From NCBI RefSeq assembly GCF_014645895.1, contig NZ_BMMP01000015.1, forward strand, positions 1 through 64,000: a stretch of 64,000 nucleotides of DNA. Direction: 5' to 3'. The stretch comes from Streptomyces daqingensis (GTDB lineage Bacteria > Actinomycetota > Actinomycetes > Streptomycetales > Streptomycetaceae). Both the position numbers and the translations under genes were made by a program. Within the stretch, counting starts at the first letter, position 1; every line of letters begins with the position of its first letter. Below, piece by piece: positions 1 to 64,000 of this stretch. The notes below the pieces were generated by a model. That model was given only the letters and a program-made list of their open reading frames with translations, made no database searches and had not been told where the DNA came from.

Positions 1-74
1 TGCGCCGACGATCGACAACGCAGTGAGGACGCGTGCCGGACACCGCCAACCAGGCGGGATTTGTCAGACAGAAC

Positions 75-743
75 CTAACCCCGGCGTCCCGCCTGCGAGC
101 AGGCCAGCCACGTCGCCAGCGCCGCCACGGCCAGGGACGCCACGGCCGGCAGCCAGGGCAGGGTCACCGCGCCCTCGTGCGAGGCGGACACGAGGCCGGC
201 GACCGCAGCGTTCGCCGGGGAGCCTCCCACGACGAGGACGAGCAGCACCGCCAGCAGGCTCGCCGGAGTCGCGACCCCCGAGTTGCTCAGCAGCGGGCGG
301 TTGCACAGCGCGCCGATGGCCGCGCCGAAGAACGCGCACGTGAACGCGGCCAGCAGCCCGGCCTGCACCGCGGGCAGCAGCGGCACCGCCACGTGCCCGG
401 CCGAACTCCTCGGGTCGCTGACGGCCACGACGTAGACGGCGCCCACCGCGCCGAGGACGCACGTCAGAAGCAGCGCGGCGAGGATGCCGGCCAGATGCAC
501 CCGCGCGGGTCCCGCGGCGGCGGCGGTGCACTGCCGTGCGGCCAGGGGCTCGATGTTCAGGCAGATGCGGACGACCCAGGCCGTCACGGGCAGCAGCCCG
601 GCCGCCGCGTACCCGAGTCCGTCCAGCACGGGCTGCCCCCACTGCACCCCGATCCCCATGACGGCGGCGTAGAGCAGCATGGGCGGGAGCCAGCGCTGGG
701 AGCGCATCAGCAGCGCCGTGTGGTAGCCGAGCAGGGCACTCAT
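75..743 (-). CDS. ABC transporter membrane subunit (exporter-type permease)
   Basis: A 222-residue hydrophobic protein with about six predicted membrane helices, ending 74 bases from the window edge. It has no resemblance to a solute-importer permease (no EAA loop) and fits small actinomycete ABC exporters. Its ATG start overlaps the stop of the upstream ATPase gene by four bases (ATGA), so the two are translationally coupled and surely form one transporter. A longer in-frame reading upstream exists but runs inside the ATPase gene, so I chose the coupled ATG. Substrate unknown. Confidence 0.8.
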   Translation of the reverse strand: MSALLGYHTALLMRSQRWLPPMLLYAAVMGIGVQWGQPVLDGLGYAAAGLLPVTAWVVRICLNIEPLAARQCTAAAAGPARVHLAGILAALLLTCVLGAVGAVYVVAVSDPRSSAGHVAVPLLPAVQAGLLAAFTCAFFGAAIGALCNRPLLSNSGVATPASLLAVLLVLVVGGSPANAAVAGLVSASHEGAVTLPWLPAVASLAVAALATWLACSQAGRRG

Positions 744-1585
744 GCGGATTCCTCGCGTACGGACCGGATGTACCAGTTCTGCTCGAGCAGGCTCCCGAGC
801 AGCACGTCGGAGTAGGCGACCGGAGCGGTCAGGACGATCGTGCCGCCCGGCAGCTGCTCCGCGATCACCGAGGCGGGCAGCGCCGGCGGCGGCTGCCCGG
901 GCGGCCCTTCGGCGACGACGCGCACGCGCTTCCCCCCGCCCGCCGCCCCACCGCGGCGGCGCGGTCCGTCCTTCTCGGCGACGGGCCGCAACCGCCCCCC
1001 TTCGACCCTGTACGCCGCGTCGGACGCACCGGCGAGGCGCCCGGGGTCGTGGTCGACGAAGACGACTGTCGCCCCCTCGGCCACCCGCTCGGCGACGGCG
1101 TGGTCCAGCACTGTGCGGGCGTCGTGGTCGAGCCCGGTCCACGCCTCGTCCAGCACGAGCAGGCCGGGGCGCGCCATCAGCGCCTGCGTGACGGCGACCT
1201 TCTGGCTCGTCCCCTTGGACAGTTCCGACAGCGGGGTGTCCGAGTGGCCCGCGGCCCCGAACCGCTCCAGCCACTCGCCGGCCCGGCGGACGGCGACGGT
1301 CCTGCTCAGGCCGTGCACGCGGCCCAGGTGGGTCAGGTAGCCGCGCGTCGTGAGCGGCATGGTGGCGGGGAAGCGTTCCGGTACGTAGCCGCAGGATGGC
1401 CGCCCCGTGATCTGCCCTTCCGTGGGGGTCTCGACACCGGCGAGCATCCGCAGCAGCGTCGACTTGCCGCTGCCGTTGCCCCCTTCGAAGCGCACCAGGC
1501 TGCGTTCGGGCAGGGAGAGGTCCACTTCGCGCAGCACCCAGTCTCCGCGCAAGCCGTACCGGCGGCCGACCCCGTCCAGCCTCAT
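740..1585 (-). CDS. ABC transporter ATP-binding protein
   Basis: A 281-residue ATPase. The Walker A motif GGNGSGKS is at residues 35-42, a degenerate signature (LSKGTSQK) at 122-129, Walker B ending in Asp146-Glu147, and a switch histidine near VFVDHD. The signature departs from LSGGQ but keeps Ser and Gly. The last 80 residues carry a basic and Gly/Pro-rich linker and an extra domain that probably contacts the permease. Transcribed first, followed by the overlapping permease gene. It diverges from the gene at 1644 with only 58 bp between starts. It is probably an exporter, with no clue to the cargo. Confidence 0.88.
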   Translation of the reverse strand: MRLDGVGRRYGLRGDWVLREVDLSLPERSLVRFEGGNGSGKSTLLRMLAGVETPTEGQITGRPSCGYVPERFPATMPLTTRGYLTHLGRVHGLSRTVAVRRAGEWLERFGAAGHSDTPLSELSKGTSQKVAVTQALMARPGLLVLDEAWTGLDHDARTVLDHAVAERVAEGATVVFVDHDPGRLAGASDAAYRVEGGRLRPVAEKDGPRRRGGAAGGGKRVRVVAEGPPGQPPPALPASVIAEQLPGGTIVLTAPVAYSDVLLGSLLEQNWYIRSVREESA

Positions 1586-1643
1586 GAGAGTTGGTCCGAT
1601 CTCATGTCTGCCGACGTTAGCCCGTGCTGGCAGACTTCGGTGG

Positions 1644-2375
1644 GTGATCGACGCACAGGACGCACAGAAGGCAGAGGACTACGCGCTACCGCTGGTGGTA
1701 CGGCTCGAACGAGACGCTCCGCCCGCCCTGACCGACGCCCTGGAGACCGCTGCCCGCGCCGTCCTCGCCCTCCTCGCTGACGAACGCAGCACCCCCGGCC
1801 GCGACTTCGCGGAGCCGGGCGCCGTCGAAGGGGAACCCGGTACCGCCGGGGAATGGGCGGAGGCCGTGCGGCGGTGGGAGCAGCGCGACATCCGCAAGGT
1901 CGTACGGCGGGCACGCGGAGCGGAGTGGCGCCGCGCGGAGGCGCTGCCGGGCCTCACCGTCACCGGCGGAACGGCGTCCGTCCGCGTCTTCCCGCCTGTC
2001 CCCGTCGACGGATGGCCCAAGGACCTGTCACGGCTGCAGGTTTCGGGCACCGTCCTGGAGGACGCACAGCCGCCCGCGCGGCCCGCGGCGGGAACTGCGG
2101 TGCTGTGGATGCCTCCCGGGCTGGAGATGTCCGCGGGCAAGGCGATGGCGCAGGCCGCGCACGGAGCCCAACTGGCCTGGTGGCGGCTGGAGTCGGAGGG
2201 CCGTGCGGCCTGGTCGGCAGCCGGTTTCGCCCTCGCCGTACGCAGGGCGGCGGACACGGCGGAGTGGGAGAGCCTGGTGCGCAGCGGCCTCCCCGTCGTA
2301 CAGGACGCGGGCCACACCGAGATCGCCCCGGGCACCTGCACGGTCGTCGCCGATCACCCGGCGCTGGACCGCTGA
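1644..2375 (+). CDS. PTH2-family peptidyl-tRNA hydrolase-like protein
   Basis: A 243-residue protein. Its C-terminal half (from about residue 135) matches the PTH2 fold: a conserved stretch MSAGKAMAQAAHG, followed by a predicted strand with VVQDAGHTEI and a final segment TCTVVADHP. PTH2 enzymes release peptides from stalled peptidyl-tRNA. The N-terminal half is acidic and variable, which is common in the actinomycete version and absent from archaeal PTH2. The GTG start is chosen because upstream sequence would run into the divergent ABC gene. The Shine-Dalgarno is weak. The canonical bacterial Pth is a different family, so this is probably a second, accessory hydrolase. Confidence 0.72.
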   Translation: MIDAQDAQKAEDYALPLVVRLERDAPPALTDALETAARAVLALLADERSTPGRDFAEPGAVEGEPGTAGEWAEAVRRWEQRDIRKVVRRARGAEWRRAEALPGLTVTGGTASVRVFPPVPVDGWPKDLSRLQVSGTVLEDAQPPARPAAGTAVLWMPPGLEMSAGKAMAQAAHGAQLAWWRLESEGRAAWSAAGFALAVRRAADTAEWESLVRSGLPVVQDAGHTEIAPGTCTVVADHPALDR

Positions 2376-2520
2376 TCCCGCCTGCGCGAGGGGTGAAAGC
2401 TCAAGCAGGGCTCTGAAAACCCGGTGCCCGGGATTCGGGCGCGCGCTGCGTGGCAGTAGCCCGTAGAGCGGCACAGCAGGCGCGGGCACCGGATCGCACT
2501 GGCCGGTCCGCAGGACGACC

Positions 2521-2543
2521 GGAGCCGTCGCGCTGACGGCTCC
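2521..2543 (+). other. Hairpin just upstream of the MNIO gene
   Basis: A perfect 9-bp inverted repeat (GGAGCCGTC / GACGGCTCC) with a 5-nt loop, ending 17 bases before the ATG at 2561 and directly preceding its purine-rich ribosome site (GGGGGAGG). It is not followed by a T-run, so it could be a weak terminator for the upstream gene or a structure in the 5' leader affecting translation. Confidence 0.45.
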
Positions 2544-2560
2544 ACGGGGGAGGAACGCAC

Positions 2561-3460
2561 ATGGGGGCGACGGACATCAGGGCCACCGGCACGCGTGCCG
2601 CCGACACGCGGGTCCGGCTCGGTACGGGCATCGGCTGGCGGCCCGAGATCGCGGACGGCATCGAGGCGCAGCCGGGCATCGACTGGGTCGAGGTCGTCGC
2701 CGAGAACGTCTGCCCGGACCATCTTCCCGAGCCGCTGCTGCGTCTGAGCGAGCGCGGAACGAAGATCGTCCCGCACGGCGTCTCACTCGGCCTCGGAGGA
2801 GCCGACCGCCCCGACCCGGCGAAGCTCGCGGCGCTCGCCGAGCGCGCGGAGGCGCTCCAGGCCCCGCTGGTCACCGAGCACATCGCCTTCGTACGGGCCG
2901 GCGGCGGCACCACGGGCCGGCCGCGCATGGAGGCGGGCCATCTGCTGCCCGTGCCGCGCACCCGGGACGCGCTGGACGTGCTCTGCGAGAACGTCGCGGC
3001 AGCGCAGGAGGCGCTGCCGGTGCCGCTCGCCGTGGAGAACATCGCCGCGCTCGTCAACTGGCCGGGCGAAGAGATGAGCGAGGGACGCTTCCTCGCCGAA
3101 CTAGTGGAGCGTACGGGCGTCCAGTTGCTCATCGACGTCGCCAACCTGCACACCAACCACGTCAACCGCGGCGAGGACCCGGCGGTCGCGCTCGGCGAAC
3201 TCCCCCTCGACGCGCTGGCGTACGTGCACGTCGCGGGCGGGTTCGAGCGGGACGGCGTCTGGCACGACAGCCACGGCCACCCGGTGCCGCAGCCCGTCCT
3301 GGACGTGCTCGCGCAGCTGTGTGCCCGGACCGCGCCGCCCGGAGTGCTGCTGGAACGCGACGAGAACTTCCCGCCCGTCGCCGAGCTGGCGGCCGAACTG
3401 GACGGCATACGCGCCGTCCTCGCGGGCGGCGGCGCGGAAGCGGAGGCCCGGCATGGCTGA
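2561..3460 (+). CDS. DUF692 / MNIO-family multinuclear iron enzyme (MbnB-like)
   Basis: A 299-residue TIM-barrel protein of the DUF692 family, now called MNIO (multinuclear non-heme iron-dependent oxidative enzymes; MbnB is the methanobactin member). Expected metal-site motifs are all present in order: [45 protein letters not shown] and ERDENFP. Family members oxidise cysteines or other residues in ribosomal peptides. The strong ribosome site GGGGGAGG lies 7 bases before ATG. The next gene overlaps by 8 bases and is its probable partner. No precursor peptide with a recognisable Cys-rich core is encoded beside it, so its substrate is unknown. Confidence 0.85.
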
Positions 3461-3902
3461 GACCCACCCCGGCGACGGCACCTCCGCTGCTCGTGAGCGG
3501 CTCGCCCGTGCCCAGACCGCGCTGCTGGCCGCGCTGGTCGCGGACGGACCCGTGCCCGACGGCTTCGACGCGGAACGGCTGGCCGTGCAGCGGCGGGCGC
3601 TGATCGGCAAGCGGGCCGACGTCGTCGCGAAGGTCGCGCCCGAACTCCCGGAGATCCTCGGCGAGAAGACCTTCCGCACCGAGTTCGCCGCCTACGCGCG
3701 CGGCCGCCCGATGGAGGGCGGCTACCGGCGCGACGCCCTGGACTTCGCACGCCGTCTGACGGAGGAGGGCAGGGCCGTCGACCGGGCCACCCGGCTGAAG
3801 GTGCGCCGCTGGTGGCTCGAACGCTCCGGTGCGACGCCGCCGCCCGAAGGCCGGGTGCGCCGCGCCCTGTACCGGCTGCGCGCCGCCCGGCAGGCGGGCT
3901 GA
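3453..3902 (+). CDS. MNIO partner protein, SCO6045-like
   Basis: A 149-residue charged, mostly helical protein whose C-terminal two-thirds resembles the small protein that sits next to DUF692 genes in Streptomyces (SCO6045-like C-terminal domain, as I recall). It starts inside the end of the MNIO gene (8-base overlap), which implies coupled translation. By analogy with MbnC and other MNIO partners it may bind the substrate peptide or stabilise the enzyme; that is inference. It has a conserved central stretch with FAAYARGRP and a basic tail. No membrane segment or signal. Confidence 0.65.
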
Positions 3903-4166
3903 CGGCCCACGCCCCGCGACGCGGGCGGCGCCGCACCTGCTGCCGCCGCCCGCACCTCCCCCGCCGCCCGCACAGAAGCGTGGGATGTCGCTGCATCGAG
4001 CGCATCACGCCGACACCGCTGCGAGGTCCTTTACTTCGCCAACTCCCGCACTGAGCATCCGACTTGTCACTCAACGCTCACGACTGCCCACTCTCCGTTC
4101 CCTTCCGGGGCGGGAGCCCCTCCGGGCAGCGTCAGCCCCCGCGGACGAGTAGGAACGAGCCTCCCT

Positions 4167-5801
4167 GTGCGCTCAGTTGCACTCCACGGCGCACTCGGCG
4201 CCCTGGTGCTGACGGCCGCCTCCGTCGTACCGTCCGGCAGCGCACCGGTAGCCGCGCCCTTCCCCCTCCGGGACGCCCGGTCGACCGCCGGCACCACGTC
4301 GGCCACCGGTACCGCGTCAGCCGCCGGCACCGCATCGGCCGCCTCCGCCGCCGCGGCCGCCGGGATCGACTGGACGGACTGTCCCGCCGCCGAGCAGCTT
4401 CCCGCGCCGGTGGAGTGCGGGAAGGTCACCGTCCCCGTCGACTACGCGCGCCCCGGGGGCGAGAAGATCCGGCTGACCGTCAGCAGGCGCAGAGCGACGG
4501 GCCCCGCACGCCAGGGAGCGCTGCTCTACAACCCCGGCGGCCCCGGCGGCAACGGCATGAGCTTCCCGATGTACGCGTCTGCATTCGGCGACCGCGTATG
4601 GAGGAAGCTCAACAAGGCGTACGACTTCGTGGGCTACGCCCCCCGCGGCGTCGGCCGGTCCGCCCCGCTCACGTGCGGGGAGAGCGCCCGCGGCCGGTCA
4701 GCCGCCCGCCCCGCCCGCTCCCCGCGCGACCCCTCCGCGGCGTACAAGCGGGCGATGCGGCGGAAAGCGGCGGCGTACGCGGCGGCTTGCGCCGCACGGG
4801 CGGGCGACCGGCTCGACCACTTCACCACCCCTGACAACGCGCGCGACCTCGAGGTCCTGCGTGCCGCGCTGGGCAGCGGCAAGCTCAACTTCGTCGGCAC
4901 CTCGTACGGCAGTTACCTGGGCGCCGTCTACGCGACGCTCTTCCCCGGGCGGGTGCGCCGCCTCGTCCTGGACAGCGTCGTCGACCCCCGGCCCGGCCGC
5001 GTCTGGTACCGCTCCGACCTGGAACAGAACATCGCCTTCGAACGCCGCTGGCTCGACTGGAAGCGGTGGGTGGCCCGGCACCACTCCGTCTACCGGCTCG
5101 GCCGCACCCCGCGTGCCGTGCAGCGCCAGTTCGACAAGGTGCGCGCCACCCTCGACGCCGGGCGCGTGGGCGGATCGGCGGGACGCGGCGTCGGCTCCAG
5201 GCAACTGCTCGCCGACTACGTCCGCGTCGGCTACGACGCCGGAACCTGGCCCCGGCACGCGGCGGCCCTGTCGGCGTTCCGCCGCGGCGACCCGCGGCCC
5301 CTGGTCGCGGAGGCCGCCCCGGACCGCCACGGAGCAGCGGCCCGGGCCAACAGCGACGCCGTCTACAACGCGGTGAAGTGCTCCGACGCCCCTTGGCCGC
5401 GCGACTTCGCTCGCTGGGACCGGGACGGTACGGCCGTCGCCCGCAGGGCGCCGTTCCAGACCTGGGAGAACGCCTGGACGAACCTGCCCTGCGCGTACTG
5501 GCACGGCGAGCGGTCACGGCCCGTGGACGTGGGAGCCCGGCCCGGCGACCTTCCCCCCGTCCTGCTGCTCGCCGCCACCCGCGACCCCGCCACTCCCTAC
5601 GAGGGCGCCGTGCGCACCTGGCTGCGGCTGCCCGGCTCGTCGCTCGTCACAGAGCGGGGCGCCGGGACACACGGCGTCGCCGGCGGCAACACGTGCGTGG
5701 ACCGCCGTCTGACGGCGTATCTGCTGCACGGCAGGACGCCCGGACGGGCAGCCGAGTGCGCGGCCCGTCCGGCACCGCGGCCGCTCCCGGACGGGAGCTG
5801 A
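4167..5801 (+). CDS. Secreted alpha/beta-hydrolase (tripeptidyl aminopeptidase-like)
   Basis: A 544-residue exported serine hydrolase. An N-terminal hydrophobic stretch (residues about 5-30) is followed by an Ala/Thr/Ser-rich low-complexity linker, then the alpha/beta-hydrolase domain. The oxyanion segment YNPGGPGGNG precedes the nucleophile elbow GTSYG (Ser246), then an acid near ATRDPATPYEG and the catalytic His in GAGTHGVAGG. The C-terminal region is the TAP-like domain typical of Streptomyces secreted tripeptidyl aminopeptidases (SlpD/SlpE, Tap). It likely trims peptides at the cell surface. The GTG start is uncertain because the ribosome site is weak. The tail-to-tail gap to the next gene is 22 bp. 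Confidence 0.82.
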   Translation: MRSVALHGALGALVLTAASVVPSGSAPVAAPFPLRDARSTAGTTSATGTASAAGTASAASAAAAAGIDWTDCPAAEQLPAPVECGKVTVPVDYARPGGEKIRLTVSRRRATGPARQGALLYNPGGPGGNGMSFPMYASAFGDRVWRKLNKAYDFVGYAPRGVGRSAPLTCGESARGRSAARPARSPRDPSAAYKRAMRRKAAAYAAACAARAGDRLDHFTTPDNARDLEVLRAALGSGKLNFVGTSYGSYLGAVYATLFPGRVRRLVLDSVVDPRPGRVWYRSDLEQNIAFERRWLDWKRWVARHHSVYRLGRTPRAVQRQFDKVRATLDAGRVGGSAGRGVGSRQLLADYVRVGYDAGTWPRHAAALSAFRRGDPRPLVAEAAPDRHGAAARANSDAVYNAVKCSDAPWPRDFARWDRDGTAVARRAPFQTWENAWTNLPCAYWHGERSRPVDVGARPGDLPPVLLLAATRDPATPYEGAVRTWLRLPGSSLVTERGAGTHGVAGGNTCVDRRLTAYLLHGRTPGRAAECAARPAPRPLPDGS

Positions 5802-5823
5802 CCGGCAGCGGCCGCGTGAGCCG

Positions 5824-6540
5824 TCAGACCAGCCCGGCCACGAGCTCCGCGACCGGCTTCCGCCGCCCCGTGTAGAAGGGCACCTCCTCGCGTACGTGCA
5901 TCCGCGCCTCCGAACCGCGCAGGTGCCGCATGAGGTCGACGATGCGGTGCAGTTCGTCGGCCTCGAACGCGAGGATCCACTCGTAGTCGCCGAGTGAGAA
6001 GGACGGCACGGTGTTGGCCCGTACGTCCGGGAAGCCGCGAGCCATCTTGCCGTGGTCGGCGAGCATCCGCCGCCGGTCCTCGTCGGGCAGCAGGTACCAC
6101 TCGTAGGAGCGCACGAACGGGTAGACGCTCACGTACGCCCGCGGCTCCTCCCCTGCCACGAAGGCCGGGACGTGCGACTTGTTGAACTCGGCGGGACGGT
6201 GCAGCGCCATGTTCGACCACACCGGTTCCAGGGCGCGGCCCAGCCGCGTGCGCCGGAAGCGGTTGTAGGCCTCCTGCAGGGCGTCGGACGACTCGGCGTG
6301 CCACCAGATCATGACGTCCGCGTCGGCCCGCAGCCCGGAGACGTCGTAGGTGCCGCGCACCGTGACGTCCTTCGCGGCGAGCTGGCCGAACAGCTCCTCC
6401 ACCTCGTCCGCGTATCCGGTGCGGTCCTCGGGGAGCACGTCCCGCAGCCGGAAGACCGACCACAGGGTGTAGCGGATGACCTCGTTGAGGTCCTTGGCCT
6501 TCTTGCCCGCGTTGGGCGCCTTGTCCGGTGCAGCAGTCAT
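5824..6540 (-). CDS. chdC: Coproheme decarboxylase ChdC (HemQ)
   Basis: A 238-residue chlorite-dismutase-family protein. It converts Fe-coproporphyrin III to heme b by two oxidative decarboxylations, the last step of the coproporphyrin-dependent pathway used by Gram-positive bacteria. The proximal heme ligand is the His of LADHGKM (His163). The conserved Tyr of the VYPFVRS segment (Tyr140) is the likely radical residue. The N-terminus is Lys-rich and disordered. It follows cgoX by 5 bases in one operon, with hemE nearby on the same strand, so three enzymes of the branch cluster here. The ATG start matches family length. Confidence 0.93.
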
Positions 6541-6545
6541 GCGGC

Positions 6546-7994
6546 CTATTCTCGCTCGTCCTCCGGCACGGCCCGCGCGAGGGTCTGCTCGGCGGCACGC
6601 ACGCCGCTGCCGACGCAGGCGGGGATGCCGACGCCCTCGTAGACGGCTCCGCACACCGCCAGACCGCCGGCCTCCCCGACGGCACGGCGGACGCGCTCCA
6701 CCCGCTCCGTGTGCCCGACGGGGTACTGCGGCAGGCCGCCGTCCCAGCGGGTCACCACGCTGTCGACGGGGGCGGCCGAGAGCCCCGTCGCCTCCCGCAG
6801 GTCGCGCAGCGACAGTTCGACGAGGTCCGCGTCGTCCTGCTCGAGCACCCGCTCCTCGCCGTACCGGCCCACGGACGTCCGCAGCACGAACAGTCCGGGG
6901 CTGCTCGCGGCGACCCAGCCCCACTTGTTGCTGGAGAAGGTCGACGCCTTGATGGTGCGCCCGTCGACGGGAGGCACGAGGAAGCCGCTGCCCTGCGGCG
7001 GCGCCCCGATGTCGGGGCGGCGGAACGCCATCGTCACGAGGGCCATCGACGCGTACTCGACGGCGTCCAGCTCGGCAGCCGCCGCGGGCACCTCGTCCGC
7101 GAGGATCGCCGCCGCCCGAGGGGCGGGCACCGCGAGCACGACGGCGTCGGCGGCGAACACCTCGCCGGCCTCCGTGACGACCTCCCGGCCGGAGCGGGTG
7201 CCCGTCCGGGGACCGCGGACCGTGCGTACGGCGACACCGGTGCGGATCTCGGCGCCCGCGTCGCGGCAGGCACGGGCGACGGCTCCCGGCAGGCGCCCCA
7301 CGCCGCCCTCCAGCCCCATGAACACCGGCGACCCCGCGGGGGCCCCGGCAGAACCCTGCGTTCGTGGTTGTGCCTGGCGCTGTGTCTCCGCCTGTGCCCG
7401 CAGCAGTCCGCGTACCGCCGCCAGCAGCGAGGGCTCGCCCCGCGCCGCCTCGTACAGCTGCGGCACCGCCGCACGCATCGAGATGCGGTACGCGTCTCCC
7501 GCGTACACCCCGCCCAGCAGCGGCTCGACCAGCCGGTCCACGACCTCGCGTCCCACACGGGCGGCGACGTACTCGCCGATCGCGACGTCCTCGCCGACCT
7601 CCGTCGCCGGCAGCCGGGCGTCCTCCGCGACGCGGGCGCGGCCGGCCTCGGAGAGCAGACCGCTCAGCGCCTCCGGTTCGCCCGGCACGCCCATCACGTG
7701 CCCCTTCGGCATGGCGCACATCTCGCCCCGCGACCAGACAGCCGCGCCGGCGACCGCCGGCGGCTGCAGCGCGTCGCCCAGTCCGGCCTCCCGCGCCAGC
7801 CGCACAGCCTCGGGCCTGCGGGCGAGCATCGACTCCGCGCCCAGGTCGACGGCCGTCCCGGCCACCTCCCCGGTCAGGAGCTTCCCGCCGAGCCGCGGCG
7901 AAGCCTCCAGCAGGGTCACGGACGCGCCGCCGGCGAGCAGCCGGTGTGCCGCGGCGAGCCCGGAGACACCGCCGCCGATGACGATCACATGCAT
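6546..7994 (-). CDS. cgoX: Coproporphyrinogen III oxidase CgoX (HemY-type)
   Basis: A 482-residue FAD-dependent amine-oxidase-fold enzyme. It begins almost directly with the dinucleotide-binding motif [15 protein letters not shown]. Later blocks [12 protein letters not shown] and the C-terminal [18 protein letters not shown] are typical of HemY/HemG. In Gram-positives this family oxidises coproporphyrinogen III to coproporphyrin III rather than protoporphyrinogen. It lies 5 bp upstream of chdC. A longer reading exists, but the ATG at the FAD motif is standard. A short Gln/Arg-rich insert near residues 205-220 is strain-variable low complexity. Confidence 0.92.
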
Positions 7995-8130
7995 GCGGAA
8001 ACTGTTGCACGGGGTACGACCCGCAAGGCAGTGGGGACCGGCGTACCGGGGCACCCGCTCACACCGGCACGGGTCCCGGACACGCCCTCGGCACGGCGCC
8101 CGCGCCCACGAGACGGAGGGAGCACGCACC

Positions 8131-9537
8131 ATGGCCGCTGCACGCCGGATGGTCGTCGTCGGAGGTGACGCGGCGGGGATGTCGGCCGCGTCCCAGGCCC
8201 GCAGGCTCAAGGGCCCGGACGAGCTGGAGATCATCGCGTTCGAGCGCGGCGACTTCACCTCGTACTCGGCGTGCGGCATCCCGTACTGGATCGGCGGGTC
8301 GGTCGACTCGCGCGACGACCTCATCGCCCGTACGCCCGAAGCGCACCGCGAACGCGGGATCGACCTGCGCATGCGCACCGAGGTCACGCGGATCGACGTG
8401 GACGGCGGACGGGTCCTCGCCCGCGGCCTGTCGGGGGACGGCGGTGAGGAGTGGACCGGCTTCGACGAACTGGTCGTCGCCACGGGAGCCGCCCCCCTGC
8501 GTCCACCGCTCCCCGGCATCGACGCCCCGGGCGTGCACGCCGTGCAGACCCTGGAGGACGGCGAGGCCCTGCTCGGCACCCTGGGCGGCGTGGAGTCCGG
8601 GTCCGGCGGCGAGCGGCGGCGGGCCGTCGTCGTCGGCGCCGGCTACATCGGCGTGGAGATGGCCGAGGCGCTGACCCTGCGGGGCTACGAGGTCACGGTC
8701 CTCGACCAGGCCGAACAGCCGATGACCACTCTCGACCCGGACATGGGCGCACTGGTGCGCGACGCGATGTGCGGAATGGGCATGGAGGTCGTCACGGGCG
8801 CCGAGGTCACCGCGGTCGAGACCGACGGGAAGGGACGCGCCCGCGCCGTCACCGCCGGGGAGCGGACCTACCCCGCGGACGTGGTGGTGCTGGGCCTGGG
8901 CGTCGCCCCCGAGACGTCGCTCGCCCGCGAGGCCGGGCTGCCCGTCGGCGAGTCCGGCGGGCTGCTGACCGATCTGGCCATGCGGGTACGCGGCCACACG
9001 GACATCTGGGCCGGGGGCGACTGCGTCGAGGTCCTCGACCTCGTCTCCGGACGCACCCGCCACGTCGCGCTGGGCACCCACGCCAACAAGCACGGCCAGG
9101 TCATCGGAGCGAACATCGGCGGCGGTTACGCCACCTTCCCCGGCGTCGTCGGCACCGCGGTCAGCAAGGTCTGCGACCTTGAGATCGCCCGCACGGGCGT
9201 GCTGGAGTCGCAGGCCCGCGAGGCCGGGCTGCAGTTCGTGACGGTCACCGCCGACGCCACTGGACGCGCGGGCTACTTCCCGGGCGCCGAGTCCATGCGC
9301 GTGAAGATGCTCGCCGAACGCGGCACCGGCCGGCTGCTGGGCACGCAGATCGTGGGACGCACCGGCGCCGGCAAGCGCGTGGACGTCGCCGCGGTCGCAC
9401 TGACCGCCGGACTCACGGTCGAGCAGATGATCTACCTCGACCTCGGTTACGCGCCGCCCTTCTCTCCCGTCTGGGATCCGGTCCTGGTGGCGGCACGGAA
9501 GGCGGCGGCAGCGGTCCGGCAGGAGCGCCGGGAGTAG
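8131..9537 (+). CDS. FAD-dependent pyridine nucleotide-disulfide oxidoreductase (CoA-disulfide reductase-like)
   Basis: A 468-residue flavoprotein with a FAD motif VVVGGDAAGMSAA at the N-terminus, the single-cysteine active-site motif SACGIPY (Cys48) that defines CoA-disulfide reductases and NADH oxidases, an NAD(P) motif VVGAGYIGVEMAE near residue 172, and a C-terminal dimerisation domain. It probably keeps CoA, or another low-molecular-weight thiol or persulfide, reduced. The ATG has a good ribosome site (GGAGGG, 10 bases upstream). It diverges from cgoX across 136 bp and converges on hemE. The position between heme genes is conserved context rather than proof of a heme role. Confidence 0.85.
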   Translation: MAAARRMVVVGGDAAGMSAASQARRLKGPDELEIIAFERGDFTSYSACGIPYWIGGSVDSRDDLIARTPEAHRERGIDLRMRTEVTRIDVDGGRVLARGLSGDGGEEWTGFDELVVATGAAPLRPPLPGIDAPGVHAVQTLEDGEALLGTLGGVESGSGGERRRAVVVGAGYIGVEMAEALTLRGYEVTVLDQAEQPMTTLDPDMGALVRDAMCGMGMEVVTGAEVTAVETDGKGRARAVTAGERTYPADVVVLGLGVAPETSLAREAGLPVGESGGLLTDLAMRVRGHTDIWAGGDCVEVLDLVSGRTRHVALGTHANKHGQVIGANIGGGYATFPGVVGTAVSKVCDLEIARTGVLESQAREAGLQFVTVTADATGRAGYFPGAESMRVKMLAERGTGRLLGTQIVGRTGAGKRVDVAAVALTAGLTVEQMIYLDLGYAPPFSPVWDPVLVAARKAAAAVRQERRE

Positions 9538-9549
9538 GCGCCCGGCCCC

Positions 9550-10629
9550 TCAGCCCGTCGCGGTCTGCTCGTGGACGTACTCCACGAGCCGGGTCAGGGC
9601 GTCCGGCTCGGTGTCGGGCAGCACGCCGTGGCCGAGGTTGAAGATGTGCCCGTCCAGGCCGCGCGCCGCGTCGAGCACCCGCCGCGCCTGAGCCTCCACC
9701 GCCTCGCGCGGCGCGAAGAGCACCGCCGGGTCGAGGTTGCCCTGTACGGCCTTGCCCGCGCCGATCCTGCGGGACGCCTCGTCCAGCGGCACCCGCCAGT
9801 CCGCCCCCACGACGTCCGCGCCCGCCTCACCCATGGCGCCCAGCAGCTCGCCGGTGCCGACGCCGAAGTGGATACGGGGCACCCCGTACCCGGCGACGGC
9901 GTCGAAGACCTTGGCGGACGCGGGCAGCACGGAGTGCCGGTAGTCGGCCGGGGCGAGAGCACCGGCCCACGAGTCGAAGAGCTGCACCGCCGAGGCCCCG
10001 GCCTCGATCTGCACCTTCAGGAAAACGGAGGTGATGTCCGCGAGCCGGTCCAGCAGCGCCGCCCACAGCTCCGGGTCGCCGTACATCATGGCCTTGGTGT
10101 GCTCGTGGTTGCGCGAGGGGCCGCCCTCCACGAGGTAGCTGGCCAGCGTGAACGGCGCGCCGGCGAAGCCGATGAGCGGAGTGCCGCCGAGTTCGCGCGT
10201 CAGCAGCCGGACGGCCTCCGTCACGTAGTGGACGTCCCCCGGCTCCAGGGGGCGCAGCCGCTCCAGGTCCGCGCGGGTGCGGACGGGCGACTCGACGACG
10301 GGGCCCACACCGGGCTTGATGTCCAGGTCGATGCCGATCGCCTTCAGGGGCACCACGATGTCGCTGAAGTAGATCGCCGCGTCCACGCCGTGGCGCCGCA
10401 CCGGCTGCAGCGTGATCTCGGTGACGAGGTCTGGCCGCATGCACGAGTCGAGCATCGCGATGCCCTGCCGCACCTTGCGGTACTCGGGCAGCGAGCGTCC
10501 GGCCTGCCGCATGAACCACACCGGGGTGTGCGGCACGGGCTCCCGCCGGCACGCTTTGAGGAAGACGGAGTCGCGGGGCAGGTCCCCGGAAGCTGTCGGC
10601 TGGCCCGTCGCGCGGTCGTTGGCACTCAC
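9550..10629 (-). CDS. hemE: Uroporphyrinogen decarboxylase
   Basis: A 359-residue cytoplasmic enzyme that decarboxylates the four acetate side chains of uroporphyrinogen III to give coproporphyrinogen III, the substrate of CgoX. Signatures are [16 protein letters not shown] with the two active-site arginines, IYFSDIVVP with the catalytic Asp, and [17 protein letters not shown]. The GTG start gives a normal N-terminus; upstream in-frame sequence is promoter region facing the DUF3000 gene. It is not in an operon with cgoX-chdC, because a divergent flavoprotein gene lies between. Confidence 0.95.
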
Positions 10630-10844
10630 GCAGGAAGTCTCCCACGCCCCGGCCGGTCCCCCGCGCGCGGTACGGGCCCCGCAGCGGGCCCGCACTTGTC
10701 GGCCATTCTCGCCGCCGCTCCTCGGCGCCCGTACCCGTCCCACGCCCGGCTCACGGCCCCCTCCGGCGCCACGTCCGGCCTCAACACCCACCACTCTTCG
10801 GCCACTTGCGAGTGTCCCTACGGGTCTGCGCCGCCGCCGCGGCC

Positions 10845-10850
10845 TACTCT
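10845..10850 (+). promoter_or_regulatory. Probable -10 box of a leaderless DUF3000 transcript
   Basis: TACTCT lies 7 bases before the ATG at 10858, with no Shine-Dalgarno between. This TANNNT-to-start spacing is the hallmark of leaderless actinomycete mRNAs. No good -35 is visible. Confidence 0.5.
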
Positions 10851-10857
10851 TCGGCCC

Positions 10858-11541
10858 ATGGCAGCGGCTCGACCACAGATGACGGAGGGCTCCGGCAGCT
10901 CGGGCGGCGGAGGCGACAGCGCCCCGCTGCCCTTTCAGCGCGCGGTGGCGGCCCTGAACGCCGCACGCACGCGGCCGGAGGTGCAGCTCTCCGCGCTGCC
11001 CGCTCCCAAGCGCCTGGCGCCCTACACCTTCGCCCTCTCGGCCAGCGTCACGGACCCGGCGGCCGAAGGCGCCGACGGGGACCCCCCGGAGCTCGCGGAC
11101 GGCCGCTTCGTCCTGCTCCACGACCCGTCGGGGCAGGAGTCCTGGCAGGGCACGTTCCGCGTCGTCACCCTCGGCCGCACCGACCTCGAGCCGGAGATGG
11201 CGGGCGACCCGCTGCTGCCGGAGGTCACGTGGTCATGGCTGACCGGCGCGCTGGAGACCCGCTCGGCGACGTACGGCGACCCGAGCGGCACGGTGACCCG
11301 CTCCGGCTCGTCGTACTTCGGCGGGCTCGAAGAGCGTCCCCCGCAGAGCGAGTTGGAGATCCGCGCGAGCTGGACGCCCCGCCCCGACGACCCCGCCGCA
11401 CCCGACGCGCTGCCCGACATGGCGGCCCATCTCGCGGCGTGGGCGGAGCTGCTGTGCCAGTGCGCGGGACTGCCGCCCGAGCAGGGCGACGGCGCCTCCG
11501 TGGTCTCCCTGCCGAAGAGGCGCGGGCCCCAGCCGCTCTGA
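10858..11541 (+). CDS. DUF3000 family protein
   Basis: A 227-residue actinobacteria-restricted protein of the DUF3000 family, function unknown. Visible features are an N-terminal Gly/Ser spacer, a conserved core beginning [20 protein letters not shown], an [10 protein letters not shown] block, and WSWLTGALE. There are no membrane segments. In Streptomyces it regularly sits between hemE and a LuxR-type regulator, as here. The first ATG is chosen because a -10 box lies 7 nt upstream; an in-frame ATG at 10879 is the alternative. Confidence 0.82.
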
Positions 11542-11586
11542 CGGCCGGCGGCAGGTCGAGCGACTGTCCGAATCGGGAAATATCGG

Positions 11587-11600
11587 TCACCAATTGGTGA
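11587..11600. promoter_or_regulatory. 14-bp perfect palindrome upstream of the response regulator
   Basis: TCACCAATTGGTGA, with AT-rich flanks (AAATATCGG before, TCATTCCCTAAA after), lies 41 bases before the regulator's ATG. It is a candidate operator or autoregulatory site. The symmetric site fits a dimeric helix-turn-helix protein; the owner is unknown. Confidence 0.5.
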
Positions 11601-11641
11601 TCATTCCCTAAAGGCAGGCCCCCGACCTGCCGAAGGAGTCT

Positions 11642-12400
11642 ATGACCCCTTCAACACGGAACACCCCGGATCACCCCGCACGGTCACCGGAATCGTTCCG
11701 TCCGCAGCCAGCCCTCGGAGGCCCGGTGTCTGTTCTTCTTGAGCACCCCACAAGCCTGGTCGCCTACCGCCCGAACAAGCCGACCGCAATGGTCGTCGTG
11801 GCAGACCCCCGAGTCCGATCCACCGTGACCCGACATCTCTGGGCTCTCGGCGTACGGGATGTCATCGAGGCGTCGTCGATCGCGGAGGCACGTCCCCGAG
11901 TCAGCAACCCGCGCGACATCTGCGTTGCCGACGTCCATCTCCCCGACGGCTCCGGCCTCAGCCTGCTGTCCGAGACCCGAGCCGCGGGCTGGCCCAACGG
12001 CCTGGCCCTCTCCGCCGCCGACGACATCGGAGCCGTACGCAACGCCCTCGCCGGCGGCGTGAAGGGCTACGTCGTCACCGGCACCCGCAACAACCTCGGC
12101 GCCATGCCGACCCGGCACGGCGCCGCCCCCATCGGTGCCGCCGCCGCGCGCATGCACCGCCGCCCCGGCGGCGGGCCCGGCGGTCCGGGCCACCCGGGCG
12201 GGCAGCGCGAACTGTCCGGACGCGAGGTCGAGGTGCTGCGGCTGGTCGCGGAGGGCCAGTCCAACAAGGCCATCGGCGTCTCGATGGGCCTCTCGGCTCT
12301 GACGGTCAAGTCCCATCTCGCCCGCATCGCCCGCAAGTTGGGCACCGGCGACCGCGCCGGCATGGTCGCGGTGGCGCTCCGCACCGGCATCATCCACTGA
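11642..12400 (+). CDS. LuxR/NarL-type response regulator
   Basis: A 252-residue protein with a receiver domain (about residues 48-145) and a C-terminal LuxR helix-turn-helix (about 190-250). The phospho-acceptor Asp97 is in VADVHLPDGSG and the conserved Lys in GGVKGYVVT. The upstream acidic pair is reduced to a single Asp (VVADPR), so phosphorylation may be atypical. No histidine kinase is adjacent, so it is an orphan. The HTH contains GQSNKAIGVSMGLSALTVKSHL. The ATG has a strong ribosome site AAGGAG. A shorter GTG start at 11726 also fits homologues that begin SVLLE. A perfect palindrome upstream suggests autoregulation. Confidence 0.88.
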   Translation: MTPSTRNTPDHPARSPESFRPQPALGGPVSVLLEHPTSLVAYRPNKPTAMVVVADPRVRSTVTRHLWALGVRDVIEASSIAEARPRVSNPRDICVADVHLPDGSGLSLLSETRAAGWPNGLALSAADDIGAVRNALAGGVKGYVVTGTRNNLGAMPTRHGAAPIGAAAARMHRRPGGGPGGPGHPGGQRELSGREVEVLRLVAEGQSNKAIGVSMGLSALTVKSHLARIARKLGTGDRAGMVAVALRTGIIH

Positions 12401-12426
12401 CACCGCACCCCGCAACCCTCCCCCAC

Positions 12427-12464
12427 AGGCGCCCGCCGGCGGCACGTTCCGTCGGCGGGCGCCT
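12427..12464 (+). terminator. Rho-independent-type hairpin after the response regulator
   Basis: A perfect 12-bp stem (AGGCGCCCGCCG / CGGCGGGCGCCT) with a 14-nt loop, 27 bp after the stop codon. No U-tract follows, which is usual for Streptomyces terminators. Confidence 0.65.
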
Positions 12465-12582
12465 CTGCCGTGCCCGGCGCCGCAGGCGAGTACACCCGGC
12501 TCGCGAGACCGGGCTGCGGTGTTTCCGGTGGTATGGGCAACCGTCTGCCCGGACATTCGGACAACCACCCTGCGCTCGCAGA

Positions 12583-12588
12583 TACTCT
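12583..12588 (+). promoter_or_regulatory. Probable -10 box of a leaderless rnd transcript
   Basis: TACTCT is followed by 6 bases and then the GTG start of rnd, with no ribosome site between. This implies transcription starting at or next to the start codon. Confidence 0.5.
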
Positions 12589-12594
12589 TGACCG

Positions 12595-13899
12595 GTGACC
12601 GACGCCCAAGAGACCGCATCAGCAAACGCAGCTCAGGCCCCGCCCGAGGAGCCGGACACGGGTCCGGCGCCGGTCCCTCTGCTGGAGCCCCGCGAGGGCG
12701 TTCCGCCCGTCGTCGCGGACGAGGCGGGTCTCGCGGAGGTCATCGCCGCGTTCGCCGCCGGTTCGGGCCCCGTCGCCGTCGACGCCGAGCGTGCCTCCGG
12801 CTACCGGTACGGGCAGCGGGCGTACCTCGTCCAGCTGCGGCGTGAGGGGGCGGGGAGCGCACTGATCGACCCCGTCGGCTGCCCCGACCTCTCCACGCTG
12901 GGAGACGTGCTGGCCGACGCCGAGTGGGTGCTCCACGCCGCGAGCCAGGACCTGCCCTGCCTCCGTGAGATAGGCATGGTCCCGCGGCGGCTCTTCGACA
13001 CCGAACTCGCGGGCAGGCTGGCCGGCCACGCCCGGGTCGGGCTGGGCGCCATGGTCGAGAACGTCCTCGGATACACCCTGGAGAAGGGCCACTCCGCCGT
13101 CGACTGGTCGACGCGTCCGCTCCCCGATCCCTGGCTGCACTACGCGGCCTTGGACGTGGAGCTCCTCGTCGATCTGCGGGACGCGCTGGAGGCGGACCTG
13201 GACCGTCAGGGCAAGCTCCCCTGGGCCCGCCAGGAGTTCGAGGCCATCGCCGCCGCTCCCCCCGCCCCGCCGCGCAAGGACCCGTGGCGGCGCACCTCCG
13301 GCATGCACAAGGTGCGGCGGCGCCGTCAGATCGCCGTCGTACGGGAGCTGTGGACCGCCCGCGACAAGATCGCGCAGAAGCGCGACGTCTCGCCCGGCAA
13401 GGTCCTCACCGACGCGGCGATCGTCGAGGCCGCGCTCGCGATGCCCTCGGACGCCCGCGCCCTGTCCGCGCTGCCGGGCTTCGGCCACCGCATGGGACGC
13501 AAGCAGCTCGACCACTGGCAGGCGGCCGTCGAGCGGGCGAAGGCCCTGCCGGAGACCGCGCTCCCCCAGCAGAGCCAGGCGACCAACGGGCCGCCTCCGC
13601 CGAGGTCGTGGGCGGACAAGGACCCCGCGGCCGCGGCCCGGCTCGCCGCCGCCCGCTCCGCGGTGACGGCCCGCGCGGAGGAGCTGCGGCTGCCGCAGGA
13701 GAACCTGCTCACTCCGGACAGCGTGCGCCGGCTGTGCTGGCAGCCGCCCCGGGTGCGCACCGAGGCCGAGGTCGTCTCCGCGCTGCGGGCGCTGGGTGCG
13801 CGGGAGTGGCAGATCGAGCAGACCGCCAGGCTGCTGACGGAGGCCCTGGCGGCGCCCGCGCCCTCGGAGGAACCGGCGCAGAGCGAGGGACGCGGTTAG
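12595..13899 (+). CDS. rnd: Ribonuclease D (DEDD exonuclease with HRDC domain)
   Basis: A 434-residue 3'-5' exoribonuclease. The DEDDy catalytic blocks are VAVDAERASG (Exo I), LHAASQDLPCL (Exo II) and HYAALDVELLVDL (Exo III, Tyr three residues before... the Asp of the metal site). An HRDC nucleic-acid-binding domain follows (around residues 235-315) with DKIAQKRDVSPGKVLTDAAI, then a second HRDC-like region at the C-terminus. It processes stable RNA 3' ends. The GTG start has a -10 box 6 nt upstream rather than a ribosome site. The last 28 bases, including the stop, are repeated immediately downstream. Confidence 0.9.
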   Translation: MTDAQETASANAAQAPPEEPDTGPAPVPLLEPREGVPPVVADEAGLAEVIAAFAAGSGPVAVDAERASGYRYGQRAYLVQLRREGAGSALIDPVGCPDLSTLGDVLADAEWVLHAASQDLPCLREIGMVPRRLFDTELAGRLAGHARVGLGAMVENVLGYTLEKGHSAVDWSTRPLPDPWLHYAALDVELLVDLRDALEADLDRQGKLPWARQEFEAIAAAPPAPPRKDPWRRTSGMHKVRRRRQIAVVRELWTARDKIAQKRDVSPGKVLTDAAIVEAALAMPSDARALSALPGFGHRMGRKQLDHWQAAVERAKALPETALPQQSQATNGPPPPRSWADKDPAAAARLAAARSAVTARAEELRLPQENLLTPDSVRRLCWQPPRVRTEAEVVSALRALGAREWQIEQTARLLTEALAAPAPSEEPAQSEGRG

Positions 13900-13931
13900 C
13901 CAGAACCGGCGCAGGGCGAGGGACGCGGTCA
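13871..13931 (+). repeat. Tandem near-duplicate of the rnd 3' end
   Basis: The 28 bases at 13871-13898, which encode the end of RNase D and most of its stop codon, recur at 13904-13931 with two mismatches (offset 33). The second copy has TCA instead of the TAG context, so it is not a functional tail. It is probably a replication-slippage duplication. Confidence 0.75.
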
Positions 13932-13953
13932 AAGGCAGAGCTGGGGAGTGCCC

Positions 13954-14289
13954 GTGGGGGAGTTCGTGGCCTATCTCGCGGTCGCCGCGTCCCTGGCGGC
14001 GGTCATGGCGTTCTTCGGGTGGCTCGCCGCCGTGGCGCGGCGCCGAGGCGTCGCCGGACGGGCGCTGAGCGACGCCACGTCGGTCGTCTGCGAACCCTTC
14101 TACGTGACCGCCCACGAATCGCACCACGAGGTGAAGGCGCAGGCCGCACGGAAGGCGCCGGTCCCCTCGCCCGGCGACCAGCCGGGGGCCTTCGCCCGGG
14201 CGTCCGGCCTGCCGCTGCCCCGGCGCGGGCGGCGGACTCCCGGCCGGTTCGCCCGGCGCGTACGGCGGCTCCGCGGAGGCGGGCGCTGA
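13954..14289 (+). CDS. Small hypothetical protein with one N-terminal membrane helix
   Basis: A 111-residue protein: residues about 2-28 form one hydrophobic helix, followed by a soluble part containing CEPFYVTAHESHHEVKAQA and a very basic Arg/Gly tail. I do not recognise a family. The GTG at 13954 is preferred over the GTG two codons upstream because GGGGAG then lies at normal spacing. It sits 54 bp after rnd and may be co-transcribed. Base composition is like its neighbours. Confidence 0.6.
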   Translation: MGEFVAYLAVAASLAAVMAFFGWLAAVARRRGVAGRALSDATSVVCEPFYVTAHESHHEVKAQAARKAPVPSPGDQPGAFARASGLPLPRRGRRTPGRFARRVRRLRGGGR

Positions 14290-14365
14290 AGCCCCGTGGC
14301 GCCTGCCGCGCACCGGCCGGAGTGTGACGTGTACCCCTCGCCGGAGGCGGGCCTTGCCCCTGAGT

Positions 14366-14377
14366 TACCCATGGGTA
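14366..14377. promoter_or_regulatory. 12-bp perfect palindrome in the fadAB promoter
   Basis: TACCCATGGGTA lies 61 bases upstream of the thiolase start. Position and symmetry suit a TetR-type fatty-acid-responsive repressor, but I cannot assign a regulator. Confidence 0.45.
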
Positions 14378-14438
14378 GCATGGCCTGTGGGAAGCGCGCC
14401 GTCCGGCGTATCTGTACCGCACCTGGAGGAGAGCCAAA

Positions 14439-15680
14439 GTGCCTCGTACCGCTAGGGACGTCGTCTTCGTCGACGGCGTCCGTACACCGTTCGGCAAGGC
14501 GGGCCCCAAGGGCATCTATCACGAGACCCGGGCCGACGACCTGGTCGTGAAGTGCATCCGTGAACTGCTGCGCAGGAACCCGGACCTGCCGCCGGAGCGC
14601 ATCGACGAGGTGGCGATCGCCGCCACCACGCAGATCGGCGACCAGGGCCTGACGCTGGGCCGCACCGCCGGCATCCTCGCCGGGCTGCCCAACACCGTGC
14701 CCGGGTACTCCATCGACCGCATGTGCGCCGGTGCGATGACGGCGGTGACGAGCACCGCCGGATCCATCTCCTTCGGCGCGTACGACGTCGTCGTCGCGGG
14801 CGGCGTCGAGCACATGGGCCGGCACCCGATGGGCGAGGGCGTCGACCCCAATCCGCGCTTCGTCTCGGAGAAACTGGTCGACCAGTCCGCGCTGTTCATG
14901 GGCATGACCGCGGAGAACCTGCACGACCGCTTCCCCCACCTCACCAAGCAGCGCGCCGACGAGTACGCGGTGCGCAGCCAGGAGAAGGCCGCCAAGGCCT
15001 ACGCCAACGGCAAGATCCAGCAGGACCTCGTGCCGATCTCGGTCCGGCGCTCGAACGAGGAGGCCGGGGAGACCGGCTGGGGCCTGGCCACGCAGGACGA
15101 GCCGATGCGTCCGGGGACCACGCTGGAGCAGCTCGCCGGGCTCAAGACGCCCTTCCGCGCGCACGGCCGCGTCACGCCGGGCAACGCCGCGGGCCTCAAC
15201 GACGGCGCGACCGCGTCGCTGATCGCCGCCGAGGACTTCGCCCAGGAGGCGGGCCTGCCCGTCAGGATGCGGCTGGTCAGCTACGCCTTCGCCGGCGTGG
15301 AGCCGGAGGTCATGGGCGTCGGTCCGGTGCCGTCCACCGAGAAGGCCCTCGCCAAGGCGGGGCTGTCCATCGACGACATCGGCCTGTTCGAGATCAACGA
15401 GGCCTTCGCCGTGCAGGTGCTGGCCCTGCTGGACCACTACGGCATCGCCGACGACGACCCGCGCGTGAACCAGTACGGCGGCGCCATCGCCTACGGCCAC
15501 CCGCTCGCCTCGTCCGGCGTACGGCTGATGACGCAGCTGGCCCGGCAGTTCGAGGAGCAGCCGCACGTGCGGTACGGGCTGACGACGATGTGCGTCGGCT
15601 TCGGCATGGGCGGAACGGTCATCTGGGAGAACCCGCACTGGAGCGGCGCGGCCGACGGACACGAGGGAGCAGGCAAGTGA
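14439..15680 (+). CDS. fadA: Acetyl-CoA acyltransferase (thiolase), beta-oxidation
   Basis: A 413-residue thiolase that cleaves 3-ketoacyl-CoA with CoA. The acylated Cys96 lies in SIDRMCAGAM. The second site motifs are NEAFAVQVLAL, the His of YGHPLASSGVR, and CVGFGMG with the proton-shuttling Cys. The GTG start has a strong ribosome site (GGAGGAGAG). It overlaps the downstream multifunctional protein by four bases (GTGA), giving the usual alpha2beta2 trifunctional complex partners in one operon. The size and EEQPHVRYGLTTMCVG ending match FadA/FadI-type enzymes. Confidence 0.93.
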   Translation: MPRTARDVVFVDGVRTPFGKAGPKGIYHETRADDLVVKCIRELLRRNPDLPPERIDEVAIAATTQIGDQGLTLGRTAGILAGLPNTVPGYSIDRMCAGAMTAVTSTAGSISFGAYDVVVAGGVEHMGRHPMGEGVDPNPRFVSEKLVDQSALFMGMTAENLHDRFPHLTKQRADEYAVRSQEKAAKAYANGKIQQDLVPISVRRSNEEAGETGWGLATQDEPMRPGTTLEQLAGLKTPFRAHGRVTPGNAAGLNDGATASLIAAEDFAQEAGLPVRMRLVSYAFAGVEPEVMGVGPVPSTEKALAKAGLSIDDIGLFEINEAFAVQVLALLDHYGIADDDPRVNQYGGAIAYGHPLASSGVRLMTQLARQFEEQPHVRYGLTTMCVGFGMGGTVIWENPHWSGAADGHEGAGK

Positions 15681-17806
15681 GCAACACAGCTGAGCTGCTG
15701 AAGGGCGCTGCGGAGCTGTTCCCCGACGAGGTCGTGACGCAGGCGCACGTGCGCCACCTCGACCTTCCGGGCGGGGCCGGCCGGTTCGCGCTGATCACGC
15801 TGGACAACGGATTCGACCACACCAAGCCGACCACGTTCGGGCCCGCTTCGCTGGCCAACCTGGACGCGGCCCTCGATCAGGTGGAGAAGGAGGCGGCGGA
15901 GGGCGAGATCGTCGGTGTCGGGCTGACCGGCAAGCCGTTCATCTTCGCCGTCGGCGCCGACCTGAAGGGCGTCGAGCTGCTCAAGGAGCGCGACGACGCC
16001 CTCGCCATCGGGCAGGGCGGGCACGCCGTCTTCCGGCGCCTGTCCGACCTGGGCGTGCCGACGTTCGCGTACTACAACGGCGCCGCGATGGGCGGCGGTG
16101 TCGAGGTGGGTCTCCACTGCACCTACCGCACCGTCTCGCAGGCAGTGCCCGCCTTCGGGCTTCCCGAGGTCTTCCTCGGGCTCGTCCCGGGCTGGGGCGG
16201 CTGCGCGCTGCTGCCTAACCTCATCGGTGCCGACAAGGCCGTCTCGATCATCATCGAGAACTCCCTGAACCAGAACCGGCAGATCAAGGGCCCGCAGGTC
16301 TACGAACTGGGCATCGCCGACGCCCTGTTCGAGGGCGCCGACTTCCTGGAGCAGTCGCTGCGCTGGACGGCGTCCGTCCTCAAGGGCGAGATCGAGGTCG
16401 TACGGCCCGAGATCGACCGCGGCGAGGCGTGGGACCAGGCCGTGGACCGGGGCAGGCAGGTCGCCGACGGCAAGGTGCACGGTGCGGCGCCCGCCGCCTA
16501 CCGCGCCCTCGACATCGTCGCCGCGGCCAAGAGCGGCGACCTGGGCGCCGGCTTCGACGCCGAGGACGAGGCGCTGGCCGACCTCATCATGGGCGGCGAA
16601 CTGCGCAGCGGCATCTACTCGTTCAATCTGGTGCAGAAGCGCGCCAAGCGGCCGGCCGGTGCGCCCGACAAGTCGCTGGCGCGTCCCGTCACCAAGGTCG
16701 GCGTGGTGGGTGCGGGCCTGATGGCCTCGCAGCTGGCGATGCTCTTCGCCCGCCGCCTGGAGGTGCCGGTCGTGCTGACCGACATCGACCAGGAGCGCGT
16801 CGACAAGGGCGTGGGCTACGTCCACGAGGAGATCGACAAGCTGCTGCTCAAGGGCCGGATCAACCAGGACAAGGCCAACCGGCTGAAGGCGCTGGTGACC
16901 GGTTCGCTGGACAAGGCCACGGCGTTCGCCGACGCGGACTTCGTCATCGAGGCCGTCTTCGAGGAGATGGGCCTCAAGCAGCGGATCTTCGCCGAGGTCG
17001 AGGCGGTCGTGCCGGAGCACGCCATCCTGGCCACCAACACCTCGTCGCTGTCCATCACAGAGATGGCCTCGCAGCTCAACCACCCCGAGCGGGTCGTCGG
17101 CTTCCACTTCTTCAACCCCGTCGCGGTCCTGCCGCTGCTGGAGATCGTGCGCGCGGAGCGCACGGACGACGCGTCGCTGGCCACCGCCTTCGCCGTGGCC
17201 AAGTCGCTGAAGAAGACGGCGGTCCTCGTGAAGGACGCCCCCGCCTTCGTCGTCAACCGGGTCCTGACCCGCTTCCTCGGCGAGGTGCTGCGCTCCATCG
17301 ACGAGGGCACTCCGGTCGAGGTCGCCGACAGGGCGCTCGCGCCGCTGGGGCTGCCGATGTCGCCGATCGTGCTGCTGGAGCTGGTCGGGCCCGCCGTCGC
17401 CCACCACGTCTCGGAGACGCTGCACGCCGCGTTCCCCGACCGCTTCGGCGTCTCGGAGAACCTCGGCCGGATCGTCGAGGCGGGCAAGCGCAACCTGTAC
17501 GTCTACGACTCGGGCAAGCCCGAGCTGGACCCGGAGGTCGAGGCGCTGTTCCAGACCGGGGACACGGTCCTCACGGAGGAGCAGGTGCGCGAGCGGGCGC
17601 TGGACGCCATCGCGCAGGAGGTCCGCCTCATGCTCGACGAGGGTGTCGTCGCCGAGGCGCAGGACGTCGACCTGTGCCTGATCACCGGTGCCGGCTGGCC
17701 CTTCCATCTGGGCGGGATCACCCCGTACCTGGACCGGGAGGGCGTCAGCGAGCGGGCGACCGGGCGCCGCTTCCTGGAGCCGGGTGTCGCGAGCGTCCCC
17801 GCCTAA
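15677..17806 (+). CDS. fadB: Fatty-acid oxidation multifunctional protein: enoyl-CoA hydratase / 3-hydroxyacyl-CoA dehydrogenase
   Basis: A 709-residue two-part enzyme. Residues about 1-310 are a crotonase domain, with oxyanion segments FIFAVGADLKG and YNGAAMGGGVEVGLHC and the catalytic Glu region PEVFLGLVPGWGG. From about 335 it is a 3-hydroxyacyl-CoA dehydrogenase with the NAD motif VGVVGAGLMASQLAM, catalytic His in VVGFHFFNPV, and APAFVVNRVL, followed by duplicated C-terminal helical domains. It performs the hydration and NAD-dependent oxidation steps before FadA. It starts with GTG overlapping the fadA stop and is followed by a strong hairpin terminator. Confidence 0.93.
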   Translation: MSNTAELLKGAAELFPDEVVTQAHVRHLDLPGGAGRFALITLDNGFDHTKPTTFGPASLANLDAALDQVEKEAAEGEIVGVGLTGKPFIFAVGADLKGVELLKERDDALAIGQGGHAVFRRLSDLGVPTFAYYNGAAMGGGVEVGLHCTYRTVSQAVPAFGLPEVFLGLVPGWGGCALLPNLIGADKAVSIIIENSLNQNRQIKGPQVYELGIADALFEGADFLEQSLRWTASVLKGEIEVVRPEIDRGEAWDQAVDRGRQVADGKVHGAAPAAYRALDIVAAAKSGDLGAGFDAEDEALADLIMGGELRSGIYSFNLVQKRAKRPAGAPDKSLARPVTKVGVVGAGLMASQLAMLFARRLEVPVVLTDIDQERVDKGVGYVHEEIDKLLLKGRINQDKANRLKALVTGSLDKATAFADADFVIEAVFEEMGLKQRIFAEVEAVVPEHAILATNTSSLSITEMASQLNHPERVVGFHFFNPVAVLPLLEIVRAERTDDASLATAFAVAKSLKKTAVLVKDAPAFVVNRVLTRFLGEVLRSIDEGTPVEVADRALAPLGLPMSPIVLLELVGPAVAHHVSETLHAAFPDRFGVSENLGRIVEAGKRNLYVYDSGKPELDPEVEALFQTGDTVLTEEQVRERALDAIAQEVRLMLDEGVVAEAQDVDLCLITGAGWPFHLGGITPYLDREGVSERATGRRFLEPGVASVPA

Positions 17807-17828
17807 GGGACGCTCCGGGAGCTGCCGG

Positions 17829-17867
17829 AAGGCGCCCGTCCGCGAGGGTTTCGCGGGCGGGCGCCTT
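17829..17867 (+). terminator. Strong hairpin after fadAB
   Basis: A 17-bp stem with one T-G wobble (arms 17829-17845 and 17851-17867) and a 5-nt loop, 22 bp after the fadB stop. It lies between convergent genes and may serve both strands. Confidence 0.75.
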
Positions 17868-17907
17868 CGCGTGCGGCGCGGAAGAGGGGGCGCGGCAGGG
17901 CGCGGCG

Positions 17908-18573
17908 TCAGGAGCGGTGGTCCCCGGTGCGTCCGGAGCGGTGCTGCGAGACCCGCTTCACGACGAAGACGACCAGCGCGACCACGAGGAGCGCCCCGAC
18001 GGCCTTGGAGAACAGGCCGACGTACTCTCCCACCGTGCTCCACCGGTCCCCGAGCCAGTAACCGGCCAGCACCAGCACGGAGTTCCAGATCAGGCTGCCA
18101 GCGGTGGTCAGGAGCAGGAAGGCCGGCAGCCTCATGCGCTCGACCCCGGCGGGCACGGAGATCAGGCTGCGGAAGACGGGGACCATACGGCCGAAGAAGA
18201 CGGCCTTCGTCCCGTGCTTGGCGAACCATTCCTCGGTCCGGGTCAGGTCCCCGGCCTTCACCAGCGGCAGCTTCGCCCAGATCGCGTGCAGGCGCTCACG
18301 GCCGAGCAGCACGCCGAGCCAGTAGAGGGCGGTCGCGCCGACCACCGAGCCCAGGGTCGTCCAGAAGAGCGCCGAGGCCAGGGACAGCACGCCCTGTCCT
18401 GCCGCGAAGCCCGTGAGGGGCAGCACCACCTCGCTGGGAAGAGGAGGGAAGAGGTTCTCCAGGGCGATGGCCAGGCCCGCTCCGGGCCCGCCCATGGTCT
18501 CCACGAGGTCGCCGGCCCAGCCCGCGATGCCCCCCGCGGGCTGTTGTCCCGAGGCCAGGTTCAAGGACTGCAT
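17908..18573 (-). CDS. DedA-family membrane protein
   Basis: A 221-residue polytopic protein of the DedA/SNARE-associated family (PF09335), candidate undecaprenyl-phosphate or phospholipid flippases. Conserved elements are ENLFPPLPSEVVLPLTGF, the GRMVPVFRSLISVPAG motif with the essential arginines, and WNSVLVLAGYWLG; about five membrane segments. The C-terminus is short and basic with several His/Arg. It is transcribed after the glycosyltransferase, 114 bp downstream, so a joint envelope-related unit is possible. Confidence 0.88.
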   Translation of the reverse strand: MQSLNLASGQQPAGGIAGWAGDLVETMGGPGAGLAIALENLFPPLPSEVVLPLTGFAAGQGVLSLASALFWTTLGSVVGATALYWLGVLLGRERLHAIWAKLPLVKAGDLTRTEEWFAKHGTKAVFFGRMVPVFRSLISVPAGVERMRLPAFLLLTTAGSLIWNSVLVLAGYWLGDRWSTVGEYVGLFSKAVGALLVVALVVFVVKRVSQHRSGRTGDHRS

Positions 18574-18687
18574 GTGCCACCTTCCGGCGTCGACAGGCGG
18601 ACTCGGCCGCTCCTGCCCGCCTACCCCGGAACCGGCCCCGCCCTACAAAGGGGCGGAACCGGGCCGGGTCGCAGGGCCGGGCCGCGC

Positions 18688-20181
18688 TCAGCCCGCGGGC
18701 GGCTGTGCGCGGACGTACAGGACGGCGCCGCCGACGGTGCCCGCCCGCTCGTAGTGCCGCCCGAGGAACTCGCGCAGCGTCGGCGTGTGCCGCACGGCGT
18801 AGGGCTTGCCGCGCGAGTCGTCGACCACGAGCGCCGGCGGATCGCGCCGCAGCTCGCCTTCGAAGTACGGCCAGGCGCCGTCCATGGCGTACCGCTCCCC
18901 CACCCGGACGCCGCCGCGTCCGCCGCTGAAGTTGGTGAGGAACCCGGCGGTCAGGTAGCGGGACGCCGGTGCGCGGTCGGCGAGCCAGTAGGTCTCGGGG
19001 TGCATGCCCCACAGCAGCACCCGCTCGGACGGGACGGTGCGGGAGCGGATCTCCGCCGCCAGCCGCTGCTGGTGGGCGAGTTCGCCGTACGGGGCGAGCA
19101 TCGCCCACAGCAGGAAGGCCGCCGTGACCAGCCCCTGGACAACGAGAGCTGCCGACAGCGCCTGTCTGCGCAGGTGTTGGAGCGCTGAGGCGGCCAGCAG
19201 CGCCAGGGCGGGGGTGAGTTGCAGGAAGTAGTGGCCGAAGAACTGGAAGCCCACCGTCACGGCGGCAGTTGACGCCGCCAGCCACACCCACACGTCGGCG
19301 GCCCCGCCCGGGCGGCGCCGCGCGTACCGCGCCGCGAGGACGACGGGCAGGCAACCCCCCACCAGCAGTGCCGAGTTGGCGGCTGCCCGCAGCGCGGCGT
19401 GAGCGGCGGCGCCGTCGACCGACGCGTAGTCGCCGGAGCCGGTCACCGTCCAGAACAGCAGCCGTCCCGGACCGAGCGCGAGCGCTGCGGCCGCGACGGG
19501 AAGCGCCGCCGCCCCGAGGAGCCGCACGGCCGCACGTCCGCCGCCCCGCGACTGCCACAGCAGCCACAGCACCGGCAGCAGGACGGCGCCTCCCGTCTGC
19601 TTCGTCAGCGCTGCCGCCGCCACCGCGAGGCCCGCTCCCGCCCAACGGCCGCGGTCGGCGCACCACATGGCGAGGACGGTCCACGGAAGCATGAAGACCT
19701 CGAACGTCGCCGCCTGCGTGTCCTCGGGGACGAGCCCCACGGACACCAGCACATAGCAGACTCCCGCAAGCACGCCCGCCCGGTCTCCCCAGCGGCGGCG
19801 CGCCAGCGACGCGAGCAGCACGGCGCCGGTGAGCACCGCTGCCACGGCGGCTGCCCGCAGCGGCCACAGCGAACCGTCCCCGAAGACCGCGAACGCGCCC
19901 TCGTAGAGCCAGGGCAGCAGCGGCGGCTTGCGGTCGACGACCGTCTCGTACAGGACGCCGCCGGCCTCCAACTGCCGTGCCTGCGTGGCGAGGAAGCCCT
20001 CGTCCGGATTCCACAGCGGACGCGCGAACGACGGCGCGCGGGTCACCAGCGCCAGCAGCGCCAGTACGGGCAGCAGCCGCCCCCAGAAGCCCCCCGGCAG
20101 CAGCCGGGCCGCCGCCCGCTGCGGCGGCGCACCTCGTGCGGGCACCGGCGTCGGGGCGGCGGAGGGGCGGGAGGTCGGCAT
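18688..20181 (-). CDS. GT39/PMT-like membrane glycosyltransferase
   Basis: A 497-residue protein with about eleven membrane helices. An acidic NPDEGF motif in the first external loop (around residue 58) is where ArnT/PMT-type enzymes place the catalytic Asp-Glu. A loop ETVVDRKPPLLPW follows, as in family members using polyprenyl-phosphate sugars. The last 130 residues are a soluble extracytoplasmic domain. It probably transfers a sugar from a lipid carrier to a cell-surface acceptor; donor and acceptor unknown. The N-terminal 30 residues are a Pro/Ala-rich cytoplasmic tail. It lies downstream of dxs but beyond a terminator. Confidence 0.75.
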   Translation of the reverse strand: MPTSRPSAAPTPVPARGAPPQRAAARLLPGGFWGRLLPVLALLALVTRAPSFARPLWNPDEGFLATQARQLEAGGVLYETVVDRKPPLLPWLYEGAFAVFGDGSLWPLRAAAVAAVLTGAVLLASLARRRWGDRAGVLAGVCYVLVSVGLVPEDTQAATFEVFMLPWTVLAMWCADRGRWAGAGLAVAAAALTKQTGGAVLLPVLWLLWQSRGGGRAAVRLLGAAALPVAAAALALGPGRLLFWTVTGSGDYASVDGAAAHAALRAAANSALLVGGCLPVVLAARYARRRPGGAADVWVWLAASTAAVTVGFQFFGHYFLQLTPALALLAASALQHLRRQALSAALVVQGLVTAAFLLWAMLAPYGELAHQQRLAAEIRSRTVPSERVLLWGMHPETYWLADRAPASRYLTAGFLTNFSGGRGGVRVGERYAMDGAWPYFEGELRRDPPALVVDDSRGKPYAVRHTPTLREFLGRHYERAGTVGGAVLYVRAQPPAG

Positions 20182-20207
20182 GCGTTCAAGCTAGCGGGCA
20201 CGACGGC

Positions 20208-20249
20208 GAAGGGCCTGACCGGTCCCTCGCGGGATCCGTCAGGCCCTTC
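20208..20249 (-). terminator. Terminator of dxs
   Basis: A perfect 12-bp stem (GAAGGGCCTGAC / GTCAGGCCCTTC), with further internal pairing across an 18-nt centre. It lies 25 bp after the dxs stop codon and before the next minus-strand gene. Confidence 0.75.
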
Positions 20250-20273
20250 AGCGGCATGTCGCGTGCGAATGCC

Positions 20274-22268
20274 TCAGTCGCGGGCCGCCTCCGCTGCCTG
20301 CGTCTCGAACCGGCCGTCCAGCTTCGCCACGAGACCCGTGACCTGCCGGGCGATGTCGGGCGCGGTGAGCCCGATCTCGGCCATGACCTCGGCCCGCGAG
20401 CCGTGGTCCAGGAAGCGTTCCGGGATGCCGAAGTCACGCAGCGGCACGTCCACACCGGCGTCGCGCAGCGCCTGCGAGACGGCAGAACCGACGCCTCCCG
20501 CACGGCTGTTGTCCTCCACCGTCACCACGACGCGGTGCTGCTCCGCGAGCGGCGCCAGCTCCTCGTCCACGGGCTTGACCCAGCGCGGGTCCACGACCGT
20601 CGTGGAGATCCCCTGCTTGTCCAGCAGGTCGGCGATCTCGAGGCACATCGGGGCGAGCGCACCGACGGAGACCAGCAGCACGTCGGGGCGCGCCGTGTCG
20701 GAGGCCTTGCGCAGCACGTCCATCCTGCCGACGCGGCCGACCGCCGGCACCGCGGGCCCCACGGCGCCCTTGGAGTAGCGCACCACCGTCGGGGCGTCGT
20801 CCACCTCCACGGCCTCGCGGAGCTGGGCGCGCACCTGGTCGGCGTCGCGCGGGGCGGCCAGGCGCAGACCGGGGACGCACTGCAGGATCGACATGTCCCA
20901 CATGCCGTTGTGGGAGGCCCCGTCGGTTCCGGTGACTCCGGCCCGGTCGAGGACGAACGTCACGCCGCACTCGTGGAGCGCGACGTCCATGAGCAGCTGG
21001 TCGAAGGCGCGGTTGAGGAACGTCGCGTAGACGGCGAAGACGGGGTGGAGCCCGCCGGTGGCCAGTCCCGCGGCGGAGACCGCGGCGTGCTGCTCGGCGA
21101 TGCCGACGTCGTAGACGCGCTCGGGGAACTCCTCGGCGAAGGCGTGAAGTCCCGTGGGGCGCATCATCGCGGCCGTGATGGCCACGATGTCCTCGCGTTC
21201 CCTGCCGAGCTTGACCATCTCCTCGCCGAAGACCGAAGTCCAGTCGGCGCCCGAGGTCTTCACCGGCAGCCCGGTGTCGGGGTGGATGACGGGGACGGCG
21301 TGGAACTGGTCGGCCTCGTCCTCCAGCGCGGGCTGGTAGCCGCGGCCCTTCTCCGTCAGGCAGTGCACCAGTACCGGCCCGCCGAAACGCTTCGCCCGCT
21401 GCAGGGCCGACTCGACGGCGGCGACGTCGTGCCCGTCGATCGGGCCGACGTACTTCAGGCCCAGGTCCTCGAACATGCCCTGCGGGGCGATGAAGTCCTT
21501 CAGGCCCTTCTTCGCGCCGTGCAGCGTCTCGTAGAGCGGCTTGCCCACGACGGGGGTGCGGTTGAGGACCTCCTTGCCGCGGGCGAGGAAGCGCTCGTAG
21601 CCGTCGGTGGTGCGCAGCGTGGCGAGGTGGTTGGCGAGACCGCCGATGGTGGGCGCGTAGCTGCGTTCGTTGTCGTTGACGACGATGACGAGCGGACGGT
21701 CCTTCGCGGCGGCGATGTTGTTCAGCGCCTCCCAGGCCATGCCGCCGGTCAGCGCGCCGTCGCCGATGACGGCGACGACGTGGTCGTCCTTCTGGCGCAC
21801 CTCGTTGGCCTTGGCGAGGCCGTCGGCCCAGCCGAGGACGGTGGAGGCGTGGCTGTTCTCGATGACGTCGTGCTCGGACTCGGCACGCGAGGGGTATCCG
21901 GACAGGCCGCCCTTGAGGCGAAGCCGGGAGAAGTCCTGACGTCCGGTCAGCAGCTTGTGCACGTAGCTCTGGTGGCCCGTGTCGAAGAGGATGCTGTCCT
22001 TCGGGGAATCGAACACGCGGTGCAGCGCGATGGTCAGCTCGACGACGCCCAGGTTGGGCCCCAGGTGCCCGCCCGTCTTGGCGACCGAGTCGACCAGGAA
22101 CGAGCGGATCTCCCCGGCAAGCTGCTCCAGCTGCTCGGGCGCGAGTTCGTCGAGGTCACGTGGACCCTTCACACGGGTCAGCAGGTCCCACCTTCCCCTT
22201 CGCTGTGCCCTGGGGAACTCCACCGCCCCCGACCCGGGATGACGCGCGGAGCGCGGCCCCTTATCCAC
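20274..22268 (-). CDS. dxs: 1-deoxy-D-xylulose-5-phosphate synthase
   Basis: A 664-residue thiamine-diphosphate enzyme that condenses pyruvate with glyceraldehyde-3-phosphate, the first step of the MEP isoprenoid pathway. Visible blocks are [28 protein letters not shown], the ThDP/Mg motif [25 protein letters not shown], and the transketolase central part [14 protein letters not shown] and [15 protein letters not shown]. The GTG start has an ideal ribosome site (AAGGAGG). It adds about 30 residues beyond the usual [12 protein letters not shown] beginning, so a shorter start is possible. Confidence 0.95.
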
Positions 22269-22282
22269 GGTGCCTCCTTGCT

Positions 22283-22297
22283 GTCGAGCATCTCGAC
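22283..22297. promoter_or_regulatory. Inverted repeat in the dxs leader
   Basis: GTCGAG-CAT-CTCGAC lies 14 bases before the dxs start codon, next to the ribosome site. It could be an operator or a small RNA hairpin. Confidence 0.35.
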
Positions 22298-22511
22298 TGT
22301 GCTGATTCAGACGAGTCTAATGTTCCTACCGGAGGCGGGTTCTTCTGGCCGTGCGAGATGGGTCACCCGACTGGGCGCGGCGGCAGCGGGCCGGCGGGCT
22401 CCCGGCGGCCACGAGCGGGGAAGAGGCCGCGGGCCGGACTTCACTGATCCGGGCGTACGGAAGTGGTGAGGCTGCGCGGGGACGCACGAGGCGCCCGGCC
22501 CGGCGGGAACG

Positions 22512-22553
22512 CGTGAGGCGCCCGGCCGGGAAACCCCGGCCGGGCGCCTCACG
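22512..22553 (-). terminator. Very strong terminator hairpin after xylH
   Basis: A perfect 19-bp stem (arms 22512-22530 and 22535-22553) with a 4-nt loop, 43 bp downstream of the xylH stop. A third partial copy of one arm (GAGGCGCCCGGCC) lies at about 22488. The rest of the 328-bp gap to dxs holds the dxs promoter region and nothing else I can identify. Confidence 0.8.
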
Positions 22554-22596
22554 TCGGCTCTCACCGCGGACTGGTCCGGGCGGTCGCCTGGGCCCG

Positions 22597-23907
22597 CTAA
22601 GTACGTCCGGCCGTCTTCTGCGTACGGCGGGAGACGGAGTCGATGACGACGGCGGCCAGGAGCACCGCACCGGTGATCATGTACTGGATCTCGCTCGCCA
22701 TGCCGAGCAGGTTCAGGCCCTGCTGGATCGACTGGATGACGAGGATGCCCAGCAGCGCCGACCAGATCTTGCCGCGGCCGCCGAAGAGGCTCGTACCGCC
22801 GATGACGGCTGCGGCGATCACGTTCATCAGCGTGTTGCCGGCGCCGAGGCTCTTCGTGGCACCGCCGGAGAGGCTGGCGATGAACAGCCCGCCGAAGGCC
22901 GCGAGCATGCCCGCGATGCCGAAGACGGTGATGCGGACCCGCTCGACGTTGATGCCGGCCCGGCGTGCCGCTTCGGCGTTGCCGCCGACCGCGAAGATCT
23001 GCCGACCGTAGGTGGTGCGGCGCACCACGAAGTCGGCGAGGACCAGCACGGCGAGGAAGAGCACCAGCGCCAGGGGCAGCCCCCGCGACTGGTTCAGCAC
23101 GTAGGCGGCGACGAACGCCACCACCGCCACGACCGCCGTGCGCACCACGATCTCGCTGACGGGCCTGAACGGCAGGCGGGCCGCCCGGCGCCGCTTGGCG
23201 TCCGTCAGCAGGGCCGCCCCGTAGGCGAGTACGGCCACCAGTGCCAGGCCGTAGGCGGCGGCGATGTCCTCGAAGTAGTAGCCCGTCAGGTCCTCGACGA
23301 CGCTGCCCTCGGGCGTGTTGATGCTGCCCTCGGAGCCCATCAGCCAGATCTGCAGGCCGCTCCAGCCGAGGAACCCGGCGAGGGTGACCACGAAGGCGGG
23401 TACGCCGACCCTGGCGAAGAAGAAGCCGTGCAGGGTGCCGATGGCGAGGCCGGAGCCGATGGCGATGACCACCGCCAGCCAGTCGTTCACGCCGTTCGTG
23501 ACGCTGAGGACCGCCCAGACGGCGGCGCCCACGCCGGCGACCGAACCGACCGACAGGTCGATCTCGCCGAGCAGCAGCACGAAGACGATGCCGGTCGCCA
23601 TGATGCCTGTACCGGCGATGTAGACGCCGATGTCGCTGACGCTGCCCGCGGAGAGGAAGTTCTCGTTCAGCGACTGGAAGATGACGGCGATGATGATCAG
23701 CCCGAGCACGACGGGCAGCGAGCCGAGCTCGCCCCCCTTCAGCCGACGCTTGAAGTCCGTCAGGTAGCCCGCGAAGCCCTGTTCGCGTACGAGGAGCCTC
23801 GGGTCTACCGCGGCGCCGTCGCCGGTGGCGGCCGCGTCCGGGGTCTTCGTCAGCGCGTCCGACGCCGGACCGCTCTCGCCGCGTTCCTTGTCGACGGTGT
23901 CGCTCAC
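22597..23907 (-). CDS. xylH: Sugar ABC transporter permease, XylH-like
   Basis: A 436-residue permease of the ribose/xylose family (BPD_transp_2) with about ten or more membrane helices. Key motifs are ATGIVFVLLLGEIDLSVGS, typical of RbsC/XylH, and the cytoplasmic coupling loop RRTTYGRQIFAVGGNAEAARRAGI. The acidic N-terminal 60 residues are soluble. The GTG start overlaps the ATPase stop (GTGA), with a strong ribosome site AAGGAGG. With the ATPase and the binding protein upstream it forms a xylose-type importer; in S. coelicolor the equivalent genes are next to the same ROK regulator. Confidence 0.87.
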   Translation of the reverse strand: MSDTVDKERGESGPASDALTKTPDAAATGDGAAVDPRLLVREQGFAGYLTDFKRRLKGGELGSLPVVLGLIIIAVIFQSLNENFLSAGSVSDIGVYIAGTGIMATGIVFVLLLGEIDLSVGSVAGVGAAVWAVLSVTNGVNDWLAVVIAIGSGLAIGTLHGFFFARVGVPAFVVTLAGFLGWSGLQIWLMGSEGSINTPEGSVVEDLTGYYFEDIAAAYGLALVAVLAYGAALLTDAKRRRAARLPFRPVSEIVVRTAVVAVVAFVAAYVLNQSRGLPLALVLFLAVLVLADFVVRRTTYGRQIFAVGGNAEAARRAGINVERVRITVFGIAGMLAAFGGLFIASLSGGATKSLGAGNTLMNVIAAAVIGGTSLFGGRGKIWSALLGILVIQSIQQGLNLLGMASEIQYMITGAVLLAAVVIDSVSRRTQKTAGRT

Positions 23908-24701
23908 TTGGCCACCTCCTTGTCGGTGCCGGCCGTCGCGGTGCGTGCCTGGCGGCGGGTGACCGCGTTGTCCGAAGCGCCTGTGATCGCCGCGATGACC
24001 TCCTCGTTGGAGGTGCTCGCCACGTCGAAGACGCCGTTGTTGCGGCCGAGGCGCAGCACGGCCACACGGTCGGCGACGGCCTTGACGTCCGCCATGTTGT
24101 GGCTGATGAGGATGACGGCGAGGCCGCGTTCCCGCAGCCGCTCCACGAGGTCGAGGACCTGGGCCGTCTGCTCGACGCCGAGCGCCGCGGTCGGCTCGTC
24201 GAGGATGACCACCTTGGGGTCGCCGATGAGCGCGCGGGCGATGGCGACGACCTGCCGCTGGCCGCCGGAGAGCGACGCGACGGGGATGCGGACGCTGGGG
24301 ATGCGGATGGAGAGCGTGTCCAGCAGCTCCATCGCCCGCTTCTCCATGGCGATCTCGTCCAGGACCGCGGCGCTGCGCACCTCGTTGCCGAGGAACAGGT
24401 TGGCGACGACGTCCAGGTTGTCGCACAGGGCGAGGTCCTGGTAGACGGTGGCGATACCGAGGTCCTGGGCGTCGTGCGGCCTGTTGATCGCGACCGCCCT
24501 GCCCTCCCACTCGATGGTGCCGTCGTCGATGGGGTGGACTCCGGCGATGGTCTTCACCAGGGTCGATTTGCCGGCGCCGTTGTCGCCCACCAGGGCGATC
24601 ACCTCGCCGGGTCGTACTTCCAGATCCACGTCGGTGAGCGCCTGCACGGCGCCGAACCGCTTGGAGATCCCGCGCAGCGCCAGTACGGCTTCCTTCGCCA
24701 C
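23904..24701 (-). CDS. xylG: Sugar ABC transporter ATP-binding protein, XylG-like (single domain)
   Basis: A 265-residue ATPase: Walker A GDNGAGKS at 39-46, Q-loop around Gln88, signature LSGGQ at 144-148, Walker B with Asp168-Glu169, and His switch in ILISHN. Enterobacterial XylG/RbsA proteins carry two fused ATPase domains (about 500 residues); this one has a single domain and presumably works as a homodimer, the usual actinobacterial form. GTG start, overlapping the permease at the end. A 100-bp gap with a hairpin separates it from the binding protein. Confidence 0.88.
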   Translation of the reverse strand: MAKEAVLALRGISKRFGAVQALTDVDLEVRPGEVIALVGDNGAGKSTLVKTIAGVHPIDDGTIEWEGRAVAINRPHDAQDLGIATVYQDLALCDNLDVVANLFLGNEVRSAAVLDEIAMEKRAMELLDTLSIRIPSVRIPVASLSGGQRQVVAIARALIGDPKVVILDEPTAALGVEQTAQVLDLVERLRERGLAVILISHNMADVKAVADRVAVLRLGRNNGVFDVASTSNEEVIAAITGASDNAVTRRQARTATAGTDKEVAK

Positions 24702-24724
24702 TGGGCCAACTCCGATCTTCCGTC

Positions 24725-24757
24725 GGCCGCCGCCCCCGGCGGGCGGGGGCGGCGGCC
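24725..24757 (-). other. Intercistronic hairpin between xylF and xylG
   Basis: A perfect 13-bp GC stem (arms 24725-24737 and 24745-24757) with a 7-nt loop, in the 100-bp gap. It could protect the upstream xylF message or partly terminate transcription, raising binding-protein levels over the membrane components. Confidence 0.6.
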
Positions 24758-24801
24758 TTTACTTCCCGATGGCTGCGGGCCACTCGCCGTGGCCCGGGGG
24801 G

Positions 24802-25893
24802 TCACTGCAGACCGGCTGCCTCGCACGCCTTCTCGAACTGCGGCGTGCAGATCTGGTCGACCTTGTAGACCTTGTCCTTGAGGATCGTGTCCTTGATGTT
24901 GTCCTTGGTCACGATCTTGGCGTCGTACAGCTGGGACGGGACGCCCTTCTTGCTCTTGCTGTCGACCTTCTTGGGCGTGAACTCGTCGATCTTCTCGCCC
25001 TTGAGGAGAGCCACCGCGATCTCGGCGGTCGTCTCGGCCTGCGGCTTGATCGCCTTGTAGATCGTGAGCGTCTGGTCGCCCTTGATGATGCGCTGCAGAC
25101 CGGCGAGTTCGGCGTCCTGGCCGCCGAGCGGCACGTCCTTGACGCCCTGCTTCTTCATGGCGGTCGAGACGCCGCCGGCCATGCCGTCGTTGGCGGCGTA
25201 GACGCCGTCGAAGCCGTCCTTGCCGAGCTTGGTGATCGCGGCGCCCATCTTCTTGTTCGCCTCGTCCGGCGACCAGTCCGGGATGTCCTGCTCGTAGACG
25301 ACCTTCTTGACCTTCTCGTCGAGCACGCTGTGCGCGCCCTTCTTGAACAGCGGGGCGTTCGGGTCCGTGGGCGACCCGTTGATCATGACGACGTTGCTGT
25401 CCTTCGCCTTGTCCCCGAGCGCGTCGACGAGGCCCTGGCCCTGCAGTTCGCCGATCCGCTCGTTGTCGTAGGAGATGTAGGCGGAGATGTCGCCTTCGGC
25501 GAGGCGGTCGTACGCCACGACCTTGACGTCCTTCTTCGCGGCCCGGTCCACCCACGACTTGGTGGCCTGCGCGTCCACGGCGTCGAGGATGATCGTCTTG
25601 ACGCCCTGGGCGATGAGCGCGTCGAACTGCTTCTTCTGCGTCTCGGAGTCCTGCGAGGCGTTGTTGTACTTCACCTTGCATTCCGAGCAGAGTGACTTGA
25701 TCTTCTTCTCGATGTACGGACGGTCGAACGTCTCGTAGCGAGTGGTCTTGTTCTCCGGCAGCAGAAGACCGATGGTCTTGTCGTCTCCGCCACCGCCGCC
25801 GTCGCCACCGCCGGCCTTGCCGCACGCGGCGAGCGACAGGGCCATCGAGACGGCCGCCGTACCTATGACGACGCGACGCACCTTTGCGTTCAT
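24802..25893 (-). CDS. xylF: Sugar-binding lipoprotein, XylF-like
   Basis: A 363-residue periplasmic-binding-protein-like lipoprotein. It has a signal peptide with basic N-terminus, hydrophobic core and lipobox LAAC (Cys24), a Gly/Asp linker, then a two-lobe type I sugar-binding domain with TIGLLLPENKTTRYE, DAVDAQA, YISYDNERIG and VYAANDGMAGG, all close to D-xylose-binding proteins. It delivers sugar, likely xylose, to XylGH. ATG start with a GGAGG site. It is the first gene of its operon, downstream of the ROK repressor gene, with an AT-rich regulatory region between. Confidence 0.88.
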   Translation of the reverse strand: MNAKVRRVVIGTAAVSMALSLAACGKAGGGDGGGGGDDKTIGLLLPENKTTRYETFDRPYIEKKIKSLCSECKVKYNNASQDSETQKKQFDALIAQGVKTIILDAVDAQATKSWVDRAAKKDVKVVAYDRLAEGDISAYISYDNERIGELQGQGLVDALGDKAKDSNVVMINGSPTDPNAPLFKKGAHSVLDEKVKKVVYEQDIPDWSPDEANKKMGAAITKLGKDGFDGVYAANDGMAGGVSTAMKKQGVKDVPLGGQDAELAGLQRIIKGDQTLTIYKAIKPQAETTAEIAVALLKGEKIDEFTPKKVDSKSKKGVPSQLYDAKIVTKDNIKDTILKDKVYKVDQICTPQFEKACEAAGLQ

Positions 25894-25942
25894 GGGGTTC
25901 CAACCTCCCTGACGAGGCCGCGTCGTTGCGGCCGAGGTGGTC

Positions 25943-26051
25943 GGAAGTCAACTCTCAGGGAAGTCAAGCGTCAAGAAGTAAATCATTAACGAGACGGCAA
26001 CGATGCCATCCGTTATCTCCGTGAACCCAAAACGGTACTTTAGGTAACCGT
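25943..26051 (-). promoter_or_regulatory. AT-rich xylF control region with repeated and inverted motifs
   Basis: Read on the minus strand, TTGACTTCC occurs twice, 16 bp apart (25943-25951 and 25959-25967 on the plus strand as GGAAGTCAA), with a further TTGAC at 25970-25975. About 65 bp further upstream, 26032-26051 is an imperfect palindrome with ACGGT and ACCGT ends. This 110-bp stretch is clearly poorer in GC than the flanks. It probably contains the xylF promoter and a ROK-repressor site; assignment is inference. Confidence 0.5.
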
Positions 26052-26101
26052 CCGGGCCCGGTACGGAGTCGGAAGCGCCCCGCCGCGCGACGCGCGACGC
26101 G

Positions 26102-27412
26102 TCAGGAGAATCCCACCACCGCGCCGACGGGCGTCCGCCGCCGGCCGCCCTCTGGGGAGGCTCCGGCACGCGCCGACGCCGATCTGTTCCGCCTCGTCCC
26201 CGGCTCGCCCTTGACCTGAGCGCCGTGCGAGGAGCCGCCCGCCGGGTCCAGCAGCGTCGCGTCGCCCATCTCGCTCAGCACGAGCGCCAGCGCGCCCAGC
26301 ACCTCCGCGCGGCCGCCGAGGGTCCCCGGCACGACGGTCAACTGCCGTGCGGCGCTGGGGATCGCGTACCGCGCCACCGAGTCCCGCACAGGACCCAGAA
26401 CCAGGTCGCCCGCTTCGGCGAGGTCGCCGCCGAGCACGACGCGGCTGGGGTTGAGCAGGTTGCACAGATTGGCGACGCCGCTGCCGATGTGCCGGCCGAT
26501 GTCGGCCACCACGCGGCGGCAGCCCGGGTCGCCGTCCCGTGCCAGTTCGACGACGCGCGTCATCGTCAGGTCCGTGCCGTGGCTCGAGTGCAGCAGCGGC
26601 AGGACGTAGCGGGCGGCGGTGAACGTCTCCAGGCAGCCGCGGTTGCCGCAGCGGCAGACGGGCCCCGACTCGTCGAGGGTGATGTGCCCGATCTCGCCCG
26701 CCGTGCCGCCCGGGCCGCGGTAGATCTGGCCGCTGATGACGAGGCCCGCGCCGACGCCGCTGGCGACCTTGATGTACGCAAGGTCGCCCGCGCCGCGGCC
26801 GTTGCCCCACACCTGCTCGCCGAGCGCGCCGAGGTTGGCGTCGTTGTCGACGTAGACGGGCACGCCCAGGCGCGAGGCCAGCTCCTGCCGGGGGTGGGTG
26901 CCGGCCCAGCCCGGCAGGATCGACGTCGAGCCCAGCTCGCCCGTCTCCACGTCGATGGGGCCGGGGACGCCGAGTCCGACGCCGATCAGCTTCTCGCGGC
27001 TGATGCCGGTGGCCGCGACGAGGCGGTGGACGAGCTGCTCGGCGCGGTCGAAGCCCTCGTCGGCGGAGGCGTCCACGTCGATCGGCTCGGCCTCCTCGGC
27101 GAGCACCTGGTGCGCCAGGTTGCCGACGGCCACCCGCAGATGGGAGTGGCCGAAGTCGACGCCGACCACGGCGCCCGCGTCACCGCTGAGGGAGACCGCC
27201 CTCGCCCTGCGCCCGCCGGCGGAGGTGGGGGTCACCTGGACGGTGCCGCTCTGCTTCAACTCCCGGACGATGTTGGAGACCGTCGCCGCGGACAGCCCGG
27301 TCGTACGGGCGATCTCCGCCTGGGTCAGCGAGCCGGCCATCCGCACCGCGCGCACGACCCGTTCAAGATTGGCCCGGTGCAGAGAGGACTGCGACCCCGG
27401 AGTCTCCACCAC
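26102..27412 (-). CDS. rok7B7: ROK-family transcriptional repressor, Rok7B7-like
   Basis: A 436-residue regulator: a winged helix-turn-helix at about residues 20-75 (QAEIARTTGLSAATVSNIVREL), then a ROK sugar-kinase-like domain with GVDFGHSHLRV, GVPGPIDVETG, VDNDANLGALGE, and the zinc-type motif CRCGNRGCLE. The basic 40-residue tail is unusual. Located between a xylose-type and a chitosaccharide-type importer, exactly as Rok7B7 (SCO6008) in S. coelicolor, where it controls sugar uptake and antibiotic production. The GTG at 27412 (GGGAG 7 bases upstream) is chosen over a start 20 codons earlier. Confidence 0.86.
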   Translation of the reverse strand: MVETPGSQSSLHRANLERVVRAVRMAGSLTQAEIARTTGLSAATVSNIVRELKQSGTVQVTPTSAGGRRARAVSLSGDAGAVVGVDFGHSHLRVAVGNLAHQVLAEEAEPIDVDASADEGFDRAEQLVHRLVAATGISREKLIGVGLGVPGPIDVETGELGSTSILPGWAGTHPRQELASRLGVPVYVDNDANLGALGEQVWGNGRGAGDLAYIKVASGVGAGLVISGQIYRGPGGTAGEIGHITLDESGPVCRCGNRGCLETFTAARYVLPLLHSSHGTDLTMTRVVELARDGDPGCRRVVADIGRHIGSGVANLCNLLNPSRVVLGGDLAEAGDLVLGPVRDSVARYAIPSAARQLTVVPGTLGGRAEVLGALALVLSEMGDATLLDPAGGSSHGAQVKGEPGTRRNRSASARAGASPEGGRRRTPVGAVVGFS

Positions 27413-27550
27413 TGATCCACTCCCGCCTCGACGGCCGGCGCGACCATCGGACCGTCCGCCGCACCGCGTCAATGGAACGGCATGCCTCCAACATATGAAC
27501 TCTAAGCAGAGCCCGAGGGGATCTCTCCCGTCAAGACCTTGAGCGAGGTA

Positions 27551-27590
27551 TTGCGCTCACCTGTGGAGGCCCGCAGGAGCGTGAGCGCAA
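27551..27590 (-). terminator. Terminator-like hairpin after ngcG
   Basis: A perfect 10-bp stem TTGCGCTCAC / GTGAGCGCAA enclosing a 20-nt loop with weaker internal pairing, 9 bp after the ngcG stop. About 15 bp further lies the small inverted repeat TCAAG-AC-CTTGA (near 27533), upstream of the ROK gene. Confidence 0.65.
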
Positions 27591-27598
27591 GCGCGAAC

Positions 27599-28543
27599 CT
27601 ACTTCAGCGCGCCCGCCGTGAGACCGGCGACGACCTGCCTCTGGAAGATGATGTACGCCGCCAGCACGGGCAGCATCGCCATCACCAGCCCCGCGAACAG
27701 GCCCGACCAGTCCCCCTTGTAGCCCTGGCTGGCGGCCAGTTCGACCAGTCCCTGGGTGAGCACCCGCTGGTCGGGGTCGGTGTTGAGCACCGTCGGCAGC
27801 ATGTACTGGTTCCACTGGCCGAGGAAGTTGAAGATGCCCACGCTGATCAGACCGGGCTTCGCCATCGGCAGCATCACCTGGAAGAAGGTCCTCGTGTGGG
27901 AGGCCCCGTCGATGAGCGCCGCCTCCGCCACCGACGTCGGCAGCGAGCGGAAGAAGGACGTCAGGAAGAACGTCGTGAACGGCAGCGAGTACGCGATGTA
28001 GGCGAGGATCAGGCCATGCCGGGTGTTCAGCAGCCCGGTGTTGCTCATGACGTAGAAGAGCGGCACGAGGGCCAGGATGATCGGGAAGCTCATCCCGCCG
28101 ATGAACAGGAAGTAGAAGAAGCGGTTCCCGGGGAAGTCGAACCGGGCGAGAACGTACGCCACCATGCTGCCCAGGAGCATGGTGCCGAACAGCGAACCGC
28201 CCACCACCAGCAGGGTGTTGAAGAAGTACTCGCTCATGTGCGCCTGGCTCCAGGCGCGCGACCAGTTGTCGAAGCTGAGCGAAGTCGGCAGCGACCAGGG
28301 CGAGGTGAAGATGGCCTTGTCGTCCTTGAAGGACGTCATCACCGCCCACAGCAGGGGCATCACCACCATCACGGCCCACAGGACGAGCATCCCGTGCGAG
28401 AAGACGTTGAGGGTCCTCCCCTCGCTGCCCCGTGCGCTCTCCTTGTCGGCGGAGCCGCGCAACGGGTCGGCGGTGAGTGCCTTGCCCACCGACTGCGTCT
28501 CCGTCATCTCCGGTTCCTCCGGAAGGGTGCCGGCGCTCTTCAT
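27599..28543 (-). CDS. ngcG: Chitosaccharide-type ABC transporter permease, NgcG-like
   Basis: A 314-residue permease of the MalG class with six membrane helices after a soluble N-terminus. The EAA coupling loop reads EAALIDGASHTRTFFQVMLPMAKPG, and AYSLPFTTFFLTSFF precedes it. It pairs with the MalF-class subunit immediately upstream; the two genes overlap by one base (TGATG). An alternative start 12 codons in (METQS-type N-terminus, GGAGGA site) is possible. It is the third gene of an operon matching ngcEFG, an importer for N-acetylglucosamine and chitobiose in streptomycetes. Confidence 0.85.
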   Translation of the reverse strand: MKSAGTLPEEPEMTETQSVGKALTADPLRGSADKESARGSEGRTLNVFSHGMLVLWAVMVVMPLLWAVMTSFKDDKAIFTSPWSLPTSLSFDNWSRAWSQAHMSEYFFNTLLVVGGSLFGTMLLGSMVAYVLARFDFPGNRFFYFLFIGGMSFPIILALVPLFYVMSNTGLLNTRHGLILAYIAYSLPFTTFFLTSFFRSLPTSVAEAALIDGASHTRTFFQVMLPMAKPGLISVGIFNFLGQWNQYMLPTVLNTDPDQRVLTQGLVELAASQGYKGDWSGLFAGLVMAMLPVLAAYIIFQRQVVAGLTAGALK

Positions 28544-29466
28544 CAGTACTCCAACCTCTCCCGGCGACCGAGTTTCAGCACGACGGCCGCGAAGGCCAGG
28601 GTCACCACGAGGAGTGCCACGCCGATCGTCGTCGCGTAGGCGGCCTGGCCGTCGCGGAACGCCTTCAAGTACACGTACAGCGGAAGCACGGTCGTCGAGT
28701 AGGCGGGGCCGCCGGGGCCCGTCGTCATGATCTGCACCACCGCGAACGCCTCGGCGCCCAGCGCCAGGATGCCCATGTAGATCCAGCCGGACTGCACGGT
28801 GTCCCACAGCAGCGGCAGCGTGATCCGGAAGAACGTGGTGATGCGGTCCGCGCCGTCCAGCAGCGCGGCCTCGTAGTAGTCACGCGGGATGGACGTCATG
28901 GCGGCCGAGAAGAGGACGACGAAGAAGCCGACCGTGCTCCACACCATCACGGCCATGACGGCCCACAGGGCCGTCTCCGGGTCGCCCAGCCACGCCGTCT
29001 TCAGCGAGGAGAGGCCCACAGCGTCCAGCGCCGCGTTGAGCGAGCCGCTGCGCGGGTTGTACGCGAAACGGAAGAGCAGCGCGACGATGGCGATCGACAG
29101 GACCTGCGGGAAGAAGTAGACGATCTTGTAGAAGCCGGACCCGCGCACGCCGGAGACGGCGGAGTTCTTCCGCCGCCGTCCCCCGACGTTGATCATGAAC
29201 GCGAAGAACAGCGCGAGGCTGATCGTCACCAGCGGCAGCAGCACGAGGAACAGCAGGCTGTGCTGCAACGACTTCCAGAAGACGTCGTCGCCGAACAGCT
29301 TGGCGTAGTTGTCGAAGCCGACCATCTTGAAGTCGGGACTCAGGCCGGTCCAGTCGGTGAACGAATAGTAGATCGACTGGGCAAAAGGCCAGATGACAAA
29401 GACCGCGTAGATCGTGAGGGGGGCGATCAAGAACCCCACGATGAACCGGTACTTGCCGTGCTCCAT
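28543..29466 (-). CDS. ngcF: Chitosaccharide-type ABC transporter permease, NgcF-like
   Basis: A 307-residue MalF-class permease with six membrane segments. The EAA loop is YYEAALLDGADRITTFFRITLPLL, and the N-terminus FIVGFLIAPLTIYAVFVIWPF is the usual first helix. The insertion GGRRRKNSAVSGVRGSG in a cytoplasmic loop is longer than in typical MalF relatives. It follows the binding-protein gene by 47 bp and overlaps ngcG by one base. There is no ATPase gene in the operon; in Streptomyces the shared MsiK ATPase energises such importers. Confidence 0.86.
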   Translation of the reverse strand: MEHGKYRFIVGFLIAPLTIYAVFVIWPFAQSIYYSFTDWTGLSPDFKMVGFDNYAKLFGDDVFWKSLQHSLLFLVLLPLVTISLALFFAFMINVGGRRRKNSAVSGVRGSGFYKIVYFFPQVLSIAIVALLFRFAYNPRSGSLNAALDAVGLSSLKTAWLGDPETALWAVMAVMVWSTVGFFVVLFSAAMTSIPRDYYEAALLDGADRITTFFRITLPLLWDTVQSGWIYMGILALGAEAFAVVQIMTTGPGGPAYSTTVLPLYVYLKAFRDGQAAYATTIGVALLVVTLAFAAVVLKLGRRERLEY

Positions 29467-29513
29467 TACTCACCGACTCCGATCGAAGTGCTGCCGCCGC
29501 TGGTCACGCTCGC

Positions 29514-30935
29514 TCAGTGCTTGTAGTGCGTGATGGAGTCGTCTTCACGCGCCTCGTCGGTGAACTGCTGGGCCTTCTTCATGGCCTCGGCGGGAGTCAT
29601 CCGGCCGGCCATCATCTCGCCCAGGCAGGCCACGCCGATCTTCTCCTTCTGCAGGGCGACGTACCAGTCCTGGATGCGGGGGTTGACGATGTTCTTGCCC
29701 GCCTTGTCCAGGGCGCCCACGGCCGACTTCAGGCCGGGGGGCAGGTCCAGGCCGTCGGTGCCGCCGTCGAAGGACGTCAGCGACGAGACCTGCTTGGTGA
29801 AGTTCTTCGAGGACTTCTCACCGAGCATGATCCGCAGCTGCTCCATGCCGCCGGTGGGGTTCTTGGCCTTGGCCGGCACGATGAACGGCTCACCGCCGGA
29901 GGCCCACAGGGTGCCGAACGGCAGCTCGTCGCCGCTGTCCAGACCGGAGGGGGCGGCGACGCGCATGTCGAAGTCCTTGGGCGTCGTCTTCTTCGCCTCG
30001 TTCTCCACCCAGGAGCCGTTCGGGATGAACAGCGCCTTGCCCTCGTTCCAGGCGGTCTGCGACTCGATGTGGTCCAGCCCGGGGGTGCCGTCGAGGACGT
30101 AGCCCTTCTTGTACAGCTCGTAGTACGCCTCGAGGGCGGCCTTGACGGCCGGCTGCTTCCAGGCGTCCGGCTCCAGGTTGTCGATGGCCTCCAGCACCTT
30201 CGTGCCGCCGATCTTGGCCATGAAGGGGTAGAGGCTGAAGGGCAGGTAGTAGGGGTGCTTGCCCGCGTACGTCCAGCCCGCGATGCCCTTCTTCTTCGCC
30301 TTGGCGCAGACGGAGAGCATGTCGTCCCAGGTCTCCGGGTACTCCACGTCGAGCTTGTCCAGCGCCTTCTGCGAGTACCAGACGCCGTAGACGGTGTACG
30401 CGTAGTACAGGATCCAGACGGGGTTGCCGTCGAACTGGCCCATCTCCACCACGCCGGGGCGCAGGGTGTCGCGGACCTTCTTGTTCGGGTCGTCGATGGA
30501 AGGCGCGTCCAGCAGCTCCGTGAGGTCGGTGAGCTGCTTCTTGCCCACCAGGACGCCCATGTCCATCTGCTCGGCGCCCGAGTTGTCGATCAGGTCCGGG
30601 GGCGTGCCGCCGTTGAAGCGCGGCTGGAGCACCGACTGGATCTTCTGGGTCGACTTCAGCTTGGTCTTGGCCTTGGGGAAGTTCTTCTCGTAGACGGCCT
30701 GGGCGTCCTCGGCGTACTTGGTGCCGAAGCCGCCGTCGAAGATGTAGATCTCCAGGGGCGCGCTCTTGTTCACGCCGAGCGGGTTGTCCTTGGTCTTCTT
30801 GCCCTTGTCGACCTTGTTGTCCTCGCCGCTGCCGCTGGCACACGAGGTCAGCGCGCCCACCGCGGGGACGGCTATGAGGCCGGCTGCGGCAGATCGCTTG
30901 ATCAGATCACGGCGGTTGACGTTGGTTGATCCCAT
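29514..30935 (-). CDS. ngcE: Chitosaccharide-binding lipoprotein, NgcE-like
   Basis: A 473-residue family 1 extracellular solute-binding protein. The signal sequence has a twin-arginine pattern (NRRDLIKRS) and a lipobox LTSC, so it is probably a Tat-exported lipoprotein. The mature part contains IYIFDGGFGTKYAEDAQAVYE and aromatic-rich segments (YYAYTVYGVWYS, YAGKHPYYLPF) suited to oligosaccharide binding. By position and family it matches NgcE (GlcNAc/diacetylchitobiose uptake). The ATG two codons into the longest reading is chosen, with GAGGAC at normal spacing. A DasR-type site and promoter lie upstream. Confidence 0.86.
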   Translation of the reverse strand: MGSTNVNRRDLIKRSAAAGLIAVPAVGALTSCASGSGEDNKVDKGKKTKDNPLGVNKSAPLEIYIFDGGFGTKYAEDAQAVYEKNFPKAKTKLKSTQKIQSVLQPRFNGGTPPDLIDNSGAEQMDMGVLVGKKQLTDLTELLDAPSIDDPNKKVRDTLRPGVVEMGQFDGNPVWILYYAYTVYGVWYSQKALDKLDVEYPETWDDMLSVCAKAKKKGIAGWTYAGKHPYYLPFSLYPFMAKIGGTKVLEAIDNLEPDAWKQPAVKAALEAYYELYKKGYVLDGTPGLDHIESQTAWNEGKALFIPNGSWVENEAKKTTPKDFDMRVAAPSGLDSGDELPFGTLWASGGEPFIVPAKAKNPTGGMEQLRIMLGEKSSKNFTKQVSSLTSFDGGTDGLDLPPGLKSAVGALDKAGKNIVNPRIQDWYVALQKEKIGVACLGEMMAGRMTPAEAMKKAQQFTDEAREDDSITHYKH

Positions 30936-31097
30936 GCTCAAGTCCTCGCCTTCTCCAGGACTCAGGCGGTGTTCCGGTCTCCCGACGTTCGCCGACCGGC
31001 GAAGGGCCCGACACCGCGGGTCAGTTGAAGCTGAGTGGTGCTCTTTTTCTCGCTACCGCCATGAGCGCCGCGCGCACGGGGCCCTCGTGAGGTGCCG

Positions 31098-31113
31098 ACA
31101 GGTATAGTCCACT
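31098..31113. promoter_or_regulatory. dre-like (DasR) site at the ngcE promoter
   Basis: ACAGGTATAGTCCACT matches the DasR consensus AGTGGTCTAGACCACT at 12 of 16 positions. Read on the minus strand it overlaps a candidate -10 TATACC with -35 TTGCCC 18 bp upstream. DasR is the GlcNAc-responsive repressor of chitin-sugar uptake genes, so the location before ngcE makes sense. The rest of this 332-bp gap holds the aconitase terminator. Confidence 0.5.
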
Positions 31114-31198
31114 TGGCGTCAACAGGGCAAGATCAAAGCAACCCGAATGGTGAGTCTTTCCCGAGTTGAGACCTCCCGGTCCCCGCCGCCTCGGAGCA

Positions 31199-31241
31199 CG
31201 CCGAGGCGGGCGCCGGGACGTACCCGGCACCCGCCTCGGCG
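31199..31241 (-). terminator. Terminator after aconitase
   Basis: A 12-bp perfect outer stem (CGCCGAGGCGGG / CCCGCCTCGGCG) plus an inner GCCGGG/CCCGGC stem across one mismatch, 26 bp after the aconitase stop. A shorter competing hairpin uses CGCCTCGG just upstream. Confidence 0.75.
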
Positions 31242-31267
31242 CCTGCCTTCCGCGGCTGTGCCGCTGC

Positions 31268-34108
<2,841 letters not shown>

Positions 34109-34224
34109 GACAGTCTCCTTCAGTACGTCATTGCCGATCTCCCCGGACGGTGCCGGGGACCCCGGACGGGCGCTGTGAGAGCAGGCAAGCCTTGCTCGGC
34201 AGCGGTCGTATGTGCGCTTTCGGC

Positions 34225-34248
34225 AGTTATCTCGATGTCGAGATAACT
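34225..34248. promoter_or_regulatory. 24-bp perfect inverted repeat at the aconitase promoter (TamR-type operator)
   Basis: Arms AGTTATCTCGA and TCGAGATAACT are perfect, separated by TG. It is centred about 128 bp upstream of the aconitase start in an AT-rich island. In S. coelicolor the MarR-family regulator TamR binds such a palindrome upstream of sacA (aconitase) and other TCA genes; I recall this but cannot check the exact motif. From here to 34593 I see no gene: the open frames there are composition artefacts. Confidence 0.6.
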
Positions 34249-34593
34249 CTAGTACACGACCGTCGGCCGGTCATGCCCAATCCCCCGGCTCTGCCGAAGT
34301 GCTCCCCGGAAAAGACGGCAAACGTCTCGCTGGGCACGGGGCCGGGCGCCCGGGGTTTTTCGACAACTCCGCAACAAGCGGACAGCTCCGGCCGGACGCG
34401 GGAGGGGCGGCCCGCCTCGCCGCGGCGGGCGCGGCAGGCATGGGCGGGGCGGCCACGCCACCCCGGGAATCCGCAGGCGGACGCGGCGTCCGGCCCCCGT
34501 CCCGGACCGGCACGCGCCCTCGCCGCCACGCGGCGGGACGCCGCGGATCCACCGGCTTCCGCCGACTCGCCGCCACACTCTCGGCACGAAGTC

Positions 34594-34614
34594 ATCTCAC
34601 ATGTGAGATACCGT
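34594..34614 (+). promoter_or_regulatory. 16-bp palindrome overlapping the -10 of the XRE-MurA gene
   Basis: ATCTCACATGTGAGAT (34594-34609) is a perfect palindrome whose end overlaps TACCGT (34609-34614), a -10-like hexamer 7 bases before the ATG. No ribosome site is present, so the message is probably leaderless. A protein bound here would block transcription; the encoded XRE domain is the obvious candidate. Confidence 0.55.
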
Positions 34615-34621
34615 CGTCTGC

Positions 34622-36151
34622 ATGACTGATGACTACCTCGCCCGCATCGGGCAGTTGATCCGTGACGCCCGCCAGCACCGGGGCTGGACGCAAGTGAAAC
34701 TCGCGGAGGCCCTCGGGACCAGCCAGAGCGCGGTCAACCGCATCGAGCGGGGCAACCAGAACATCAGTCTTGAGATGATCGCCCGCATCTCGGAGGCGCT
34801 GGACAGCGAGATCGTCTCGCTCGGCTACTCCGGCCCGATGCACCTGCGCGTCGTCGGAGGGCGGCGCCTGTCCGGCAGCATCGACGTCAAGACGAGCAAG
34901 AACGCCTGCGTCGCGCTGCTGTGCGCCTCGCTGCTCAACTCGGGCCGGACGGTGCTGCGCCGGGTCGCCCGCATCGAAGAGGTCTTCCGGATCCTGGAAG
35001 TGCTCTCCTCCATCGGCGTGCGGGCCCGCTGGATCAACGACGGCGCCGACCTCGAGATCGTTCCGCCCGCACAGCTCGACCTCGACGCCATCGACGCCGA
35101 CGCCGCCCGCCGCACCCGCAGCATCATCATGTTCCTCGGCCCGCTGCTGCACCGGATGGACCGCTTCCGCATCCCCTACGCCGGGGGCTGCGACCTCGGC
35201 ACGCGCACCGTGCAGCCGCACATGATCGCCCTGCGCCGCTTCGGACTGGACATCACCGCGACCGAGGGGCTCTACCACGCCGTCGTCGAGAAGGCCGTCA
35301 CGCCCGAGCGTCCGATCGTCCTCACCGAACGCGGCGACACCGTCACCGAGAACGCGCTGCTCGCCGCCGCACGCCACGACGGCGTCACGGTGATCCGCAA
35401 CGCGTCCTCCAACTACATGGTCCAGGACCTGTGCTTCTTCATGGAGGAGCTCGGCGTCAAGGTCGAGGGCATCGGCACGACCACGCTGACCGTGCACGGC
35501 GTCCCGGAGATCGACGTCGACGTCGACTACTCGCCCTCCGAGGACCCCGTCGAGGCGATGAGCCTCCTGGCCGCCGCGGTCGTCACCGGCTCTGAACTGA
35601 CGGTGTGCCGGGTGCCGGTGGAGTTTCTGGAGATCGAGCTGGCGGTCCTGGAGGAGATGGGCCTGCAGGCCGAGCGGAGCCCCGAGTACGCGGCGGACAA
35701 CGGCCGCACCCGGCTCACCGATCTCACGGTGCATCCCTCCAAGCTCGAAGCGCCGGCCGACAAGATCCACCCCATGCCCTTCCCGGGCATCAACATCGAC
35801 AACGTCCCCTTCTTCGCCGCCATCGCCGCCTCGGCCGAGGGCCAGACCCTCATCCACGACTGGGTCTACGACAACCGCGCCATCTACCTCACGGACCTCA
35901 ACCGCCTCGGCGGCAGGCTCCAGCTCCTCGACCCGCACCGCGTCCTGGTGGAGGGCCCGACGCGCTGGCGCGCCGCGGAGATGATGTGCCCGCCGGCGCT
36001 CCGGCCCGCCGTGGTGGTGCTGCTCGGCATGCTGGCGGCCGAGGGCACGTCGGTGCTGCGCAACGTCTATGTGATCAACCGCGGTTACGAGGACCTGGCG
36101 GAGCGCCTCAACGAAGTGGGCGCGCAGATCGAGACGTTCAGGGACATCTGA
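34622..36151 (+). CDS. murA: XRE helix-turn-helix fused to UDP-GlcNAc 1-carboxyvinyltransferase (MurA2-type)
   Basis: A 509-residue fusion. Residues about 1-65 are an XRE/Cro-type HTH (QVKLAEALGTSQSAVNRIERGNQNIS pattern: LAEALGTSQSAVNRIERG). Residues about 75-505 are a MurA/EPT domain, the enolpyruvyl transfer step of peptidoglycan synthesis. MurA elements remain: TSKNACVALL with the substrate Lys/Asn, the AGGCDLGTR loop keeping the catalytic Cys (fosfomycin target), and PFPGINIDNVPFFAA. It is probably the second MurA of the genome, with a regulatory head that may sense cell-wall precursor or bind DNA. No ribosome site; likely leaderless. Confidence 0.9.
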   Translation: MTDDYLARIGQLIRDARQHRGWTQVKLAEALGTSQSAVNRIERGNQNISLEMIARISEALDSEIVSLGYSGPMHLRVVGGRRLSGSIDVKTSKNACVALLCASLLNSGRTVLRRVARIEEVFRILEVLSSIGVRARWINDGADLEIVPPAQLDLDAIDADAARRTRSIIMFLGPLLHRMDRFRIPYAGGCDLGTRTVQPHMIALRRFGLDITATEGLYHAVVEKAVTPERPIVLTERGDTVTENALLAAARHDGVTVIRNASSNYMVQDLCFFMEELGVKVEGIGTTTLTVHGVPEIDVDVDYSPSEDPVEAMSLLAAAVVTGSELTVCRVPVEFLEIELAVLEEMGLQAERSPEYAADNGRTRLTDLTVHPSKLEAPADKIHPMPFPGINIDNVPFFAAIAASAEGQTLIHDWVYDNRAIYLTDLNRLGGRLQLLDPHRVLVEGPTRWRAAEMMCPPALRPAVVVLLGMLAAEGTSVLRNVYVINRGYEDLAERLNEVGAQIETFRDI

Positions 36152-36254
36152 GGCACCGGGCACGCCGGAGGACCCGAGGAAAGACGTTCAGGGACAGCTG
36201 AGCGTCGAGGACACATGAGCACCGGAGACATCTGAGCACCGGAGATATCTGAAC
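36132..36254 (+). repeat. Degenerate repeat array derived from the murA 3' end
   Basis: The last 21 bases of the gene including TGA (36132-36152) recur at 36183-36203 with one mismatch. A 10-bp core GACATCTGAG and variants occur five times (36143, 36194, 36211, 36228, 36245). The rest of the gap to 36413 shows nothing but the next promoter. Confidence 0.7.
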
Positions 36255-36401
36255 AGCAGGCACGTCCGAGGAACACCGGCATCGCTCCCGGCCCCCACGG
36301 GCCCGGGAGCGGTGCCGTGTCGCGCGCCGCAGGACAAGGGCCGCCGGGCAGCCCCGAGCGTCGGACCCTCTCCCGGACAGGTCATCCTGTTCGAATTGGG
36401 G

Positions 36402-36407
36402 TACAAA
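36402..36407 (+). promoter_or_regulatory. Probable -10 box of a leaderless transcript
   Basis: TACAAA(T) lies 6 bases before the ATG at 36414, without a ribosome site. No convincing -35. Confidence 0.45.
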
Positions 36408-36413
36408 TGGCGT

Positions 36414-37772
36414 ATGGGTACCACCAGGCGATTCGGACTCTTCCGGCCGTTCCTGCTCCTGGTGGCCGCCGTCCTCGCAGCGGTGGCGGTCACGATGGCG
36501 CCCGGCGCGTCCGGTGACGCCTCCGCAGCTCCCAGAGCGGACAGCGTCGAGGAAGTCGCGGACGCGCTGCGCGAAAGCCCGGTCTTCGTCGACCCGCGCG
36601 CCTCCGACAGGCTCTCCGACGCCGACGCCGAGGCGCTCGCCGACAAGATCGAGAACGCCGACAAGCCGATCTTCGTCGCCGTCCTCCCGAAGGCCGACGA
36701 GTTCCCGCCCTCCACACTCCTGCGGGACCTGCGCGCCCAGGTCGGTGACAGGGGCGTCTACGCGGTCGCGCTCGGTGACGACTTCGCCGCAGCCTCGGAC
36801 CGGTCGGTCCTCTCGCAGAGCACGGTCCGCAACCTCGACGAGTCGGCCCAGCGGTCCGCCGACGGCGACACCGACAAGCTGCTCGACCGCTTCGTCGACG
36901 GCGCGGTGAAGGACGCGGACGGCCGCGCCCCCGCCTCCTGGGACGGCGGCTCCCAGGTCGGCCGCGACGGCAGCATCGTCCTCACGGTGCTCCTCGCGCT
37001 CCTCGTGGTGGGCGTGGGCGCCGGCTTCGTCGCGAGGAACAGGGCCCGCAAGCGCCAGGTCGCGCAGGAGCAGGCGCAGTTGGAGAAGCTGCGGCCCGTC
37101 GTGGACGAGGACATCACGGCGTTCGGCGAGGAGCTGGACCGCATCGCCTTCGATCCGAACGCCCGGGACTCCGACGACGTCATGCGCGACGACTACACCC
37201 GGGCCATCGACTGCTACGACGAGGCGAAGCGGCGCATGTCCCAGGCCCGCGGCCCCAAGGACGTACGGCCGGTCACCGAGTCGCTGGAGGAGGGGCGGTT
37301 CGCCCTGGCGACGCTGGAGGCGCGGCGCGAAGGCCGGCCGCTGCCCGAACGCCACGTGCCGTGCTTCTTCGACCCCCGGCACGGGCCGTCCGTGAAGGAC
37401 GTCGAATGGGCACCGCCCGGCGGCACTCCGCGTCCCGTGCCGGTCTGTGCGGCCGACGCGGCACGCCTCGCCGACGGCGACGAACCCATGACCCGCACCG
37501 TCGACACCCCCGAGGGCCGCCGCCCCTACTGGGAGGCCGGTCCCGCCTACGCCCCCTGGGCCGGCGGCTACTTCGGCGGGGGACTCCTGCCGGGACTGCT
37601 GGCGGGCACGCTGCTCGGCAACGCGCTCCTGCCGGGTGCGTACGGCGCGGGATTCGGTGACGGGAGCGGCGACTTCGGCGGAGGCGACTTCGGGGGCGGG
37701 GACTTCGGCGGCGGAGGCGACTTCGGCGGCGGGGGCTTCGGCGGAGGCGACTTCGGCGGCGGAGGCTTCTAG
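36414..37772 (+). CDS. TPM-domain-like membrane protein with Gly/Phe-rich tail
   Basis: A 452-residue protein: signal peptide or N-terminal anchor (residues about 8-38), an extracytoplasmic domain (about 45-165) resembling TPM/DUF6676 domains with SPVFVDPRA and KPIFVAVLPK, a membrane helix (about 185-205, VLTVLLALLVVGVGAGFVA), a charged helical region likely coiled coil (AQEQAQLEKLRPVVDEDI), and a 35-residue tail of GDFGGG repeats. Such TPM-Gly-rich proteins are common in actinomycetes, with proposed roles in membrane-protein quality control. The ATG is chosen because of the -10 box 6 nt upstream. Confidence 0.7.
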   Translation: MGTTRRFGLFRPFLLLVAAVLAAVAVTMAPGASGDASAAPRADSVEEVADALRESPVFVDPRASDRLSDADAEALADKIENADKPIFVAVLPKADEFPPSTLLRDLRAQVGDRGVYAVALGDDFAAASDRSVLSQSTVRNLDESAQRSADGDTDKLLDRFVDGAVKDADGRAPASWDGGSQVGRDGSIVLTVLLALLVVGVGAGFVARNRARKRQVAQEQAQLEKLRPVVDEDITAFGEELDRIAFDPNARDSDDVMRDDYTRAIDCYDEAKRRMSQARGPKDVRPVTESLEEGRFALATLEARREGRPLPERHVPCFFDPRHGPSVKDVEWAPPGGTPRPVPVCAADAARLADGDEPMTRTVDTPEGRRPYWEAGPAYAPWAGGYFGGGLLPGLLAGTLLGNALLPGAYGAGFGDGSGDFGGGDFGGGDFGGGGDFGGGGFGGGDFGGGGF

Positions 37773-37788
37773 CCGCTGGCCGCGCACC

Positions 37789-38235
37789 TCCGGCGGCGAC
37801 GCGCAGTTGCTGCGTGCCGTCGCCGCCGGCGAACCGGACGCGCTCGCCGCGCTCTGAGACCGTCACGCGGGCTGGCTGCACGCGCGTCTGAGCCGTCGCT
37901 GCGCGGACCCCGAGACCGTCACCGAAGTCCTGCAGGACACCCTCGTCACCGCGTGGCGGTCCGCCGCCGGCCGGCACAAGGGCGAAGCCGGCGGCTGGCT
38001 GTGGGTCATCGCCTCGCGGCGGCTCGTGGACGCCCAGCGGAGTCAGCTCCGCGCCGCCGAGATCCAGCAGGCCCACGCCAGCCGCGAGCCGGACGCCGTA
38101 CGGACCGTGGCACCGTCCGCGGAGGAGCGTGTGCTCTCCGGCGGCCTCGAGTACGGCGACCTGGGAACGGCGCTGGACCGCCTCTCGCCCGACCTGCGCG
38201 GCATACCCGAGGGCACCGTCAAGACCCGCTCCCCC
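37789..38235 (+). pseudogene. Decayed ECF sigma factor
   Basis: One frame reads DAQLLRAVAAGEPDALAAL, then TGA at 37855-37857, then DRHAGWLHARLSRR and LQDTLVTAWRSAAG, a clear sigma region 2, and GGWLWVIASRRLVDAQR. The remains of region 4 read LDRLSPDLR joined directly to GIPEGTVKTR (38200-38229): the roughly 20 residues that normally intervene, including the first helix of the HTH, are deleted. No start codon remains next to the preceding gene. A nonsense mutation, an internal deletion and no clean end together make it inactive. Confidence 0.8.
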
Positions 38236-38255
38236 TGCCCCTCGCCTCGCCCCTC

Positions 38256-39003
38256 CTGGGGGTCTGACCTGCCTCGTCCTCTTCAGCCTCGCCGAGGACG
38301 ACCTCTTCCCCTTCGGCGTCAGCATCCACGACTCCCTCAGCCCGCTCGGGGCGGCCTCCACGCACTGGCTGCCCTGGGACGCCCCCGCGTGGTGGTTCGG
38401 ACCGGCGTCGGCGCTGTGGTCCGGCGGGGTGGCGGCCGCGGCTCTGCTCGCCTACGCCGCGCGGCGACGACTCGTCGAGGTGGCCCTGGCGGTCGCGCTG
38501 ACCGGTGGGGGCGTCCTCGTCGGCACCGCCGGCAGCCTGTGGCGGACGGACCCCGGCGCGCTCGCGCTGAGGTGCAGCGACGGAAGCCCCAAGGTGCGCA
38601 TGATCAACCTCCACCGTTCGTTCGTGTCGCCCGTCTCCCGGGCTCTGCAGGACGTGAAGGCACGGCTCCACGGCATCCCGAACGCGCCGGACCGGCTCGT
38701 CGAGGTGCCCCTGGCGGGCTACGGTCACCCGGCCCCCGGCGCCCACGTCCCCGGCCGAACGAGGCCGCGCTCGACACACCCCCGAAGTCGCCGGCGACGC
38801 AGGAGACACCTATTCCGGAGAAGTACACCTCGGCTGTCTCGGCGTGGCTGAGCGCTGACCCGGACGGCTCATGGGGCGGCGACCCCTCCAGGAAGACGGT
38901 CCGCCGTCTCAAGGCGATGTCCGGCAGCGAGCGCACCGCCTGGCTGGGCGACTACTTCGCCGCCGTACGGGACTGCCGCCCTGACCGCATCAAGGCCCCT
39001 TGA
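38256..39003 (+). pseudogene. Decayed membrane protein gene formerly downstream of the sigma factor
   Basis: From about 38256 one frame encodes hydrophobic segments (WWFGPASALWSGGVAAAALLAYAA, then VALAVALTGGGVLVGTAG) and RCSDGSPKVRM, with no start of its own. Near 38740-38770 the reading shifts to another frame that continues to a stop at 39001-39003 with EKYTSAVSAWLSADPDGS, a typical actinomycete C-terminus. It resembles membrane proteins often encoded after ECF sigma factors (anti-sigma or lipoprotein partners). Fragmentation and frameshift argue for a pseudogene. An unrelated short gene at the 3' end cannot be excluded. Confidence 0.55.
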
Positions 39004-39053
39004 CGCGAAGCACGGTCCCGCAGCCGGCCCCGCACCCGGGGCCGGGGCGGCAC

Positions 39054-39104
39054 CTCCCGCGTTCGGCGCAGGGAACCGACTCCCGCGTTTGGCGCAGGGA
39101 ACCG
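39054..39104 (+). repeat. Two-copy 25-bp tandem repeat
   Basis: CTCCCGCGTTCGGCGCAGGG plus AACCG (39054-39078) recurs at 39080-39104 with one mismatch, between the pseudogene and the ferritin-like gene. Confidence 0.7.
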
Positions 39105-39177
39105 GCGCTGCTGTTGCCGGTTCCCCGCGCTCCCTTTTGACTCGGTTGTGCGGAACGTCCGTACGGAGGTGCCATCG

Positions 39178-39963
39178 ATGCTCTCGTCCCGAAGCCTGTT
39201 CAGGGAGATCCTGGACAACGACCGCTCCTTCCAGCTGTTCTGCTCGATCGCCGCGAGCGGCGAGGCGCAAGGAGGCTGGGAGAACGCCCGGATCGCAGCT
39301 CTGGTCCCCGAGAGCATGCGTCCCCTCGTCCCCAAGATCACGAAGCACGGCAAGGACGAGGAGAAGCACGGCCGGATCTTCAACGCCCTGCTGAAGAAGC
39401 GCGGTCTGGAGCCCGTCGAGGTGCCGCCGGAGACGGACTACACCATGCTGCTGGAGCGCCGCGGCATCGGGCTCATGCACGAGAAGCTGCGCCGCGACCG
39501 GGAGTTGAGCGAGGAGGACATCGTCATCTACCTCGCGCACAGCCGTGTCACCGAGGACCGGGCCGCCGCCCAGATGGCGATGCTGCTGACGGCCTGCGGC
39601 GACGACGTCGAGACGAGCCGGGCGATCAGGATGATCAGCAACGACGAGGACGCCCATCTCGCCTACTGCCACGAGGAGTTGCTACGCCTCATCGCGCTGG
39701 GACACGGCGAGGCCGTCGGTCACCACCTGCGGGAGTCGGCCCTGGCGGAGATCTCCGTGCACCGCCAGGTCAGCCTCGCGGTGATGTCGCACATGGGGAA
39801 CATCCTGCAGTGGCCCGCCCCCAAGTCGGCCGCGCTCGCAGCCGCGATCCACGCCCTGTACGCCTTCGAGCGTGCCGGAGGATGGCGCCGCCACACCGAG
39901 CTGAAGATGCCCGAGATGCGCAACGCCCTCGGCGAGCCCGCGAGCGCAGCACCCGTCCTGTAG
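39178..39963 (+). CDS. Ferritin-like di-iron domain protein
   Basis: A 261-residue all-helical protein. Di-iron ligand motifs are visible: GEAQGGWENAR (Glu), DEEKHGRIF (Glu/His, E-x-x-H type), RVTEDRAAAQM (Glu) and NDEDAHLAYCHEE (Glu, Asp, His), which together suggest the four-helix E/ExxH pattern of ferritin-like oxidases. Function unknown; family members include rubrerythrin-like oxidases. The ATG with GGAGGT is preferred over a GTG ten codons upstream. It stands alone, flanked by decayed DNA on the left and a divergently functioning regulator on the right. Confidence 0.75.
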   Translation: MLSSRSLFREILDNDRSFQLFCSIAASGEAQGGWENARIAALVPESMRPLVPKITKHGKDEEKHGRIFNALLKKRGLEPVEVPPETDYTMLLERRGIGLMHEKLRRDRELSEEDIVIYLAHSRVTEDRAAAQMAMLLTACGDDVETSRAIRMISNDEDAHLAYCHEELLRLIALGHGEAVGHHLRESALAEISVHRQVSLAVMSHMGNILQWPAPKSAALAAAIHALYAFERAGGWRRHTELKMPEMRNALGEPASAAPVL

Positions 39964-40040
39964 CCCTCACCCGCCGGGCCGGTGCGCCGCGGCCCCTCAC
40001 TTCGACGGCCGCCGAAACGTCCGCGGCGCATCATGGCCGT

Positions 40041-40823
40041 ATGGACCTCACCAGCCGCACGGAACACGCCGGCCATACGGGACGCTCGTGCAGACCCGGC
40101 CCGGCCCGCGACGGCCGCCCGCTCGCGGCGCTGGCCGGGCTGCTCGCCGACGGGACCCGCGCGTCCGTCTGCCTGGTGCTGCTCGACGGCCGCGCCTGGA
40201 CGGCGGGGGAGCTGGCCCGGGCGGTCGGCGTGACGGCGGCAACGGTGAGCAGCCACCTGGACAAGCTCGTGGCCGGCGGGCTGCTGGCCGAGGTGCGGCA
40301 AGGGCGGCACCGCTATGTGCGGCTGGCCGGGCCCGATGCCGCGCAGCTCATCGAGGATCTCTCGGTGCATGCCGGACCGCCGCCGCGGCCCCGCGCCTCC
40401 CTGCGGTCCGCTTCGGCCGGAGCGGCGATGGCCCGGGCCCGTACCTGCTACGACCATCTGGCGGGCGCCCTGGGCGTGGCCGTCACGGACGCGCTGCTGG
40501 AGCGCGGGCTGCTGCAGCAGTCGACCGGTTTCGCGGTGACGGACACCGGCGTGGCCTGGTTCGCGGATCTCGGCATGGACCTGTCGGAGCGGTCCGGACG
40601 ACGTCCGATGGCGCGGTCCTGCCTGGACTGGACGGAGCGCCGGCCGCATCTGGCAGGCCGCGCCGGGGCGGCCCTGTGCACGCACGCGCTGGGGAGCGGC
40701 TGGTGCGAACGCGTCGGCAGCAGGCGGGCGTTGCGCGTCACGGCCACGGGACGCGAGGCACTCGCGGAGCTGCTCGGTATGGACGTCGGCGCCACTCTGT
40801 CGCACACGGCAGGGACGGCATGA
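40041..40823 (+). CDS. ArsR-type winged-helix regulator
   Basis: A 260-residue protein. Residues about 28-110 form an ArsR/winged-helix domain (LAALAGLLADGTRASVCLVLLDG, then ELARAVGVTAATVSSHLDKLVAGGLL). The C-terminal half contains a second conserved region with ARTCYDHLAGALG, common in a Streptomyces ArsR subfamily. Several cysteines occur (Cys17 and RTC, SC, LC, WC pairs), but no canonical metal motif. It overlaps the next gene by four bases (ATGA), so it likely controls or senses the substrate of that PEP-mutase-family enzyme. Confidence 0.83.
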   Translation: MDLTSRTEHAGHTGRSCRPGPARDGRPLAALAGLLADGTRASVCLVLLDGRAWTAGELARAVGVTAATVSSHLDKLVAGGLLAEVRQGRHRYVRLAGPDAAQLIEDLSVHAGPPPRPRASLRSASAGAAMARARTCYDHLAGALGVAVTDALLERGLLQQSTGFAVTDTGVAWFADLGMDLSERSGRRPMARSCLDWTERRPHLAGRAGAALCTHALGSGWCERVGSRRALRVTATGREALAELLGMDVGATLSHTAGTA

Positions 40824-41683
40824 GCAAGTTCGAGACCTTCCGGCGGCTTCACCACCGCGGGGCAGACGAGGGGCCTCTGCTGCTGCCCAACGCCTGGGAC
40901 CACGCGACAGCGGCCGCGCTGTACCGGCGGGGCTTCCCCGCTGTGGCCACGTCGAGCCTGGGTGTCGCCGCCGCCGCGGGCCTCCGGGACGGCAGCGGCG
41001 CGGCCCGTTCGCACACGCTGGCACTCGGCATGGGGATCGCCCGCCTGCCGGTGCCGGTGAGCGTCGACATCGAGGGCGGCTTCAGCGACGATCCGTCAGA
41101 AGTGGCCCTGCTCGCCTCGCAGTTGGCGGAGGCAGGTGTCGCCGGAGTCAACCTGGAGGACGGCCGCGCCGACGGCACGCTCACCGGGACGGAGCGGCAC
41201 GCGGCGAAGATCAGGGCGGTGAAGGCCGCCGCTCCGGAACTGTTCGTCAACGCCCGCACCGACGCCTACTGGCTCGGGACGGACGCCACGCCCGGTGGCT
41301 GTCTGCGGCGGTGCGCGGCGTACGTGGCGGCGGGAGCCGACGGGGTGTTCGTCCCGGGGCTGGTGGAGCTGGGCGAAATCGCCACGGTGGCACGCGAGTT
41401 GCCCGTCCCGCTGAACGTTCTGCACTCCCCCGGCCTCGCCTCCGCCCGCCGGCTCTCGGACGCGGGCGTGAGCCGTGTCGGCCTCGGCTCGCTGCCGTTC
41501 CGGGCGGCCCTGCAGCACGCCGTGGACCTTGCCTGGACGATCGCCACGGCTGACGGCGGGTCCCCGGACGGCGCGCCCGTCCCGTCACCCGTCCCCGGTT
41601 ACGCCCAAGTCCAGTCCCTGCACGAGGAGTTCAGCCGAGCGGACCCGCACCGGGCCGGTACGTGTAGGGAGTGGTCGTGGTGA
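40820..41683 (+). CDS. Isocitrate lyase/phosphoenolpyruvate mutase family protein
   Basis: A 287-residue TIM-barrel enzyme. Metal and substrate motifs of the superfamily are VSVDIEGGFSDD (Asp, Glu), VNLEDG, and FVNARTDAYW. The catalytic loop cysteine of isocitrate lyase (KKCGH) is not present, so it is a carboxyphosphonoenolpyruvate/oxaloacetate-type member with unknown substrate. Coupled to the ArsR gene by the ATGA overlap. Its last 53 bases overlap the 3' end of the GNAT gene on the other strand. Confidence 0.8.
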   Translation: MSKFETFRRLHHRGADEGPLLLPNAWDHATAAALYRRGFPAVATSSLGVAAAAGLRDGSGAARSHTLALGMGIARLPVPVSVDIEGGFSDDPSEVALLASQLAEAGVAGVNLEDGRADGTLTGTERHAAKIRAVKAAAPELFVNARTDAYWLGTDATPGGCLRRCAAYVAAGADGVFVPGLVELGEIATVARELPVPLNVLHSPGLASARRLSDAGVSRVGLGSLPFRAALQHAVDLAWTIATADGGSPDGAPVPSPVPGYAQVQSLHEEFSRADPHRAGTCREWSW

Positions 41684-42458
41684 GTGCCGTGAATCCCAGC
41701 CGCCGGAGGATCGGACGGCTGTCGCTGGAAGCGTCCACCTGGAGGTAGCGGTAGCCCCGCCGTACGGCCACGCCCGCGCGGTACGCGACGAGGGCCCGGT
41801 AGAGCCCTCGTCCGCGCCACTCCGGCACCGTGCCGCCGCCCCACAGCCCGGCGAACGACGCGCCCGGCGGTAGCTCCAGCCGTGCGGCGCAGACGGGTTC
41901 GTCGTCCGCCATCGCGACGACCGCCGCCAGCGCGCCCGGATTGTCGGCGAACTGTGCCTCCAGGCGGGCGCGGAAACCCGGGTCGTCCGCATCGAAGGCC
42001 GCCGCGTGCACGTCCGCCATCAGCCGGACGCCCGCCGCGTCCGCCGCCTCGCGAAGCCGGACGCCGCGGGGAAGCTCCACGTCGGTGCGGAGCGCAGACG
42101 ACTCGGCGACCATCAGCGTCTCGTCCTCGCCCTGTGTGAAACCGGCGGCCAGGAGCCGGGACGCGAGGTCGCCGGGACGGTCGTGGGCGTACAGCTTCCA
42201 CTCGAACTCCAGCCCCCTGGCGGCGAAGTACGCGATCTGCTCGGCGATCGCGCCGTCCGCTGTCTCCTCGTCCAGGTCGGACCAGAGAACTCCCGTCCAG
42301 CCCGGCCAGTCCGCGGCCACCCCCGACTGCCGCACGACACCGCCGACTTGCTCGACTCGCACGCCAGGCCCGTCGGCCGGCGCGTTTCGGCGCATCTCGT
42401 CGTCGTAGGCCGCCAGCACGGCGTCCCGGTCGAGTTCCGCGTCCAATTCCAGGTCCAT
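41631..42458 (-). CDS. GNAT family N-acetyltransferase
   Basis: A 275-residue protein with a C-terminal GNAT domain; the acetyl-CoA pyrophosphate loop is TVPEWRGRGLYRALV (R-x-x-G-x-G/A-like). The N-terminal 120 residues may be a second, degenerate GNAT lobe (AAGFTQGEDETLMVAE). Tail-to-tail overlap with the previous gene is 53 bp. Acceptor unknown. ATG start. Confidence 0.8.
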   Translation of the reverse strand: MDLELDAELDRDAVLAAYDDEMRRNAPADGPGVRVEQVGGVVRQSGVAADWPGWTGVLWSDLDEETADGAIAEQIAYFAARGLEFEWKLYAHDRPGDLASRLLAAGFTQGEDETLMVAESSALRTDVELPRGVRLREAADAAGVRLMADVHAAAFDADDPGFRARLEAQFADNPGALAAVVAMADDEPVCAARLELPPGASFAGLWGGGTVPEWRGRGLYRALVAYRAGVAVRRGYRYLQVDASSDSRPILRRLGFTALTTTTPYTYRPGAGPLG

Positions 42459-42567
42459 CGCCGGAGCCCATCACCACAGCCACCACACGGCAACGGAATA
42501 TCGCTCGACCGGCCAGAGCCGACCCGAGACGGGTCAGCCCGTCCAGCCGGGGTGCCGAGCGTGCCGC

Positions 42568-43011
42568 TCAGGGCAGGGCCGCGATGCCGTCGAGCTCGAC
42601 CATGGCCTGCTCGTCCCAGAGGCGGACCACGCCGATCACCGCCATCGCCGGGTAGTCACGGCGGGCCCGCCGCCGCCAGATGGCGCCCAACTCCCGTGCG
42701 TGGGCGCGGTATGCGGGGACGTCCGTGGTGTAGACAGTCACGCGAGCGAGATCGGACGGGGTGCCCCCGGAGGCGCTCAAAGCCTCCAGCAGGTTGGCCA
42801 GAGCCTGCTCGAACTGCTCGGGAAGCGTGTCGCCGACGACGGCTCCCCCGGAGTCCAGGGCCGTCTGCCCCGCGAGGAACACGAGCCGGGAGCCGGTGGC
42901 GGTCACCGCGTGGGAGAACCCGGTGGGCGGGGAGAGCTCAGTCGGGTTGATCCGCTCCAGGTGCGGGCCGGAGGGCTGACGGGAGCCGGTCGTGGCGTCG
43001 GCGTCGGTCAC
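42568..43011 (-). CDS. RidA/YjgF family protein
   Basis: A 147-residue Rid-family protein, expected trimer, that in other systems hydrolyses reactive imines/enamines. Recognisable elements are GFSHAVTATGSRLVFLAGQTALD, VTVYTTDVPAYRAH and YPAMAVIGVVRL. The canonical RidA arginine (R105 in E. coli; RxxV near the C-terminus) is in the position of VVRLWDE. GTG start, overlapping the acyl-CoA dehydrogenase stop (GTGA). Rid proteins occur in aminobenzoyl-CoA degradation clusters, where imine intermediates are plausible. Confidence 0.86.
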   Translation of the reverse strand: MTDADATTGSRQPSGPHLERINPTELSPPTGFSHAVTATGSRLVFLAGQTALDSGGAVVGDTLPEQFEQALANLLEALSASGGTPSDLARVTVYTTDVPAYRAHARELGAIWRRRARRDYPAMAVIGVVRLWDEQAMVELDGIAALP

Positions 43012-44135
43012 CTGTAGAGCTCCTTCGCGATGATCGAGCGCTGCACTTCGCTGGCGCCCTCGTAGATCCGGGGAGCACGCACCTCGCGGTACAGATGCTC
43101 CAGGAGGTGGCCGCGCTGGAGCGCGGCGGCGCCGTGGATCTGCACCGCGGCGTCCACTGCCCGCTGCGCCGTCTCCGTGGCCAGCAGTTTCGCCATCGCC
43201 GCGCGCCGCGCGATGTCCGGCTCGCCCCTGTCGTAGGCGGCGGCAGCGGAGTAGACGAGCAGCCGCGCCGCCTCGATCCGCGTGGCCGTCTCGGCCAACT
43301 GGTGGGAGACGGCCTGCAGATCACGCAGCTTGCCGCCGAACGCGGGCCTGCTGCCCGCGTGTCGGACCGCCGCGTCGAGTGCCGCCTGCGCCATGCCGTT
43401 CGCGAAGGCGCCGACGCTGGGCCGGAACAGGTTCAGCGTGCTCATCGCCACGCCGAAGCCGCCGTCCGGCTCGCCGAGGAGGTCGTCGCGCGTCACCGGC
43501 ACCCCGTCGAAGACGAGGGTGCCGATCGGGTGCGGCGACAGCATCTCCAGTGCCTCACCGGACAGTCCGGCGCGGTCGGCGGGGACGAGGAAGGCCGTCA
43601 CGCCGCGCGCCCCGGCGTCCTCCGTCGTCCGCGCGAAGACGGAGTAGACGTCCGCGAACGGCGCGTTGGAGATCCACTTCTTGGTGCCGGTCAGCCGCCA
43701 CCCTCCCCCGCCGTCGGGCTCCGCCCGCAGGGCGAGCGCCGCCGCGTCGCTGCCCGCGTCCGGCTCGCTCAGCGCGAAGGCGGCCACGGCGCGGCCTTCG
43801 ACGATCCGGCCCAGCCATCGCTCGCGCTGCGCGGACGTGCCCGCGAGCGCGAGCGGGCCCGCGCCCAGTCCCTGCAGGGCGAGGGCGGTCTCCGCCTCTG
43901 TGCAGGCGTAGGCGAGCGATTCCCGCAGCAGGCACAGGTCGAGTGCGCTCGCCGGCCGACCGTCCGTCGCGAAGAGGCGGCCGAGGAGGCCCGTCCGGCC
44001 GAGCGCGGCGAGCAGTTCGCGGTTGAGGGCGCCCTCCTCGCCGGCGTCCGCCAGCGGACGCAGTTCGTCGGCGGCCAGGGCCCGCAACTCCTCGCACCAC
44101 GCGAGCTGTTCCGGGTCCAGTGCGAAGGCGGGCAT
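43008..44135 (-). CDS. Acyl-CoA dehydrogenase
   Basis: A 375-residue FAD-linked acyl-CoA dehydrogenase. Signatures are FALSEPDAGSDAAAL, TGTKKWISNAPFADVYSVFART, and the C-terminal IYEGASEVQRSIIAKELYR. The ATG at 44135 (GGAGGAG upstream) is preferred; the longer reading would extend into the divergent promoter. First gene of a two-gene unit with RidA. In context it probably oxidises a ring-derived acyl-CoA intermediate. Confidence 0.92.
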   Translation of the reverse strand: MPAFALDPEQLAWCEELRALAADELRPLADAGEEGALNRELLAALGRTGLLGRLFATDGRPASALDLCLLRESLAYACTEAETALALQGLGAGPLALAGTSAQRERWLGRIVEGRAVAAFALSEPDAGSDAAALALRAEPDGGGGWRLTGTKKWISNAPFADVYSVFARTTEDAGARGVTAFLVPADRAGLSGEALEMLSPHPIGTLVFDGVPVTRDDLLGEPDGGFGVAMSTLNLFRPSVGAFANGMAQAALDAAVRHAGSRPAFGGKLRDLQAVSHQLAETATRIEAARLLVYSAAAAYDRGEPDIARRAAMAKLLATETAQRAVDAAVQIHGAAALQRGHLLEHLYREVRAPRIYEGASEVQRSIIAKELYR

Positions 44136-44245
44136 CGGCGGGTCTCCTCCCAGATCACGCGGCACGCGTACGGCCGCGGCCGTCCGGCCGTGGACCACTC
44201 GGCTGCGGCCGGCGAGGCGCCGGACACAGATCGCTGTATCGCGGA

Positions 44246-44282
44246 CCGTTGACTGTCGTCACCAACACGTTACGCTCAACGG
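44246..44282. promoter_or_regulatory. Divergent promoter with long-spaced inverted repeat (PaaX-type operator candidate)
   Basis: CCGTTGA (44246-44252) and TCAACGG (44276-44282) form a perfect 7-bp inverted repeat with a 23-bp gap (30-bp centre spacing, about three turns). E. coli PaaX binds TGATTC(N27)GAATCA, an analogous layout. It brackets a good promoter for the ligase gene: -35 TTGACT (44249-44254), 16-bp spacer, -10 TACGCT (44271-44276). Confidence 0.6.
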
Positions 44283-44355
44283 CACACCGGCGACACCGGC
44301 ATTCCAGGCCCGCCTCGCCCGTCCGGAGGCGGGACGGCCGCTAGGGGGCAGCGTC

Positions 44356-46230
44356 ATGCACCTGAGCCCGTCCGCACATACCGACACCTTCGCCCGGGAC
44401 CACCTGCCCCCGCCGGAGGAATGGCCGCAGCTGGTCTTCGACCGTCCCGAGCTGCGGTACCCCCAGCACGTCAACTGCGGAGCGGAACTGCTCGACGGCA
44501 CCGTCGAACGCTTCGGCACCGCGCGTCCGGCCTTCCGCGCCGCCGACGGGGAGACCTGGACATACGGCGAACTCCAGCGCCGCACCGACCGGATCGCCCA
44601 CGTGCTCACCACCGTCCTGGGCGTCGAACCCGGCAACCGCGTCCTCCTGCGCGGCCCCAACTCCCCGCAGCTCGCCGCCTGCTGGCTCGCGGTGATGAAG
44701 GCGGGCGCTGTCGCCGTGACCGTCCTCGCCGCGCAGCGCGCCCACGAACTGCGCACCGTCTGCTCGATCGGCCAGGTCAGCCACGCACTGTGCGACATAC
44801 GCTCCGTCGACGAGCTGACGAAGGCCGAAGTGCCGGGGCTGGACGTGACGGTGTTCGGCGGCGAGGCCCCCGACGACCTGCTCGCCCTGTGCGAGGAGCA
44901 GCCCGACCGGTACGAGGCGGTACGGACCGCCGCGGACGACGTCGCCCTGATCGCCTTCACCTCCGGCACCACCGGACGGCCCAAGGGCTGCGTCCACTTC
45001 CACCGCGACGTACTCGCGGTCGCCGACACCTTCTCCGCCCACGTGCTGCGCCCCCGGCCCGACGACATCTTCGCCGGCAGCCCGCCCCTGGGATTCACCT
45101 TCGGACTGGGCGGACTCGTCATCTTTCCGATGAGAGCGGGAGCTTCAGCCCTGCTGGGCCAGTGGAGCGGCCCCGAGCAGATGCTCGCCGCGGTCGAACA
45201 GCACCGCGTCACCGTGCTGTTCACCGCCCCGACCGCCTACCGCGGCATGCTCTCCGCGCTCGGCCAGGCAGGCCCCGGCCGTGAACGCCCGTACGACGTC
45301 AGCTCGTTGCGACGATGCGTCTCGGCCGGCGAGAACCTCCCCGCGGCCACCTGGACGGCATGGCACGAGGCGACGGGGCTGCGCCTGATCAACGGCATCG
45401 GGGCGACGGAGATGCTGCACATCTTCGTGAGCGCCGCCGACGAGGCGATACGGCCCGGCACGACAGGCGTCGCCGTGCCCGGTTTCGAGGCCCGCGTCGT
45501 GCACACCGGCCACGGAGGCGAGCTCGTGGCCGCGCCCGACGGCGAACCCGGACTCCTCGCCGTACGCGGCCCCGTCGGCTGCCGCTACCTCGCCGACCCG
45601 CGGCAGCGCGAGTACGTACACGGCGGCTGGAACCTCACCGGCGACACCTACGTACGCGAAGCCGACGGCTACTTCCGTTACGTCGCCCGCGCCGACGACA
45701 TGATCGTCTCGGCCGGCTACAACATCGCGGGCCCCGAGGTCGAGGACGTCCTGCTGCGCCACCCGGGCGTCGCCGAAGCCGCCGTCGTGGGAAGGCCGGA
45801 CGAGCTGCGCGGCCAGGTCGCCGTGGCATACGTCGTGATGCGGGACGGCGCCGAACAACCGGCAGCCGGCCCCGCGGAGCACTCCGGGGAAGAGGACGCG
45901 GAGGAGGCAGATAGGGCGGAGCCCAACCGGGTAGAGGAGCGCAACCGGGTAGAGGAAGCGGAGGGAGGAGCTGCGACAGGCGCGACTGCCGAGACGGAAG
46001 GGGCAAGCGCAGGGGCAGCAGATCAGGCAGGCGGGGCGACGGGCCCGGCGCGGGACGAAACAGCTGAAGAACTCCGGGAGTTCGTGACCTCGCACCTCAC
46101 GCCGTACAAGTGTCCCAGGGAGATCGTCTTCGTCTCCTCACTGCCGCGCACGCCCACCGGCAAACTCCAGCGCTTCCTGCTGCGGCAGGCCGCCGCGGAG
46201 GACGGAGGAAGCCCCCGAAGGCCGATCTAG
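44356..46230 (+). CDS. Aryl-CoA ligase (AMP-forming; 2-aminobenzoate/benzoate-CoA ligase family)
   Basis: A 624-residue adenylate-forming enzyme. The AMP-binding P-loop is FTSGTTGRPKGC (near residue 200), then GATEMLHIFVS in the position of the aromatic-acid binding block, GWNLTGDTYVREADGYFRYVARADDMIVSAGYNI-type A7/A8 (GDTYV, YFRYVARADD), and the catalytic A10 lysine in LPRTPTGKLQR. About 70 acidic, Ala/Gly/Glu-rich residues (nt about 45860-46070) are inserted in the C-terminal lobe before the LREFVTSHLTPYK segment, making it longer than usual (540-550). It has the N-terminal signature of benzoate/aminobenzoate ligases. Confidence 0.86.
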   Translation: MHLSPSAHTDTFARDHLPPPEEWPQLVFDRPELRYPQHVNCGAELLDGTVERFGTARPAFRAADGETWTYGELQRRTDRIAHVLTTVLGVEPGNRVLLRGPNSPQLAACWLAVMKAGAVAVTVLAAQRAHELRTVCSIGQVSHALCDIRSVDELTKAEVPGLDVTVFGGEAPDDLLALCEEQPDRYEAVRTAADDVALIAFTSGTTGRPKGCVHFHRDVLAVADTFSAHVLRPRPDDIFAGSPPLGFTFGLGGLVIFPMRAGASALLGQWSGPEQMLAAVEQHRVTVLFTAPTAYRGMLSALGQAGPGRERPYDVSSLRRCVSAGENLPAATWTAWHEATGLRLINGIGATEMLHIFVSAADEAIRPGTTGVAVPGFEARVVHTGHGGELVAAPDGEPGLLAVRGPVGCRYLADPRQREYVHGGWNLTGDTYVREADGYFRYVARADDMIVSAGYNIAGPEVEDVLLRHPGVAEAAVVGRPDELRGQVAVAYVVMRDGAEQPAAGPAEHSGEEDAEEADRAEPNRVEERNRVEEAEGGAATGATAETEGASAGAADQAGGATGPARDETAEELREFVTSHLTPYKCPREIVFVSSLPRTPTGKLQRFLLRQAAAEDGGSPRRPI

Positions 46231-46233
46231 AGT
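46228..46233 (+). promoter_or_regulatory. -10 box (TAGAGT) of a probably leaderless paaX-type transcript
   Basis: TAGAGT overlaps the ligase stop codon and lies 6 bases before the GTG of the regulator. It matches the streptomycete consensus TAGRRT well, and there is no ribosome site. The regulator thus has its own promoter as well as possible read-through. Confidence 0.55.
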
Positions 46234-46239
46234 GACGGC

Positions 46240-47103
46240 GTGAACGCGCAGCCGCCCCCCACCGTGCCCAAGCCGTCGCCGAGCTCGCTCATCCTGACCT
46301 TCTACGGCGCGTACGGACGCGACTACCCCGACGGCACGGTGCCGATCGCCACCCTCGTCCGGCTCATGGGCGCCGTCGGCGTCGACGCCCCGTCCGTACG
46401 CTCGGCGGTCTCCCGGCTCAAACGACGCGGGCTGCTCACCGCAGACCGGCCCGGCAGCAAAGCCGCCGGGTACGCCCCCTCGGCGGCCGGCCGCCAGCTC
46501 CTGGACGACGGAGACCGCCGCGTGTACGCCAAGCCGCAGCCGGACGGGCGCTGGCTGCTCGCCGTCTTCTCCGTCCCCGAGAGCGAACGCGGACGCCGCC
46601 ACATACTGCGGTCCCGGCTCGCCCGGCTGGGCTTCGGCAACGCCGCCCCGGGCATCTGGATCGCGCCGTCCCACCTGGAGGAGGAGACCCGGCACAGCCT
46701 CACAAGGCTCGGCCTCTCCGCGTACGTGGACCTCTTCAGCGGCACGCACGAGGGCTTCGAGCCGACCGCGGAAGCCGTTGCGCGCTGGTGGGACCTGGAC
46801 GCGCTGGCCGCGCTGCACCACTCCTTCCTCAACGTCCACGAACCCGTGCTCCGCTCCTGGTCGAAGCGCCGCCGAGTACCGCCCGAAGAGGCGTACAGCG
46901 ACTACCTGCCCGCCCTCGACGCCTGGCGCCGGCTTCCCTACGCCGACCCGGGGCTGCCGACGTCCCTGCTGCCCGCCCCATGGCCAGGCGAACGGTCGGC
47001 GGAGGTGTTCTTCGCACTGCACGGCAAGTTGAGCGGCCCCGCCCGGGAGCACGCCGTGGGGCGGCCGGGGGCCGTCGGGTCGGAGGCTGGGGCCAGGGTG
47101 TAG
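46240..47103 (+). CDS. PaaX-family transcriptional regulator
   Basis: A 287-residue regulator of the PaaX family. The N-terminal winged helix (about residues 15-75) contains PSVRSAVSRLKRRGLL. The central and C-terminal PaaX domains have WLLAVFSVPESERGRRHILRSRL, GNAAPGIWIAPSHL, and the WDLDAL block. PaaX-type repressors respond to aryl-CoA thioesters such as phenylacetyl-CoA, so pairing with an aryl-CoA ligase is sensible. GTG start, no ribosome site. The repeat of the HNH element begins 27 bp after its stop codon. Confidence 0.88.
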   Translation: MNAQPPPTVPKPSPSSLILTFYGAYGRDYPDGTVPIATLVRLMGAVGVDAPSVRSAVSRLKRRGLLTADRPGSKAAGYAPSAAGRQLLDDGDRRVYAKPQPDGRWLLAVFSVPESERGRRHILRSRLARLGFGNAAPGIWIAPSHLEEETRHSLTRLGLSAYVDLFSGTHEGFEPTAEAVARWWDLDALAALHHSFLNVHEPVLRSWSKRRRVPPEEAYSDYLPALDAWRRLPYADPGLPTSLLPAPWPGERSAEVFFALHGKLSGPAREHAVGRPGAVGSEAGARV

Positions 47104-47130
47104 CCCGGGGGCAAGTCTTGGGGCGCAAGG

Positions 47131-47487
47131 CCTGGGGGCGCGCAGGGCTTGGGCCGAGGGTGCCTGGGGGTGCTGGGGGTGGGGGCGCGGGGGTGGGTTT
47201 CGTTGGTGTCGGGGTGGTGTGCCGGGTGGTTGACGGTTGGGGGGTTGCGGTGGCCTGGCGGGCTACGGGGGGTGGGGTCGGGGCTGGTGGTGTGTGTGGG
47301 TGTGGTTTGGGGGTGGTGGGTGGTTGGGGTTCACACCTCGGTGTGGGGTTGCGGTGGGGAGTGTTGTTGAGGGTGGTGGGGTTGCTGTGGCGGGCTGCTG
47401 CCGCGTGGTGGCCGGGGCGTGTGGAGGTAGGTGCCGGTAGGGGCACCGCGACGTCCGGCCTCAGACCAGCCCTGGCACACGCACAAC
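47131..47487 (+). repeat. Left copy of the long inverted repeat (G/T-rich strand)
   Basis: A 357-bp block strongly skewed to G and T on the plus strand. It matches 49179-49534 in inverted orientation, with about 9 mismatches and one 1-nt gap by hand count (about 97%). Five runs of three or more G in 47165-47197 form a textbook quadruplex motif. The reading frames inside it are Pro/Thr-rich on the opposite strand and lack normal codon bias. Confidence 0.9.
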
Positions 47488-47601
47488 AATCGGGCGGCCG
47501 ACGAAGCCGTCTGCCGCCGCGCGCAGGAGTAATTCCCCGCCGGGTCCCGAGTAGGACAGCACGCTGCTGGGATCGGCGGAGTGGCTGACGCGCGAGATCA
47601 A

Positions 47602-48933
47602 CTACTCACGGTAGTCATGCGGGTGGCTCGTGTAGTGATGGCCGGTGGGAGTCGTCCAGGTGACTGTTCCGGTTGTCTCCTCCCTCTCAACTCCCCATCC
47701 GGCGCGGTGTTTGAGCAGGTGATGTCGTCGGCACAGTGGAATGAGGTTCTTCGGCGTCGTCTCCCCGCCCTGGTGTGGACTGAGTTGGTCGAACGGCTCG
47801 ACATGATCCAGATCGCAGCGGTGGGCAGGCATCTGGCAGGAGGGGAACATGCACACCCGATCGCGGGCGATGACATGTCGCGCTGTCTCGGCAGTCGGCT
47901 TGTAGGTGGCGGGATCGGTCTTGACGACCATTCCCGAGTCCGGGTCGGTCAACAGCCGCCGCCACACGCTGTCTTCAGCGAACGCGATCGTGCGGGCCTG
48001 TGACGCGGTGATGGGTCCGTACCCCTTCAGTTCGCCCGGCTGCTGCCCGACTCCCATCAGTGCGTCCAGCGGGACCGTCACCTGCACCACTGCCGCCGAA
48101 CGTCCGGAAGAACCAGCGCCTTGACCGGAGCCGTTGAGAACCAGGTCGAGCAGAGCGTCGACCCGGCGCTGCGCCAGCGTCCACTCCTCCGTGCGCTCTC
48201 GCCCACTCGTCTCGAGCAGGGTCTCCGCATGGGCGTCGACGGCCTGATCCAGCCGGGCGGCCTGCTCGGCCGGAAGGTAGGCGCCCCAGTGCGCCATCCC
48301 GTCACCGAGTTCGCGGTGCGTGATCTCCCGGCCCCGCTTGCGGTGCGTGTGGCGCACCTCCACACCCTCCGGGTCCAGCCGGGCCACCGACCGGTGCAGG
48401 GCGCGGCGCGTCTGACCGCACGCCAGCGACGGCATCTTCGGCACCACATCCGCCTCGACCGATGCGGCGACCTCCGGGTCGAGAACGTCCGTGATCTCGA
48501 CCATCGCCTTGGCCTGCATCCAGGAGATCTCTCCGGCCTCAAGCAGACCGAACGTCGTCGGAAGGCGCGCGTCCAGCTCCCGCGCCACATGGAGGCGGTC
48601 CTCGGCGGTCGCCCCCGAAAGCTTCAGAGCGCACGCGACCTCCTCGGCCGCGAAGTTCCACTGCCCGGCCACGTCCTCGTTCCAGGTGCCCCCCGGAAGG
48701 GCCTCCTCAGCGTCATCGTGCAGGGCCGCCAGAAGCTGTGCCTGCATGGCGTGGATCCACGAAACATGGCGTTCGAGCGCCTTCAAGGCGTCGATGCGGC
48801 CTTCGTGCGAGAGCTTCTCCGCGCTGAGCACGTCGAGCAGAACTGCCGTGTCGGCGCCCGGCACTGCCTGCGTGAGATACGAAGCCCACTCGTCCGGCGT
48901 TCCCGGTTCTGATGTGTCCCCGCGCTCGCCCAC
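47602..48933 (-). CDS. DUF222/HNH endonuclease (13E12-type)
   Basis: A 443-residue protein: a long helical DUF222 region (about 20-310) and a C-terminal HNH nuclease (about 361-408). The HNH residues are intact: Cys361 and Cys366, Asp376-His377, Asn396, Cys401 and His404, so it can fold with zinc and cut DNA. DUF222/HNH proteins are the 13E12 family of mycobacterial repeat elements. Start: GTG at 48933 has GGAAGG at good spacing; a GTG at 48984 gives 17 more residues but a ribosome site that abuts the codon. It is not interrupted and codon use looks normal, so the gene is probably functional. Confidence 0.82.
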   Translation of the reverse strand: MGERGDTSEPGTPDEWASYLTQAVPGADTAVLLDVLSAEKLSHEGRIDALKALERHVSWIHAMQAQLLAALHDDAEEALPGGTWNEDVAGQWNFAAEEVACALKLSGATAEDRLHVARELDARLPTTFGLLEAGEISWMQAKAMVEITDVLDPEVAASVEADVVPKMPSLACGQTRRALHRSVARLDPEGVEVRHTHRKRGREITHRELGDGMAHWGAYLPAEQAARLDQAVDAHAETLLETSGRERTEEWTLAQRRVDALLDLVLNGSGQGAGSSGRSAAVVQVTVPLDALMGVGQQPGELKGYGPITASQARTIAFAEDSVWRRLLTDPDSGMVVKTDPATYKPTAETARHVIARDRVCMFPSCQMPAHRCDLDHVEPFDQLSPHQGGETTPKNLIPLCRRHHLLKHRAGWGVEREETTGTVTWTTPTGHHYTSHPHDYRE

Positions 48934-48994
48934 AGCCGCCCCCCTTCCAGCCCCGACTCCCGTCCCCCGACGGGCTTCCAGCACCCTTCCATTA

Positions 48995-49047
48995 TCTCGA
49001 ACGAATCGATAAAAGCCCAGCTCAGGCTTGGTTTTCTCTCGAACGAA
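48995..49047. promoter_or_regulatory. Direct repeats upstream of the HNH gene
   Basis: TCTCGAACGAA occurs at 48995-49005 and 49037-49047, 42 bp apart (four turns), upstream of the HNH gene and in a locally AT-rich stretch. It is a candidate binding site for a regulator or the nuclease itself. Confidence 0.4.
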
Positions 49048-49178
49048 GACGCATCTGAGGAAGCGGGAACTCCGCTCTTCCAGCTCGGCTCAGGCGACCT
49101 CGCGCAAAGCTCGGCCTCGAGCTGACGAAAACCCATGTCGAGAGCCGAGCACCGCCTCGGGACGTCAATCCTCGAACC

Positions 49179-49534
49179 GTTGTGCGTGTGCCAGGGCTGG
49201 TCCGAGGCCGGACGTCGCGGTGCCACTACCGGCACCTACCTCCACACGCCCCGGCCACCACGCGGCAGCAGCCCGCCACAGCAACCCCACCACCCTCAAC
49301 AACACTCCCCACCGCAACCCCACACCGAGGTGTGAACCCCAACCACCCACCACCCCCAAACCACACCCACACACACCACCAGCCCCGACCCCACCCCCCG
49401 TAGCCCGCCAGGCCACCGCAACCCCCCAGCCGTCAACCACCCGGCACACCGCCCCCACACCAACGAAACCCACCCCCGCACCCCACCCCCAGCAGACACA
49501 GGCACCCTCGGCCCAAGCCCTGCGCGCCCCCAGG
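49179..49534 (-). repeat. Right copy of the long inverted repeat
   Basis: A 356-bp block, the reverse complement of 47131-47487. On the plus strand it is C/A-rich. Its outer part (about 49469-49490 on the plus strand) holds the quadruplex-forming G runs on the minus strand. The remaining sequence from 49535 to 49606 is the promoter region of the DUF3099 gene. Confidence 0.9.
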
Positions 49535-49594
49535 CAGGCACCGGCCCCGCACCGACCAGCCAAGCTGCCGGCCTCGCCTGTGCGACCCGAGTAA

Positions 49595-49600
49595 TACGCT
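49595..49600 (+). promoter_or_regulatory. Probable -10 box of a leaderless DUF3099 transcript
   Basis: TACGCT lies 6 bases before the ATG at 49607. GGAGG touches the ATG (1 base away), too close for a normal ribosome site. Confidence 0.5.
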
Positions 49601-49606
49601 GGAGGT

Positions 49607-50152
49607 ATGTACGCGCGACGGCGCAGGCGCTATCTGGTGCTGATGACCACGTGTCTGGTGCTCTTCATCAGCGCTTGGACTTTCGTGCGGCTGCTGTCCG
49701 TCCCCGCCGCGATCGGAATGTGCCTGGTAGCCATGGTCATCCCGCCGGTCGCTGCGATCATCGGGAACCGTCGCGAGCCGGACGACCGCTGGTTCGACGA
49801 GCCCGACGAGGGCCCCTTCGACGGGTCTGAGGACCCTCGCTTCGACAACCCGCAGAGGACCGGCAGAGACGAACCCGGCCGAGACGAACCCGGCCATGCA
49901 GAGCCCGGCCGAGAAGGCACCGCTCGGAACGGGACCGGTCGGAACGGGACCGGTCGGCGCGGGGCTGGGCGGCGAGGGGCCGGACGATGGCCGGGTAGGC
50001 GAGGCGCGGGGCGCGCCAGTGGCTCCGGTGGCTCCAGTGGCCCCGGCGGGTCCGATGGCTCCAGTGGCCCCGGCGGCTCCGGTGGCTCCTCCCGCGTCCG
50101 TCGAGGGCTGCTGAGGAGGCGCTCAGGTCGCGGTGGCGCGGCTACTCACTGA
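49607..50152 (+). CDS. DUF3099-family membrane protein
   Basis: A 181-residue protein: a basic start, two membrane helices (about 9-28 and 33-52; LVLMTTCLVLFISAWTFVRLL and the PAAIGMCLVAMVIPPVAAII stretch), then the conserved RREPDDRWFDEPDE. The C-terminal 90 residues are low-complexity repeats (GRDEPG, RNGTGR, GGSSGPGGS) with repeated DNA units. It belongs to the DUF3099 family of actinomycetes, function unknown. It lies immediately right of the inverted repeat element. The tail is probably disordered and may vary between strains. Confidence 0.72.
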   Translation: MYARRRRRYLVLMTTCLVLFISAWTFVRLLSVPAAIGMCLVAMVIPPVAAIIGNRREPDDRWFDEPDEGPFDGSEDPRFDNPQRTGRDEPGRDEPGHAEPGREGTARNGTGRNGTGRRGAGRRGAGRWPGRRGAGRASGSGGSSGPGGSDGSSGPGGSGGSSRVRRGLLRRRSGRGGAATH

Positions 50153-50199
50153 CGCGGGCCGGCTCCAGCCGTCCCCGCGGCACTTTCGCTGCCGGGCCC

Positions 50200-52488
50200 C
50201 TACAGGGCGAGGCGCGGCTTGGGTGCGTCCGTGCGGCCGGTCGGCGGGCGGCGGCTGCCCGCGCGGTAGGGCTGGGGCCAGGGCGCTCCGGGGCCCTCAT
50301 AGTCCTGTTCGGCCGCGGCGTGCAGGGTCCAGTTGGGGTCGTAGAGGTGGGGCCTGCCCAGTGCGCAGAGGTCGGCGCGGCCGGCGAGCAGCAGAGAGTT
50401 GACGTCGTCCCAGGAGGAGATGGAGCCGACTGCGATGACGGGAACGCCGACGGTGTTGCGGATGCGGTCGGCGTACGGGGTCTGGTACGAGCGTCCGTAG
50501 TCGGGCTGCTCGTCCGGGACGACCTGGCCGGTGGAGACGTCGAGGGCGTCGGCGCCGTGCTGGGCGAAGGCTTCGGCCACGGCGAGGGCGTCGTCCGGGG
50601 TGATGCCGCCTCCGGCCCAGTCGGTTGCGGATATGCGGACCGTCATCGGCTTGTCGTGCGGCCAGATCTCGCGCACGGTGTCGAAGACTTCCAGGGGGAA
50701 GCGGAGCCGTGCCGCGATGCCGCCTCCGTTGTGGTCGGTACGCCGGTTGGTCAGGGGCGAGAGGAAGCTGGAGAGCAAGTAGCCGTGTGCGCAGTGCAGT
50801 TCGAGGAGGTCGAATCCGGCGCGGTCCGCTCTGCGGGCTGCTTCCGCGAACTGCTGCCGTATGTCGTCCAGTTGGCTCGCGGTCAGCTCGTCCGGCACCT
50901 GGTTGACGCCCTCGCGGTACGGGAGCGGGGAGGGCGCCACGAGCGGCCAGTTGCCCTGCGGAAGCGGCTGGTCGATGCCTTCCCACATCACGCGGGTCGA
51001 GCCTTTGCGGCCGGAGTGGCCCAGCTGGACGCCGATCGCGGTGCCAGGTGCCTGCGCGTGCACGAAGTCGGTGATGCGGCGCCAGGCTTGTTCCTGCTCC
51101 CGCGACCACAGTCCCGTGCACCGGGGTGTGATGCGGCCGCGGGGTGAGACGCAGACCATCTCCGTCATGACGAGTCCCGCGCCGCCCAGCGCCCGCGCGC
51201 CGAGGTGAACGAGGTGGAAATCGCCGGGAGTTCCGTTCTCGTCGGCCGCGGAGTACATGTCCATCGCGGAGACCACGACCCTGTTCCGCAGTTCCACCCC
51301 GCGCAGCCGGAAGGGCGTGAACATCGGGGGCGTGTCCTCGGGCACGCCGGCTTCGTCCTCGACCGCTCTGACGAAACCGGCGTCGCGCAGCCGCAGGTTG
51401 TCGTGCGTGACCCGGCGGCTGCGGGTGAGCAGGTTGAACGCGAACTGGCGGGAGGGCTGGGCGGCATACGTGGCCAGGTCCTCGAACCATTCGAGGCTTC
51501 CGCGCGCGGCGCGCTGCGTGGACGTCACGACGGGGCGCCGCTCGGCCTCGTATGCCTTGAGCGCGGCCGGCAGACCGGGCTGCTCCTCGATGCAGGCGGC
51601 GAGGGCGAGGGCGTCCTCGACGGCGAGTTTCGTGCCGGAGCCGATCGAGAAGTGCGCGGTGTGCGCGGCGTCGCCGAGCAGCACGGTGTTGCCGTGGGAC
51701 CAGCGCTCGTTGACGACGGTGCGGAACGCGATCCACTGCGATTTGTTGCCGCGCAGCGGCCGTCCGGCGAGGGTCTCGGGGAAGAGTTCGGCGCACTGCC
51801 GGGCGGACTCCTCCTCGTCGAGCTGGTCGAGGCCCGCCGCGCGCCAGACCTCTTCGCGGGTCTCGACGATGACGGTGGAGGCGCCCTGGTGCCCTGCGCG
51901 GGCGCTCTCGTAGGGGTAGGCGTGCAGTTGCAGGACGCCGTGGGGGGTCTCGGCGATCTCGAACCGGAAGGCGTCGAGGGCGAAGTCGGCCGCGAGCCAG
52001 ATGTAGCGGCAGCGGTGCGTCGTGGTCCGCGGGCGGAAGACGTCGGCGTGGGCTTCGCGCGTGGCGCTGTGCACGCCGTCGGCCGCCACGACGAGGTCGT
52101 GCACGCGTGCCAGCTCGCGCGCCGGCGGTGCCTCGGTGCGGAAGCGCAGCTCGACGCCCAACTCACGGCAGCGGTCGTGTAGTACGGCGAGGAGGCGCCG
52201 TCGGCCCAGGGCGGCGAAGCCGTGGCCGCCGGAGGTGAGCGTGGTGCCGCGGTGCACGATGTCGATGTCGTCCCAGCGGACGAACTCGCGCTGCAGCGCG
52301 GCGTACACGGCCGGGTCGGCGTGTTCGATTCCGCCGAGGGTCTCGTCGGAGAGGACGACTCCGAAGCCGAACGTGTCGTCGGGGGCGTTGCGTTCGTAGA
52401 CGGTGACGGTGCGGGACGGGTCGAGGCGCTTGAGGAGCGCCGCGGCGTACAGTCCGCCCGGCCCGCCGCCGACGACGGCGACGCGCAT
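50200..52488 (-). CDS. Fused FAD monooxygenase / old yellow enzyme (2-aminobenzoyl-CoA or salicylyl-CoA hydroxylase-like)
   Basis: A 762-residue two-domain flavoprotein. Residues 1 to about 370 are a PHBH-type FAD monooxygenase: VVGGGPGGLYAA at 5-16, and VLLGDAAHTAHFSIGSGTKLAVED. Residues about 385-740 are an FMN old-yellow-enzyme domain: PPMFTPFRLRGVELRNRVVVSAM, VQLGHSGRKGS, the active-site HCAHGYLLSSFLSP, and GRADLCALGRP. This fusion matches 2-aminobenzoyl-CoA monooxygenase/reductase (ACMR) and the salicylyl-CoA 5-hydroxylases of actinomycetes. The ATG is chosen; a TTG ten codons upstream, 1 bp from the preceding stop, is possible. Confidence 0.85.
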   Translation of the reverse strand: MRVAVVGGGPGGLYAAALLKRLDPSRTVTVYERNAPDDTFGFGVVLSDETLGGIEHADPAVYAALQREFVRWDDIDIVHRGTTLTSGGHGFAALGRRRLLAVLHDRCRELGVELRFRTEAPPARELARVHDLVVAADGVHSATREAHADVFRPRTTTHRCRYIWLAADFALDAFRFEIAETPHGVLQLHAYPYESARAGHQGASTVIVETREEVWRAAGLDQLDEEESARQCAELFPETLAGRPLRGNKSQWIAFRTVVNERWSHGNTVLLGDAAHTAHFSIGSGTKLAVEDALALAACIEEQPGLPAALKAYEAERRPVVTSTQRAARGSLEWFEDLATYAAQPSRQFAFNLLTRSRRVTHDNLRLRDAGFVRAVEDEAGVPEDTPPMFTPFRLRGVELRNRVVVSAMDMYSAADENGTPGDFHLVHLGARALGGAGLVMTEMVCVSPRGRITPRCTGLWSREQEQAWRRITDFVHAQAPGTAIGVQLGHSGRKGSTRVMWEGIDQPLPQGNWPLVAPSPLPYREGVNQVPDELTASQLDDIRQQFAEAARRADRAGFDLLELHCAHGYLLSSFLSPLTNRRTDHNGGGIAARLRFPLEVFDTVREIWPHDKPMTVRISATDWAGGGITPDDALAVAEAFAQHGADALDVSTGQVVPDEQPDYGRSYQTPYADRIRNTVGVPVIAVGSISSWDDVNSLLLAGRADLCALGRPHLYDPNWTLHAAAEQDYEGPGAPWPQPYRAGSRRPPTGRTDAPKPRLAL

Positions 52489-52519
52489 GCCCCCGCCGGT
52501 CTCCTCCGACGCGCTCAAC

Positions 52520-53347
52520 TCACTTCCCCTGCCACTTCGGTGGGCGCTTCTCCGTGAAGGAGGCGTGGAATTCGGCGTAGTCCTCGGAGTGCATCAGGAG
52601 CGCCTGGGTGGAGGCGTCCATCTCGACGGCGGCGGACAGGGGCAGGTCGAGTTCCGCGGTGAGCAGCGCTTTCGTCTGGGCGAGTGCGAGGGCGGGGCCG
52701 TCGGCGAGGCGGCGCGCGAGCTGCGAGGCGGCGTCGTGCGCCCCGCCCTCGTCCGTCAACTCGCTGATGAGGCCGATGCGTTCGGCTTCGGGAGCGCGTA
52801 CGGGCTCACCGAGCATCAGGATGCGGGTGGCGTGTCCCAGGCCGACGACGCGCGGCAGCAGGTAGGCGGCTCCCATGTCGCCGCCGGAGAGGCCGACCTT
52901 GGTGAAGAGGAAGGAGAACCGGGCTGTCGGGTCCGCGACGCGGAAGTCGGCGGCGAGCGACAGCACCGCGCCCGCGCCCGCGGCGACCCCGTGCACGGCG
53001 GCAACGACGGGGAACGGCGCTTCGCGGAGTGCCCGTACGACTTGGCCCGTCATGCGGTTGAAGTCCAGGAGTCCGGCGGTGTCGGTGTCGAGCGTGGCAC
53101 CGATGATCTCCTCGACGTCGCCGCCGGAGCAGAAGCCGCGCCCCTCCCCCGCCAGCACGAGCGCGCGTGCGCGGCGTTCGCGGGAGAGTTCCGCGAGGAG
53201 GTCGCGCAGGTCCGCGTAGGCCCCGAACGTGAGGGCGTTGAGGCGGGCGGGGCGGGCGAGGGTGACCGTGACGACTCCGTCGTCCTCGGTCACCTGGATG
53301 TGCTGCCAGTCGTCGGTGCGGCGGGCGGACCCCGTGTACGGGCTCAT
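52520..53347 (-). CDS. Enoyl-CoA hydratase family protein
   Basis: A 275-residue crotonase. The oxyanion-hole segments are LAGEGRGFCSGGDVEEI and VHGVAAGAGAVLSLAAD; the second region TKVGLSGGDMGAAYLLP has Gly/Asp where classical hydratases have a Glu, suggesting a different reaction. First gene of the minus-strand pair with the flavoprotein. An inverted repeat CGTGAC-TGCC-GTCACG lies at 53456-53471, upstream. In aminobenzoyl-CoA degradation a crotonase opens or hydrates the dearomatised ring, which fits the position. Confidence 0.87.
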   Translation of the reverse strand: MSPYTGSARRTDDWQHIQVTEDDGVVTVTLARPARLNALTFGAYADLRDLLAELSRERRARALVLAGEGRGFCSGGDVEEIIGATLDTDTAGLLDFNRMTGQVVRALREAPFPVVAAVHGVAAGAGAVLSLAADFRVADPTARFSFLFTKVGLSGGDMGAAYLLPRVVGLGHATRILMLGEPVRAPEAERIGLISELTDEGGAHDAASQLARRLADGPALALAQTKALLTAELDLPLSAAVEMDASTQALLMHSEDYAEFHASFTEKRPPKWQGK

Positions 53348-53583
53348 GAGACTGCTCCCTCACCCTTCGGCGTGTGGCTCGCTGGCTCGGTCACTGGCTC
53401 GCTCATGGACAGGGCCCTCCCTCGCGGCGCCGGCCCTGCGAAAGTATCACCGCTTCGTGACTGCCGTCACGGGTGCGCGATAGACGCAGCGGTGGAGGGG
53501 TCCACGGGTGCGGATAGCGTGCGGGGAGGAGACGCGTCCGGCCCGCGGGCCGGACGCCCGTACCCCGGAAAGGAACCGGTCCC

Positions 53584-54354
53584 ATGGAGGGCGACCCGCT
53601 GATACTCGCGCTGCTGGCTCTCTTCGGGCTGCTGGGCGGTATCGGGATCACGGCGGTCGGGCCGGGCGGCGTGCTGCCCACGATCGGCATGTTCCTGCTG
53701 ACGGGACTCCCGCCCGCCGGCGTGGCGGGCACCGCCATCGCCACGCACATCGCCACCGGAGCGCTCGGCACCGCCGCCTACACGCGTTCCGGACAGCTGC
53801 GTGAGCCGGGGACGAGACGGATCGCGCTGGCCCTCTCTGCGGTCGCGGTGGCCGGCGCGCCGCTGGGGGTCTTCCTCAACACCCTCGTGAGCGGCGAGGG
53901 GTTCGCGGTCCTCCTGGCCGCGGCCGTCGCCGTGACCGGGTTCCTGGTCTGGGTACGTGAGCGGCGGGCCGTCCCGGACAGCGAGGACCGGCCGGTGCGG
54001 CTGCGGCCGGCGACGGCGGGGGCGGTGGGCTTCGCGGTGTCCGTAGCGGCGGGGCTGTTCGGGCTGGGCGGCCCCATGCTGAGCGTCCCGCTGCTGGTGC
54101 TCTGCGGGCTGCCGCTGCTGCCCGCGCTGGCCGCCGCCCAGGCCCAGTCGGTGATCATCGCGGCGGCCGGGACGGTGGGGTACGCGGTCCACGGCTCCAT
54201 CGACTGGACGCTCGCCCTGGTCGTCGGCCTCCCCGAACTCGCGGGCGTCATGATCGGCTGGAAGATCGCCCGCGTCGTGCCCGTACGGAAGCTCAAGTAC
54301 GCGCTGGCGGCGACGCTTATGGCTCTGGCGCCCTATCTCGCCCTGCACGGCTGA
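53584..54354 (+). CDS. TauE/SafE-family membrane transporter
   Basis: A 256-residue polytopic protein of the sulfite exporter TauE/SafE family, with about eight helices in two repeats; each repeat holds a Gly-rich motif (GGIGITAVGPGGVLPTIGM and GLFGLGGPMLSVPLLVL). Family members export sulfite or other organic anions. The start ATG follows AAAGGA. It diverges from the enoyl-CoA hydratase. No gene in the neighbourhood tells the substrate. Confidence 0.85.
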   Translation: MEGDPLILALLALFGLLGGIGITAVGPGGVLPTIGMFLLTGLPPAGVAGTAIATHIATGALGTAAYTRSGQLREPGTRRIALALSAVAVAGAPLGVFLNTLVSGEGFAVLLAAAVAVTGFLVWVRERRAVPDSEDRPVRLRPATAGAVGFAVSVAAGLFGLGGPMLSVPLLVLCGLPLLPALAAAQAQSVIIAAAGTVGYAVHGSIDWTLALVVGLPELAGVMIGWKIARVVPVRKLKYALAATLMALAPYLALHG

Positions 54355-54385
54355 GAGCGGGCCGGCTCACCCAGGACGCGGCGTG

Positions 54386-55396
54386 TCAGCTGCCGGCGGC
54401 CGCCAGCGTCCCGACCAGGACGGCCTTGATCGTGTGCATGCGGTTCTCCGCCTGGTCGAAGACGACCGAGTGGGCGGACTCGAAGACCTCGTCCGTGACC
54501 TCCAGGGAGTCCAGACCGTGCCTGGCGTGGATCTCCCGCCCCACGGACGTCCCGAGGTCGTGGAACGCGGGCAGGCAGTGCAGGAACTTCACGTCCGCGT
54601 TGCCGGTGGCGCGCAGCACGTCCATGGTGACGGCGTACGGGCGCAGCAGCGCGATGCGCTCGTCCCAGACCTCCTTCGGCTCCCCCATCGACACCCACAC
54701 GTCGGTGGCGACGAAGTCGGCGCCTCCCACCCCCTCCTCCACGGACTCGGTGAGCGTGATGCGCGCACCGGTGCGCTCGGCGAGGGCGCGGGCCTCACGG
54801 ACGACGGCCTCCTCGGGCCAGAGGCTGCGCGGGGCGGCGATCCGCACGTCCATGCCGAGCAGGGCTCCGGTCACGAGGTACGAGTTGCCCATGTTGTTCC
54901 GGGCGTCCCCGAGGTAGGCGAACGCCGTCTCGTCGAGGGGTTTCGCGCAGTGCTCGGTCATGGTGAGGACGTCGGCGAGCATCTGCGTGGGGTGCCAGTC
55001 GTCGGTCAGCCCGTTGTAGACGGGCACCCCGGCGTAGGCGGCCAGCTCCTCCACGACGGCCTGGCCGCTTCCTCGGTACTCGATCCCGTCGTACATGCGG
55101 CCGAGGACACGGGCGGTGTCGCGTGCGGACTCCTTGTGTCCCAGCTGCGATCCCGCCGGGTCCAGGTACGTGGTCCCGGCGCCCTGGTCGGCGGCGGCGA
55201 CCTCGAACGCGCAGCGCGTGCGGGTCGAGGTCTTCTCGAAGACCAGCGCGATGGTCCGGCCCCGCAGCCGCTGCTGTTCGGCGCCCGCCTTCTTGGCCAC
55301 CTTCAGCTCGGCTGCGAGGTCGATCAGGAAGCGGAACTCCTCGGGGCAGAAGTCCAGCTCCTTGAGGAAATGGCGGCCCGTGAGGTCTGTCGCCAT
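54386..55396 (-). CDS. arcB: Ornithine carbamoyltransferase, catabolic type
   Basis: A 336-residue enzyme. The carbamoyl-phosphate motif STRTR is at 57-61, [15 protein letters not shown] holds the ornithine contacts, and HCLPAFHD has the catalytic Cys. It follows arginine deiminase on the same strand, so it works in the ADI pathway: citrulline plus phosphate to ornithine and carbamoyl phosphate, giving ATP through carbamate kinase (not in the window). The gap to arcA holds a tandem repeat and an own promoter. ATG, GGAGTCCTC upstream. Confidence 0.92.
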
Positions 55397-55435
55397 GAGG
55401 ACTCCTAGGTCGCAGGCTCGTTCGACAACCCTGGA

Positions 55436-55467
55436 ATTCTATACCGCCCTATGAATGCTTATACAGG
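55436..55467 (-). promoter_or_regulatory. arcB promoter with ARG-box-like site
   Basis: On the minus strand TAGAAT (plus 55436-55441) is a consensus -10 for arcB. The AT-rich TATGAATGCTTATACAGG (55450-55467) matches the ArgR box consensus CATGAATAAAAATTCAAG at 11 of 18 and covers the -35 area, so arginine control by ArgR is plausible. Confidence 0.5.
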
Positions 55468-55541
55468 CGCCGTCCGCCACCGGCCGCCCGACCCGGCCGG
55501 GCCCGGCCAAGCCCGGCCCCGCTCACACCAGGTCCCGGCCT

Positions 55542-55807
55542 CGCTCACACCGGGTCCCGGCCCGGCTCAGACCGGGTCCCTCTCCACAGGGCAGCTCATG
55601 CAGCACCGTCCAGCCACAAACTTGTTCGACCCCGGGCTCGGTCCGGCTCACACCAGGTCCCGGCCCGGCTCAGACCGGGTCCCTCTCCACAGGGCAGCTC
55701 ATGCAGCACCGTCCAGCCACAAACTTGTTCGACCCCGGGCTCGGTCCGGCTCACACCGGGTCCCGGCCCGGCTCAGACCGGGTCCCTCTCCACAGGGCAG
55801 CTCATGC
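55542..55807 (-). repeat. 103-bp tandem repeat, about 2.6 copies, including the arcA 3' end
   Basis: A 103-bp unit recurs at exact 103-bp spacing (landmarks at 55578, 55681 and 55784; copies nearly identical). The rightmost copy includes the last 11 codons and stop of arcA, so two extra copies of that tail lie downstream of the gene. The 103-bp period is not a multiple of three. The remaining gap to arcB is only a GC-rich spacer and promoter. Confidence 0.85.
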
Positions 55808-57005
55808 ATCGCGGGCCGCCCCGGCCCCGGCCCAGTTCGCTGCCCGGGATCTCCAGCACCTCGATCCCCAGCTTCCGCAGGTGGGTGTTGGTGGTGACGT
55901 TGCGCTCGTAGGCCAGTACGACACCCGGTTCGACGGCGAGCACGTTGCATCCGTCGTCCCACTGCTCGCGCTCCGCCGAGTGCACGTCCTGCGTGGGCGT
56001 GAGAACGCGGATGTGGTCCAGGCCCAGAGCCGCCGCGATGGCGCGGTGCATGTGCTCCGGCGGGTGGTCCGTGACCTTCAGCTCGTTCGCGCTGCCGCCC
56101 GGCTCGATGGTGTACGAGCGCAGCATGCCCAGCCCCTCGTACTGGGTGAAGGTGTCGCCGTCGACCATGGTCATCACGGTGTCGAGGTGCATGAAGGCAC
56201 GGCGCTTGGGCATGTCGAGCGCCACGATCGTGGTGGCGGACCCGGCGGCGAACAGGCCGCGGGCGAGCATCTCCACCGCCTGCGGCGTGGTGCGCTCGCT
56301 CATGCCGATCAGCACGGCGCCCGAGCCGATGACGAGCACGTCCCCGCCCTCGATGGTCGAGGGGTAGGCGCCCTGCCCCTCGGACCAGACGTGGAAGCCG
56401 GTGTTCTCCGGGCTGGTGAAGAGCGGGTGGTGCCGGTAGATCGCCTCGAAGTGGACGGTCTCGCGCTGGCGGGCCGGCCAGCGCATGGCGTTGATGGAGA
56501 CGCCGTCGTAGACCCACGCGGAGGTGTCGCGGGTGAACAGGTGGTTGGGCAGCGGGGCGAGCAGGAACCCGTCGAGGTCGAGCACGTGGAAGCGCACCGA
56601 GGCGGGCTCCGGGTTCGCCTCCAGGAACTCCCGCTTCGTCATGCCCCCCACCAGCGCCTCGGCCAGCTCCCGCGCGGGGAGCCGGTCGAAGGCGGCGCGC
56701 AGGTGCGCGGTCGCCAGTGGTCCGTACTCGTTCTCGTGGAAGACCCGGTCCAGTACGAGGGTGCGGGCCTCGGGGATTGCCAGCGTCTCCGTCAGCAGGT
56801 CACCGAAGAGGTGGACGGCGATACCGCGGTCGCGCAGCGCGTCCGCGAGAGCGTCGTGCTCCTGGCGCGCACGGCGCACCCACAGCACGTCGTCGAAGAG
56901 GAGCTCGTCCTTGTTGGTGGGCGTGAGCCGCTTCAGCTCCAGGTCGGGGCGGTGCAGGATGACGCGGCGCAGCCGCCCGGCCTCGGAGTCGACATGGAAT
57001 CCCAT
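55773..57005 (-). CDS. arcA: Arginine deiminase
   Basis: A 410-residue guanidino-modifying enzyme converting L-arginine to citrulline and ammonia. Catalytic motifs are LFTRDTSAWVYDG (Asp), STIEGGDVLVIG (Glu), MHLDTVMTMVD (His), and the C-terminal nucleophile Cys400 in GGPRCMSCPV. The last 11 codons, with the active-site Cys, lie inside a tandem repeat. The ATG at 57005 with GGATGGAGG upstream gives the standard length. It is the first gene of the ADI pathway; arcB follows on the same strand. No arcC or arcD in the window. Confidence 0.95.
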   Translation of the reverse strand: MGFHVDSEAGRLRRVILHRPDLELKRLTPTNKDELLFDDVLWVRRARQEHDALADALRDRGIAVHLFGDLLTETLAIPEARTLVLDRVFHENEYGPLATAHLRAAFDRLPARELAEALVGGMTKREFLEANPEPASVRFHVLDLDGFLLAPLPNHLFTRDTSAWVYDGVSINAMRWPARQRETVHFEAIYRHHPLFTSPENTGFHVWSEGQGAYPSTIEGGDVLVIGSGAVLIGMSERTTPQAVEMLARGLFAAGSATTIVALDMPKRRAFMHLDTVMTMVDGDTFTQYEGLGMLRSYTIEPGGSANELKVTDHPPEHMHRAIAAALGLDHIRVLTPTQDVHSAEREQWDDGCNVLAVEPGVVLAYERNVTTNTHLRKLGIEVLEIPGSELGRGRGGPRCMSCPVERDPV

Positions 57006-57099
57006 GCCTCCATCCTTACCGAGGCGGCGGCGGAGTGCGCCGTGATTGTCGAAGATCCTCAAGGTCTCGGCGCTGACCGCGGGGTCGTGACGACGGTGA

Positions 57100-58026
57100 T
57101 CACAGGGCTGCGGCACCGCCCAGGGCCGGGTCGCGGGCCAGCCGGGCGATGACGTCCGGCCCCACCCGGCAGCAGCCCCCGACCAGCCGCGCCCCACGGG
57201 CGACCCACTCCGCGGCCCACGCCTCCGGCCTGGCCGAGTAGCCCGCCGGGCCGGTGAAGGCGCGGGTGGCCGGGTCCCAGCTCTCACCGCTGTTGGGGTA
57301 GGCGACGACCGGCTTGCCCGTCGTCGCCACGGCGGCCCCGACGGCGTCGCTCACGTCGCGGGCGGCGCAGCAGTTGACGCCCACCGCCACCACCTGCTGC
57401 TCGCCGGCCGCCACCGCGAAGGCGTCGGCCAGCGGCTGACCCGCCCGCGTGCGCGGGCCGTCGACGGTGTAGCTCAGCCACACCGGGAGGCCGAACTCCC
57501 GCGACGCTCGCAGCAGGGCCTCCGCCTCGTCCGCGTCGGGCACCGTCTCCAGGGCCAGAACGTCCGGCTCGGCCGCCGCCAGGGCGGCGATCCGCGGCCG
57601 GTGGAAGGCTGCCAGCTCGCGGACGCTCAGGCCGTAGCGGCCGCGGTACTCGCCGCCGTCCGCGAGGACCGCGCCGTACGGGCCGACGGAGGCGGCCACC
57701 CACACGGGCCGGTCAGCGGCGGCCGCCCGGGCGAGCTCCACGCTGCGGCGGAAGAGGGCCTCCGCCTCGCGCCGCCCCGCGCCCGCCCGGGCGAAGCCCT
57801 CGAAGGACGCCTGGTAGCTGCCCGTGATCAGCACCCGCGCACCGGCCCGTACGTACGCCGCGTGCGCCTCCTGGACCTGCCGGGGATCGTCGGCGAGCAC
57901 CCGCGCCGACCACAACTCGTCACGCAGGTCGCAGCCTTGGGCCTCCAGCTGGTTGGAGAGCCCGCCGTCCAGTACGAGCGGGCCGCGGGCCAGTGCGTCG
58001 CCCAGCGGGACTGCGGGGCGGCTCAC
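57100..58026 (-). CDS. mmuM: Homocysteine S-methyltransferase
   Basis: A 308-residue zinc enzyme of the MmuM/BHMT type, transferring a methyl group to homocysteine to form methionine. Zn-binding cysteines are in VGVNCCAARD and VGGCCRVGP. N-terminal VLDGGLSNQLEAQGCDL is the family opening. GTG start. It lies 1 bp downstream of the F420-type oxidoreductase gene, so the two are coupled. The methyl donor is unknown (S-methylmethionine is typical). Confidence 0.88.
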   Translation of the reverse strand: MSRPAVPLGDALARGPLVLDGGLSNQLEAQGCDLRDELWSARVLADDPRQVQEAHAAYVRAGARVLITGSYQASFEGFARAGAGRREAEALFRRSVELARAAAADRPVWVAASVGPYGAVLADGGEYRGRYGLSVRELAAFHRPRIAALAAAEPDVLALETVPDADEAEALLRASREFGLPVWLSYTVDGPRTRAGQPLADAFAVAAGEQQVVAVGVNCCAARDVSDAVGAAVATTGKPVVAYPNSGESWDPATRAFTGPAGYSARPEAWAAEWVARGARLVGGCCRVGPDVIARLARDPALGGAAAL

Positions 58027-58027
58027 C

Positions 58028-58960
58028 TCACGCCACCTGGGTCCGCACCTGTTCGGAGATCAGCTGAAGGTGGTCGAGGTCGTGCAGGTCGAGGATCTGC
58101 AGGTAGACGCGGGAGGCTCCCGCCTGCTCGTACTGCCCGATCTTGTCGACGACTTCGGCGGGGGAACCCGCCAGGCCGTGCTCCTTCAGCTCCGCGACGT
58201 CCCTCCCGATGGCCGCCGCGCGGCGGGCCACCTCGGCGTCGTCCTTCCCTACGCATGCGACCAGCGCGTTGGACAGGACGAGGCCCTCCGGGCTGCGGCC
58301 GCGCTCCTCCGCCGCCGCGCGCACCCTGCCGAACTGCGTCCGGCTGTCGGAGACGGACGCGAAGGGGATGTTGAACTCGTCGGCGAAGCGCGCGGCCAGG
58401 GCGGGCGTGCGGACCTTGCCCATGCCGCCGACGAGGATCGGCACCTTCGACTGGACGGGCTTGGGGAGGGCCGGCGAGTCGGCCAGCCGGTAGTAGGTGC
58501 CGTCGTACGCGAACTTCTCGCCGACGGGGGTGGACCACAGCCCGGTGACGATCTCCAGCTGCTCCTGGAGCCGCCCGAACTTCTCCTTCGGGAAGGGGAT
58601 GCCGTACGCGGTGTGCTCCTCCTCGAACCAGCCCGCTCCGAGGCCGAGTTCCACCCTGCCGCCGGACATCGCGTCGACCTGGGCGACCTGGACCGCGAGG
58701 GGGCCGGGCAGCCGGAAAGTAGCGGCCGTCATCAGGGTGCCCAGCCGGATGGTGCTCGTCTCACGGGCCAGCCCGGCAAGGGTGATCCAGGCGTCCGTGG
58801 GGCCGGGCAGTCCGTCCGCCCCGCCCATGGCCAGATAGTGGTCGGACCGGTAGAAGGCGTCGAAGTCCAGCTCCTCGGCGGCCCTCGCCACCTGCAGCAG
58901 CGTGTCGTAGCTCGCCCCCTGCTGGGGCTCTGTGAAGATGCGCAGCTTCATGTTCCTCAT
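58028..58960 (-). CDS. LLM-class F420-dependent oxidoreductase
   Basis: A 310-residue flavin/F420-dependent monooxygenase-like protein (bacterial luciferase family). Recognisable segments are MKLRIFTEPQQGASY, DAFYRSDHYLAMGG, RLGTLMTAATFRLPG, GGRVELGLGAGWFEEEHTAYGIPFP, and KVPILVGGMGK. Actinomycetes use F420H2 with such enzymes for redox steps in secondary metabolism. The ATG at 58960 with GGAAGG is chosen; a second ATG is three codons downstream. Adjacent to the homocysteine methyltransferase. Substrate unknown. Confidence 0.85.
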   Translation of the reverse strand: MRNMKLRIFTEPQQGASYDTLLQVARAAEELDFDAFYRSDHYLAMGGADGLPGPTDAWITLAGLARETSTIRLGTLMTAATFRLPGPLAVQVAQVDAMSGGRVELGLGAGWFEEEHTAYGIPFPKEKFGRLQEQLEIVTGLWSTPVGEKFAYDGTYYRLADSPALPKPVQSKVPILVGGMGKVRTPALAARFADEFNIPFASVSDSRTQFGRVRAAAEERGRSPEGLVLSNALVACVGKDDAEVARRAAAIGRDVAELKEHGLAGSPAEVVDKIGQYEQAGASRVYLQILDLHDLDHLQLISEQVRTQVA

Positions 58961-59067
58961 CTTGCCTTCCTGCGCGGCTTCACGCTTCTGACGCGGGCGG
59001 CGGCAGGCACCCACGTCAGAGCGGCCGCAGCACGCGCTGCGCTGAGTGCCGCTGCGGCCCGGCCGGG

Positions 59068-59535
59068 CTACGCCGCGCCGCCGTGCTCGTGCACCGCGAG
59101 ACGGCGGAGCATGGCGGTCACCCTGTCCTCCGACTCGTCCATCGCGTCGATCGCTTCGAGGACGTGCCAGTACAGCCCCTGCTGGTCCGCGGTGACGGCC
59201 ACGAGGACGAGCGCCACACCGGCCTCGACGAGCAGTCCGGCGAGATCGACCAGCACACACCTCGGGTCCTGGACATCGGTCAGCCTGGCGGCGCGGGCGG
59301 CGCCCGGGGACGGCCCGAGGTGCTCCGGCGAACGGCAGGCCCGGCCGCCCACCTCGCTCAGGGCCATCGCCTCGGGACGCACCAACTGCGGGCCGCTCTC
59401 GGCCAGATGACGTCCTACTGCCTCGACAAGCGCCTGCGCCTGCCACGCCTCGGCGAGGATCTCCCGCACCGACGAACACTCCACAAGCGCATGCCGGGTG
59501 GCCTTGATGAGATGCACGGCATCCAATGTCACCAC
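59068..59535 (-). CDS. DUF6099-family protein
   Basis: A 155-residue mostly helical soluble protein, of the Streptomyces-restricted DUF6099 type as I recall. It begins MVTLDAVHLIKATRHALVE and has a hydrophobic stretch VLVDLAGLLVEAGVALVLVAV that looks buried rather than membrane. No function is known. Start choice is uncertain: GTG at 59535 and the next GTG lie inside the ribosome-site region (GGGAGG), and TTG at 59526 is better spaced. Confidence 0.6.
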   Translation of the reverse strand: MVTLDAVHLIKATRHALVECSSVREILAEAWQAQALVEAVGRHLAESGPQLVRPEAMALSEVGGRACRSPEHLGPSPGAARAARLTDVQDPRCVLVDLAGLLVEAGVALVLVAVTADQQGLYWHVLEAIDAMDESEDRVTAMLRRLAVHEHGGAA

Positions 59536-59636
59536 CTCCCTTCACGGTTCTCGCTACGCAGAGTGACCATCAAGGGGCTGATGAACCAGGGAGTTTGTGG
59601 AAACTTTGGACATTTCGCCCTGCATGAACACGGTCC

Positions 59637-60059
59637 TCACTCCATAGAGTGACCGGTTCCGGTGGTCGGGAAACGCTTCTCGTTCCGATCGATCTTCGAA
59701 GACAGCGCTTGCAGCGCGTCGACGCCCAACACCTCGCAGAACTGCAGGAGATACGCGAACACGTCCGCCACCTCGTCCTCGACCCTGTGGGCCATGTCCG
59801 GACGGGCCATCACACGGGCCGATTCCTCGGGCGTCAACCACTGGAAGATCTCGACGAGTTCGGCCGCCTCCACGCTCAGCGCGGCAGCGAGGTTCTTCGG
59901 CGTGTGGTATTGCCCCCAGTCGCGCGCGGAGGCGAACTCGGCCAGCCTCCGCTGCAGTCGGGCGACCGTCAGGTCGCCCGACTGCGAAGCCGGAGAGGAC
60001 GGGGCGGCGGGGGCGGGCCGGCTGGTGCCCGGTGCGGGACGGCTGGAGGGTTCGCTCAC
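59637..60059 (-). CDS. MazG-type nucleotide pyrophosphohydrolase
   Basis: A 140-residue small MazG-like protein. The Pro/Ser-rich N-terminal 30 residues are disordered. The metal-binding MazG motifs are in SVEAAELVEIFQW (Glu64, Glu67) and EDEVADVFAYLL (Glu96, Asp99). Family enzymes hydrolyse (d)NTPs to monophosphates. GTG start overlapping the preceding ATPase gene by four bases (GTGA). A small hairpin TCACTC-CATA-GAGTGA covers its stop codon. Confidence 0.82.
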   Translation of the reverse strand: MSEPSSRPAPGTSRPAPAAPSSPASQSGDLTVARLQRRLAEFASARDWGQYHTPKNLAAALSVEAAELVEIFQWLTPEESARVMARPDMAHRVEDEVADVFAYLLQFCEVLGVDALQALSSKIDRNEKRFPTTGTGHSME

Positions 60060-61336
60060 GTCCCCAGGTCTACCAGGCGGACTCCGGGGGCCGCCTCCCG
60101 TACCGCCGCTCCCGCATCGCCCACCGCGCCCAGCAGACGCACATGCCCCCGCTCGCCCATCCGCACTGCCAGCGACAGCAGTTCGCGTGTCTGGCGGACG
60201 TCCAGTCCGCGGTCCAGACCGTCCGCCAGCACGGTCAGCGCCTGCCGCGCGGGCAGCACCTCCTGCGCCGGATCCATCGAGAGCACGCCGGGACCGGTGA
60301 GGAGCACCAGAGCCAGAGCCGTGTAACGCAACTCCCCGTCGCCCAGCCACTCCAGCGGCGTGCGCGGCCCGTCCGGTCCGCGGACCAGCAGGGCGCGCAG
60401 CATGCCCCTGTCCCGTCCGCCGTCCTCGACGTCCGACGCCAGATCGGCGACGGGACCCGCGCATCCGGCCCGCACCGCCGCGACGAGCAGGCCGTACCGG
60501 GTGGTGCACTCCATGCGCGTGCGGCGCAGCACCGCCGCCAGGTTGTCGCAGCCGCCCCGCAGCAGCCTGTCGGCCGCCGAGACGGGATCGCGCATGTTCT
60601 CCGGGCGGGGGTCGCAGGCGAAAGCGGCGCGGAGCGCCACAACGACCTGCTCCGCCGCGGCCAGCACGCGCTGCTCCTCCTTGCTGCCGCCCGCGACGCG
60701 CAGGGGCAGCAGGGCGGTCGCGAGCCGGTCGGCGGGCAGGCGCGCGCGGGTGACGCGGCCCGGCCCCGCGCTGTGCCACTCGGCCTGCACCGCGGAGTGC
60801 GACGGATCGCGGAGCGCCGTGGACAGCAGAGTGCGTCCGTCGGCGGCGGTCAGGCGCTCGCCGGCGATGCGCAGCGACGGTTCGGCCTGCACCGCCAGGT
60901 CGAGACGGACCGGGCCGGCGGGCCCGTCGACGGTGCAGCCGAACTTGAAGCCGCGGCGCCCCTGGGCGTCCGGCCGCGCCGTGCACGGCACGTACGATGC
61001 CGCTCCCCCGGCACACCGCCCGAAGACCTCGCCGAGCGCCTCCCCGCCGCCGAGCCGCGCCAGAGCCTCGTAGGCCTCCAGCACGCTGGACTTGCCGCTG
61101 CCGCTCGGGCCCGTCAGCAGCGTCACGGGCTCGAGCGGGACGGTGCACTCCTTCAGCGCACGGAAGGCGGACAGCCGCAGCCGGGTGACGGTGGCCGGAG
61201 ACGGACGCGCCGCGCCCTCGTCCTGGGACGGCGGGGAGTGCTCCGCGGCAGGAGCCGAGGCGGAGACGGGAGCGGGGGCGGGGGCAGGACCGGAGACGGG
61301 GGCCGGGGCGGGAACAGGGTTGCTCGTGGCGTGCAT
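60056..61336 (-). CDS. AAA/ABC-type ATPase, coupled to MazG
   Basis: A 426-residue P-loop ATPase. A Pro/Ala-rich low-complexity N-terminus (1-45) precedes LRLSAFRALKECTVPLEPV and Walker A GPSGSGKS at 76-83. A signature-like LGDGELRYTALALVLL lies near 315-330 as in SMC/RecF-type ATPases. There is no clear Walker B Asp-Glu (SMDPAQE is the nearest) and no coiled coil. It belongs to a Streptomyces AAA family and overlaps the MazG gene by four bases. Together they may form a nucleotide-acting two-gene unit; function unproven. Confidence 0.7.
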   Translation of the reverse strand: MHATSNPVPAPAPVSGPAPAPAPVSASAPAAEHSPPSQDEGAARPSPATVTRLRLSAFRALKECTVPLEPVTLLTGPSGSGKSSVLEAYEALARLGGGEALGEVFGRCAGGAASYVPCTARPDAQGRRGFKFGCTVDGPAGPVRLDLAVQAEPSLRIAGERLTAADGRTLLSTALRDPSHSAVQAEWHSAGPGRVTRARLPADRLATALLPLRVAGGSKEEQRVLAAAEQVVVALRAAFACDPRPENMRDPVSAADRLLRGGCDNLAAVLRRTRMECTTRYGLLVAAVRAGCAGPVADLASDVEDGGRDRGMLRALLVRGPDGPRTPLEWLGDGELRYTALALVLLTGPGVLSMDPAQEVLPARQALTVLADGLDRGLDVRQTRELLSLAVRMGERGHVRLLGAVGDAGAAVREAAPGVRLVDLGT

Positions 61337-61591
61337 GAACGGACGCTATGCAACCTCCGGGCCGCTGAACCGTTCCGTCTCTCCGCGGGCCCACCGAACG
61401 AGCGACAGGCCCCGGCACACCAGGGACCTTCAGCCCGGTCCCGGCGGCCCTCGCCCGCCGACCCGGCTGGCCGCCCTCGGTACCGGTGAACTCCCCCGCC
61501 CGCTCGGCGCTTCGCGGAGCCGCCCGGAGGGATCGGTGCCACGCTCGGGCTGCCCGACGGAGTCTTGCGCCACTGATCGCGGGAGGTAGGC

Positions 61592-62845
61592 GTGCCGGTG
61601 GACGGGAACGAGCAGGCCCACGACGGCGAGGTCCCCGTGGATCTGTCCGAGGGGTTCGGCGAACGGCTGCTGGGTCAGCTGCTCGACCGCGCGCACGAGA
61701 TGCCCCCTCAGCTCATCGCCCCGCTCGTGGCGGAGGAGATCCACAGGATCGGGGGACGCGACGTCTCCATCCATCTGCAGTGCTACGAGCAGCTCCATCT
61801 GATGCCGCTGCGGGGAGCGGGCCTCGTGGCGGGCGAACCGCTCGCGATGGACGACTCCACGGCCGGCTCCGCCTTCCTCCGGCGGAGGAGTCTGGAGGAG
61901 CCGCACGGGGACGGCGTGCGCATGTACCTGCCCCTGCTGGACGGCAGCGACGAGGTCGGCATCCTCACCGTCACCCTCGATTCGGTCGGCGAGCACGACA
62001 GGCGCCTGCTGGGCCGGCTCGCGGGGCTCGTAGCCGACATGATCGTCACGAAGAACAACTACACGGACGTCTTCTTCCAGACGCGCAGGTGCAAGCCGAT
62101 GCAGCTCGCGGCCGAGATCCAGTGGGCCCTGCTCCCGCCGCTGTCGATGCAGACTCCTCAGGTGGCGCTCGCGGGCGTCCTGGAGCCGGCCTACCAAGTG
62201 GCCGGGGACAGCCTGGACTACGCGCTCAACGACGAGACGCTGCACCTGGCCATCATCGACGCCATGGGGCACGGCCTGAACGCCGCGACGCTGGCGAGCG
62301 TCGCGGTGGGCGCCTACCGCCACGCCCGCAGGGGCGACGTCGGCCTGGACGAGCTGTACGCGTTCATGGACGAGGCCATCGTGGCGCAGTTCGGCCCCGA
62401 CCAGTTCGTCACGGCCCAGATGATGCGGCTCGACGTGGGGACGGGCCACCTCCAGTGGTGCAACGCGGGGCATCCGCCGGCGTTCCTGATCCGCGGGCAC
62501 CGGGTCGTCGGGACGCTGGAGAGCCCCACGACGCTTCCGGTGGGTTTCGGCGGCGGCACGCCGCAGGTCGCCTCGACGCAGCTTCACCCCGGGGACCTCG
62601 TGCTCTTCTACACCGACGGGCTCGTCGAGGAGCACGAGAGCGGCGGAGAGCTGTTCGGGGAGGAACGCCTCGTCGACATCGTCGAGCGGATCCTGCCGCT
62701 CGGGCAGGGCGTGCACGCGATGGTGCGCGACCTGTCCTACACGCTGATGCAGGAGCGGGGCGGCGCCACGAGCGACGACGCGACGCTCTTCCTCGTCGAG
62801 TGGCGTGGAGGCGATGTCTCCGTCCTGGCGACGCCGGATCTCTGA
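61592..62845 (+). CDS. PP2C/SpoIIE-type serine phosphatase with N-terminal sensor
   Basis: A 417-residue protein: N-terminal sensor-like region (about 60-165, GAF-like) and a C-terminal SpoIIE phosphatase domain (about 195-405). Metal-site motifs are VAGDSLDYAL, AIIDAMGHGLNAA, and ATSDDATLFLVEW; the first has SLD where most SpoIIE domains have WYD, but the acidic residues remain. It probably regulates an anti-sigma or anti-anti-sigma pathway. GTG start with GGGAGGT. No partner kinase (HATPase) is adjacent. Confidence 0.85.
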   Translation: MPVDGNEQAHDGEVPVDLSEGFGERLLGQLLDRAHEMPPQLIAPLVAEEIHRIGGRDVSIHLQCYEQLHLMPLRGAGLVAGEPLAMDDSTAGSAFLRRRSLEEPHGDGVRMYLPLLDGSDEVGILTVTLDSVGEHDRRLLGRLAGLVADMIVTKNNYTDVFFQTRRCKPMQLAAEIQWALLPPLSMQTPQVALAGVLEPAYQVAGDSLDYALNDETLHLAIIDAMGHGLNAATLASVAVGAYRHARRGDVGLDELYAFMDEAIVAQFGPDQFVTAQMMRLDVGTGHLQWCNAGHPPAFLIRGHRVVGTLESPTTLPVGFGGGTPQVASTQLHPGDLVLFYTDGLVEEHESGGELFGEERLVDIVERILPLGQGVHAMVRDLSYTLMQERGGATSDDATLFLVEWRGGDVSVLATPDL

Positions 62846-63339
62846 CGCAGGGCTCGGCCCGGGTTCGGCTCCGGGGCCCGGGGCTCCGGCGCTTGGCGCG
62901 AACGTGATGGCGGCGGCGGGGTGCGTGGCCGCGCGGCGGCCGCAGCAGGAGTTGCGTTCGCTAACCGACTCACCGTCAGAAGCCGTGCGACGGCACCGCG
63001 GCAGGAGCGGGGAGGCCGTCCCGAACCGGGACGCGGCTGGCAGCCGCGGTGCCCGCCCCCGGCTTCGCGAACGGGGCGCCCCGCACTTGCGGAAGCGCAT
63101 ACATCCGGGCAGCCGATAACTCCCGCAATTTTGACGGAAAGGCCTGAGGAAATGTCACCGGAGAGGCGATCCGAAAGTGGCGGGAATTGCTACTGGCGCG
63201 GCACCGCGATCATGATTTCCGGAGCCTGCGTTTATCGAACTGTGACCAAAAATCTGCTAGTTGACATGTACTCATCTGGTCCTTCACCTGCTAATTCTTA
63301 GATGTTCACATCCCCCACACCTTCGGAGAAGACAACTTC
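62846..63339. other. Intergenic region, lower GC near its end
   Basis: No gene is supported in these 494 bases. From about 63110 the GC content falls markedly, and a TTGACA occurs at 63261-63266 upstream of the GDSL gene, though a well-spaced -10 is not obvious (TAATTC at 63292 is 25 bp away). GGAGAAG at 63325-63331 serves as the ribosome site. Confidence 0.6.
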
Positions 63340-64000
63340 ATGCGCACATTAAAGCTGCTGTTCGCCGCCGTGCTGGCGTTCGTGGCCGTGGCCTTCACAG
63401 CACCAGGGTCACATGCGGCCGAGGGTAAATATGTCGCTCTGGGAGATTCGTACACCGTCGCGGTAGGCACCAATACCTACGACAACCCGGACGACGCCTG
63501 CCGGCGCGGCCCCACCTCCTACACCAGGCTGTGGGCCGCCGCGCACCCGAACGTCGGTTTCGTGGAAGCGGCGTGCTCCGGCGCGACCACGGCAGACGTG
63601 CTCAGCACGCAGGTCGGCCAGCTGACCGCGGACACGTCCCTGGTGACTGTTCAGGTCGGCGGCAACGACGTCGGTTTCGTCGACGTTCTGAAGAACTGCA
63701 TTCTCACCGCGGACGACGACGACTGCCTGGCAGGGGTCGAAGCGGCAAAGGCAGCTGCGAACAGCCAGCTGTCCCCGCAGCTTTCGAAGACGTACGCGGC
63801 CGTTCGCGCTGCCGCGCCGTCCGCGAAAGTCATCGTCGTCGGATATCCCCGGCTCTACACAATTGGAGGTGACTGCGGCATTCTCGGCCTCAGCGACAAG
63901 GAGCGCACCGCTCTGAACTCCGCGGCCGACACGCTTGCCGAGATCATGTCCGCGCGTTCGAAGGAAGCAGGCTTCACTTTCCTCGACGCGCGTCCTGTGT
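63340..64000 (+). CDS. Secreted SGNH/GDSL hydrolase (partial, runs off the window)
   Basis: The first 220 codons of an exported lipase/esterase-like protein. The signal peptide is at 1-26 with cleavage likely after SHA. The catalytic GDS block is ALGDSYTVAVG (Ser37), and the oxyanion block VQVGGNDVGF follows. Cysteine pairs (DACRRG, EAACSG, KNCIL, DDCLAG, GDCGI) suggest disulfides, as in Streptomyces secreted lipases. The fourth codon is TTA, a rare Leu codon in Streptomyces read by the bldA tRNA. The catalytic His-containing end is outside the window. Codon use is less GC-rich than the neighbours. Confidence 0.85.
   Translation, partial: MRTLKLLFAAVLAFVAVAFTAPGSHAAEGKYVALGDSYTVAVGTNTYDNPDDACRRGPTSYTRLWAAAHPNVGFVEAACSGATTADVLSTQVGQLTADTSLVTVQVGGNDVGFVDVLKNCILTADDDDCLAGVEAAKAAANSQLSPQLSKTYAAVRAAAPSAKVIVVGYPRLYTIGGDCGILGLSDKERTALNSAADTLAEIMSARSKEAGFTFLDARPV

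Follow-up and report, generated by a model that had tools for sequence, protein, structure and literature searches.

A DUF222/HNH endonuclease gene of the 13E12 type lies in Streptomyces daqingensis between two long, nearly identical inverted repeats, and the arrangement is probably (roughly 0.66) a composite, in which a 13E12-like HNH gene has taken up residence in the spacer of a foldback-type element. Most likely, the HNH enzyme came to the mobile-looking repeat as a passenger. The block is an insertion, its arms belong to a repeat family, the HNH gene and the arms each occur without the other, and the same geometry is found in a second genome. The relevant features of the window, that is, the whole 64 kb stretch of DNA analysed, are as follows.

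46240-47103, forward strand: PaaX-family regulator, left neighbour (Pfam), with a C-terminal tail unlike that of its relatives
About 47070-49590, no strand: approximate extent of the whole insertion, judged against the empty PaaX-DUF3099 site of relatives G089 and G204; either edge may be off by tens of bp, last PaaX codons replaced
47130-47487, forward strand: left arm of the foldback element's long inverted repeat, with its inner edge at 47487, homologous to the dispersed arms of G510 and to the arm of G089
47488-47601, no strand: spacer remnant from the left arm to the HNH stop codon, 114 bp
47602-48984, reverse strand: intact DUF222/HNH (13E12-like) endonuclease gene (Pfam domains, motif alignment), likely start GTG at 48933
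48985-49060, reverse strand: predicted promoter/operator of the HNH gene, with two GTTCGA motifs, one followed by GATAAT
49061-49178, no strand: spacer from the HNH promoter region to the right arm, delimited on the sequence
49179-49535, reverse strand: right arm, an inverted copy 97.2% identical to the left arm, inner edge at 49179
49607-50152, forward strand: DUF3099 protein, right neighbour (Pfam and comparison with relatives)

Aligned over 358 columns, the arms are 97.2% identical, with nine mismatches and one 1-nt gap, and the 1,691-bp spacer between them (47488-49178) encloses one intact DUF222/HNH gene. These values reproduce the first-pass annotation, which had counted about 97% identity, the same mismatches and gap, and 1.69 kb enclosed. 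An inverted repeat like this is not expected by chance, and the pair is the sole one of its kind in the window. The further or solo copies envisaged for the same genome did not appear: its 6.5 Mb, a draft assembly of 50 contigs, hold only two arm copies, both in the window, and no HNH-free copy of the repeat. The differences between the arms are clustered: the outer 108 bp hold eight of the ten, and one run of 203 bp has none (P ~0.002 under random placement). Such clustering fits patchy gene conversion, and constraint is conceivable too. Recent origin or gene conversion, as proposed at the outset, stays plausible for the near-identity as a whole, with the proviso that the pattern of differences could also be read as constraint. 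Between the arms there is no transposase, only the DUF222/HNH gene and overlapping frames without a Pfam match. At 47130/49535 there is no convincing target-site duplication, and the outer edges of the G510 copies are fuzzy as well; because neither a duplication nor a sharp outer boundary is defined, transposition is no more than a candidate entry route of the repeat. An Rfam search of the window returned no match.

The insertion itself is clear from comparison with relatives. The order AMP-ligase, PaaX, DUF3099, salicylyl-CoA hydroxylase is conserved in G089 and G204, where 17 and 55 bp separate the PaaX stop from the DUF3099 start, versus 2,503 bp in the window. Since two relatives with the same gene order have an empty site, the block of arms and HNH gene is an insertion between PaaX and DUF3099, within a sample of the genus from which the closest sister strain of S. 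daqingensis is absent; the empty site in relatives, which the first-pass annotation proposed to look for, is thus there. The spot is variable, as G510 holds an unrelated insert of ~2.9 kb in the same gap and DUF3099 is inverted relative to PaaX and salicylyl-CoA hydroxylase in four relatives (G358, G088, G197 and G589; L218-L221). From these comparisons the gap looks like an insertion hotspot. The G510 insert (L233 4825-7620) carries a helix-turn-helix (XRE-like) gene. Separately, the C-terminal part of the window DUF3099 gene (50004-50093) consists of degenerate 9-nt repeats of the GGCTCCGGT type, which bring the protein to 181 aa.

The enclosed gene is complete. Pfam recognises DUF222 (PF02720) with an E-value of 6.8e-32 and HNH (PF01844) at the curated cutoff. 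Of the HNH-motif residues that 11 homologues share without exception (Cys, Asp-His, Asn and His) none is missing, which confirms the intact metal residues noted earlier. The true start is probably GTG at 48933, because a ribosome-binding-like GGAAGGGGGGCGGCT lies just upstream and homologues start there; the protein would then have 443 aa. The region at 48985-49060 is shared with the G089 homologue and aligns with a conserved region at other HNH loci. Upstream of HNH genes, for example at L129, L131, L133 and L143 as well as in the window, this putative operator/promoter reads TTCACTCGTTCGAGTG ... TGACCTGG ... CACTCTGTGTGAGCGATAATGG. Two further loci (L145 and L148) have TCGAAC-N4-GTTYGA boxes upstream of HNH that are similar to mycobacterial SOS boxes. 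An AlphaFold model of the protein has a mean pLDDT of 63.6, and a search of PDB sequences gave no match.

HNH genes of this type do not require the arms. The one DUF222 gene of S. daqingensis has homologues in 17 of 393 genus genomes and in many named Streptomyces and Streptacidiphilus. Flanking inverted repeats of the window type are absent from the ~35 other HNH loci, and the arm profile R1 matched none of these other loci except L032 in G089. In S. jeojiense (four copies) and S. milbemycinicus (two), the common part comprises the gene plus ~120-200 bp upstream, and the copies diverge at the stop codon or within ~25 bp of it. By sequence comparison, the HNH gene with ~150 bp upstream is thus a minimal mobile unit in other genomes and is independent of the arms. 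The arms are no part of a standing HNH element, since the other loci lack them and the multi-copy genomes share only the gene and its upstream segment. G521 carries one full HNH/DUF222 gene and six fragments across contigs (L240, L244-L249), which suggests repeated gain and decay. Scans with the HNH protein gave only distant matches in phage and plasmid records and none in viral contigs, and a phage-borne element was dropped as a candidate. An anti-phage defence system was likewise dropped, with 0 families matched by PADLOC models, as was a tRNA-linked island after consideration.

Conversely, the arms do not require the gene. G510, in which no HNH homologue was found, has 38 arm cores by motif search, 18 on the forward and 20 on the reverse strand. 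Most are paired (~20 inverted pairs of ~1 kb each), and where paired they always run plus then minus, pointing inwards. The copies are intergenic and occur among flanking genes of all orientations. In 14 of 16 measured pairs the spacers are 283-665 bp long and related to each other; the two longer ones hold an IS30-type transposase (1,779 bp) and other genes (3,534 bp). The latter (L303 2450-5983), where the arms stand 3.5 kb apart and enclose genes of ordinary appearance, an AraC-type regulator among them, may represent a captured segment or else two single arms unconnected with each other. The arms are mosaics of alternative modules, and identity within pairs (0.77) is not above that between pairs (0.76), as expected if arms exchange sequence. 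Many spacers (e.g. L250, L254, L265, L304, L310) carry a 72-bp hairpin (GATCTTGTACTGGTCCACG...), which in L250 has miRNA-family Rfam matches below the cutoff. The IS30-type element (L302 2553-3791; HTH_38 and rve) sits in a foldback spacer and its ends match the two hairpin halves; because the hairpin corresponds to the two IS ends joined together, it looks like a MITE of this element. Among the copies examined, no autonomous relative that shares the ends of the arms was found, the IS30-type element lying inside the spacer. The arm pairs were found with an arm query, having been missed by a lenient +1/-1 self-BLAST of the G510 loci.

Beyond G510, the arm core occurs among the 393 genus genomes only in S. 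daqingensis (one pair) and G089 (one copy), apart from three one-mismatch singletons, the same number as in reversed-pattern controls; the search used a short motif and tolerated at most one mismatch, so that diverged arms would escape it. A composition-corrected profile built from G510 arms only, run against 2.19 Mb of other DNA, gave exactly three matches: the G089 arm (L032; E 1.7e-8) and the two window arms (6.7e-5 and 0.0022), the latter only ~70% identical to G510 arms. On this evidence the homology across the three genomes is not a composition artefact. The arms are a separate, dispersed family of long inverted repeats, restricted to three genomes among those of the Streptomyces group that were searched. 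Arm-like matches in ~40 other genomes (E 1e-3 to 1e-7) were rejected as a product of G/T-rich composition, and G089 alone stood out.

G089 is the one other place where arm and gene meet. Its only arm adjoins its only HNH homologue, at a locus other than that of the window (with a VOC neighbour) and with the partner arm absent; the gene is interrupted by one TAG. The alignment of the window with G089 scores 564, against a maximum of 465 in 500 shuffles. In both genomes the HNH gene points its 3' end at the arm's inner edge, from a distance of 114 bp in the window and ~50-80 bp in G089. The two genes are not sisters: that of G089 groups with Streptacidiphilus (97/93), in a tree with several long branches in which the placement of the window gene is unsure. 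With one arm and one gene in 5.7 Mb, the chance of this adjacency is roughly estimated at 1 in 10,000. That the two adjoin in both genomes possessing both counts against a purely accidental passenger. Two separate HNH lineages are unlikely to have arrived by accident at the inner edge of one rare repeat, and their position suggests that HNH genes have occupied this niche more than once. G089 is the best hint that the repeat spacer may be an HNH target.

In the order of events that we infer, a noncoding dispersed element of ~1 kb with inverted repeats of ~320-358 bp, foldback- or long-TIR-MITE-like, would have entered the PaaX-DUF3099 gap, and a stand-alone DUF222/HNH gene would then have landed in the spacer of that copy. 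The enzyme may act as a selfish homing-type nuclease with a putative target there: a cut in an unoccupied spacer would be repaired from an occupied copy, the arms supplying homology. Putative gene conversion between the arms, or recent insertion, would keep them near identical. Counting against this composite reading are the undefined outer boundary, the lack of an HNH-free copy in the S. daqingensis genome and the ~70% identity to the G510 arms. A stronger version of the link, which we consider less likely than not, makes the palindromic repeat family a multi-copy target: DUF222/HNH proteins would recognise its spacer or inner edge and home into it, with the arms as repair homology, and perhaps mobilise the repeats too. 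A single recognition motif may underlie both the GGTTCAC-centred palindrome of the arms and the TTCACTC..GAGTG operator of HNH promoters.

The association of gene and repeat noted in the first-pass annotation is real, with arms around the window gene and an arm beside that of G089. Its further idea that the two form one HNH-driven element is not supported, as the arms occur without HNH in G510 and HNH without arms at ~35 loci. Under that idea, DUF222/HNH would mobilise the long-inverted-repeat element, the window copy being autonomous, the G510 copies non-autonomous and the G089 copy a decayed relic. An intact window gene with arms 97% identical, an HNH gene adjoining an arm in each of the two genomes that contain gene and arm, and the interrupted gene and single arm in G089, as a relic would have, all speak for it. 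Yet the gene multiplies in S. jeojiense and S. milbemycinicus as gene plus ~150 bp only, the other HNH loci have no arms, the two arm-associated genes are not sisters, and G510, richest in arms, has no HNH, leaving this reading rather unlikely. The occurrence of the same repeats around unrelated DNA, named beforehand as the outcome that would speak against a link, is largely what G510 displays in its ~20 pairs, in another genome than that of the window. A looser link, in which HNH targets the repeat spacer, is made possible by G089.

The remaining readings fare worse. Template switching could have placed an inverted copy of the DNA downstream of HNH on the far side of the gene, making a foldback element unnecessary; the near-identity of the window arms and the position of the G089 arm on the 3' side of HNH only would suit such a local duplication, but the many convergent pairs in G510 show pairing to be a property of the arm family, and we regard it as improbable. 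Long near-identical inverted repeats around a single gene can also support homologous inversion, so that the arms might recombine, flip the HNH gene and control it. There is, however, no recombinase between them, and the conserved promoter region lies inside the spacer, so a flip would not part gene from promoter; such a switch is very improbable. Palindromes are known assembly artefacts, and the assembly is a 50-contig draft. A chimeric origin is nonetheless the least credible reading, since the arms differ at 10 positions, hold a unique gene between them and are matched by an independent family of repeats from a different genome.

Actinobacteria widely carry DUF222/HNH genes, M. tuberculosis among them, and no defined biological function is attached to these genes; the occurrence of two that are not sisters next to one rare palindromic repeat provides a concrete candidate target. 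The repeat family, which numbers 38 arm cores in G510, forms convergent pairs with mosaic arms and hosts IS30-type and HNH guests, has no description among the open-licence papers searched.

Among known systems, the closest are the 13E12/REP13E12 loci of mycobacteria, which likewise combine DUF222 and HNH, occur sporadically and in several copies at different loci, and are associated with repeats and gene conversion. In M. tuberculosis they rank with the strongest hotspots of gene conversion and have no defined function (PMC13061034). Some 13E12 genes were assigned to LexA control in a network study (PMC4181829). The window gene differs in lying between the arms of a long inverted repeat, whose distribution marks it as a different family from REP13E12. 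Foldback elements and long-TIR MITEs resemble the arm family in their long inverted repeats, short, variable and mainly noncoding middles, and dispersed intergenic copies, as in G510. Unlike them, the family has neither an identified target-site duplication nor an identified autonomous partner sharing its ends; in G510 the ends of the IS30-type element are inside the spacer rather than at the arm termini; and high copy number is seen in G510 (38 cores), the window genome having one pair. IS elements are known to target palindromic repeats (PMC1525189), and IS30 inserts at near-palindromic hot spots (PMC9333248). REP/BIME repeats as IS landing sites (PMC1525189) are similarly palindromic, intergenic and attractive to inserted elements, but the arms described here are about ten times longer and host both an HNH gene and an IS30-type element. 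Free-standing HNH homing endonucleases share the one-gene minimal mobile unit and the empty sites elsewhere; their usual hosts, introns and phage genes, are absent here, and homing into a palindromic spacer is a candidate behaviour of the window enzyme.
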